32,645 nucleotides of DNA from IMG/VR virus record IMGVR_UViG_3300009158_000017, positions 1-32,645 of that record; one strand, given 5' to 3'. Position numbers and translations under genes: made by a program. The notes below the pieces were generated by a model that saw nothing but the letters and a program-made list of their open reading frames with translations, had not been told where the DNA came from and ran no database searches. The DNA is from a virus. This document shows, piece by piece, positions 1-32,645 of the stretch (position 1 is the first letter of the stretch; each line of letters begins with the position of its first letter).

Positions 1-87
1 CTCCATGTTGAAAGCGACTACGGGATCACCGTCCTCGGCGGCCCGGCCAACAAGTGGGCAGCTTGCCTCACGGGTGTATCCCTCTAA
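1..87 (+). CDS. 3' end of the major capsid gene (partial copy)
   Basis: Reading from base 1 in frame gives LHVESDYGITVLGGPANKWA and eight more residues, then TAA at 85-87. This is the same as the C-terminus of the complete capsid gene near the right end. It is not a separate gene; it is the same 3' end seen again through the terminal redundancy. On the circular map the neck gene at 183 therefore follows the capsid directly. Confidence 0.95.
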   Translation, partial: LHVESDYGITVLGGPANKWAACLTGVSL

Positions 88-123
88 CGGGTGACTAGGT
101 GGGAGCTCCTCCGGGGGCTCTCC
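1..123. repeat. Left copy of 123-bp terminal direct repeat
   Basis: Bases 1-123 are identical to 32523-32645. The repeat contains the last 28 codons and stop of the major capsid gene plus the start of the following intergenic spacer. Because the capsid ORF reads straight through the right copy, and the next gene follows the left copy, the simplest reading is that the two ends are one locus and the contig is circular or circularly permuted. A true short terminal repeat of a linear virion cannot be excluded from the sequence alone. Confidence 0.97.
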
Positions 124-133
124 ACTTGTGAGC

Positions 134-161
134 CCACCGTGCCCCTTCCTTCCCACGGTGG
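134..161 (+). other. Stem-loop between capsid and neck genes
   Basis: CCACCGTG at 134-141 pairs exactly with CACGGTGG at 154-161 across a 12-base pyrimidine-rich loop. It lies after the capsid stop and just before the Shine-Dalgarno GGAGG (172-176) of the next gene. No U-run follows, so it is not a standard intrinsic terminator. Partial attenuation or RNA processing that keeps capsid mRNA in excess over neck mRNA is an inference. Confidence 0.5.
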
Positions 162-182
162 TCTCTCAAGCGGAGGATCAAG

Positions 183-665
183 ATGGCGCAAGTTTACCTC
201 TTTGGAGTGGTCAAGGCTGATATTGGGCGGTATCTCCCGCGGATCGCCTTTGACACTGAGACCGCCCCCACGGCCCTTGAGGCCGATGAGATCGTCACTG
301 ACCACGCGGCGGATCTTTGCGCCTACCTCTACGGCATGGGGGTCAATGTGGAGAGCCTAGCGGTGGCCACCACCAGCGCCCTTTACCGCACTTGCCAACG
401 CTTCATTATCCTCCGCCTTGCGGCGCAAGTGATGAGGATGCGCAACCAAAACGATACCACCGCGGCGGAGGCTTGGGATGGGGAGGCCGATCGCATCATT
501 GAGCGGCTCCGCAAGCTCCCGCAAGATATGGGTGCGGAGAGGCCCACGGGGGTCAACAGCCCCAACATTCTCCACTCCAATGCGACCTATGCGGCTGAGA
601 TAAGGGCGCGGCAGCTCAACAGCAAAAGCCGCCTCAATATCAATGCCGCCATTGACACGATGTGA
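183..665 (+). CDS. Head-tail connector, DUF1320 / Mu gp36-like
   Basis: A 160-residue protein that probably sits at the neck between portal and tail. It is largely helical, with acidic N-terminal segments and a repeated Arg/Met-rich helix in the middle (residues about 70-90). Size and place, directly after the major capsid and before a gpG-like protein, match the Mu gp36 (DUF1320) family; the family call rests on this and on general resemblance, not on a diagnostic motif. The ATG at 183 has GGAGG six bases upstream. The TGA stop at 663-665 lies eight bases before the next proposed start. It could instead be another small head-completion protein. Confidence 0.6.
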   Translation: MAQVYLFGVVKADIGRYLPRIAFDTETAPTALEADEIVTDHAADLCAYLYGMGVNVESLAVATTSALYRTCQRFIILRLAAQVMRMRNQNDTTAAEAWDGEADRIIERLRKLPQDMGAERPTGVNSPNILHSNATYAAEIRARQLNSKSRLNINAAIDTM

Positions 666-672
666 GCACCCC

Positions 673-1329
673 GTGAGCTCCTTCAAGATCACCATGACGG
701 ATGAGACGGGCAAGGCCGTTGCCACCCTTGAGGCTTGCCTCCGGGGCGCTGGTGACTGGAGCCCGTTTTGGGCGGGCAAGGATGGGCCGATTGCGGAGGC
801 ATGGGCCGCAAGCCGCCGCGCCATGTTTCTCACCCAAGGCCGCTCCACGGGCACCCCATGGCCCGACTACACCAAGCAAGAGCGCAAGTATTATGTGCCC
901 GTGAAGAAATGGGTGCTCGGTGCCTCCAAGGTCACCAAGCAACACCTCTTGCGGTGGGATAAGAGCGCGGGTGCGGAGCCCGGTGGCCAAGAGCGGCTCT
1001 TCCCCTCCATGGCGCTGACCACGCACAAGGAGTTCATTTACAGGGTGAGCGGCAATGTGGCGACCATGGGCACCTCGGTGCCCTACGCCCGCAACCATAA
1101 CCTTGGGCAGGGTGCATACAATCGCAAGTGGAAGACCAAGCGGGGGGTCAAGGTGATCCAAGTGCCCACCCCCAAGCGGCCCCTGCTAGCCTTTGGGCGG
1201 CCCTTCATGTTGGCGGTGCGCAATGAGCTTCAAAGGATTGCCATCAAGCAAGGGGGCAAGGTAGGGGTGACCTCGCAAGAGCTCCGAGAGCGGGCCAAGC
1301 TTGCGCGTGCGGTGCGGGGTCTCTCATGA
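673..1329 (+). CDS. Virion morphogenesis protein, Mu gpG-like (tail completion)
   Basis: About 218 residues if translation starts at GTG 673, just after the upstream stop; an ATG at 643 inside the previous gene and an ATG at 694 are alternatives. The C-terminal half has the phage virion morphogenesis pattern: a strand with TMGTSVPYARNHNLGQG, followed by KRPLLAFG and a final helix. Such proteins join or complete tails at the head-tail interface. The N-terminal half carries a Trp/Tyr-rich stretch (DWSPFWAGKDG, PWPDYTKQERKYY) typical of this group. The stop overlaps the next start as ATGA, which indicates translational coupling. Confidence 0.65.
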   Translation: MSSFKITMTDETGKAVATLEACLRGAGDWSPFWAGKDGPIAEAWAASRRAMFLTQGRSTGTPWPDYTKQERKYYVPVKKWVLGASKVTKQHLLRWDKSAGAEPGGQERLFPSMALTTHKEFIYRVSGNVATMGTSVPYARNHNLGQGAYNRKWKTKRGVKVIQVPTPKRPLLAFGRPFMLAVRNELQRIAIKQGGKVGVTSQELRERAKLARAVRGLS

Positions 1330-1955
1330 TTGCAGGATCGGCCAACGGCCCCCAAGTAGTAGCCAACACGGCCAAGGAGCTGGTGGTGGCCAATTGGGCG
1401 GTGGTGTGTGATGTGGATTGGCTCAAGGCCATGGGTGCGCCTGGCCTTCCCGCCCCCGTAGCGGGCAACCTTTACACTAGCCACCGCGCCCTCTTCACGG
1501 CGGAGACCCAACCCGCCATGGGGCTCACGGTGATCCGCACCGATGCCAAGATCACCGATGCCTTGGGTGCCATGGATCAAGTGCATGAGCTTGAGATCAC
1601 GGTGACCTCAGATTGGGGCTACTATGATGGCTCCACGGTCAAGCCGCTGGTGAAGGCCGCGCCCGGAGATCCCGCCATCAAGTTCACGGTGGAGGTCTAT
1701 GAGACCGCCCTTCGCGCCTATGTGGAGGGGGTGGTGATGATTCTCACCAGCCCGGTCTATGGCTTCCCCAACTATGATGCCCGCAATGTGGGCACCGTAG
1801 GCTTTACCCCCACCGGGATCTTCAATGCCTCACCCGCGGCGGGGGTCTCCCCATCGGACTTTGTGGTGGGGGTGGATGATGTGGGATCTTCTTTGATTCA
1901 ACAGACCGTGCGGGCTACCATTCAGGTGTTCCAACGGCGCTCTCTCGCAAGGTGA
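1326..1955 (+). CDS. Probable tail terminator / neck protein
   Basis: A 209-residue alpha/beta protein with no motif I can name. It begins at an ATG that overlaps the previous stop (ATGA at 1326-1329) and ends three bases before the tail tube gene. In Mu-like and many siphophage genomes the gene between the gpG-like protein and the tail tube encodes the tail terminator (gp37, DUF1834 or gpU-like), which caps the tube and joins it to the neck. That position is the main evidence. The length is somewhat greater than typical terminators (about 130-180 residues). Confidence 0.45.
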   Translation: MIAGSANGPQVVANTAKELVVANWAVVCDVDWLKAMGAPGLPAPVAGNLYTSHRALFTAETQPAMGLTVIRTDAKITDALGAMDQVHELEITVTSDWGYYDGSTVKPLVKAAPGDPAIKFTVEVYETALRAYVEGVVMILTSPVYGFPNYDARNVGTVGFTPTGIFNASPAAGVSPSDFVVGVDDVGSSLIQQTVRATIQVFQRRSLAR

Positions 1956-1958
1956 TCC

Positions 1959-3029
1959 ATGGCTTCAACTGTTATCGCAAGCAACACAAGTGCGGTTTAT
2001 TTCAAGACCCAAGCCACCGTGGGCACCCCGATTGCCACCTCGGCCATTGTGGCCAGTGATGCCATCCGCGTGGTGGGCACCCCCAAGTTTAGCCCCCGCG
2101 GTGCGGGCATCATTGAGCGCACTGACACCATGACCCCCTTTGGCGGTGGTCAAGCGGCGGTCACGGGCTCACGCGGGTGGGATATCACTTTCCAAACCGA
2201 GCTGTTTTGGGATGCTAGCACGGCGGGCGGCACATATGGCTTTAGCAACACCCAACTTGCGGCTCTTTGGCGGGCCACCCCATTTGCGGTCACCGTTGCC
2301 GACCCGGATGTGACCTTGGGAGCTCAGAGCCTCTTTGCCACCGCGGGCTCCGCATCCCGCTCCCCGACCTATGCGGTGCAACCCTTCACCATGTTCTATG
2401 TGGAGAGCTCGGGCAAGCGGTATGCGGCCTTTGATTGCGTATGCATCCCCAAGCTCTCGGCTGAGTATGGCCAGCGCGTGATGATCGATTGGACGGTGAA
2501 GGGCAAGTGGATCGATCCCGATAGCTATGCCACGGCCACGGCCCTCCCCGCCCCAACCTATCCCGCGGCGCAACCCCCGATCGTGGCGCTCAATTGCGCC
2601 CTCACCCTCACGGGCTACTTCAATGGGGTCACGGCCCTCACCAAGTGGAGTTTTGACCCGGGCTTTGCCTTGGCGGATGTGGGCGATAGCAGGGAGGCCA
2701 ACGGCTTTGGCATCGGCCTCCCCACGCTAGCCACCTATCCCTCCCTTGAGGTGGATGTGGCCGACCTCCCGGAGGGCGCGGCGGGCGATAACTTGCAACC
2801 CGATTGGACTAATGCCTCAAGCAATGAGGTCTCCTCCACGGCCCTCACGCTGGTGGTCACGGTGGGCACGGGCGACACCATCACCTTCTCCCTTGCCAAT
2901 CCCCAAGTGATCGCATGGCCCACGGTGGGAGAGACCGATGGCCACCGCTCGCTTACCCTCAAGTTTGGTGCCATCCCCGATGCCACCACTCCGAGCCCGG
3001 CCACCATTATCTTCAATGCGACGATCTAG
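1959..3029 (+). CDS. Major tail tube protein
   Basis: A 356-residue protein rich in Thr, Ala, Val and Gly, predicted to be mostly beta strand, as expected of a tube subunit that stacks in hexameric rings. It starts with SNTSAVYFKTQATVGTP, the kind of N-terminal arm seen in large tail tube proteins of siphophages with a phage tail tube fold. The C-terminal region (about residues 265-356) has Ig-like strand spacing. It sits directly before the frameshifted chaperone pair and the tape measure, the usual order in siphophages. The identification is by order, size and composition. Confidence 0.72.
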   Translation: MASTVIASNTSAVYFKTQATVGTPIATSAIVASDAIRVVGTPKFSPRGAGIIERTDTMTPFGGGQAAVTGSRGWDITFQTELFWDASTAGGTYGFSNTQLAALWRATPFAVTVADPDVTLGAQSLFATAGSASRSPTYAVQPFTMFYVESSGKRYAAFDCVCIPKLSAEYGQRVMIDWTVKGKWIDPDSYATATALPAPTYPAAQPPIVALNCALTLTGYFNGVTALTKWSFDPGFALADVGDSREANGFGIGLPTLATYPSLEVDVADLPEGAAGDNLQPDWTNASSNEVSSTALTLVVTVGTGDTITFSLANPQVIAWPTVGETDGHRSLTLKFGAIPDATTPSPATIIFNATI

Positions 3030-3064
3030 GCCCATCTAGGGCAACTCAAGGGAAGGAAGGCAAC

Positions 3065-3421
3065 ATGGCAATCGAGTTTGTAGAAAGGCATTGGATTACG
3101 GTGGAGAGCAAGCGGGGCACGGCCCGCCTTTGCGTGCGGGAGCCCAACGCCCTTGAGGGTGCACGCTACCTTGGGGCGATCAATCGCTCCCGGGCGCTCA
3201 TGGATACGGATGAGGCCGCGGGCTTTGAGGCGCTCATGGAGACCCACGCGGGCCTCCTCACGGCTTGCATCACCAACTCAGAGGATTGGAGCCCCGCCTT
3301 CCCCGGAGAGGGCAACACGGCGGAGCGGCGGGAGTGGGTGCTCCGCCTCCATTGGGAAGACCTCGCAAAGGTAGCGGGGGCCGTTGCGCAAGTGGGCTAC
3401 CCAAAAACTTCCGCCGTGTAG
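3065..3421 (+). CDS. Tail assembly chaperone, upstream (gpG-like) product
   Basis: A 118-residue, mostly helical protein encoded between tail tube and tape measure. In lambda-like systems gpG, and its frameshifted form gpGT, coat the tape measure during tube assembly and are absent from the finished virion. The ATG at 3065 follows GGAAGGAAGG. Its last codons run over a slippery heptamer, and the zero-frame stop TAG lies at 3419-3421, 13 bases beyond. Most ribosomes would make this short form. The role rests on gene order and the frameshift signal rather than on a recognised motif. Confidence 0.8.
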   Translation: MAIEFVERHWITVESKRGTARLCVREPNALEGARYLGAINRSRALMDTDEAAGFEALMETHAGLLTACITNSEDWSPAFPGEGNTAERREWVLRLHWEDLAKVAGAVAQVGYPKTSAV

Positions 3422-3442
3422 AGTGGCGCGACTATGCACGGC
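3400..3442 (+). other. Programmed -1 ribosomal frameshift signal
   Basis: C CCA AAA (3400-3406) is a canonical X XXY YYZ heptamer set exactly in the zero frame, where the codons are CCA AAA. Six bases further on, GCCGTG (3413-3418) can pair with CACGGC (3437-3442), giving a stem at the distance at which stimulatory structures normally act. The -1 frame is open from before the heptamer to 3810. The arrangement matches the tail-chaperone frameshift conserved in long-tailed phages. The stem may be part of a larger fold that I could not evaluate. Confidence 0.85.
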
Positions 3443-3810
3443 TTACCACCTCCCACGGCTTCCGCTGTTGGGAGTGCCCGGATGAGGTGCGCCACCAGCG
3501 GGGTTGCACCGAGGGCTACACCCAAGACCTAGGCTTTGAGACCATGCCACCCAACCCCACCACCTGCCCCGTGCTGACCACCCCTCCCGCGGGGTTTTGG
3601 GAGGCGCACCGCATGGCCCGATGGATCGATCGCGGTAGCCCCGCAGTGGCCTTGGCGGAGGTTGGCACGGCCTCCCTTGACTTGGCGGAGTTCGTTTCGG
3701 CTGAGCTGAGAGAAGGGGTCAAGGCCTATGATGAGCGCAAGCGGAAGACCATGGAGCGCCTCTCCGCCATGACGGAAGGGCTCCGCATAGGAGGCAAGGG
3801 CCATGGCTGA
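3406..3810 (+). CDS. Tail assembly chaperone, -1 frame extension (gpT-like part)
   Basis: After the slip at 3400-3406 translation continues as AAC TTC CGC and adds 134 residues to the 114 encoded upstream, giving a fusion of about 248 residues. The extension begins NFRRVEWRDYARLTTSHGF and carries a small Cys cluster (RCWECP and HQRGC, roughly residues 23-38 of the extension), then a Pro-rich stretch and an alpha-helical C-terminus. It has no start of its own with a Shine-Dalgarno. Its TGA (3808-3810) lies inside the first codons of the tape measure gene (overlap of 8 bases). The fusion should bind the tape measure, by analogy with lambda gpGT. Confidence 0.8.
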   Translation, partial: NFRRVEWRDYARLTTSHGFRCWECPDEVRHQRGCTEGYTQDLGFETMPPNPTTCPVLTTPPAGFWEAHRMARWIDRGSPAVALAEVGTASLDLAEFVSAELREGVKAYDERKRKTMERLSAMTEGLRIGGKGHG

Positions 3811-5644
3811 TACGGTTGTCACAATTGGCGGAGATAGCACCGGGCTCCAAGGTGCCTTCAAGGATGCGGGCAAGAGTGCGGGCACCGTCAAGGTAGAGGC
3901 CAAGAAGCTCTCCGACCAACTCAAGGAGGTGGCGGATGATGCTGACAAGGCCGCGGGTGCCCTAGCTCAGAAGCTTGGCGGCCCCGGAGCCATCAAGGCG
4001 ATCGGCGCGGTGGGCATTGCGGTGGGGGTGGCTAAGGCGGGGGTAGAGGCCTTCTTGGATTCCTCGGAGGCTCTCTTCAAGAGCTACGGGGATGCGGGCC
4101 AGAAGGTGTGGGATGATACCGAGAAGAGCCTCTTTGCCATCAAGGGAGCGTTTGCGGAGGCGGTGCTAGGCGGCGGCTCCATGGAGGAGATGGGCAAGCG
4201 GCTCAAAGGCATCTTTGACGGGGTGAAGACCCTCCTTGACACCATCCTCACCCCCGTGAAGCTGCTAGCCCAAGCCTTTTGGGATAGCTCAGACGCATCC
4301 AACGCGGCGGCCAAGGGGCTCGCTGACTACAACGCGGCAGTGCAACGGGGCGTTGACCAAGCGGCGGCGGCCAAGCAAAATGTGGTCGAATACACGGCTC
4401 TCATTTGGGGGCTCACGGGCCAGACCGACAAGCTCACCCAATCCACCAACAATGCGGCCCGGGCCGATGGCATGAAGCGGCTAGCAGCGATCGCGGCCAC
4501 GGAATCGGAGGCTGACCACTCCAATGCCTTGAGCCAAGTGGCGGCTATGGAGATCCGCAACCAAGAGGCGGCGGCGGCGGCCATGGCGGTGGCCAAGAAG
4601 ATGAGCATCAGCTCATGGTCGGGAGAGCAAGAGCAAGCCTTTATGAGCGCCACCATTGGGGGCATGGCGCAAGACCAATATGACCGAGCGCGGGAGCGGT
4701 TGGCGGGCTTCTCCAAAGAGCGGGCAGCGGAGGCGGGCGCGATCGTCAAGAGCATGGCGGAGCTTGATGCCTATGAGGCCAAGATGGCGGCGGCGGCAAA
4801 TGCTCCCGTTGTCACCCCCAAGCCCGCTAGCACGGGCTCCGCTGGCCCCGCCAAGCCCGCGGGTGCGGAGGATCCGATCGCCTATGCCCGGGTGTATTCG
4901 GATGGGCTCCAAGAACTCACGGCGGAATCGGTGGCGGCCATCCAAGCGAGTGAGCTGGCCTATGGTGAGGCCCAAACCAGCATCATCACCACCACCCGGA
5001 GCAAGCTTGATGCCATGCTGGCCGCGGATGCGGATGCCAATGCGGCCATGGAGAAGCAAAAGGCCGACTCATTGGCGCGGATAGCAGCGGAGAAGGAGCG
5101 GCGGGCGGAGGAGGATGCGGAGATCGTATCTGCCCGCAGCGCGGCGGCGTATCAATTTGAGGTTGATGAGGCCAACAAGAAGATCGCCCTTGCGGAGCAA
5201 ACGGCGCAACAAGAGGCCGCGGTTTTTGCCAAGCTCAAGGGTGACCTTTACACCCTCGCGGTCAACAATAGCGCCAAGATGCTGGCCGTGGATCTCCAAG
5301 ATAAGGAGAAGAGCAAGACCGCGGCGCAACGGGCCACGGCTACGATCATTCAAGGCCTTGGAGATATGGCCATGGTGAAGAGCGGCCTTGCGGCGGCGGC
5401 GGGCAATTGGGGTGAGGCCGCGGCCTTCTCGGCAATTGGCACCATTGCCTATGGCCTAGCGGCCAAGCTGGCCCCATCGGAGAAGACCAAGACCACGGCG
5501 CCCGTGGCCGCTAACACGGGCGGCGGGAGCACCACCAACACTAGCTATAACTTGCGTGTTGACGCGGCCTTTGCCGATGGGGAGAGTGTTGCCCGCCGCT
5601 TTGCGGAGATGCAACAGGGAGCCCAACGGCGGGGCTTGATCTAG
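3803..5644 (+). CDS. Tape measure protein
   Basis: A 613-residue, Ala-rich, strongly helical protein directly after the chaperone frameshift, which is the defining place for the tape measure of a long-tailed phage. Residues 1-60 form a heptad-like helix with many Lys and Asp. Hydrophobic helices follow at about 55-80 (a Gly/Ala/Val-rich stretch around IKAIGAVGIAVGVAKAGV) and near the C-terminus (about 520-560, LAAAAGNWGEAAAFSAIGTI). Between them lie long Glu/Ala/Lys coiled-coil segments. At the usual 1.5 Angstrom per residue the length predicts a tail of about 90 nm. No lytic transglycosylase or peptidase domain is visible. Confidence 0.88.
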   Translation: MADTVVTIGGDSTGLQGAFKDAGKSAGTVKVEAKKLSDQLKEVADDADKAAGALAQKLGGPGAIKAIGAVGIAVGVAKAGVEAFLDSSEALFKSYGDAGQKVWDDTEKSLFAIKGAFAEAVLGGGSMEEMGKRLKGIFDGVKTLLDTILTPVKLLAQAFWDSSDASNAAAKGLADYNAAVQRGVDQAAAAKQNVVEYTALIWGLTGQTDKLTQSTNNAARADGMKRLAAIAATESEADHSNALSQVAAMEIRNQEAAAAAMAVAKKMSISSWSGEQEQAFMSATIGGMAQDQYDRARERLAGFSKERAAEAGAIVKSMAELDAYEAKMAAAANAPVVTPKPASTGSAGPAKPAGAEDPIAYARVYSDGLQELTAESVAAIQASELAYGEAQTSIITTTRSKLDAMLAADADANAAMEKQKADSLARIAAEKERRAEEDAEIVSARSAAAYQFEVDEANKKIALAEQTAQQEAAVFAKLKGDLYTLAVNNSAKMLAVDLQDKEKSKTAAQRATATIIQGLGDMAMVKSGLAAAAGNWGEAAAFSAIGTIAYGLAAKLAPSEKTKTTAPVAANTGGGSTTNTSYNLRVDAAFADGESVARRFAEMQQGAQRRGLI

Positions 5645-5656
5645 GAGACCTCTACC

Positions 5657-6514
5657 ATGGCCAACTTCCCCCTAGTCACATGGCCCATCACCCTCACGGG
5701 GGTCACGGTGACCTATTTGGGCGTGCCCTATGATGTGGATGATGTGACGGGCTACGGCTTCGGCGTGAGCAACCCCATCACCAAAGTGGCCAGCGTGGAT
5801 GCGGGCGGGGTGATGGGCTCCATTCTTGGCAACTTTGTGGCCGCGGTCAACACGGCCATCACCGCGGGCAACCCTCTCTCCGCCACCTATGCCTACTCCA
5901 ATGGCACGGCCCCCGCTCTTGGCCCTCTCAAGGTGTTTATTGTGGCAACGGGCAACCCGGTCACAATTGACTTCGGCACGGTGGAGATGGCGGAGCGGTT
6001 GGGCTACTCCTTGCGAGTAATGACCATTTCAACCGTGATCTTGAACCTTGCCGCATACAATGTTGGCGGGGTTTGGATGCCCAACGGGGTGGCCGGGGAT
6101 GTGCGCCGCTACCTCACGCAACGGGCGGCGGCCAGCTCCAATGAGATGAGCGGGCTGGCCACCGATGTGGTCAATTGGGGGCAGATTGCTGACCTTGAGC
6201 TCATGAGCTCCGCCTTCTATGCGGCCAATGTGACCCGCTACTTTGCCGCCACCCAGATCTATGCCACGGCGGCGGGGCGGGATTTTGAGGATCCAAACAA
6301 CACCTTGGAAGGGATGGTGGAGGCCGCGGCAACGGGGGTGCTCTTCCGCCTCTACCGTGAAGCCTCGGCCTTGGAGGGCACCACCCCGGGCTACTACCAG
6401 AGCGCCAAAATGCCCGCGGTAGCTCAGCAGGGCAAGGCCATAGATATGGTGACGGCCTTGGATGAGCCCCGCCTTTGGAACACAAGCGGGATCTTCTTTC
6501 GGGCCGTGCAATGA
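5657..6514 (+). CDS. Tail-tip protein, possibly distal tail (Dit)-like
   Basis: A 285-residue protein encoded right after the tape measure, where siphophages place the distal tail protein or the first tip protein. The N-terminal 120 residues are beta-rich (ITLTGVTVTYLGVPYDVDD). The C-terminal half is more helical, with Tyr/Phe-rich segments (residues about 185-265). I recognise no family motif. The start ATG follows AGGAG at 5643-5647 (spacing 9), overlapping the tape-measure stop. The stop overlaps the next start as ATGA. The Dit role is an inference from position only. Confidence 0.45.
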   Translation: MANFPLVTWPITLTGVTVTYLGVPYDVDDVTGYGFGVSNPITKVASVDAGGVMGSILGNFVAAVNTAITAGNPLSATYAYSNGTAPALGPLKVFIVATGNPVTIDFGTVEMAERLGYSLRVMTISTVILNLAAYNVGGVWMPNGVAGDVRRYLTQRAAASSNEMSGLATDVVNWGQIADLELMSSAFYAANVTRYFAATQIYATAAGRDFEDPNNTLEGMVEAAATGVLFRLYREASALEGTTPGYYQSAKMPAVAQQGKAIDMVTALDEPRLWNTSGIFFRAVQ

Positions 6515-8994
6515 GCGATCGCATCATACTCATCCGCATCCAAGGCTTGGGCTCTTTGCTCTCTAATGACCAAATGGTCTTCACCTCACGGGGCACCCTT
6601 CCCTACCTGCCCGCCTTTGCCACCTTGGCGGGAGTGGTCTCCAATCTTGGGGATCAATTCAGTTCGGAGATCGGCTTCTTTGAGAGCATGGGGAGCGACC
6701 CCTCCACCAACTTCTCGGTGATCTCCACGGCGGAGACCCGCTCCGCGCTGCTAGGGCGGCGCAAGGTGGCCGTGCAGGATGTGAACGGTGCCCCCGTGGT
6801 GACCACCACCTATGTGCCCCCGCTCTTTGTCGGGATGACCATCGGAGTGAGTGACACCTCCTCCATGTTTGAGGGCCAACGCATCCGCATTGGCACCATA
6901 GCTTGGGAGGTGACCGCGGTGGTGGGTGCTGCCACCATCCGCGCCCGCCGCATTTGGGGCAGCCCCAACACTCCGATCCCAATGATTCTTGCGGGGCAAG
7001 AGGCGGTGGGCATGGTGGTCTATGACCTCTTTTTATCCACCGGGGGCGTGGAGGGTCTCCCGCTGGTGGTCTCTACGGCGGAGGTCACGGCCACCAGCCG
7101 ATCGGAGGAGGAAGTGATCTTTCGCGGGCAGATCACCAAGGTTGGGGTGGAGACCTCACGCGGGGCATCCAATCAGATCACCGTGCAATGCGGCAGCCTC
7201 ATGGGCTACCTCCGCAACGCCCCCTTCCGCCCTCCGATTAGCAATGATTCCACTCTTCTAGCCTCCCCAACTAGCTTTGATCCGTTGCTTCTTGGCGTGG
7301 CGGCGGGCATTGGAGGATTGGTCACCAAGACCAACACCGGGGTCTATGGCGTGCCAACATGGGCAACGGAAGGCGCGCCCGTGGATCCAGATGATGCCTA
7401 CAAGACCTCAATGAGGGCGTGGCAGGTGCGGGATGGGGGGCGGGGGTGTGTTATCCCTTACAGCACTGACCCATGGTCTAATGGACTCCAAGTAGATGGG
7501 CAAACCGCCACAATGGATTTTGCCACGGGTGGCCTTGGTTGGCTCATAGTCTTTGATTCAAGTTACTACACCCCCAACGGTAGCAGCCCTCTCACTATGA
7601 GCATGGGCGTCATTGCTAATGGATTTAGTGAAAGCACTCCCGGGGGTTTTCTGTTCAATGTGACCTCGGGGAGTGAGAGCGCGTTTGTGTGCAAAACTAG
7701 CACACCCGATTACATAATGTTATTAGATCTGCTATTTGGCACGGTTGACGATTATTTTGGCACTTATGGATGGCGAGGGGCCACCGAGGCCGCTTGGTTG
7801 CCCTATGCTGAGGATGAGGCATCCACCGATGTGGTGGATCTTGCCTCCCTTGAGGCGTTGCTCCAAGGCCGTGAGGATGTATTCCCCAACACCACTGATG
7901 GCACCCTAGAGGTTCCACTTTTCCGCGTGCTCCCCTATGATGCGGGCAACGCCAAGACCGTGGGGGATGTCCTTGGGCTCATCCTCAAGCGGCTTGGCGG
8001 CTTCATGGTCTATGACCGGGGCAAGCTCCGCTTTGGCTCATGGGCAGTGAATAACCCGATCCCCACGGTGGTGGACGATGAGGCCTTGGCGGAGCCCGCG
8101 ATCTCCTTGGACTTTGACCGCAACGCTTGCCTCCAAACGGTGGAGGTGGAGTGCGGGGTCTACCGGGTGAGCAATGATTCGGGATCGGATGCCCGGAGCA
8201 CCATCAAGCGGCCCGTGAGCAACCTTGACCTTGGCGCGGTGGGCATTGGCAAGACCACCCAAATGGGCAGTTTCACCGCTTCGCCCGAGGGCGCTGAAAC
8301 GGTCAACAACTTCATCCTTGGCAGTTCATGGTTTGCCAATGCCAACCAAGCGATCGTGCGATACTCCCAACCCGCTGCCAAGGTGGTGGTCACCTACCGG
8401 GATGCGGTGAGCGATCTGGTGGTGGGTGAGACCGTGGCCTTCTCCACGGCCTACCTCCCAAGCGCCACGGGTGAGATGGGGGTGACGCTGGCCACGGGGA
8501 TCGTGCTCAAGGCGGCCCGCTCATGGAAGACCCCCTCCACTGAGTATTCCCTTCTCCTCTTTGGCTATGTGGGGGCCAGCGCCTCCAAGGTGCCCCTCAT
8601 TGGAGCCTCGGCCCGTTGCACGGGGGTGGTCACGGGCAACGATGTGGAGGTGGAGCCCGTTTGGTTCACCCGCGGCTCTTCGGCCACGGGCGGGGCTCCC
8701 ACCTCCGATGTGGCGGCCTTTGGCCAGACCGCGATTTTGGCGGGCACTGATTCAGTGGCCGTGGTGCTCCTTGATGCCAATGGCACCGAGGTGGGCGGCG
8801 GTGCTGACTTGGCCACGCCCATTGTGGCAACCAATGAGCTCCGCTTCCCCGGAGCGCCTTTCCTTGGCACCACCATCCTCCCGGGCTATGTGATCACCTT
8901 GGCCAACTTCCCCCAAGGGTGGGATGCCTTGCAAGCGGCCTCCGATGGCACGGTGTCTGGTGATGCGGCCTTGGCCTTCCCGTGGGTGACCTAA
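6511..8994 (+). CDS. Tail hub / tail-tip protein with a GC-poor internal module
   Basis: An 827-residue protein from the ATG at 6511, which overlaps the previous stop as ATGA; an upstream ATG at 6475 lies inside the preceding gene and is less likely. Length, place and a beta-rich N-terminal half with ring-like segments (around residues 60-240) suggest a tail hub or baseplate-type tip protein. The segment around residues 445-560, with LGLILKRLGGFMVYDRGKLR, resembles hub domains that follow an insertion. DNA at about 7400-7780 (residues about 296-425) is clearly poorer in GC than its surroundings; the encoded stretch is rich in Ser, Thr, Tyr and Gly and may be an acquired receptor-binding module. 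The exact family is not established. Confidence 0.5.
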   Translation: MSDRIILIRIQGLGSLLSNDQMVFTSRGTLPYLPAFATLAGVVSNLGDQFSSEIGFFESMGSDPSTNFSVISTAETRSALLGRRKVAVQDVNGAPVVTTTYVPPLFVGMTIGVSDTSSMFEGQRIRIGTIAWEVTAVVGAATIRARRIWGSPNTPIPMILAGQEAVGMVVYDLFLSTGGVEGLPLVVSTAEVTATSRSEEEVIFRGQITKVGVETSRGASNQITVQCGSLMGYLRNAPFRPPISNDSTLLASPTSFDPLLLGVAAGIGGLVTKTNTGVYGVPTWATEGAPVDPDDAYKTSMRAWQVRDGGRGCVIPYSTDPWSNGLQVDGQTATMDFATGGLGWLIVFDSSYYTPNGSSPLTMSMGVIANGFSESTPGGFLFNVTSGSESAFVCKTSTPDYIMLLDLLFGTVDDYFGTYGWRGATEAAWLPYAEDEASTDVVDLASLEALLQGREDVFPNTTDGTLEVPLFRVLPYDAGNAKTVGDVLGLILKRLGGFMVYDRGKLRFGSWAVNNPIPTVVDDEALAEPAISLDFDRNACLQTVEVECGVYRVSNDSGSDARSTIKRPVSNLDLGAVGIGKTTQMGSFTASPEGAETVNNFILGSSWFANANQAIVRYSQPAAKVVVTYRDAVSDLVVGETVAFSTAYLPSATGEMGVTLATGIVLKAARSWKTPSTEYSLLLFGYVGASASKVPLIGASARCTGVVTGNDVEVEPVWFTRGSSATGGAPTSDVAAFGQTAILAGTDSVAVVLLDANGTEVGGGADLATPIVATNELRFPGAPFLGTTILPGYVITLANFPQGWDALQAASDGTVSGDAALAFPWVT

Positions 8995-10385
8995 TGGCAT
9001 GGAGCAAGCTAGACGAGGATAGGGCCGCGGCGGATGAGCCTTGGAGCGCCTTCTTGCTCAAGGGGCTCACTGACAATGTGAACGCCTACGCGGCTGAGCT
9101 GGCCCCGGGCTTTGCCGCCGCATGGAGCTACCAGCATCCGCCCAAGTGGGCCTCCCTGCTATCCTTTGCGGGCACCACCGTGGTCTTCAATTGCGGGCGC
9201 AAAGCTACGGCTTGCACCTTTGCCCTCAACTTTGACCATCACCCCACTCTCACGGGGTATCTCATGATCTCCCACCCCGCCACGGGAGCATCGGTGGTGG
9301 AGGAGATCACCGGGGGCACGGCGGTGGTCTCCATGACCCTAGCCCTACCCACCCCGCAAAGCGGCCCCCAAGAGTTTCAAGTGCTATACAAGAGCTCAAT
9401 GGCGGAAGAGAGCCTTGGAGACTTCGATTGCTTCACGGCCATTGGCAACCAAGTGGCGGTGCGCAATGGCACCCTCAATGTGGCGGCCAACGCGGGGCGG
9501 CAATTTTGGGCCTTGGTGCTCACCAGCTCCAATGTGGATGATGGGCAGCCGATCGCTCCGGGTGGCTTCCATCAATACCAGATCGGGCGGGTCAACCCCA
9601 CCACCACGGCGGGCGGCGGCAATCATGCGGATGGCTACCTCATCACTTGGCCCGATGTGGAGACCAACCCCCCGATCCTCCGCTCCACCTCTACCTTTGT
9701 GCAACAAGCCCCCAACTATGTGCAAGGGGATATCTTTGAGCTCTCTTGGATCTCGCTTCTTGGCGTGGGCTTCAAGGTGACCGCCAACGCGGCCTCCAAG
9801 GTGCCCATGGTCTATGCCCACGACCTAGCCCAATCGGTGGGGGGCATCCCTCGCTCCCAACGGCTCTTTGCGGGCAACCAACTCATTCAAGTGGCGGCCT
9901 CGGCCTCCAAGGATGAGGGTTTCTTGGGGTGCATAGTGGAGCCAGATGCGCCGCTCTTGAAGTTCTACGCATCGGATGAGAATGGCACGGCCAACCTCAC
10001 CCTCCGCTTCCGCGCCTTGGTCTACCAACCCACGTTTACCCCTCCCACTTGCACCATCTCAGTGGTGGAGGTCTTGCCCGGCCCCAACTTCAATCCTCTT
10101 TTGAGCTTTGATCTTGGCATCCTTGCGATCCCCTTGATGCGGCCTCGCAACTCATTTGAGCAAAGGGGGTTTTGCACGCTGGCCATCAATGGGGTCAACC
10201 TTGGCGCGGATGAGTGGGGCATGGCCGATGCAAGCTTTGGCATGGATCTCATGAGCCCGCCAATCATTGAGCAAACCCTCCGTTTTCCCGTGCAAAGGGT
10301 GGGAGCCACAAGTGCGATCTATGCCATCCAAGTGGACTTCACCTCGGCGGTCTATGTGGCCTCCTTCTACCTTGGCGGAGGTTAG
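8994..10385 (+). CDS. Minor tail protein, unknown family
   Basis: A 463-residue protein starting at the ATG of a TAATG overlap with the hub gene; an in-frame ATG at 8982 lies upstream. It is rich in beta-forming residues and Asn/Thr, with no signal peptide or membrane segment. It lies in the tail-tip block downstream of the hub, so it is probably a structural tip or fibre component that contacts the host. No collagen-like repeat, pectate-lyase repeat or peptidase motif was visible. Its stop is two bases before the next start. Confidence 0.5.
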   Translation: MAWSKLDEDRAAADEPWSAFLLKGLTDNVNAYAAELAPGFAAAWSYQHPPKWASLLSFAGTTVVFNCGRKATACTFALNFDHHPTLTGYLMISHPATGASVVEEITGGTAVVSMTLALPTPQSGPQEFQVLYKSSMAEESLGDFDCFTAIGNQVAVRNGTLNVAANAGRQFWALVLTSSNVDDGQPIAPGGFHQYQIGRVNPTTTAGGGNHADGYLITWPDVETNPPILRSTSTFVQQAPNYVQGDIFELSWISLLGVGFKVTANAASKVPMVYAHDLAQSVGGIPRSQRLFAGNQLIQVAASASKDEGFLGCIVEPDAPLLKFYASDENGTANLTLRFRALVYQPTFTPPTCTISVVEVLPGPNFNPLLSFDLGILAIPLMRPRNSFEQRGFCTLAINGVNLGADEWGMADASFGMDLMSPPIIEQTLRFPVQRVGATSAIYAIQVDFTSAVYVASFYLGGG

Positions 10386-10387
10386 CC

Positions 10388-10846
10388 ATGGGCTTCTCGG
10401 TTCCTAACACCCTGCCCACCTTGCCCGCCTATGGGCTGCCCCCCAATGTGATCCGGGCAAGCTACGCCCTCAACCTCATCCAAACCGATGCTTTCCAATT
10501 CGCCACCTCACGGCGGAAAGTATGCAACCTCTTCACCATCTCACCCTTGCCCGCGGGCTCGGAGGTGCGGGTGGCGGAGTTCTTCTATTACCCACTTGGC
10601 ACCTCCGCGGGCTCCTTGGAGATCGTCCTTTACAGTGAGGCGGTGGATGTGAAGATCTCTAGCCTCACCAGCGGGGTGGATGTGACCCTCGGAGGGAGCG
10701 GCGCGGCGGATGTGCACACGGGCACCCTCACGGGCCTCACCAGCGTGCCACAAATCATGCGGATCGCGGTCACCGATCTTGGCTCGGGCTACATTGTGGG
10801 CCTCTTCATGTATGAATCTTCTCTCACGGCGGGCGAGCTCCCCTAA
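10388..10846 (+). CDS. Small beta-rich tail-tip protein, unknown
   Basis: A 152-residue protein with alternating hydrophobic strands (EVRVAEFFYYPLG, GSLEIVLYSEAVDVKISSL, IMRIAVTDLGSGYIVGLFMY) and few charged residues. This pattern fits a compact beta-sandwich such as a small receptor-binding or carbohydrate-binding domain. It is packed two bases after the previous gene and belongs to the tail operon. I do not recognise a family, and a fibre-associated role is inferred from context. Confidence 0.45.
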   Translation: MGFSVPNTLPTLPAYGLPPNVIRASYALNLIQTDAFQFATSRRKVCNLFTISPLPAGSEVRVAEFFYYPLGTSAGSLEIVLYSEAVDVKISSLTSGVDVTLGGSGAADVHTGTLTGLTSVPQIMRIAVTDLGSGYIVGLFMYESSLTAGELP

Positions 10847-10861
10847 CCCTCAAGGCAACCC

Positions 10862-11206
10862 ATGGCATTTCTAACTTTCCCCCGCGCTGCCAAGGCGCTC
10901 ATTGGCTCCAAGCTCCGGGCCACCTCCTCGGGCGTGAGCCTTGCCACTCCTTGGGGGTCTCACTTGGATTTTGATGTGAGCACCTCGGAGGCGGCTGAGC
11001 TGGCCAGCCTCTTTGAGGGCTTGGCGGCGGCCTTCCGCGCTAGGGGTGCGGTGGCTCCCGCTGCCACCGTAGCGGAGGAGCCCGCGCCCCCTGCTAGTGA
11101 GGCCGTGGAGAGCGTGGAGGCCCGTGAGGCCTTCCCTGATGTTGACCCCCATGTAGTGGCCTTGCCCAAGGTCAAGCGGGCCTATGTAAAGAAGGGGGCC
11201 AAGTGA
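10862..11206 (+). CDS. Unknown small protein before the lysis genes
   Basis: A 114-residue protein. The first 60 residues could form a small folded domain; the rest is a low-complexity Ala/Glu/Pro/Val tail (about residues 60-95) with a basic C-terminus (KVKRAYVKKGAK). The gene sits between tail-tip genes and the endolysin and its stop overlaps the endolysin start as GTGA. It could be a minor virion component or a lysis accessory. Nothing in the sequence decides between these. Confidence 0.5.
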   Translation: MAFLTFPRAAKALIGSKLRATSSGVSLATPWGSHLDFDVSTSEAAELASLFEGLAAAFRARGAVAPAATVAEEPAPPASEAVESVEAREAFPDVDPHVVALPKVKRAYVKKGAK

Positions 11207-11778
11207 GCCTCAAAGCGGGGCTGGTGGTCTCGGCGCTCCGGGAGCTCTCTCTCCATGTAGTGGAGGAGGGTGGCCCCAATCGCGGGGCCAAGGTGGAGAG
11301 TTACCAGCGGGCCGCGGGGTTGCATCCCGGAGACCCGTGGTGCGCCGCCTTTGTGGCTTGGAATGTGGCAACGGCCAAGGGCGTGGCCAAGCCTCCCTCT
11401 TGGACTAGCGGATCGGCCATCACTACATGGCACCGCGGCTCTCGCGGGCTTGCGGCTGGTGACAAGGCCACCCCGCTTGAGGGGGAGGCGCGGCTCAAGG
11501 TAGAGCCCGGTTGGGTATGGGTGCGGGCGACCACCGCCAAGGATGCGGACGCGGCCCGCAAGGGAGGATGGGTCAAGGGCCATTGCGGGATCGTGGTGGC
11601 AGTGGATGAGGTGGGCTTCCACACGGTGGAGGGCAACACAAATAAGGCGGGCAGCCGTGAGGGGGATGGGGTGTGGGGCAAGCTCCACAAGTGGGAAGAT
11701 GCGGCGCTCATGGGGCGCACCGTTGGTTGGTTTGACCCGGATGCAACGGAAGCGGCGGCGGCGGCTCCAAAGGCTTGA
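11203..11778 (+). CDS. Endolysin, CHAP-like peptidoglycan amidase/peptidase
   Basis: A 191-residue enzyme that should cut peptidoglycan cross-bridges or the amide bond and release progeny. It has the CHAP/NlpC-like order: GDPWCAAFVAW with the probable nucleophile Cys47, then KGHCGIVVAVD with the probable base His127, then HTVEGNTN with polar residues Glu143/Asn145. The N-terminal ELSLHVVEEGGPNRGAKV is typical of single-domain phage lysins of this type. No signal peptide or cell-wall binding domain is seen, so release would depend on a holin. The start is GTG at 11203 inside the previous stop (GTGA). The C-terminus ends in an Ala-rich tail. Confidence 0.78.
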   Translation: MSLKAGLVVSALRELSLHVVEEGGPNRGAKVESYQRAAGLHPGDPWCAAFVAWNVATAKGVAKPPSWTSGSAITTWHRGSRGLAAGDKATPLEGEARLKVEPGWVWVRATTAKDADAARKGGWVKGHCGIVVAVDEVGFHTVEGNTNKAGSREGDGVWGKLHKWEDAALMGRTVGWFDPDATEAAAAAPKA

Positions 11779-11786
11779 TCTTTTGC

Positions 11787-11805
11787 CCCGTTTGGTCAAA
11801 ACGGG
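11787..11805 (+). other. Stem-loop between endolysin and membrane protein genes
   Basis: CCCGTTT (11787-11793) pairs with AAACGGG (11799-11805) around the loop GGTCA, eight bases after the endolysin stop. No U-run follows on either strand, so it does not look like an intrinsic terminator. It may affect mRNA stability or translation of the downstream gene at 11838. Confidence 0.45.
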
Positions 11806-11837
11806 CTCCCGTATCCTTCCCACTCTTGGGGGTCTCC

Positions 11838-12083
11838 ATGCTCAAGCTCACACACTCCAAAGGTCCGCTCAATGGCGGCCTTGCGATCGGTGCCATCCTT
11901 GGCGCTGCCATCCCCATCTTGGCGGTGGCTCTCACGGGCGGGGTGGCAGCGGTGCCCCTCACGCTATGGCTAGGCCTTGGCGGTGCCTTTGCGGGCCTCT
12001 TTGCGGGCAATGTGGAGCCCAAGACCGCGGTGGAGAGGGCGCTTGATGCGGATGCGGCCAAGGCTGGTGGCTCGGATGAGTGA
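11838..12083 (+). CDS. Small membrane protein, candidate holin
   Basis: An 81-residue protein from the ATG at 11838; an ATG at 11775 is in frame but overlaps the endolysin stop and the hairpin. Residues about 12-60 are almost entirely hydrophobic (GLAIGAILGAAIPILAVALT, then a second Leu/Gly/Ala segment), which fits two membrane helices. A short acidic/basic tail follows. Size, two helices and place next to the endolysin suggest a class II type holin, but many small phage membrane proteins look like this. It overlaps the next gene by 8 bases. Confidence 0.6.
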   Translation: MLKLTHSKGPLNGGLAIGAILGAAIPILAVALTGGVAAVPLTLWLGLGGAFAGLFAGNVEPKTAVERALDADAAKAGGSDE

Positions 12084-12378
12084 GCCCAAGGTCACGGGCA
12101 GCTTGGAAGCGGTAGCCTCCCGTGCGGTGGTCACCCTGCCAACAGCGTGGCGGATCTTCACGGGGATCGGCTCCTTTGCCTCCACGGCCCTCTTGGTGAT
12201 CCTCTCCTTTGTGGGCCAGACCGTGAGAGCCGAATGGGTAGAGCTGCGGGCGGAGCTCAGTGAGATCCGGGCCAAGCTTGCGGAGCAACCCGACCCGGAG
12301 GAGTTCCGCGCCTTGCGAAGCAAGGTAGAGGGGATCAATGAGAAGGTGATCCGCATTGAGGCCCGCTTTGATGAGTGA
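12076..12378 (+). CDS. Membrane protein with coiled-coil tail, holin or spanin-like
   Basis: A 100-residue protein from the ATG at 12076. One hydrophobic helix lies at about residues 22-47 (IFTGIGSFASTALLVILSF), followed by a charged helix with heptad spacing to the C-terminus (EWVELRAELSEIRAKLAEQP onward). A single anchor plus a long coiled coil is the form of an inner-membrane spanin (Rz-like) and also of some holin-associated proteins. No lipobox partner gene was seen inside or beside it. It is the last gene of the rightward arm, and its 3' end overlaps the converging nuclease gene by 44 bases. Confidence 0.55.
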   Translation: MSEPKVTGSLEAVASRAVVTLPTAWRIFTGIGSFASTALLVILSFVGQTVRAEWVELRAELSEIRAKLAEQPDPEEFRALRSKVEGINEKVIRIEARFDE

Positions 12379-12991
12379 CCGCTTGCCATGCCTCCCACGC
12401 TGGTGAGCCCTTGACGGCCACGCTCTTGGTGGCCTCATCCCACGGGGCAAAGGGGCGGAGCGGCCCGCCATCTTGGATGCGGAGCACTCGGCGGCCTCCG
12501 ATGTTTCCCCGCTCCCGCTTGGGTAGGGGATAGGTCAAAGCCGGGTCGGTGGTGGAGATGAGCGGCACTAGGTCTTGGATATCAGACCACCAGCAGCCCG
12601 CTTGACCGCTTGAGGCCCATTGGCCTTTGGGCAGCCCTCGCACCACAAAGACCAAGACCACGCGGGTGGAGTATCGCTCCGCCACCTTGGCATATTTCTC
12701 TATGTGCTCCACCTCCATGATGGTGGAGAGGGGGCCGTTGGTGTGAGGCTCTTGCCACCAATCCCGTTTAGCCTTCACCTCCACCAAGGTGACCCCTTGG
12801 CCCGCATCCATGCTGATCAGGTCGGGGATGGGGAGGCCGTGGGAATCGTGATAGGCGGCCTTGCCCTCCACCTCATCCGCCCGCCACACTCTCCGATCCT
12901 TTTGGTGTGAGAGGTAGCGGAAGATCGCCTCTTGCGCCTCAAGGCCAAAGGCCTTGGCCTCGGCCCACGGCTTGGGGTCAAAGCGGCTCAC
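12335..12991 (-). CDS. PD-(D/E)XK nuclease
   Basis: A 218-residue protein with a clear PD-(D/E)XK core: IPDLISM (Asp57), then TLVEVKAK (Glu71, Lys73), then a helix with EKYAKVAERY and a strand VVLVFVVRG. This is the layout of Hjc-like resolvases and related phage nucleases, which cut branched or double-stranded DNA with a divalent metal. The GTG start at 12989-12991 overlaps the upstream stop as GTGA, so it is translated with the basic protein and methyltransferase upstream. The C-terminal 60 residues are not conserved in appearance and the 3' end runs 44 bases into the converging gene. The substrate is unknown. Confidence 0.72.
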   Translation of the reverse strand: MSRFDPKPWAEAKAFGLEAQEAIFRYLSHQKDRRVWRADEVEGKAAYHDSHGLPIPDLISMDAGQGVTLVEVKAKRDWWQEPHTNGPLSTIMEVEHIEKYAKVAERYSTRVVLVFVVRGLPKGQWASSGQAGCWWSDIQDLVPLISTTDPALTYPLPKRERGNIGGRRVLRIQDGGPLRPFAPWDEATKSVAVKGSPAWEAWQAVTHQSGPQCGSPSH

Positions 12992-14088
12992 TTGTCACCC
13001 CCGCTGGTGGTGTTGCGGAGTGCCTTTTGCTCCCGCTTGAGGATGCCTTGGAGCGCCCTCTCAAGCCGCTTGGCCTTGGCGGCGGCTGCTATGCCATCGG
13101 CCAGCTCTTGGAGCTTGGCCTTGGCCCTCTCCTCCCTTGCCGCCCGTTGCTTGGCGGTGCGCTCCCGCTCCTTGGCCGCGGCCTTGGCCTTGACCTTGGC
13201 AGCATAGGCGGGATCGGCGGCCACGCGGGCATTGTGGAGATCCCGCCGCCGTGCATACTCCTTTGCCTTGCGGGCTGAGATGGCCTCCGGGGTGTTGCGG
13301 GCAGCCTTGGCGGCGGCCTTGATGGCTCGGGCTTCCGCATTGCGGATACGGCTCCGCTCCCTTTGCTTGGCCTTCCATTGGGCGTTGTATTCCTTATCTT
13401 TGGCCCGCTTCTCGGCCAGCCGCTTGGCATGGGCAATGTTGGCGGCCTTGGCGGTCTCCTTGCGGCGGGCCTCACGGGTGGCCTCCACCGCGGCCTTCTT
13501 GGCCTCGGCCTCTTGCTCCTTGGCGGCCTTCTCCGCTGCTATCGCGGCAATGCGGGCCACGGCCTCCGCCTTCTCCTCCTCGGTGAGGCGGGGGCGGGCC
13601 TTGGGGGTCTTGCGGGTGGAATGGCGCGCCCCCGTATCCTTGAGGCGCACCCATCCCTTGCTCTCCCCGGGGGCAAGAGGGGCAGGGGCGGCGGCGGGGG
13701 CTACGGTGGCAAGGGCCAGCGGTTCAACCTTGGGGATGAGGGCCACCGCGGCCTTCTTGCCATGGCGGCGGATGGCTTGCACCTCCCGGAGCGTGGGGGT
13801 ATCTTGGGAGCGGTTGCGCCCTCCGCCGTTGCGGGTGCGGGCCTCTTGCTCCTTGGCCTTGCGATTCTCATGGGCGAGCCAAGTGTTGAGAGCTGACACC
13901 AGATCGCAAGATGCCTCCCACGGGGTGAGTTCGGGCATGGGGAGGGTGGCAAGGAGTGGGGAGAGCCAAGCGCCGCGGGCTATCACTAGGCGGCGCACGG
14001 CGATGGCTTCGGGGTGGCCAGCCTTGACGCGATCGTTGGCAACGCGGTGGCGGATGGCGGCGGGATGTTGGGTGGTGATAGCGGTCAC
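12988..14088 (-). CDS. Lys/Ala/Arg-rich helical protein, possible DNA binder
   Basis: A 366-residue protein of unknown family. Residues 1-90 look folded (WLSPLLATLPMPELTPWEAS, then ALNTWLAHENRKAK). Residues about 115-155 form an Ala/Pro-rich linker. From about residue 165 to the end it is a long, highly charged helix of Lys, Arg, Ala and Glu (for example EEKAEAVARIAAIAAEKAAK). Such tails bind DNA or RNA non-specifically or form coiled coils. The start is GTG 14086-14088 overlapping the methyltransferase stop, and its own stop overlaps the nuclease start. Coupling to both enzymes suggests a shared process on DNA. Low complexity will make family searches unreliable. Confidence 0.6.
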   Translation of the reverse strand: MTAITTQHPAAIRHRVANDRVKAGHPEAIAVRRLVIARGAWLSPLLATLPMPELTPWEASCDLVSALNTWLAHENRKAKEQEARTRNGGGRNRSQDTPTLREVQAIRRHGKKAAVALIPKVEPLALATVAPAAAPAPLAPGESKGWVRLKDTGARHSTRKTPKARPRLTEEEKAEAVARIAAIAAEKAAKEQEAEAKKAAVEATREARRKETAKAANIAHAKRLAEKRAKDKEYNAQWKAKQRERSRIRNAEARAIKAAAKAARNTPEAISARKAKEYARRRDLHNARVAADPAYAAKVKAKAAAKERERTAKQRAAREERAKAKLQELADGIAAAAKAKRLERALQGILKREQKALRNTTSGGDK

Positions 14089-15332
14089 GGGTCTCCAAAG
14101 AGTGAGAGTTGGCGGGTGGATTCATAGGCGGCGGCGGCCTCCTCGGCCTCCAAGCGGAGGGCAAAGCGGATGCGGGCAGCGGCGATCTCAAGGTAGGCGG
14201 GATCAAGGTCGCACCCCACAAAGCGGGCACCCTCCAAGATGGCGGCCTTGCCCGTGGAGCCCGACCCCATGAAGGGATCTAGGACTAGGCCACCGGGCGG
14301 GGTGACTAGGCGCACAAGGTGGCGCATGAGCTCAGTGGGCTTGACGGTGGGATGGTGGTTGCGCACCACCTCACGGGTGCGGGATGCCCCTGCCCGGGGG
14401 TTGTCGAGGCCCGCGGTGCCCTCTTGGCGGGAGGTCGCATCCGCGCCCGTGCTGGTGGCCAGCTCTTCGCACCCCTCCTCCCGATCGGCGGTGGAGGTCT
14501 TGGCGCAATAGAAGAAGCGGGAGGCCTCCCCAAGCGGCTCCAAGACCTCCGGGGAGCCATCGTGCATGAAGTTGGCGGGCCAGCGGCCTTGAGTGCTGCC
14601 CGTTGCATAGGAGGGCGCAAGGTTGCCCCCGTGATAGCCCATCTCGGCGGTGTTGCGGCGGCTGGTGACCTCCGCCCCTACCCTACACCCATCCACATTG
14701 ATGGCCCCCGTGCCATGCTTCAAGAGGTTGGCGGCCACGGTGCCCTCCAAGGGCTTGCGGGCCATGAGGATCGGCTCCCACGCGGGCTTGAGGGCGGTGC
14801 CCCATCCTTGCCATGCGGAGGCCTCGGGGGTGGCGGGGCTAGTGAGGTCAAAGGTGCCCGGGCTTGCATTGAGACGGGCACGGTGGCCCGCTTCGCTCTC
14901 GGGCCTATTCCAAGAGGTGGCTTGCCCCACCACCTCCCGCGTGGCTCCCGCTGCCCGATCGATCGCCTTGGATGCGTCAAGCGACTTGGGGAAGCCCGAC
15001 CCATAGACCCAACAGCAGCAATCTCGGATCTCCCACCCCGCATCCTCAATGGCAACGGCCATGCGGTGAAAGGCGCGGGTGCCACCAAAGGCCAAGAGAT
15101 AGGCTCCGGGCTTGGCGACCCTCAAGGCCTCCGCCCAAAAGGTGACACCGGGCACGCCCCGATCCCACTCCTTGCCCATGAAGCCCCGCCCGCTGGTGGC
15201 ATCCTCCAAGGTGGTGGTGGGGCCGCTGGCCAGCCCGTAGGGTGGATCGGTCACAATGGCATCCACCGAGGCCGCATCCATGGCGGCCATGCTCAAGCGG
15301 CAATCCCCGAGGTGGAGAGCGTAGCGGCTCAC
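14085..15332 (-). CDS. Site-specific DNA methyltransferase (N6-adenine or N4-cytosine, beta-type order)
   Basis: A 415-residue S-adenosylmethionine-dependent enzyme that should methylate an exocyclic amino group in DNA. The catalytic motif IV DPPY is at residues 29-32 and the AdoMet-binding motif FMGSGST at about 354-360, followed by GARFVGCDLDPAYLEIAAAR. Catalytic motif first and AdoMet motif last is the beta-class order. HHPTVKPTELMRHLVRLVTP before motif I is also typical. The 200-residue middle should be the target recognition region. The GTG start (15330-15332) overlaps the upstream stop. No cognate restriction gene of classical type is obvious, although a PD-(D/E)XK nuclease lies two genes downstream. 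It may protect phage DNA from host restriction. Confidence 0.88.
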   Translation of the reverse strand: MSRYALHLGDCRLSMAAMDAASVDAIVTDPPYGLASGPTTTLEDATSGRGFMGKEWDRGVPGVTFWAEALRVAKPGAYLLAFGGTRAFHRMAVAIEDAGWEIRDCCCWVYGSGFPKSLDASKAIDRAAGATREVVGQATSWNRPESEAGHRARLNASPGTFDLTSPATPEASAWQGWGTALKPAWEPILMARKPLEGTVAANLLKHGTGAINVDGCRVGAEVTSRRNTAEMGYHGGNLAPSYATGSTQGRWPANFMHDGSPEVLEPLGEASRFFYCAKTSTADREEGCEELATSTGADATSRQEGTAGLDNPRAGASRTREVVRNHHPTVKPTELMRHLVRLVTPPGGLVLDPFMGSGSTGKAAILEGARFVGCDLDPAYLEIAAARIRFALRLEAEEAAAAYESTRQLSLFGDP

Positions 15333-15517
15333 GGCTCCCCCTTATCTTCCAAGAGGAGGGCGGTCACATAGCCAAAGAAGGTCACCATGAGGATGGTGAG
15401 GATGGCATTGGAGCGGGTGCCCGGTGCAAGGCCCATGGTGGAGACCTTGGCCACCAGCAGCCCGCCAATGAGCCACCCAACAGCCCGCCAAAGGCTTGGA
15501 GGCTTGGGCACCCTCAC
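15329..15517 (-). CDS. Small membrane protein, two helices, unknown
   Basis: A 62-residue protein if it starts at GTG 15515-15517, which overlaps the upstream stop as GTGA; longer in-frame starts would overlap the upstream gene. Two hydrophobic stretches are visible, LWRAVGWLIGGLLVAKV (about residues 9-25) and ILTILMVTFFGYVTALLL (about 39-56), with a short polar loop between. Its stop overlaps the methyltransferase start. Possible roles are an accessory holin, an antiholin or a superinfection-exclusion factor; nothing here decides. Confidence 0.6.
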   Translation of the reverse strand: MRVPKPPSLWRAVGWLIGGLLVAKVSTMGLAPGTRSNAILTILMVTFFGYVTALLLEDKGEP

Positions 15518-15804
15518 GGGGCACCCTTGGGCAGCTGGCCCGCTCCCGCGTGAAAGGCTGCCAAGGTGGCCAGCCCGATGGTGCGCCAATCCTTGCCAAA
15601 GGCCCGGAAGCCAAAGTCTAGGCCGCGGGCCTTGGCGATCGCGAATTGGTAGCCCGTGAGGCTACGGTCAAGGCGCAAGTGGAGCTCAAAGCATCCATAG
15701 GTGGCGATCAAACTATGGCCCCAAGGGTCGGGGCTCCACACTCCGCCAAAGGTGGCCTCAAGCTCCTCTACGGTGGGGAGGGTAACAGCGGGCAAGGTGC
15801 TCAT
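15514..15804 (-). CDS. Unknown 96-residue protein
   Basis: The start is taken as the ATG at 15802-15804 because upstream DNA carries non-coding tandem repeats; an in-frame ATG at 15867 would extend the protein through them. It has a helical start (VEELEATFGGVWSPDPWG) followed by strands (HSLIATYGCFELHLRLDRSL), and resembles small phage proteins of unknown role in recombination regions. The stop overlaps the following membrane gene as GTGA. No function can be given. Confidence 0.55.
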   Translation of the reverse strand: MSTLPAVTLPTVEELEATFGGVWSPDPWGHSLIATYGCFELHLRLDRSLTGYQFAIAKARGLDFGFRAFGKDWRTIGLATLAAFHAGAGQLPKGAP

Positions 15805-15830
15805 GGGGTCACGGGGGTGAGGGGTTGGGC

Positions 15831-15901
15831 GATTGTGGCCACTTGGCCAGAATTGGATTGTGGCCACTTGGCCAGAATGCGCGGGAATGCGCGATTATGC
15901 G
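15831..15901. repeat. Tandem 23-bp repeats plus phased ATGCGC boxes
   Basis: A 23-base unit (beginning GATTGTGGCCACTTGGCC) occurs at 15831-15853 and identically at 15856-15878, a 25-base period that is not a multiple of three. Immediately after, ATGCGC occurs three times at 10-base spacing (15877, 15887, 15897). Most of this lies in the roughly 90-base gap between the resolvase stop and the next start, so it is not coding repetition. TGGCCA is itself palindromic. A protein-binding site that controls the last five leftward genes is a reasonable inference. Confidence 0.7.
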
Positions 15902-16377
15902 CCAAGCTTCCAAGGGCCGTGGGTGCGTGCCCACTCTGCTATCCATACCGCATCACACTCGGCCAGCGTGAAGCGGCGGCCCCATCGGGCCTCGGCCAGC
16001 TCCTTGAGGGCTCTCTTGTGCGCGGTGGGGGTCTCCCGCTTGGGGAGGCCAAGATCACGCTGCCAAGCGGAGGGGGTCACGCTCTCCACCTTGACCTCGG
16101 AGCAAAGGAGGCCACCGATTGCCTCCCCATAGACCCTCCCAAAAGTGAAGGTGGAGGCTACCCCTTGGCGGGGCATGGCTCCCACCCGCTCAATGGCGGC
16201 GGAGAGGTCGGGCTCAAGCTTGGCCACGGCCCGGATATGGTCGGCCACAATGAGGGCGATCCGCCCATGGGTCTCGGCCTCGGAGAAGCGGGAGATCTCA
16301 AGGATGGCTCCCGCGCTGGTGAGGCTAGCGATCGCCCCGTTGCAGCCCGGGTCAACGCCTAAGAAGATGCGGCTCAT
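15895..16377 (-). CDS. RuvC-like Holliday junction resolvase
   Basis: A 160-residue RNase H-fold nuclease that should cut four-way junctions formed during phage recombination and replication before packaging. The N-terminal FLGVDPGCNGAIA carries Asp9, IERVGAMPRQGVASTFTFGR carries Glu63 with the family's Gly/Phe pattern, and the C-terminal LAECDAVWIAEWAR carries Asp142 (with Glu140 nearby). Length is close to bacterial RuvC (about 170). It is encoded downstream of RecT and YqaJ, as expected in a recombination block. The ATG start overlaps the upstream stop (ATGA). Confidence 0.88.
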   Translation of the reverse strand: MSRIFLGVDPGCNGAIASLTSAGAILEISRFSEAETHGRIALIVADHIRAVAKLEPDLSAAIERVGAMPRQGVASTFTFGRVYGEAIGGLLCSEVKVESVTPSAWQRDLGLPKRETPTAHKRALKELAEARWGRRFTLAECDAVWIAEWARTHGPWKLGA

Positions 16378-16784
16378 TGGGCGGCCTCAAGGGCGGCAAC
16401 CAAGGCCTCGGCCTCGGTGGTGGCGCAAATGCCAAGGCCGATGCTGGCCCCATCTTGGAGCCGTGCTCCCTTCACATACCAGCCCCCATCGGGCAGCAGG
16501 TAAACCCCTTGGCCCCATACCTCCCGCACCAAGGCCAAGAGGCAACCAAGGGTGGCGGGATCCAAGAGGTCGGGGCGGGTGCCCTCATATGGCTCTGAGC
16601 TCTGCTCAGTGTGGCGGAAGGTCACCCGCACCTTGAACCCGGTGAATGGCCCTTCCGCACTTTCAAGATAGGCGGAGGCGCTCGGAGGGTAGATCACCAG
16701 CATCCCGGGCATCCACCGCCAACGGCGGCAAGCCACGGCTCGGCGCTCCAACTCTTCGAGGTTCTCTAAGGGTTCGGTGCTCAT
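16374..16784 (-). CDS. Unknown 136-residue protein in the recombination block
   Basis: A short acidic N-terminal helix (ENLEELERRAVACRRW) is followed by WMPGMLVIYP and a beta-rich centre, then a C-terminal helix (EAEALVAALEAAQ). Phage replication regions often carry proteins with this WxPGM-type layout, but I cannot name a function. Start and stop both overlap neighbours by four bases, so it is part of one translated block with the HTH gene and the resolvase. Confidence 0.6.
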   Translation of the reverse strand: MSTEPLENLEELERRAVACRRWRWMPGMLVIYPPSASAYLESAEGPFTGFKVRVTFRHTEQSSEPYEGTRPDLLDPATLGCLLALVREVWGQGVYLLPDGGWYVKGARLQDGASIGLGICATTEAEALVAALEAAQ

Positions 16785-17161
16785 GGCGCACCTCCCGCTT
16801 CACGCTTCACGCGGGGCCGCCGCCTAGCAGCGTTGGCCGCCAACCTTGCGGCGCTTGGGTAGTAATAGACCCCCGCCTTGACCCGTGGCCATGCCTCAAT
16901 GGCCGCTTGGAGGGCCACCGCTGCCCGGATGGCATCAAGATCCACGGTGGGAGCCTCACCAGCCTCCAATGAGCCGCGGCGGAGGCCTAGCAGCCCTTCC
17001 CACCACTCATGCAAGAAGGCGCTCTTGAGCGTGCTTCGTACCCGCACCGCCAAGGTTTGACGGCTCACCCCAAGCCCGCGGGAGAGGTGGGCTTGCGTGC
17101 CATAGATCTCCGCCACCCGTGCCCGGATGATGCCCGGAGCCTTATCATAGGTTACGCCCAT
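16781..17161 (-). CDS. Helix-turn-helix protein
   Basis: A 126-residue protein with a likely helix-turn-helix at residues about 20-42 (YGTQAHLSRGLGVSRQTLAV), the recognition helix being SRQTLAVRVR. A basic C-terminus (ARRRPRVKREAGGAP) may add DNA contacts. It could be a transcription regulator or a DNA-binding accessory for replication. Its start lies inside the last codons of recT, so it is coupled to recombination functions. It is one of two candidates in the genome for a factor that binds the palindromic early operators; no evidence links them directly. Confidence 0.65.
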   Translation of the reverse strand: MGVTYDKAPGIIRARVAEIYGTQAHLSRGLGVSRQTLAVRVRSTLKSAFLHEWWEGLLGLRRGSLEAGEAPTVDLDAIRAAVALQAAIEAWPRVKAGVYYYPSAARLAANAARRRPRVKREAGGAP

Positions 17162-18012
17162 GGAAACTCTCCCGCGCTCTCATCCTCTAAGGCCGCATCC
17201 ATGCCATCACCGCGGGCATCCACCACGGGGGTGGCCTCATCCTCATTGGGCACCACGGCGGGCGGCGGCGGGGGCACCATGCGGGCACCACCAACGGCCA
17301 CGGGCACCGCCTCTACCCTCACCCGCTCGGGCTGGTAGAGAGGAGCCTCCGCCTTATCGGCCAGCTCCAAGGCATCGGCCATGGAGACCGAGCGGGGCAG
17401 ATACTTGGCAGCGCGGCGCAACACGGTCTTGCGTGCCATCTCCGCCCAATCGGTGGCCCATGGGCCGCTCTTGCCCGCCCGTGCCCGGTTGCGGATGGCA
17501 TCCACGTCCTCCTTGGCCATCCACTCGAAGACGTGCTCTCCGCTGGTGAGCACCGCGTGGCAATAGACCCCAAGGATTGGATCGCCTCCCTTGCGGCGGA
17601 GGTTGGGGTGGTGGCGGAAGGGCGGGGTGCTCTCCAAGGTGACCTCAAAGAGATCCGAATCATAGACCACGCGGGCTGAGATAGCAGCGATCTCCCCGGA
17701 GCGGCGGATGAGCTGCAAAAGGCCTTGGTAGCCCACAATGAGGGTGCACTCGGTGCCATGGGGCACAAGGTAGCAAGAGCCCAACACATGGGGCTCAAGG
17801 CCGAGCTGGCTTGCCATCATGATGGCGGCCATCACGCTAGGCGGGGAGCACTTGGAGAGGCCGGGATTGGTGCGGAAGGCCGTGAGGGCAAGGCGCACCA
17901 TGCGATCGGGCGTGAGGTGGGCGGGCAGGGCCGCCCGCATTTGCTCCTTGGTGGAGGCGGAGAGGAGCCACTCGGCTACAGGGTGATCTTGGCGGGCTAG
18001 TTGGGTGCTCAT
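17152..18012 (-). CDS. recT: RecT-family single-strand annealing protein
   Basis: A 286-residue protein that binds single-stranded DNA and anneals complementary strands, working with a 5'-3' exonuclease. The RecT core is plain: RMVRLALTAFRTNPGLSKCS, then MMASQLGLEPHVLGSCYLVP, a strand with CTLIVGYQGLLQLIRRSG, and the C-terminal WATDWAEMARKTVLRRAAKY. A Pro/Glu-rich C-terminal tail follows, possibly for SSB contact. The ATG at 18010-18012 follows GAGAGAGACCCGC; upstream in-frame ATGs would lack a good ribosome site. It is encoded just after YqaJ, the standard pair. A TGCA-loop hairpin lies in the 78-base gap upstream. Confidence 0.95.
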   Translation of the reverse strand: MSTQLARQDHPVAEWLLSASTKEQMRAALPAHLTPDRMVRLALTAFRTNPGLSKCSPPSVMAAIMMASQLGLEPHVLGSCYLVPHGTECTLIVGYQGLLQLIRRSGEIAAISARVVYDSDLFEVTLESTPPFRHHPNLRRKGGDPILGVYCHAVLTSGEHVFEWMAKEDVDAIRNRARAGKSGPWATDWAEMARKTVLRRAAKYLPRSVSMADALELADKAEAPLYQPERVRVEAVPVAVGGARMVPPPPPAVVPNEDEATPVVDARGDGMDAALEDESAGEFPWA

Positions 18013-18063
18013 GCGGGTCTCTCTCTGGTGGTGGCCCATGGTGGGCCGTGGGGAAGGGGGCAA

Positions 18064-18082
18064 GGCGGGGGTTGCACCCGCC
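18064..18082 (-). promoter_or_regulatory. TGCA-loop hairpin upstream of recT
   Basis: In the mRNA sense GGCGGG pairs with CCCGCC around the loop TGCAACC, between the YqaJ stop and the recT ribosome site. It is one of five leader hairpins in the leftward arm that carry TGCA in the loop. Function is unknown; translational control or RNA processing between exonuclease and annealase is an inference. Confidence 0.55.
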
Positions 18083-18090
18083 CCTTGGGG

Positions 18091-19137
18091 CTACTCCCCT
18101 TTGCCCTTGCGCGGTGCGGTCACGCGGCAAGACGGGCTCACGGTGGTCACCTTGCGGAAGGCCGCCGCGATCTCCGGGTGGGCAGCCTCAAGCCCCTTGG
18201 CATCAAGGCCCACCCGCTCCGATGCGGCGGAGAAGGCGCTCTTCACGCCCGAGGGCGCGGCCAGCTTGGCGGCCACCTTGTGCGCCTCAAGGATCACCCG
18301 CTTGGCCTCATCTTGCTCCGCCTCCAAGGCCTTGATCTCCGCTCCGAGGGCCACATAGCGATCCATGGCGGCGGCCACCTCGGGCTCCGCTTCCGCTGGC
18401 CCTTCCGCCGCGGGGTGGATGGTGCGGGCGATATCTTCCAGCTCATCCGCATCCGAGGCATCCGGGAGGCGGCCTTGGGGGTCTTGCACCCATGCCATCA
18501 CGCTCTTGGCCACGGTGGTCACAATCTCCGCCGCATCTCGGTTGGCCTCAATGGGGATGAGGTGGAATTGGTAGACCGTCCAAACCGCAAGCCATCCAAG
18601 GGGGCACCCGGTCACGGCCAGCTGAGCTTGCACTTGCCACCAATAGGCAAGGCGGAGGTCACCAGCGGGCACGGCGGAGAAGTCACCATCGGCCACCGCA
18701 TCCCAATCCGAGCGGGAGCGGTCAAGCTTGGCCTCCACGGTGGCCAACACGCGGGAGCTATCCACCTGGTAGACCAAGCCATCGGGCGTGGCGGAGGCTG
18801 CCCCATCGGAGAAGGCCCGCTCATTGCCTCTGAGCTCACACCCGGGGGCAAGGTCAATGTGGCGGAGGGCAATCTTGAGGATCACCTCCTCCGCATCTCG
18901 GCCCGCGGCCATGGCTTCATTGCCCGCGGGCGGAGCCACCAGCGCCAAGAGGTCACGCTTGGAGAGGATGAGGCCAAGGAGGCCACCGTAGGGGCTCACG
19001 CCGATGGCGCGGGCCACCTCGGATGCGCCAAGGGTGGTGCCACGGGCGCGGTGCCACTCCGGGGAATCCTTGGGGAAGGCGGGCATGGCCACCGCCGAAA
19101 CATTGGGGAGGATGAGGTCAAACATTGGAGTAGCCAT
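18091..19137 (-). CDS. YqaJ-family recombination exonuclease
   Basis: A 348-residue 5'-3' exonuclease of the lambda-exonuclease/YqaJ branch of PD-(D/E)XK enzymes; it should resect double-strand ends to feed RecT. Visible motifs are PEWHRARGTTLGASEVARAI (residues 26-45), GRDAEEVI (Gly79 to Glu83), ATPDG (Asp119), VEAKL (Glu135, Lys137) and YWWQVQAQLAVTG. The C-terminal third is an added Ala/Glu-rich helical region (about residues 235-300) ending in a basic tail. The start overlaps the upstream gene by 20 bases. It is followed by recT, together forming a two-component recombinase. Confidence 0.93.
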   Translation of the reverse strand: MATPMFDLILPNVSAVAMPAFPKDSPEWHRARGTTLGASEVARAIGVSPYGGLLGLILSKRDLLALVAPPAGNEAMAAGRDAEEVILKIALRHIDLAPGCELRGNERAFSDGAASATPDGLVYQVDSSRVLATVEAKLDRSRSDWDAVADGDFSAVPAGDLRLAYWWQVQAQLAVTGCPLGWLAVWTVYQFHLIPIEANRDAAEIVTTVAKSVMAWVQDPQGRLPDASDADELEDIARTIHPAAEGPAEAEPEVAAAMDRYVALGAEIKALEAEQDEAKRVILEAHKVAAKLAAPSGVKSAFSAASERVGLDAKGLEAAHPEIAAAFRKVTTVSPSCRVTAPRKGKGE

Positions 19138-19534
19138 CCGCGATCAAAGTGAGGGTGGTGGCGGCCTCTTGGGTGTAGACCATGAGCTTGGCCAGCACGG
19201 TGGTGAGAGGCTCCGAGGTGGCCAGCGGTTGCCAATCCACGATCGCGCTGGTGGTCATGGTGCTCATCACGGGGAGCACGCTGGTGGTGGGCAGCCCCGC
19301 CCAACCCTTCTTGGTGGGCTCCACGGCGCGGGAGAGGTGGAGGTGGAGAGCGCCCTTGGTGGTGGAGCTTGTGCTCACATTGAGGCGGTAGACCACCGAG
19401 GCTCCGGGCACGGGGATGGTGGTGCCAAAGGCCGCATCTCCAATAGAGCAAAGCGTGGGAGCCCACTCGTGATCGGTGGTGGCAAAGGCCTCATGGAGAA
19501 GAGGCAAGAGGATGGCGAGGGTGACATGATCCAT
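19118..19534 (-). CDS. Unknown protein upstream of YqaJ
   Basis: A 138-residue protein from the ATG at 19532-19534, which follows GGAAGACCCGCC; a longer ORF upstream runs through a hairpin. The composition is rich in Thr, Ala and Val with alternating strands (for example SVVYRLNVSTSST, GALHLHLSRAV), suggesting a compact beta domain. It overlaps YqaJ by 20 bases. A single-strand binding or exonuclease-partner role would suit the position, but no OB-fold motif can be asserted. Confidence 0.55.
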   Translation of the reverse strand: MDHVTLAILLPLLHEAFATTDHEWAPTLCSIGDAAFGTTIPVPGASVVYRLNVSTSSTTKGALHLHLSRAVEPTKKGWAGLPTTSVLPVMSTMTTSAIVDWQPLATSEPLTTVLAKLMVYTQEAATTLTLIADGYSNV

Positions 19535-19566
19535 GGCGGGTCTTCCTTTGCCCTTGCGGGCGGTTT

Positions 19567-19617
19567 GCGGGGGTGCATCCCCGCGGGTGAGTGCTCTTGG
19601 GTGGTCTTGCGCCACCC
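19567..19617 (-). promoter_or_regulatory. Two adjacent hairpins in leader of the YqaJ operon
   Basis: GCGGGG (19567-19572) pairs with CCCCGC (19579-19584); in mRNA the loop is ATGCAC. Its core GGGGATGCACCCCC is identical to the hairpin at 19889-19902. Just upstream in the transcript GGGTGG pairs with CCACCC (19599-19617, loop CGCAAGA). Both lie in the 110-base gap after the 75-residue gene. No U-run follows either, so full termination is unlikely. They probably tune expression between the small gene and the recombination genes. Confidence 0.55.
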
Positions 19618-19644
19618 GGAGGGCTTGGCCCGAGAGCGGGGCGA

Positions 19645-19872
19645 CTAGGCCGCGGCGGCCATCTTGGTGAGCTCAGCTTTGCGCTCCTTGGTGAGCGTGC
19701 GGCCAAAGAAGCCAATCCCAAACTTGGCGCATCCCGCGTTGCGGTGGAGTGCAAAGTGGGCGCTAGTGTCACCTTGCTCTAGGGCAACGGCGGCGGCGCG
19801 GGTGTTGGTAGCAAATGAGATACGCTCCCGGAGATAGGCGGCTTCGGTCTTGGTCAAGGTCTCGGTGCTCAT
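19645..19872 (-). CDS. Small early protein, unknown
   Basis: A 75-residue protein, first in the operon driven by promoter P2. It looks like two helices joined by a short polar segment (TKTEAAYLRERISFATNTRA, then GCAKFGIGFFGRTLTKERKA). The ATG at 19870-19872 follows GGAGACCCGCC. It has no membrane segment. Place and size fit an early host-takeover, regulatory or anti-defence protein, but that is a guess from context. Confidence 0.6.
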   Translation of the reverse strand: MSTETLTKTEAAYLRERISFATNTRAAAVALEQGDTSAHFALHRNAGCAKFGIGFFGRTLTKERKAELTKMAAAA

Positions 19873-19888
19873 GGCGGGTCTCCAATGT

Positions 19889-19902
19889 GGGGGTGCATCC
19901 CC
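19889..19902 (-). promoter_or_regulatory. TGCA-loop hairpin in P2 leader
   Basis: mRNA reads GGGGATGCACCCCC: a four-base G:C stem with loop ATGCAC, about 8 bases after the predicted P2 start point and 16 bases before the start codon. The stem is short, so the conserved sequence may act as a binding site rather than by folding. The bases before it (CTCACACCA) are also shared with the P1 leader. Confidence 0.55.
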
Positions 19903-19916
19903 GTGGTGTGAGAGAG

Positions 19917-19945
19917 CTACTAGAGGGCGGTTTACACGGTGTCAA
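19917..19945 (-). promoter_or_regulatory. Early promoter P2 with palindromic operator
   Basis: On the minus strand TTGACA (19945-19940) is followed by 17 bases and TAGTAG (19922-19917), a sigma70-type promoter. The -35 lies in GTTGACACCGTGTAAAC, a 17-base palindrome with one mismatched pair, so a dimeric regulator could compete with RNA polymerase. The element is nearly the same as P1 at 21193-21221. It should drive the 75-residue gene, the unknown gene, YqaJ, recT and perhaps all later leftward genes. Confidence 0.8.
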
Positions 19946-19967
19946 CACTTACTTGCGCCCTTTTGCA

Positions 19968-20144
19968 TTATTTTTCGATCTTCCGCATGGCCCACGCTGC
20001 CAAGGCTTGAGCCTCGGAGAAGTTGGCACCCGCGCCACGGGCCGCGTCAACGGAAGCGGAATAGGAGCGGAGATCGCTGCCCGTCCGATCGTGGGTGATC
20101 TGAGCTGCCCGGATGGCACGGGCCGCCGCCAAGGTGCTGGCCAT
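19968..20144 (-). CDS. 58-residue early protein, unknown
   Basis: A short ORF (MASTLAAARAIRAAQI at its start, AWAMRKIEK at its end), helical and Ala-rich with a basic C-terminus. The ATG at 20142-20144 follows GGGAGGGC and lies three bases downstream of the previous stop, which supports translation. It fills what would otherwise be a 180-base gap before promoter P2. Function is unknown. Confidence 0.6.
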   Translation of the reverse strand: MASTLAAARAIRAAQITHDRTGSDLRSYSASVDAARGAGANFSEAQALAAWAMRKIEK

Positions 20145-20147
20145 AGC

Positions 20148-20630
20148 TCAGCCCTCCCAAGAGGTGGTGCGATTCATGCGAAGGCAATCCCGCACCTTGG
20201 TGGAGAGCCCCGCGGCCTCCGCCCCATCCCAAAGGGCACGGTTGCGGGCGGAGAAGGTGGGATGGTCAACACGGTCTTGGTAGAGGTCTTCCACATTGGC
20301 CATCACCTCCAAGGCAATGGCAACGGCGGGGGATGAGGGGGCCAGCAGGGGCGCGGCAATGGCCGAAGCAATCCCCGCTTGGTTGGTGACCTCACGGGCG
20401 CAAGCAAAGGCATTGGCCACATGGCGGGCGCGGGAGAGCTTGGTGGTGCTCATCTCGGCGCAAGAGGCCTCAAGGCGGGCAAGCGTTGCATTGGCCATAG
20501 CAGCCTCCGCCGCATTGATGAGCTCCGGGGGGCTGGTGGGGCTCAAGGCATCAAAGATCGCTTGCGCGGTGGTGGTGGCAAGCTCCGCAATCTCGCGGGC
20601 GGTTTCAGGGGTCATGGGGGTCAACAGCAT
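20148..20630 (-). CDS. Unknown 160-residue helical early protein
   Basis: An Ala-rich, mostly helical protein (ETAREIAELATTTAQAIF, EAAMANATLARLEASCAEMS) with a more polar C-terminus (DLYQDRVDHPTFSARN). The ATG at 20628-20630 follows AGGAGACCCGCC, the start context shared by the early genes. It is the largest member of the small-protein cluster under P1. I cannot assign a family; its helices could form a small oligomeric bundle. Confidence 0.6.
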   Translation of the reverse strand: MLLTPMTPETAREIAELATTTAQAIFDALSPTSPPELINAAEAAMANATLARLEASCAEMSTTKLSRARHVANAFACAREVTNQAGIASAIAAPLLAPSSPAVAIALEVMANVEDLYQDRVDHPTFSARNRALWDGAEAAGLSTKVRDCLRMNRTTSWEG

Positions 20631-20656
20631 GGCGGGTCTCCTTGGAGGGGGTTGGG

Positions 20657-20860
20657 TTAGGTGGGAAGCGTGGCGGCAAAGCGGCGGCGGAGGTCAAGGA
20701 GGCGGAGCGCCTCAAGCTCAAGGAAGAGGTGCCAAGCCCGATCCTCATGGTCGGTAGCAGCGGAGGCCGCGGCGGAGTGGTGCTCCACCGCTCTTTCAAG
20801 GCGGGCAATGGTCTTGGCCAGCAGCTCGGCGGTGGTCTCGGCGGTGGTCTCGGTGGTCAT
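20657..20860 (-). CDS. 67-residue early protein, unknown
   Basis: Starts MTTETTAETTAELLAKT; residues 1-12 are a Thr/Glu repeat, and the rest forms amphipathic helices with basic residues at the end (LLDLRRRFAATLPT). The ATG at 20858-20860 follows TTGGAGCCCGCC. The stop TAA is 26 bases before the next start. Possibly a small DNA- or protein-binding early factor. Confidence 0.58.
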   Translation of the reverse strand: MTTETTAETTAELLAKTIARLERAVEHHSAAASAATDHEDRAWHLFLELEALRLLDLRRRFAATLPT

Positions 20861-20888
20861 GGCGGGCTCCAATGGGTGGGGGGTGGGG

Positions 20889-21143
20889 TTAGGCGGCAAC
20901 GGCGAAGGTGGCCTTGAAAGCGGCCTCACACTCGGCGGCGCGATCCTCAAAGGCAAAGGCGTTGCCCCGTGCCCATGCAATGTAGGCCGTGCGAACCTCC
21001 ACCCGGATGTTGGTGGCCGCATCCTTGGCGCTCTGGTGGAAGCGGTGGGCCTCCGAGCGGGCGCGGCGCATCTCATCAAAGAGCTGGCCAGCGGTGAGGC
21101 CTTCAATGGTGCCAAAGGTCTTGGTGGGGGGGAAGGTTGTCAT
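20889..21143 (-). CDS. 84-residue early protein, first in P1 operon
   Basis: A helical protein (GLTAGQLFDEMRRARSEAHR, then EVRTAYIAWARGNAFAFEDR) with no membrane segment. The ATG at 21141-21143 follows GAGGAGCCCGCC. It is the first gene downstream of promoter P1 and should be among the earliest made. Function is unknown. Confidence 0.6.
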   Translation of the reverse strand: MTTFPPTKTFGTIEGLTAGQLFDEMRRARSEAHRFHQSAKDAATNIRVEVRTAYIAWARGNAFAFEDRAAECEAAFKATFAVAA

Positions 21144-21161
21144 GGCGGGCTCCTCGGTGGC

Positions 21162-21178
21162 GGGCAGTGCAATTGCCC
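21162..21178 (-). promoter_or_regulatory. TGCA-loop hairpin in P1 leader
   Basis: mRNA reads GGGCAATTGCACTGCCC: stem GGGCA/TGCCC with loop ATTGCAC. It begins about 8 bases after the predicted P1 start point and ends 19 bases before the start codon, in nearly the same place as the P2 hairpin. Confidence 0.6.
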
Positions 21179-21192
21179 TTGGTGTGAGGATG

Positions 21193-21221
21193 TTACTAGG
21201 TGGCGATTGACGCGGTGTCAA
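21193..21221 (-). promoter_or_regulatory. Early promoter P1 with palindromic operator
   Basis: Minus strand TTGACA (21221-21216), 17 bases, then TAGTAA (21198-21193). The -35 lies in TTGACACCGCGTCAA, a 15-base palindrome with one mismatched pair. The next bases, up to CTCACACCA and the leader hairpin, parallel promoter P2. P1 lies just after the primase stop and should drive the cluster of four small genes. Confidence 0.8.
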
Positions 21222-21229
21222 CTGCTACC

Positions 21230-23974
21230 CTACGGAATTTCACTATCTCCCCGATCGTGCTCTTCTCCGCACAATTCCGATAGTTGGCGGCTCAAGCGGT
21301 AGCACCACGGGCTCCCGCCTCCGAGATAGATCTTGTGGGTCGATCTTCCCTCGCCCTTCACCAGCTCACCACGATCCAAGAAGGTGGCCACCGTGGCCTT
21401 CACATTGAGCCCGCGGCTCTTGAGGTAGTCGTGGAGAGCATCGGGCACCAAGTAGACCGCCCGCTGGCCGAGCTCCTCCCGCATCCGCCCAATGATGCTC
21501 ATGGAGTTCTCCGGGGCGTTGGCGTGCCATTGCATCCGCGCCCGATTGGAGGCCACCCATGCCACCACGCCCTCAATGGCATGGGCCGCCTTGTCGGCCT
21601 CCGCTCCCTTGGCCAAGATCGCCTCAAGCTCAGCCTTGGAGAAGAGATCGGAGATATCGCTCTGAGCCTTCCACTCAAGCCCAACAGCCTTGCGGAAGAG
21701 CCACCATGCCACCTCCATCTCCGCAAGGTAGAGGGCGATCCGTTGGATGGCTTCCGTGCCACTCATGGCGGGGGGCCGTGCCAAGGCATAGGTGGCCGCC
21801 CGCTTCTCCACCATGGCCCTGAGCTCAGCCCGCTCCTCGGCGCTGGTGGCCAGCACCCAATCCACAAAGGCCCGACCCGCAACCCCATGGTTGACCTCGG
21901 TGCCCTTGGCCGCCGCTTGGAGCGCCTTCTTGGTCTCCGGGCTATCTCCGCCAAAGATCGGCCCCCATACGGTGACACAACGGGCCACCAGCCCGCCCGC
22001 CTCTCGCATCCCTGCTAGTGGGGTCTCTCCCGTGGAGATGAGCACCGATTCATAAGTGGCGCTCTTTTGGGTGCCCGTGATGGTGCCCCGCGCCTTGCCC
22101 CTCCCTTGGGTGATCTCATAGACCCAATTGCCCGCCGCCGTGAGGTCGTCGGCAAGCTGGCTCTCATCCCGGAAGATGGGCAGCCCCCGCATGGCACCCG
22201 CGATCCGCTCCGAGGCGGTGTTGGTATCCTTCCAATTGCCCACGATGCGACCCGTGCCCCAAATGGAGGCCGCAAGCTTAAGGGCCGTGGTCTTGCCCAC
22301 TGAGCTATTGCCCGAGAGGTCTAGAGCGAAGGCGGAGCCCACGGGCGCGAAGATGCGGAGCAACGGGGGCACCACCGCCGCGGCCATGGCATAGGCGGCC
22401 CGTGGATGCGCCTTGAGCACGGGCTCAACAGCTGCCCGCCACCCTTCCACGCTACCGCTGGCCATTACCGCCTTCACGGTGTCACGCTGCTCTCCCTCAA
22501 GGAGCCCCATGCGGAGATCCATGCTGGCCGCCCCTTCCGCAAAGTGCACCCCATCAAAGCCCCGCACAAAGGCGGAGCCATCGGGGAGCCACCCGGTGGA
22601 GCTGGCCAAGGCCACCGTGGGCCACTTGGGCTTGCGCCCCAATCGGGCAGCCTCCGCCTCATCTTGATCCATGAGGGCGATCGCCCCGTCAATGTAGTCA
22701 ACCAAGACCTTGGCGGTGTTGCTACTCACGGGCAGCCCCTTGCGCCGCCAAGCCACCAGCAGCCGCGCTTGGCAAGCCTCCGCCGCGGGCACCTCCTCGC
22801 CCTCGGCCCGTTGGCTACCGTGAGCCAAGGTCACATAGTGGTCACGGGTCTCAAGGCTCACGGCCCGACCTCGCACCCAAATTGCGGGGTAGCATACTGA
22901 CACCCACTCGGTCTTGCCCTTGGTGGTCACCACCTTGCGCAAGAGGTGGCCTCCCTCCTCCCGCCACCCATCGGGCATGGGGTGGAGCATCTCCCGCGGG
23001 CTCACTACCTCCACCGCACTCTCCACCTCTTGCGGGGCCATTGGAGGCTCTACCGCGGGCCGCCCGCACAAGGCCACCCGCACCGCCTCAAGGCCAAGGG
23101 AGGAGTGGAGATCGTTGTAATCGGTGCCACGCTCCGGGTGACCCGCTGGCCACTCGGGCACTAGCAGCCTCGCCCCTACCGCATCCGCCGCGGCCTTGCC
23201 CGCCTCAATGCCAACATTGCGATCGCTCTTCCAATCATCATCACCCGCCACCACCAGCGTGGCCCGCGGTGCCTTCGCCCGTGCCATCTTGGCCACCGCC
23301 ATGAGCTGCCCGCTATCCATGGCGCACAAGACCGTCCACCCCGTGGCCTCCGCAATGGAGAGCCCCGTGGAGTAGCCCTCACAAATGGCGATCGTGCCCG
23401 GGAGCCCCTTGATGGCATGATAGGTGCCCGCCCGCCGCGCCCCCTTCTCATAGGTCTTCACCCATCTCTCACTCTCACGATCCCACCAGATGCGTTGGAG
23501 GTTGACCACCGCACCCGTGCCATCCTTGAGCGGGAGGAGGAGCGTGTTGCCCTTGCGATAGCTGCCCGCCGCCGCCGCCACGCCCTTGGTGGCAAGGTAG
23601 CCAAAGGAGCCCGAGGCCTTGCCCGCCTCCTCCACCACCGCCAACACCCGCACCGCGGCCTCACCAGCCTCCTTTGCCCGGGCAGCCTCACGGGCCTTGC
23701 CCGCCGCCACCGCCGATGCATGGAAGGCTTGCACCTCCGCCGCGCTCATCTCTGAGCTAGCCCCGCGGTGGCTCCACTTGGTTGCCCCCTGACCATCCGC
23801 CCAATTGCCAAACGCCCCGGAGGCCACTCCATCGGAGTGGAGGAGATACCAGCCCGCCTCCTTGCCCTTGCCCTCCACCTCGCAACGGTGAATCTGACCA
23901 TCCGCCACCAGCTCACGGATCACTAGCCCACGCCCGCGGGCCGCCTCTACAAAAGATGCCTCTACCTCTCCCAT
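21230..23974 (-). CDS. TOPRIM primase fused to DUF927-type ATPase/helicase
   Basis: A 914-residue replication protein. Residues 29-75 show the small N-terminal domain of phage TOPRIM primases (HRCEVEGKGKEAGWYLLHSD, then GAFGNW). The TOPRIM domain follows, with ICEGYSTGLSIAEATG (Glu199) and VVAGDDD (Asp245-247), which hold the metal for primer synthesis. From about residue 355 a DUF927-like module leads to the Walker A GNSSVGKTT (555-563) and Walker B LPIFRDESQ (Asp603, Glu604). So priming and unwinding are probably joined in one chain. No CHC2 zinc finger is seen. It is the first leftward gene, next to the candidate origin; SD GGAGG lies five bases from the ATG. No phage DNA polymerase was found, so host polymerase is probably used. 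Confidence 0.88.
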   Translation of the reverse strand: MGEVEASFVEAARGRGLVIRELVADGQIHRCEVEGKGKEAGWYLLHSDGVASGAFGNWADGQGATKWSHRGASSEMSAAEVQAFHASAVAAGKAREAARAKEAGEAAVRVLAVVEEAGKASGSFGYLATKGVAAAAGSYRKGNTLLLPLKDGTGAVVNLQRIWWDRESERWVKTYEKGARRAGTYHAIKGLPGTIAICEGYSTGLSIAEATGWTVLCAMDSGQLMAVAKMARAKAPRATLVVAGDDDWKSDRNVGIEAGKAAADAVGARLLVPEWPAGHPERGTDYNDLHSSLGLEAVRVALCGRPAVEPPMAPQEVESAVEVVSPREMLHPMPDGWREEGGHLLRKVVTTKGKTEWVSVCYPAIWVRGRAVSLETRDHYVTLAHGSQRAEGEEVPAAEACQARLLVAWRRKGLPVSSNTAKVLVDYIDGAIALMDQDEAEAARLGRKPKWPTVALASSTGWLPDGSAFVRGFDGVHFAEGAASMDLRMGLLEGEQRDTVKAVMASGSVEGWRAAVEPVLKAHPRAAYAMAAAVVPPLLRIFAPVGSAFALDLSGNSSVGKTTALKLAASIWGTGRIVGNWKDTNTASERIAGAMRGLPIFRDESQLADDLTAAGNWVYEITQGRGKARGTITGTQKSATYESVLISTGETPLAGMREAGGLVARCVTVWGPIFGGDSPETKKALQAAAKGTEVNHGVAGRAFVDWVLATSAEERAELRAMVEKRAATYALARPPAMSGTEAIQRIALYLAEMEVAWWLFRKAVGLEWKAQSDISDLFSKAELEAILAKGAEADKAAHAIEGVVAWVASNRARMQWHANAPENSMSIIGRMREELGQRAVYLVPDALHDYLKSRGLNVKATVATFLDRGELVKGEGRSTHKIYLGGGSPWCYRLSRQLSELCGEEHDRGDSEIP

Positions 23975-24031
23975 CGAATCCTCCGAGGTTGCAAAAAGAT
24001 CGCTGCCCCGCTATCATGCGGAGCACCGGGT

Positions 24032-24056
24032 GGCCGCTTGGTGCAATCTTGCGGCC
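24032..24056 (-). promoter_or_regulatory. TGCA-loop hairpin in primase leader
   Basis: GGCCGC (24032-24037) pairs with GCGGCC (24051-24056). In mRNA the 13-base loop contains GATTGCACC, close to the ATTGCAC of the P1 leader hairpin. It lies 58 bases upstream of the primase start. Confidence 0.5.
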
Positions 24057-24062
24057 TCCCCT

Positions 24063-24104
24063 ATGATGCCACCTTGGCGGCCCCCCGTCAAGATAGCGCG
24101 TCAA
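24063..24104 (-). promoter_or_regulatory. Possible primase promoter with two TTGACG boxes
   Basis: On the minus strand TTGACG occurs at 24104-24099 and 24091-24086, a 13-base direct repeat. The second, with 17 bases to CATCAT (24068-24063), makes a weak sigma70-type promoter whose start would fall at the leader hairpin, as in P1 and P2. The -10 match is poor, so this call is tentative. Confidence 0.35.
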
Positions 24105-24108
24105 CAGA

Positions 24109-24153
24109 CACCACCTTGAGCGCCTCCCCCCCTCCATGGCGCTCAAGGTGGTG
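24109..24153. repeat. Perfect 16-bp inverted repeat in the divergent hub
   Basis: CACCACCTTGAGCGCC (24109-24124) is exactly complementary to GGCGCTCAAGGTGGTG (24138-24153), with a 13-base C-rich loop. It can form a cruciform in DNA or a strong RNA hairpin. No T-run follows on either strand, so it is not a plain terminator. It lies between the leftward primase and rightward terminase arms, next to the iteron-like boxes, which favours a role in replication initiation or divergent control. Confidence 0.85.
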
Positions 24154-24555
24154 ATCCGTGGGGCAAGACCTCCAAGAAGGCCAAACCTTCCCAACCTTCC
24201 CAAAACCAAAAGCAAAGTGGGAAGAGAGGGAATGTGACCTAGAGCCTTTGATCTTTGGGCATTTTTTGATCCTTCTTCCCACTTTTCCCACTTTTCCCAC
24301 TCATATTGCCTTATGTGCGGGCGCGACCCCCTCCCCCCTCTCACCAGCTCACCCCCTCAAGTGATCCCTATATAGTCCACATGGAGTGGGTAAACTGGGA
24401 AGAAGCCCGTTTTTGGACCCTAACACCATGAAAGTGCTCGAGTTTTTCTCTGTCCAGTGGTTTGGGTCGGTCTGGGAAGATTGGGAAGGTCGCACCGGGC
24501 AGCCCACTCACCCCTCCCCTTGGAGCTGGCCAGCCTTCCCACCCATCCCACCGCC
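24154..24555. repeat. Non-coding hub with ten TTCCCA/TGGGAA boxes; candidate origin or packaging site
   Basis: TTCCCA occurs at 24188, 24197, 24276, 24285, 24294 and 24536, and TGGGAA at 24218, 24396, 24473 and 24482. Several are spaced exactly 9 bases apart; 24276-24302 is a threefold TTCCCACTT-type array. An A/T-rich stretch with ATTTTTTGAT (24261-24270) lies beside them; the line 24241-24300 is about 45% GC by count. Short ORFs cross the region on both strands but have no good ribosome sites and merely translate the repeats. Iterons plus an A/T-rich stretch beside a primase gene suggest an origin; closeness to the small terminase allows a packaging site instead. Confidence 0.65.
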
Positions 24556-24584
24556 TTGACCTCTCACCACGCTTGCACCATAGT
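24556..24584 (+). promoter_or_regulatory. Candidate late promoter before terminase
   Basis: TTGACC (24556-24561), 17 bases, then CATAGT (24579-24584), four of six matches to the -10 consensus. It lies about 114 bases upstream of the small terminase ATG and is the best rightward promoter seen in the hub. No palindrome overlaps it, unlike the early promoters. Confidence 0.5.
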
Positions 24585-24697
24585 GGCCCGAGGCTCTCAC
24601 CCTCCTTCGGCTTTAGCGGGTCACGGGGCGGAGGATGAGAGCCGCCTCTTTGTGCTCCACCAGCCCGCCAAAAAGTAACGCTTGCGCGAGGTCGCCC

Positions 24698-25132
24698 ATG
24701 GCCAAGCTCTCCTCTGAGACCATCAAGACCGTGACCGATGGCATCCGCATTGGCATGACCATTGAGGCCGCTTGCCGCCTTGGCGGGATCACCAAGGTCA
24801 CCCTCCACCGTTGGCGCAATGCGGAGCCGGGCACCTTTGATGCTGAGCTCTTGGCGGAGCTTGAGGATGCCATGGATCTGGCCATGGCGGAGGGCCAGCG
24901 TGTGCTCTTGGAGAGGATGCAAAAGCACTCGGCGGGTGCCAAGGATAGCAAGGGCCGCCCGGTGCGAGACTTCTCCGAGTGGCAAGCCACCAAGTGGATC
25001 CTAGCAGCCCGCCACAAGATGGGCGTGGAGCAACGGGTGGATGTGACCTCGGGTGGCCAGCCCGTCAAATATGTGGTGACCATCCCCGTGGTGGGCCGCA
25101 TTGATGATGAGCCCGATGAGGGCGGGGAGTGA
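24698..25132 (+). CDS. terS: Terminase small subunit
   Basis: A 144-residue DNA-recognition subunit that binds the packaging site and loads the large subunit. Residues about 5-42 form a helix-turn-helix (VTDGIRIGMTIEAACRLGGI, then KVTLHRWRN), followed by a helical oligomerisation region (ELLAELEDAMDLAMAEGQRV) and a C-terminal strand (PVKYVVTIPVV). Start ATG 24698 has GAGG six bases upstream; a longer frame opens at 24635 but without a ribosome site. It heads the rightward arm, directly after the repeat-rich hub, and its stop overlaps the next start as TGATG. Confidence 0.82.
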   Translation: MAKLSSETIKTVTDGIRIGMTIEAACRLGGITKVTLHRWRNAEPGTFDAELLAELEDAMDLAMAEGQRVLLERMQKHSAGAKDSKGRPVRDFSEWQATKWILAARHKMGVEQRVDVTSGGQPVKYVVTIPVVGRIDDEPDEGGE

Positions 25133-25236
25133 TGGCCGCCCTAGCCTTTACACCAGCGGCGGCGTGGTGGCTCCTCCTTGCCCTATGGGTGGCCGTGGTA
25201 TGGGTAGCGTGGGCGTGGATGCGGGGCGGCAAGTGA
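25132..25236 (+). CDS. 34-residue Trp-rich membrane peptide between terminase genes
   Basis: The ATG overlaps the small terminase stop (TGATG) and its TGA overlaps a GTG that fits as the large terminase start (GTGA), so the peptide fits exactly between the two. It reads AAWWLLLALWVAVVWVAWAW in its centre, a single membrane helix with seven Trp in total, then the basic end MRGGK. A holin-like, membrane-docking or exclusion role can be imagined but is not shown. The alternative is that large terminase simply starts further upstream and this frame is not used. Confidence 0.5.
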   Translation: MAALAFTPAAAWWLLLALWVAVVWVAWAWMRGGK

Positions 25237-26504
25237 GGGCGGCCCTTGAGGTGCCCATTGTGTTGCCCAAGCTCTACCGCAAGCAAGCGGCGGCGGTGTG
25301 TGACCCCACGCGGATCACTTGCATTGAGAGCACCACCAAGGCGGGCAAGACCATCGGTTGCATCGTGTGGCAGATCGGCCAAGTGATGAGCGGCCCGGAG
25401 GATGCCGAGCATTGGTGGGTTGCCCCGGTCTATGAGCAAGCCATGATGGCCTACCGCTTGGCGTGGTCTCTCTTGCGTGGCCAGCAGGGCTTCAAGCAAG
25501 CCCTAGCGGAGAAGGCGATCCTATGCCCGGGCGGGCGGCGGTGGAGCTTCCGCTCCGCTGACAAGCCAGACAACCTCTATGGCTCGGCGGTCACCAGCGC
25601 GGTCTTGGATGAGGCCTCCCGCATGAAGGATGATGCGGTGGATGCTATTTACAGCACCACCACCAAGACCCGCGGCCCCATGCGCCTCATTGGCAATGTG
25701 CGGGGTCGGGCCAATCGGCACTACCAATGGAGCCGCAAGGGTGAGGCTGGAGAGGAGGGCTTTGCCTATCATAGGATCACCGCCGATGATGCGGTGGCGG
25801 CGGGGGTCTTCCACGCGGATGATGTGGAGATGGCGCGGCGCTCCATGCCCGATGCGATCTTCCGGGAGCTCTATTATTGTGAGCCCGCCGATGATGGGGG
25901 CAACCCCTTTGGCATTGAGGCGATCCGCTCTTGTGCTGAGCTCAATGGCGGCAAGGCCACCGGGCGGCCCGTTGCGGTGTGGGGCTTGGATATCGCCCGC
26001 AAGCGCGATTGGGCGGTGCTCATTGGCCTTGACCACGGGCGGCAAGTGGCAGCCCTCCACCGTTGGCACGGCCTCTCCTTTGGCGGGCTGGTGGGCGAGG
26101 TCTCCCGCATAGTGGGCAAGGGCTCCCGGGCTTGTGTGGTCTATGATGCAACGGGCGTGGGAGACGCGGTTGGTGAGCAGCTGGTGGCGGCCCGCGTATG
26201 GGTGGAGCCATTCATCTTCTCCTCGGCCTCCAAGCAAGGCATCATGGAGGGGCTAGCCTTGGCCCTTCAACAGGGGCGCACCTCGGTGGTGGATGGCCCG
26301 CACCGGGCTGAGCTTGAGGCTTTTGAGTATGATGTGAAGGCGGGGCGGGTGGTCTATGGCGCACCCTCTGCTATGCATGATGATACCGTGTGCGCCCATG
26401 CCTTGGCTTGGTGGGGTGCGGAGCGGTTTGGTGTCACTAACGCGGTGCGCCGCGGGATTATCTCCGCCCCCTCGGGGCCAGCTGCTAGGGGCTCAACATG
26501 GTGA
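25233..26504 (+). CDS. terL: Terminase large subunit
   Basis: A 423-residue packaging motor if started at GTG 25233; an ATG at 25101 would add 44 residues with no conserved look. The ATPase domain has a Walker A variant STTKAGKT (residues 33-40) and Walker B AVLDE (Asp126, Glu127), powering DNA translocation into the head. The nuclease domain has VWGLDIARKRDWAV, VVYDATGVGDAV and MHDD, whose Asp residues fit the RNase H-fold site that cuts the concatemer. Length is normal for phage terminases of this kind. It overlaps the portal gene by 7 bases. Confidence 0.93.
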   Translation: MRAALEVPIVLPKLYRKQAAAVCDPTRITCIESTTKAGKTIGCIVWQIGQVMSGPEDAEHWWVAPVYEQAMMAYRLAWSLLRGQQGFKQALAEKAILCPGGRRWSFRSADKPDNLYGSAVTSAVLDEASRMKDDAVDAIYSTTTKTRGPMRLIGNVRGRANRHYQWSRKGEAGEEGFAYHRITADDAVAAGVFHADDVEMARRSMPDAIFRELYYCEPADDGGNPFGIEAIRSCAELNGGKATGRPVAVWGLDIARKRDWAVLIGLDHGRQVAALHRWHGLSFGGLVGEVSRIVGKGSRACVVYDATGVGDAVGEQLVAARVWVEPFIFSSASKQGIMEGLALALQQGRTSVVDGPHRAELEAFEYDVKAGRVVYGAPSAMHDDTVCAHALAWWGAERFGVTNAVRRGIISAPSGPAARGSTW

Positions 26505-29434
26505 GAGGTCAAATCTTGGATAGCAGGGGCAACCCCATTTCAAGCGAACGCTTGAAGACGGGCACCAACCTCATCTCCGCCCGCAACTTCTTGGGCGGCC
26601 TCCCGGATGCCGATGCCAACCTTGCCTTGCTCCCCATGGAGAGGCGCGGTGTTGGCGGGCTGGTGGGCCTCTACCGTGAGATGATGGATACCCATGTGGG
26701 CATCTCCGCCGCGGTCTATTGGGCGATCACCGAGGCGGCCTCCCTACCCAAGGAGGTGGTGTGGCCTCACACCCAAGACCCTGACCCGGAGGCGGAGGCC
26801 TTCATGAACCTTTGCCGCGTGGCGGTGTTGGATGAGGCCGTGGTCTATGATGGGCTCTTGGAGGGTAGCAACGCCCTATGGGTGTACCCCCTTGTAGATG
26901 CGTTCGTGGGCTTTGGCCTGATGGCCCCGCGGCTCATGAGCGGTGGCGCGGTGGAGTGGTATCCCATCTCTCAAAACGCCGTGATGTTGTGGAGGCCCAA
27001 CGGCTACCTCCTCGGCGGGGTGCGCTTCTCCACCCCCAACGGGTATGATGATATTGATGCGGCTGAGCTGGTTCACACCGTCCACGGCTTCGCGGGAGCT
27101 GGTGAATTTGAGGGGCGCTCCATGCTCCGCTCTTGCATCCAACCCTTTGCCATTTGGAAGCAGATCGCGATCTCCGCGGGCATCTACCAAAACCTCCAAA
27201 ACGGCTTCCTTGACATAAGCTTTGAGCCTTCGGTGGCGGAGGCCGATGTGGCCGAATTCAACACCTTTGCCCAAGCCTTCCAAGATGGCCAGCGGCGCTA
27301 CCTCCTCCGCCCCAAGAATGTGGATGTGGAGATGCGTTACCCCTCGGGCACGCCCGCGGATGTGGTCTCCCAACTTGAGTATTGGGATCGGCAAATTGAG
27401 AAGCAGCTCAACGCCCCTCTTGCGGGCATAGCTCAGTTTGGCAGCCGTGCCATGGCGGAGACCTTGGACGGGGCCAGCGGGCGCAAGGCCAAGGCTTGGA
27501 TCAATGGCATCTTTGAGCGGTCAAGCCGCGGGATGTTCGGGTGGCTTGCGCGGCAAGTGGGCTACACGGGCAAGCTCCCCAAGGTTCAAGTGCAATCGGC
27601 TGAGCTCACCACGGGCATGGATGGTTGGGGTGCCTATGTGAGCGGGGTGCAATCGGGCTTGCTCACCCGCGGCCCGGATGATGAGGCATGGGGGCGGCGG
27701 GTGATCGGTGCCCCGGAGCTGCCCGTCAAGGAGGAGGCGGATGTGGTCAAGGATACCCCCGCGCCCCTCTTGGTTGGCTCTTTGCAAATCGCTCAAGAGG
27801 TGCTCACCAAGCTGGTGGCATCGGCGGCCAACCCCGTGCCCTTGGCGGCGGAGGCGGCCATGGTGTTGCTCCAAGCGGCGGGTCTCCAAGCGGCCAATGC
27901 CCGCGTGATGATTCAAGCTCAGATGCGGGTGGTGCCCTTTACGGAGGCCCCCGTGGATGCGGTGCCCGTGGAGGGCGTGGCAGTTGTAAAGGATTCCTTT
28001 ACACCTCCGCCCGTTGCCCCCGCGCCCGATGATGAGCCCCCAAGCGGAGGCGGCGGAGGCGGAGCACCACCAGCGGGCAAGGGTGAGGTCACGCTCCCGG
28101 GCTCCAAGATCACGGTGCCCGCGGCCATTGGGAGTGCGCCCGCCTTTGCCCCTGCTACCTCCGCCAAGGATGGTGGCAACCTCTCCGATGGGCTCATCTT
28201 GGCGGCCAGCCTAGCAGACCACCCGGAGGTCGCGGTGCCCGACACGGTGAAGGCGGCGGCGGCGGCGGCCCTTGAGGCGCACCGCAAGGCGGCAAGCAAG
28301 ACCGCTGACCCGGAAGCCATCCTCTTGGCCCGAGACCTTGCGGCGGGCAAGCGGCTTGCGTGGGATCGGGTGCTGAAGCTGGCCCGCTACTTTGCGGAGG
28401 TCTACCCCAAGGCGCGGGCCTCCAAGAGCTTTGCGGATGGCGGCCCGGTCTTCCACCGCTATGAGCTCAGGGGCGGGGATGCGTGCCGCGATTGGGTGCG
28501 GGGCTTGCTCACGGCCTATGCCATGGCAGCCCACCAGCGGGCCAGCCGCCTCAATGATGGCGGAGGGTGCGGATGCGGGGAGGCCCATGGTGACCTCGGA
28601 GATGGGGAAGCGGAAGGGGTCTTGGCCGTTGGTGCGGATGGCAAGGAGTTTGTGACCTACCGTGAGTTGCGCCCGGAGGAGGAGGTGGTGGCATGGGTGA
28701 CCTTGGCCGATGCCCGCCGCGCCTTGGATGTGGATCTAGGCTTTGCCCTTGACCGCGTGGCAGCTGACCACCGCAACGCGGTGCGCCGCGCCCTCAAGGA
28801 TGGTTGGCAGCCCGGAGAGCAAGATGCCATTTGGAGCGCCTTTGTGCCCCAATATGCCAAGGTGTTGACGGATGCGGCGGCAACCTTGCGGGGTAGCATC
28901 TCGGCGGAGGTGCTCAATGAGGCTGCCCGGAGTGCGGGCGCGGGAGCCCTCACCAAGATGAGCGCGGCGGAGGCGGCGGCGGTCTCCTCTACCATGGCGG
29001 CCTCCGCCAACGCCCAACTTGCGCGGGCAGCTGGCCTCACTCAGATGGCGGCGGAGACCATAGCGAACCGGGTGGGCGGGGAGATCTCCGATGCGGTGCT
29101 AGGCGGTGCTGACCCCTCCAAGTGGAAGAGTAGGATCACCCCGCTTGGCTTGGCGGATAGTGCGCGGGCCAGCCGCAACCAAGTGGAGGGCGCGGCCCGA
29201 GTGGCCACCTATGCTGACACCCCGGAGGCCAAGGGCGTGGTGCCCTCGCTCTTGGTGAGGTCAAGCATCCCCGATGGCAAGCGGTGCTCCATTTGTGCGG
29301 AGCGTGATGGGGAGGAGGTCAACATGGCGGGCAACCCCGATGCGGAGATCCCTGAGCTGCCCGACCCGGAGTGCCTTGGTGGTGCGAACCGTTGCCGATG
29401 CGGCTGGTTCGTGGTCTATGGCACCTTGAGCTAG
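26498..29434 (+). CDS. Portal protein fused to MuF-type head morphogenesis domain
   Basis: A 978-residue protein, about twice the usual portal length. Residues 1-430 fit a Mu gp29/DUF935-type portal: GLVGLYREMMDTHVGISAAV near the start, SLPKEVVWP, and EKQLNAPLAGIAQFGSRAMA later. A Pro/Gly linker lies at about 501-525 and a Cys-rich turn (GGGCGCGEAHG) at about 688. Residues about 720-978 resemble the gpF/gp7 head morphogenesis domain, ending in PDGKRCSICAERDGEE (Cys930, Cys933) and NRCRCGWFVVYG (Cys966, Cys968), a probable metal site. Separate portal and MuF genes are more usual. The ORF is continuous and starts inside the terL stop. It forms the DNA entry channel and helps start capsid assembly. 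Confidence 0.85.
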   Translation: MVRGQILDSRGNPISSERLKTGTNLISARNFLGGLPDADANLALLPMERRGVGGLVGLYREMMDTHVGISAAVYWAITEAASLPKEVVWPHTQDPDPEAEAFMNLCRVAVLDEAVVYDGLLEGSNALWVYPLVDAFVGFGLMAPRLMSGGAVEWYPISQNAVMLWRPNGYLLGGVRFSTPNGYDDIDAAELVHTVHGFAGAGEFEGRSMLRSCIQPFAIWKQIAISAGIYQNLQNGFLDISFEPSVAEADVAEFNTFAQAFQDGQRRYLLRPKNVDVEMRYPSGTPADVVSQLEYWDRQIEKQLNAPLAGIAQFGSRAMAETLDGASGRKAKAWINGIFERSSRGMFGWLARQVGYTGKLPKVQVQSAELTTGMDGWGAYVSGVQSGLLTRGPDDEAWGRRVIGAPELPVKEEADVVKDTPAPLLVGSLQIAQEVLTKLVASAANPVPLAAEAAMVLLQAAGLQAANARVMIQAQMRVVPFTEAPVDAVPVEGVAVVKDSFTPPPVAPAPDDEPPSGGGGGGAPPAGKGEVTLPGSKITVPAAIGSAPAFAPATSAKDGGNLSDGLILAASLADHPEVAVPDTVKAAAAAALEAHRKAASKTADPEAILLARDLAAGKRLAWDRVLKLARYFAEVYPKARASKSFADGGPVFHRYELRGGDACRDWVRGLLTAYAMAAHQRASRLNDGGGCGCGEAHGDLGDGEAEGVLAVGADGKEFVTYRELRPEEEVVAWVTLADARRALDVDLGFALDRVAADHRNAVRRALKDGWQPGEQDAIWSAFVPQYAKVLTDAAATLRGSISAEVLNEAARSAGAGALTKMSAAEAAAVSSTMAASANAQLARAAGLTQMAAETIANRVGGEISDAVLGGADPSKWKSRITPLGLADSARASRNQVEGAARVATYADTPEAKGVVPSLLVRSSIPDGKRCSICAERDGEEVNMAGNPDAEIPELPDPECLGGANRCRCGWFVVYGTLS

Positions 29435-29694
29435 GGCTCGGCCACTAGGGTGGGGCTAGGCTTGCACCACGGGCACGGGCAGCCCTTGAGGCGGTAGCGG
29501 GCGGGGGTGTTGCCGCTGCCCGCCTCCACCCCGTTGACCTCGCCCTCCATGATGAGGCGGCCAAGCTCAGAGCGGATCGCCTTCTCTCCTCCGATGCCCA
29601 CCAGCCTTGAGAGGTGCGCGGGAGAGGGGTGGAAATCGACCGCGTGGCAACGGGTCAAAAGATCTAGGATCTCTCTTTGGCGGCGGGTGACCAT
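29431..29694 (-). CDS. Winged-helix DNA-binding protein, reverse strand in the head operon
   Basis: An 87-residue protein. The N-terminus (VTRRQREILDLLTRCHAVDF, then AHLSRLVGIGGEKAIRSELG, then strands EGEVNGVEAG and ARYRLKG) has the layout of a LexA-like or MarR-like winged helix. The C-terminus ends in a Cys pair (CPCPWC) that could hold a metal. It faces against all neighbours, and its stop shares the tetramer CTAG with the portal stop. No rightward gene fits the same 360 bases. It may be an antisense-encoded regulator of the switch to late expression. No promoter for it was recognised. Confidence 0.65.
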   Translation of the reverse strand: MVTRRQREILDLLTRCHAVDFHPSPAHLSRLVGIGGEKAIRSELGRLIMEGEVNGVEAGSGNTPARYRLKGCPCPWCKPSPTLVAEP

Positions 29695-29793
29695 GGGGCT
29701 CTCACTTAGCGGCGGGCGCGGGGGCGAATTGGCACGCTAGCGGGGCAAGGAGGTAGGGGCAAGGTCTTGGCAGGGCGAGAGGAGCGGCGCACA

Positions 29794-31062
29794 ATGGCCC
29801 CCATGCGCAATGCCCGCCCAAAGTTCCGCACCCATGAGGTCAACCTCGGGGATGATTCAACCCTCCGATGGGTAAGCCTTCTCCCGGAGGGCGTGATCCA
29901 TGCCAATGGAATGGCTTGGGATCTTGCGGCGGAGGTCACCGACCCCGATGCCTTGCTCTTCCGCTTTGATGATGTGGTGGCCAGCCTTCACGCTTGGCTT
30001 GCGGAGTATGCTCCCCCCATTGCGGTGGAGCACACCAAGGATGGCACCGCGGCGGGCTACCTACGGCGGATCGTAGTGCTGACCATGGCGGAGGCGGCGG
30101 AGCTTGGGATCAAGCAACCCGTGAGCCGCATGATCTATGGCGGCCTTGACTTCACCTCGGAGCGTTGGGCGGCGGCCTTTGATGCTGGTGAGATCCCCTA
30201 CACCTCGCCAAACATTCGCGCCTATGCCTCCACCGAGACCGAGGCGGAGCCCCGCTTCATTTTCGGAATCGGGGAGATCTCGCTTGTCACCATCCCCCAG
30301 ATCAAGACCAACCAAATCCCGGTAGCAGAGATGCGAGGGGTATCACTTGCGGAGAGCCCAATGAAGATGAGCATGGAAGATTGCGCGGCCTATTGTGCGG
30401 AGAATGGCATGGATGAGGCGGCCATCAAGGCGCTCATTGCCCAGATGTTTCCGGAGCTCCACAAGGCGGAGCATGAGGCCAACCCCGATCTTGCCGAGGA
30501 TGCGGAGGCCATTGAGGCCGCCGCGGTAGCGGAGCTTGAGCGGGTGGCGGAAATGGAGAAGGTAGCGGAAGAGGAGAAGGAGGAGGAGAAGCCCGAGGCT
30601 CTCCTTGGTGAGATCGCCCGCCTCAAGGGAGCCCTTCTCAAGGAGCGCCGCTCCAATGCTCTTGCCGCGGTCACCAGCGACCTCAAGGGCCGCAAGGTCT
30701 CCGATGCCACCAAGGCCAAGCTTGCGGAGAGTTACCTCTCCGATCGCACCGCCTACCGTGCGATCATTGCCGATCTTGGTGTGACCTCCACGGCCCCCAA
30801 GATGAGCGTTGCCGCTGGCCCAGCCCGCACCACCTCCCCGGTTGCTCCGGGCGTTGGCGGCCTTTCGGCCTCCCTCTCCGAGGTGCTGGCCAACCCCCGC
30901 CGCTTTGCCGATCTCACGGAAGATGCTCAGTGGGGCATGATCTCCGACTTGGCCGAGCGGGAGAAGGTTGAGCATTGGCTCGCCGCCTCTTGGCTCATGA
31001 CGGGCAAGATGCCTCAGACCGTGACCGAGCTACGCAATTCGCGTGGCTTTGGCGGGCGCTAG
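29794..31062 (+). CDS. Prohead protease with scaffold domain (Mu gpI-like)
   Basis: A 422-residue protein from the ATG at 29794, which follows GAGAGGAG. The N-terminal half has the Mu-like I protein pattern: PPIAVEHTKDGTAAGYLRRI, IYGGLDFTSERWAAAFDAGE, IPYTSPNI, and GEISLVTIPQIK. It should process the scaffold and head proteins after prohead assembly. From about residue 190 the protein is acidic and helical (long Glu/Lys/Ala runs around residues 225-295), as in scaffolds, and ends with a compact helical tail that would contact capsid subunits. The protease and scaffold are thus in one frame, as in Mu I/Z. Confidence 0.87.
   Translation: MAPMRNARPKFRTHEVNLGDDSTLRWVSLLPEGVIHANGMAWDLAAEVTDPDALLFRFDDVVASLHAWLAEYAPPIAVEHTKDGTAAGYLRRIVVLTMAEAAELGIKQPVSRMIYGGLDFTSERWAAAFDAGEIPYTSPNIRAYASTETEAEPRFIFGIGEISLVTIPQIKTNQIPVAEMRGVSLAESPMKMSMEDCAAYCAENGMDEAAIKALIAQMFPELHKAEHEANPDLAEDAEAIEAAAVAELERVAEMEKVAEEEKEEEKPEALLGEIARLKGALLKERRSNALAAVTSDLKGRKVSDATKAKLAESYLSDRTAYRAIIADLGVTSTAPKMSVAAGPARTTSPVAPGVGGLSASLSEVLANPRRFADLTEDAQWGMISDLAEREKVEHWLAASWLMTGKMPQTVTELRNSRGFGGR
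30361..31062 (+). CDS. Possible separate scaffold from an internal start (Mu gpZ-like)
   Basis: Within the protease gene, GGAGAG (30351-30356) precedes in-frame ATGs at 30361 and 30367. Translation from there would give a 233-residue protein made only of the scaffold part. Mu produces its scaffold Z in just this way from gene I. The internal start is visible; its use is inferred. Confidence 0.5.
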   Translation: MKMSMEDCAAYCAENGMDEAAIKALIAQMFPELHKAEHEANPDLAEDAEAIEAAAVAELERVAEMEKVAEEEKEEEKPEALLGEIARLKGALLKERRSNALAAVTSDLKGRKVSDATKAKLAESYLSDRTAYRAIIADLGVTSTAPKMSVAAGPARTTSPVAPGVGGLSASLSEVLANPRRFADLTEDAQWGMISDLAEREKVEHWLAASWLMTGKMPQTVTELRNSRGFGGR

Positions 31063-31088
31063 CCCAACCCCCACCCCTTCAACCAACG

Positions 31089-31103
31089 GCCCCTCTACGG
31101 GGC
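31089..31103 (+). promoter_or_regulatory. Hairpin just before the decoration gene's ribosome site
   Basis: GCCCC (31089-31093) pairs with GGGGC (31099-31103) around TCTAC, directly followed by the Shine-Dalgarno AAGGAG (31104-31109). Such a hairpin may protect the 5' end of a processed capsid mRNA and keep the ribosome site open. Confidence 0.45.
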
Positions 31104-31116
31104 AAGGAGAAAGCAC

Positions 31117-31548
31117 ATGGCACTTGGATCGCTGACCTACAAGACCCCCGTCAAGATTGCCGTAATCGGCTCCAATCTCACCGATAAGGCGGGCTTCATT
31201 GTCTCGCTCACGGATGAGAGCAGCGTTGCCCTCAATGTTGCCCAAGAGGTGCGCCCCTACGGCGTGATCGTGGTGGGATGCGATAGCCTCACCCCGGGCA
31301 CCTACCCGAGCCAGATTGCCGCGGGAGCCCTTGAGATCGTGGACGCCTACGGCGCGGTGATCGTGGCCATGGCGGGCGGCGGGGGTGTCACCTTTGGAGA
31401 GCCCGTTGCGGTCACCTCCACGGGTGCCCTTGAAGATGCCAGCCTTGTGAAGAACGATTGGATCGTGGGCTATGCCCTCTCCACCGCCGCGGCTGGTGAG
31501 AGCTTCTTGCTTTCCTTCACTCCCAATCGGCAGCAGGTCGCCCCGTAA
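31117..31548 (+). CDS. Head decoration (capsid cement) protein
   Basis: A 143-residue beta-rich protein encoded between the protease/scaffold and the major capsid genes, the usual place for trimeric cement proteins that stabilise the expanded head (lambda gpD-like or P22-like folds). It has strands such as PVKIAVIGSNLTDKAGFIVS, a Gly-rich turn (AMAGGGGVTFGEPVAV) and a C-terminal SFLLSFTPNRQQVAP. The layout resembles DUF2190-type capsid cement. A strong ribosome site, AAGGAG seven bases before the ATG, suggests high expression. Clean spacing on both sides. Confidence 0.68.
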   Translation: MALGSLTYKTPVKIAVIGSNLTDKAGFIVSLTDESSVALNVAQEVRPYGVIVVGCDSLTPGTYPSQIAAGALEIVDAYGAVIVAMAGGGGVTFGEPVAVTSTGALEDASLVKNDWIVGYALSTAAAGESFLLSFTPNRQQVAP

Positions 31549-31595
31549 CGGGCCGCCCCTCACTCCACCACTTCAACCTTGACTAAGGATCGACC

Positions 31596-32609
31596 ATGAC
31601 CACGCCCTTCATGCCCCCCGTTGGAATCAATACCGGAGCACTCAAGCCCGGAATCCTCCAGCGGATCTCCCTCTTCCGCGGCGGTGCTCAGGACACCAAC
31701 AGCCTCACCCTTGCGCCGATCGTCAAGGTGACCACCCGTGCGGGCTTCTATCATTTCTTTGCGGAGAATGATGCCTTGCTCACGGGCCAGCCGCAAGACC
31801 CCACCACCCCCGTGGGCTATGACACCCCGGCCAGCCCGGGCGGTATGCGCATCTCGGCGGGCACCTTCAACTCCAACCTCTACCGTTGGGGCTATCAAGT
31901 CTTCCCCCTTCAGCAGATTGCGGAGTTCGCGGCGCGTGGTGAAGATATCACGGCGCGGGCGGCCTTCAAGCTTGGCGGTCAAGCAAAGCAGCACCACGCA
32001 AAGATCTTGGGCGCGGTGCTCGATGCGGATGGCAACTTCTCCGCCACCCCGGCCTCGGCGGGCGGCTCGGCCACCCCTCTCCAGAATGAGATCAACGCCC
32101 TCCTCATCGACCTTGCCAAGCAGGGCGTTGACCTCAATGAGGGCCGTTGGGTTGCCACTTGCAACCTCAACACCGCCAACGATATGTTGCAGTTCAACAC
32201 GGTTGCGCAACAGGGCTACGCTCTTGCCTACGCGGGCGGCTCCTCCACGGCCCGCACGGGTGCCACGGATATGAGCCAGCTGAAGGCATGGTTCGCCTCC
32301 AAGCTCATCTGCCCGCTTGAGCTGGTGGTGCTCAATCAGTTCCTTCCCACCACGGCTGACACCGTGGGCGCTCCCGTGATCGCCAATGGCCGTGTGGCCA
32401 TCTTCAAGGTGGCCGAGAGTTATGGGGACGCGGGGTTTGTTCAGACCATGACCCCCGACCCTAACGCGGCCCTTGGCCAGATCTACACCTACGATGTGCG
32501 GCAGGGGCTGATCGGCATCGGCCTCCATGTTGAAAGCGACTACGGGATCACCGTCCTCGGCGGCCCGGCCAACAAGTGGGCAGCTTGCCTCACGGGTGTA
32601 TCCCTCTAA
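31596..32609 (+). CDS. Major capsid protein
   Basis: A 337-residue protein after protease/scaffold and decoration genes, of the size and place of an HK97-fold capsid subunit of the Mu-T-like or related group. Visible features are a flexible N-terminus, the segment KVTTRAGFYHFFAENDALLT, a long helix (QQIAEFAARGEDITARAAFK), the segment GRWVATCNLNTANDMLQFNT, and a C-terminal strand pair (IYTYDVRQGLIGIGLHVESD). Start ATG 31596 follows AAGGA. Gln codons here include many CAG, unlike the CAA-leaning neighbours, which may reflect high expression. The gene's last 87 bases appear again at the left end of the contig. Confidence 0.85.
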   Translation: MTTPFMPPVGINTGALKPGILQRISLFRGGAQDTNSLTLAPIVKVTTRAGFYHFFAENDALLTGQPQDPTTPVGYDTPASPGGMRISAGTFNSNLYRWGYQVFPLQQIAEFAARGEDITARAAFKLGGQAKQHHAKILGAVLDADGNFSATPASAGGSATPLQNEINALLIDLAKQGVDLNEGRWVATCNLNTANDMLQFNTVAQQGYALAYAGGSSTARTGATDMSQLKAWFASKLICPLELVVLNQFLPTTADTVGAPVIANGRVAIFKVAESYGDAGFVQTMTPDPNAALGQIYTYDVRQGLIGIGLHVESDYGITVLGGPANKWAACLTGVSL

Positions 32610-32645
32610 CGGGTGACTAGGTGGGAGCTCCTCCGGGGGCTCTCC
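32523..32645. repeat. Right copy of 123-bp terminal direct repeat
   Basis: Exact copy of bases 1-123. It covers the capsid 3' end and 36 bases of the following spacer. See the left copy for the interpretation. Confidence 0.97.

Follow-up and report, generated by a model that had tools for sequence, protein, structure and literature searches.

The early polycistronic mRNA of an uncultured phage carries two elements, H5 and H4b, that by their sequence are tRNA-like three-way junctions. The DNA studied was IMGVR_UViG_3300009158_000017, positions 1 to 32,645, referred to as a whole as the window. This kind of tRNA-like element is conserved in an entire group of phages, directly downstream of a stop codon and ahead of the next gene, and appears not to have been described. 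It consists of an outer helix (P1), a small hairpin (P2), and a T-arm (P3) ending in a T-loop of 7 nt, UGCAANC, for which distant relatives have UUCAA, UUCGA, or GUCAA. Helix P2, a 4-bp arm, occupies the position of the D-arm, and the upstream stop codon is often inside its loop; the element starts either at or just after this stop codon or, where the stop is in the P2 loop, just before it. On the 3' side comes a further hairpin (P4, which in one instance is H4), followed by a ribosome site.

Element H5 (18058-18106, minus strand) is formed by P1 GGGCAA/UUGCCC, P2 GGGG(AGUAG)CCCC, and P3 GGCGGG(UGCAACC)CCCGCC; its T-arm is the hairpin at 18064-18082 (minus strand). The gene for a RecE-like exonuclease (18091-19137, minus strand) reaches into H5: its 3' end forms part of the element, and its stop codon, UAG (18093-18091), lies in the P2 loop. 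At recE, the 5' strand of helix P1 falls within the gene. Between H5 and the ribosome site of the downstream gene for a RecT-like annealing protein (17152-18012, minus strand) is the P4 hairpin GGCCCA-CCA-UGGGCC (18033-18047, minus strand). Stop-codon read-through from recE to recT was considered, as the two share a frame in the window, and was rejected by eye, as the frame meets a stop in L028, L038, and L041. Element H4b (19593-19637, minus strand) is formed by P1 GCUCU/AGAGC (GCUCA/UGAGC in L008), P2 GGGC-CAA-GCCC, and P3 GGGUGG-CGCAAGA-CCACCC; it was scored by the structure model at E 2.9e-15, being itself in the training set. Its T-loop (hairpin 19617-19599) is CGCAAGA, with C at position 54, and UGCAAGA or UGCAAUG in relatives. 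In the P4 position after H4b stands hairpin H4, GCGGGG-AUGCAC-CCCCGC (19567-19584, minus strand), preceded by CUCACCC, and a further hairpin, GCCC-GCAA-GGGC (19550-19561, minus strand), lies just 5' of the ribosome site of the gene at 19534-19118.

The structure of the element is well supported. Helix P3 is 99.3% paired over 23 sequences and three of its six pairs change on both sides; for helices P2 and P3 together, covariation is 0.390, compared to 0.166 for shuffled and at most 0.151 for slid alignments. Helices P1 and P4 exceed shuffles as well (Fisher p 1.5e-7 and 1.1e-7, respectively, with related members treated as independent). Helix P2 is 76% paired without a double change, and some members do not fit. 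The T-loop has the geometry of tRNA, being closed by G-C with U54, C56, R57, and A58; loop variants obey the rule U54-N-C56-R57-A58. Most loci have UGCAA, UGCGA, UUCAA, or UUCGA at the recE position, and the exceptions are GUCAA (L043-type phages) and CGCAA (H4b of the window). The stack of about 12 bp was likewise found: in 23 of 26 elements the P1/P3 stack ends 12 or 13 nt away from the T-loop (null 24%), matching the acceptor plus T stack of tRNA in length; exceptions are L046 and L048 at 11 and L036b, with one P1 mismatch, at 10.

Each of the 19 distinct recE loci that were examined (RecE identity 39-100%) has a T-loop hairpin 13-19 nt after the recE stop codon, compared to a background of 0.0086 per such window; these include L052, which was missed by model R1, yet has a canonical UUCGA loop. 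Unseeded matches of the model fell at the recE position in L030 (E 6.9e-11), L048 (E 3.2e-5), L046 (E 4e-4), and L043 (E 0.001), and the element was also found between other genes in two phages without TerL or RecE matches. Distant RecT- or RecE-based loci (L010, L011, L021) gave no element at E 0.01. Four loci from a genome-wide pattern search were set aside as chance-like, since they fold without a clean three-way junction, though R1 scored one of them at up to 24.9 bits.

The original prediction had grouped five hairpins (24032-24056, 21162-21178, 19889-19902, 19567-19584, and 18064-18082) by TGCA in every loop; coordinates and loops proved correct, and the list lacks a sixth one, at 19617-19599, which belongs with H5. 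Across the 1,063 nt of leftward early gaps, five TGCA-loop hairpins are seen with 0.106 expected, none of 1000 shuffles reaches five, and TGCA ranks first among all 256 tetramers. The whole minus strand shows no such enrichment (6 seen, 6.2 expected); the signal is thus one of position. The hairpins are retained in relatives, and the proposed selection on RNA structure is borne out by the strong covariation. The five are not one class, as TGCA joins at least two unrelated hairpin kinds: loops are (A/U)UGCAC in the P1, P2, and P3 leader hairpins and H4, and UGCAANC in H5, and in distant relatives TGCA is kept by neither. A single TGCA motif for all hairpins was rejected on these loops of relatives, and the sharing of TGCA between classes looks like a clade-level coincidence. 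Kissing of UUGCAC with GUGCAA loops was also rejected: they are complementary in the window, and relatives do not retain the complementarity.

The P2 and P3 leader hairpins, which are similar to H4, lie at predicted transcript starts, and the three form a clade-specific leader hairpin (class A; loop AUGCAC) distinct from the T-loop element. The P3 leader hairpin, GGGG-AUGCA-CCCC (19889-19902, minus strand), lies downstream of a promoter-like TTGACA-N17-TAGTAG (19917-19945, minus strand; conserved in relatives), and the P2 leader hairpin, GGGCA-AUUGCAC-UGCCC (21162-21178, minus strand), downstream of TTGACA-N17-TAGTAA (21193-21221, minus strand); both promoter-like sequences were picked out by eye, below the cut-off of the scan. 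A compensatory change, GGGCA/UGCCC to GGGCG/CGCCC, is seen in relatives for the P2 leader hairpin. The P1 leader hairpin, GGCCGC-AAGAUUGCACCAA-GCGGCC (24032-24056, minus strand), is the first hairpin of an attenuator-like conserved primase leader; it follows the main leftward promoter TTGACG-N17-CATCAT (24063-24091, minus strand; predicted by the scan, position conserved in relatives) and precedes a terminator-like second hairpin (24004-24025, minus strand) with GCGATCTTTTTGCAACC directly after. It is kept in L025, with CGACAA loops instead in L028/L036-type phages. A role of the leader in attenuation or antitermination is possible.

None of the families in Rfam 15 matches the element, and no description of one was found in the openly accessible literature searched. 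Short stretches gave no match to tRNA (RF00005) at E up to 5-10, ARAGORN found 0 genes, and the sequence contains no 3' CCA after the stack. For L093 (17.1 bits, E 0.39) and for L100 (18.2 bits, E 0.2), twister-sister (RF02681; gathering score 34 bits) was the sole family at E up to 5; in L036 it was one of four weak matches (13.4 bits, E 7.1).

Tentatively, we read the element as tRNA-like punctuation of early mRNA, which would serve to divide or protect long messenger RNA. Host nucleases of tRNA maturation would recognize the tRNA-like fold by its shape, or the fold would act as a barrier to exonucleases. The upstream message would then finish with a tRNA-like fold at its 3' end, and the downstream one would open with a brief CUCACCC-like leader followed by a protective hairpin; RNA started at the predicted P2 and P3 promoters would share this type of 5' end (CACACCA plus hairpin). 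Against this reading stand the missing tRNA match and ARAGORN call, the missing CCA, the P1 strand inside recE, C54 in H4b, the imperfect fit of helix P2, and the stack ends at 10 or 11. At recE, an RNase Z-like cut on the 3' side is easier to reconcile with the element than an RNase P-like cut on the 5' side, because the latter would remove the recE stop codon. For RNase P, recognition of the T-arm and acceptor stack depends on length and not on sequence (PMC4919913); as the main processor this enzyme was rejected, being disfavoured because no 3' CCA follows the stack (no RCCA), and its 5' cut would land inside recE. With a little less assurance still, the elements may represent a phage-specific RNA class of anticodon-less tRNA mimics, with T-loop and fixed 12-13 nt stack, that divides polycistronic mRNA at gene junctions in several phage lineages via host tRNA-processing enzymes or exonuclease block.

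It is unlikely, though worth weighing, that the element is a cis-regulatory RNA for the downstream gene, in which a ribosome terminating at the stop codon of P2 would open the junction and alter access to the next ribosome site, as in translation coupling or a riboswitch-like switch. Most recE copies do have the stop codon within the P2 loop, the start codon is always downstream of the element plus P4 hairpin, and structured leaders negative in Rfam are often regulatory; against this, tens of nucleotides separate element and ribosome site, the stop is outside the junction in H4b, L093, and L100, T-loop and stack length are conserved without a large conserved ligand pocket, and a non-systematic look at the folds revealed no alternative pairing with the ribosome site. 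That the hairpins are nut/boxB-like sites for one phage RNA-binding or antitermination protein, as first proposed, seems quite unlikely, because they belong to separate classes and their loops change in relatives. The main leftward promoter is near the hairpins, and the terminator-like second hairpin and U-tract of the P1 leader are conserved in distant relatives; these, however, have CGACAA rather than a TGCA loop, H5 and H4b belong to larger junctions, and the early ORFs yielded no candidate protein.

Slightly less probable again is a self-cleaving ribozyme related to twister-sister, with hairpin GGUGCAANCC as the conserved SL4 T-loop, which would cut the mRNA beside P1. It is suggested by the weak matches in L093, L100, and L036, by GCAAG and CUCA adjoining P1 in some copies (L038b, L041b), and by the SL4 loop G-U-G-C-A-A-G-U-C, which has a U30-A34 pair and a T-loop-like fold (PMC5660989). 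Where SL4 has GUGCAAGYC, many copies of the element have UGCAANC and others UUCRA or GUCAA. Yet the scores (13.4 to 18.2 bits) are about half the gathering cut-off or less, and SL4 G31 is replaced by U in relatives with UUCAA or UUCGA. The catalytic internal loop (GCAAG / GCUCAU with the C-A cleavage step, between P1 and P2; G5, C6, A8, G9 with G59, C60, U61, A63) is missing from most copies, in which the element persists (window H5, without CUCA; L029, L035, L043, L093, L100); as this loop is not conserved, a twister-sister identity was rejected. DNA operators or stoperator-like repressor sites with a TTGCAC core inside inverted repeats are barely credible: several gaps do have TTGCAC/GTGCAA inside inverted repeats, in one orientation or the other, but stem sequence varies freely while pairing is kept, another hairpin separates helix P1 from P3, positions follow stop and start codons, loop sizes range from 5 to 13, and TTGCAC is also found throughout coding DNA.

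If punctuation is the correct reading, phages of this group use tRNA mimics to divide early messages, much as mitochondria use genuine tRNAs, and would have a new way of setting separate lifetimes and 5' ends for genes in one operon. Mechanism aside, a conserved, structured RNA, supported by covariation and without a match in Rfam 15, stands at every recE end examined.

Among known systems, the SAS/ESAS of cluster K mycobacteriophages are likewise repeated inverted-repeat features upstream of some phage gene starts, mostly in one orientation. ESAS, however, are sequence-conserved 17-bp inverted repeats tied to the 13-bp SAS (PMC3203893), GGGATAGGAGCCC at starts, whereas in the phage element it is the structure, not the stem sequence, that is conserved. 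Another sequence, GGAGACCCGCCATG, recurs at some starts in the phage studied. The leader RNAs of HK022 (put) and lambda (nut) likewise place hairpins at the start of the main early transcript (here the P1 leader). Lambda nut antitermination uses boxA plus boxB with an N-like protein, and HK022 a put RNA in the nascent transcript; in the phage studied, leader hairpins and a terminator-like hairpin are present, no annotated protein, sequence, or family match was found, and the analogy is positional only. Twister-sister (RF02681) shares the hairpin loop GGUGCAAGCC and a multi-way junction; in the phage element, its catalytic internal loop and outer helix are not conserved, and scores stay under the Rfam cut-off. 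The early RNase III sites of phage T7 are long RNase III hairpins; both they and the T-loop three-way junction described here are structured RNA in early intercistronic gaps and could set mRNA ends. Compared to tRNA, the phage element lacks the anticodon arm and CCA, has a P2 loop of only 3-5 nt and mostly G at T-loop position 55, matches no tRNA model, and lies within mRNAs; yet it shares with the tRNA acceptor/T-arm stack and viral tRNA-like structures the G-C closed, 7-nt U-N-C-R-A-N-N T-loop, the 12-13 nt stack of P1 on P3, the 4-bp arm in the D-arm position, and a 3' strand of P3 that continues into the 3' strand of P1.

The five hairpins of the original prediction, which lie on the minus strand before leftward ribosome sites and are named P1 (24032-24056), P2 (21162-21178), P3 (19889-19902), H4 (19567-19584) and H5 (18064-18082), are present as described, with TGCA in each loop. 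Comparison was possible through 34 loci at 68-97% identity from a terminase search; close relatives retain all hairpins within contig coverage, with a compensatory change in the stem of leader hairpin P2. TGCA-loop hairpins are enriched in the leftward gaps (1,063 nt; five against 0.1 in shuffled sequence), but show no excess over the whole minus strand. The loops are of two kinds, (A/U)UGCAC (leader hairpins P1, P2, P3 and H4) and UGCAANC (H5 and an overlooked hairpin, H4b, at 19617-19599). Because these hairpin classes differ, and distant relatives keep the primase-leader plan with the loop CGACAA, not TGCA, the common TGCA looks like a coincidence within the clade.

The stems of H5-type hairpins differ in distant relatives and the loops are nearly fixed. 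Once more flank is folded, the H5- or H4b-type hairpin becomes one arm of a three-way junction (H5, 18058..18106, at the recE 3' end; H4b, 19593..19637; both minus strand). In this element, whose arms are named separately from the leader hairpins, arm P1 closes the junction, arm P2 is a small GGGC-nAA-GCCC-like hairpin, arm P3 bears the loop, and an extra hairpin, P4, follows; H4 is the hairpin in the P4 position behind H4b. Arm P3 is 99.3% paired (23 sequences), with both sides changing in three pairs; arms P2 and P3 jointly give a covariation of 0.390, against 0.166 shuffled and <=0.151 in slid registers; arm P1 and hairpin P4 beat shuffles (Fisher p about 1e-7 each, related members treated as independent). 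Arm P2 is least supported (76% paired, zero double changes). Its loop mostly ends AA where T-loop position 2 is G, window H5 being an exception, and AG where it is U (L043, L046, L048); the pattern, with few independent changes, could be a D-loop/T-loop-like contact.

A covariance model built from 17 members gave unseeded matches at the recE 3' end of L030, L043, L045, L046 and L048. By simple T-loop search, the hairpin lies 13-19 nt past the recE stop in 19/19 distinct recE loci (RecE identity 39-100%; background, 0.009 per window), including L052, whose canonical UUCGA loop was missed by the model. Two contigs outside the clade (L093, L100), with neither a TerL nor a RecE match, carry a complete element between two same-strand genes; they were retrieved by a pattern with conserved bases, P1, P4 and stem complementarity being outside the pattern.

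Leader hairpins P2 and P3 are H4-like and lie just downstream of promoter-like TTGACA-N17-TAGTA(A/G); CACACCA precedes them, and CUCACCC stands at the equivalent place before H4. The DNA string CACNNCGGGGATGCACCCC is confined to this clade within IMG/VR. Leader hairpin P1 opens the primase leader, whose plan is promoter, hairpin, a second, terminator-like hairpin (both hairpins within 24004-24056, minus), UUUUUGCAA(C/G)CC and ribosome site. This plan is kept across the clade (L028, L031, L036, L038, L041) despite differing sequences; the leader is a possible early attenuator. A perfect 16-bp inverted repeat (24109-24153) lies a short way upstream of the promoter that drives the main leftward block, its stem altered yet still paired in close relative L006; different inverted repeats occupy the equivalent place in L028, L036 and L043. 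The divergent region (24170-24480) contains TTCCCA/TGGGAA blocks in several copies; these and the GGGAACA repeats of L043 (about 8900-9060) are possibly replication-origin iterons. The rightward terminase block has a promoter-like TTGACC-N17-CATAGT (24556-24584, plus; TTGCACC in spacer). GGAGACCCGCCATG, exact or with one mismatch, occurs at three leftward starts (19532-19545, 19870-19883 and 20628-20641, minus) and in looser form at further starts, a pattern similar to that of start-associated sequences; allowing <=3 mismatches gave 15 matches against 9.3 expected.

The window, an IMG/VR virus record (32,645 bases; direct end repeat of 123 bases), carries terminase genes rightward from 24635 and a leftward block from 23974 (primase/helicase, small proteins, RecE-like exonuclease, RecT-like protein, RusA-like resolvase, DNA methyltransferase). 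The cultured-phage collection contains nothing that matches the early region at the DNA level; TerL and primase proteins are <60% identical to their matches there. In L052 (G019:C1:9175-10407) the terminase match was reported with one in-frame TAG, either in the gene or just past one of its ends. The palindromes ACGT, GTAC, TTAA and CCGG are strongly depleted over the whole window (0.07-0.3 of expected), which suggests restriction pressure on this phage, itself encoding the methyltransferase (15332-14085).

Sequence comparison establishes a conserved predicted RNA fold of tRNA-like size, located at a stop codon, ahead of a ribosome site. Such an element would be recognised by shape and would divide or protect early mRNA. 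With cleavage immediately 3' of arm P1, the upstream message would keep its stop codon and end in a fold, and the downstream message would begin with a short leader and hairpin, as at leader hairpins P2 and P3. Ribosomes terminating at the stop codon in arm P2 may instead regulate expression, or the element may block exonucleases. Twister-sister is the top Rfam family in L093 and L100, at about half the threshold score, a weak match explained by its SL4 hairpin, which reads GUGCAAGUC and itself folds much like a T-loop (PMC5660989). Most copies lack the catalytic loop around arm P1, and membership of that family therefore fails; some copies may still cleave themselves.

The 7-nt loop resembles a tRNA T-loop, with invariant G-C closing pairs and mostly U-N-C-R-A (UGCAA, UGCGA, UUCAA, UUCGA), the exceptions being L043-type phages (GUCAA) and window H4b (CGCAA). 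The element has neither anticodon arm nor CCA, and neither a tRNA model nor ARAGORN calls it; the likeness is geometric only. The 3' strand of arm P3 continues into that of arm P1. Single helices vary (P1 mostly 4-7 pairs, P3 mostly 5-8), yet in 23/26 elements the distance from the loop to the end of the P1/P3 stack is 12 or 13 nt, against 24% in shuffles. In tRNA, acceptor and T helices of seven and five pairs stack to 12 bp, the length measured by RNase P (PMC4919913).
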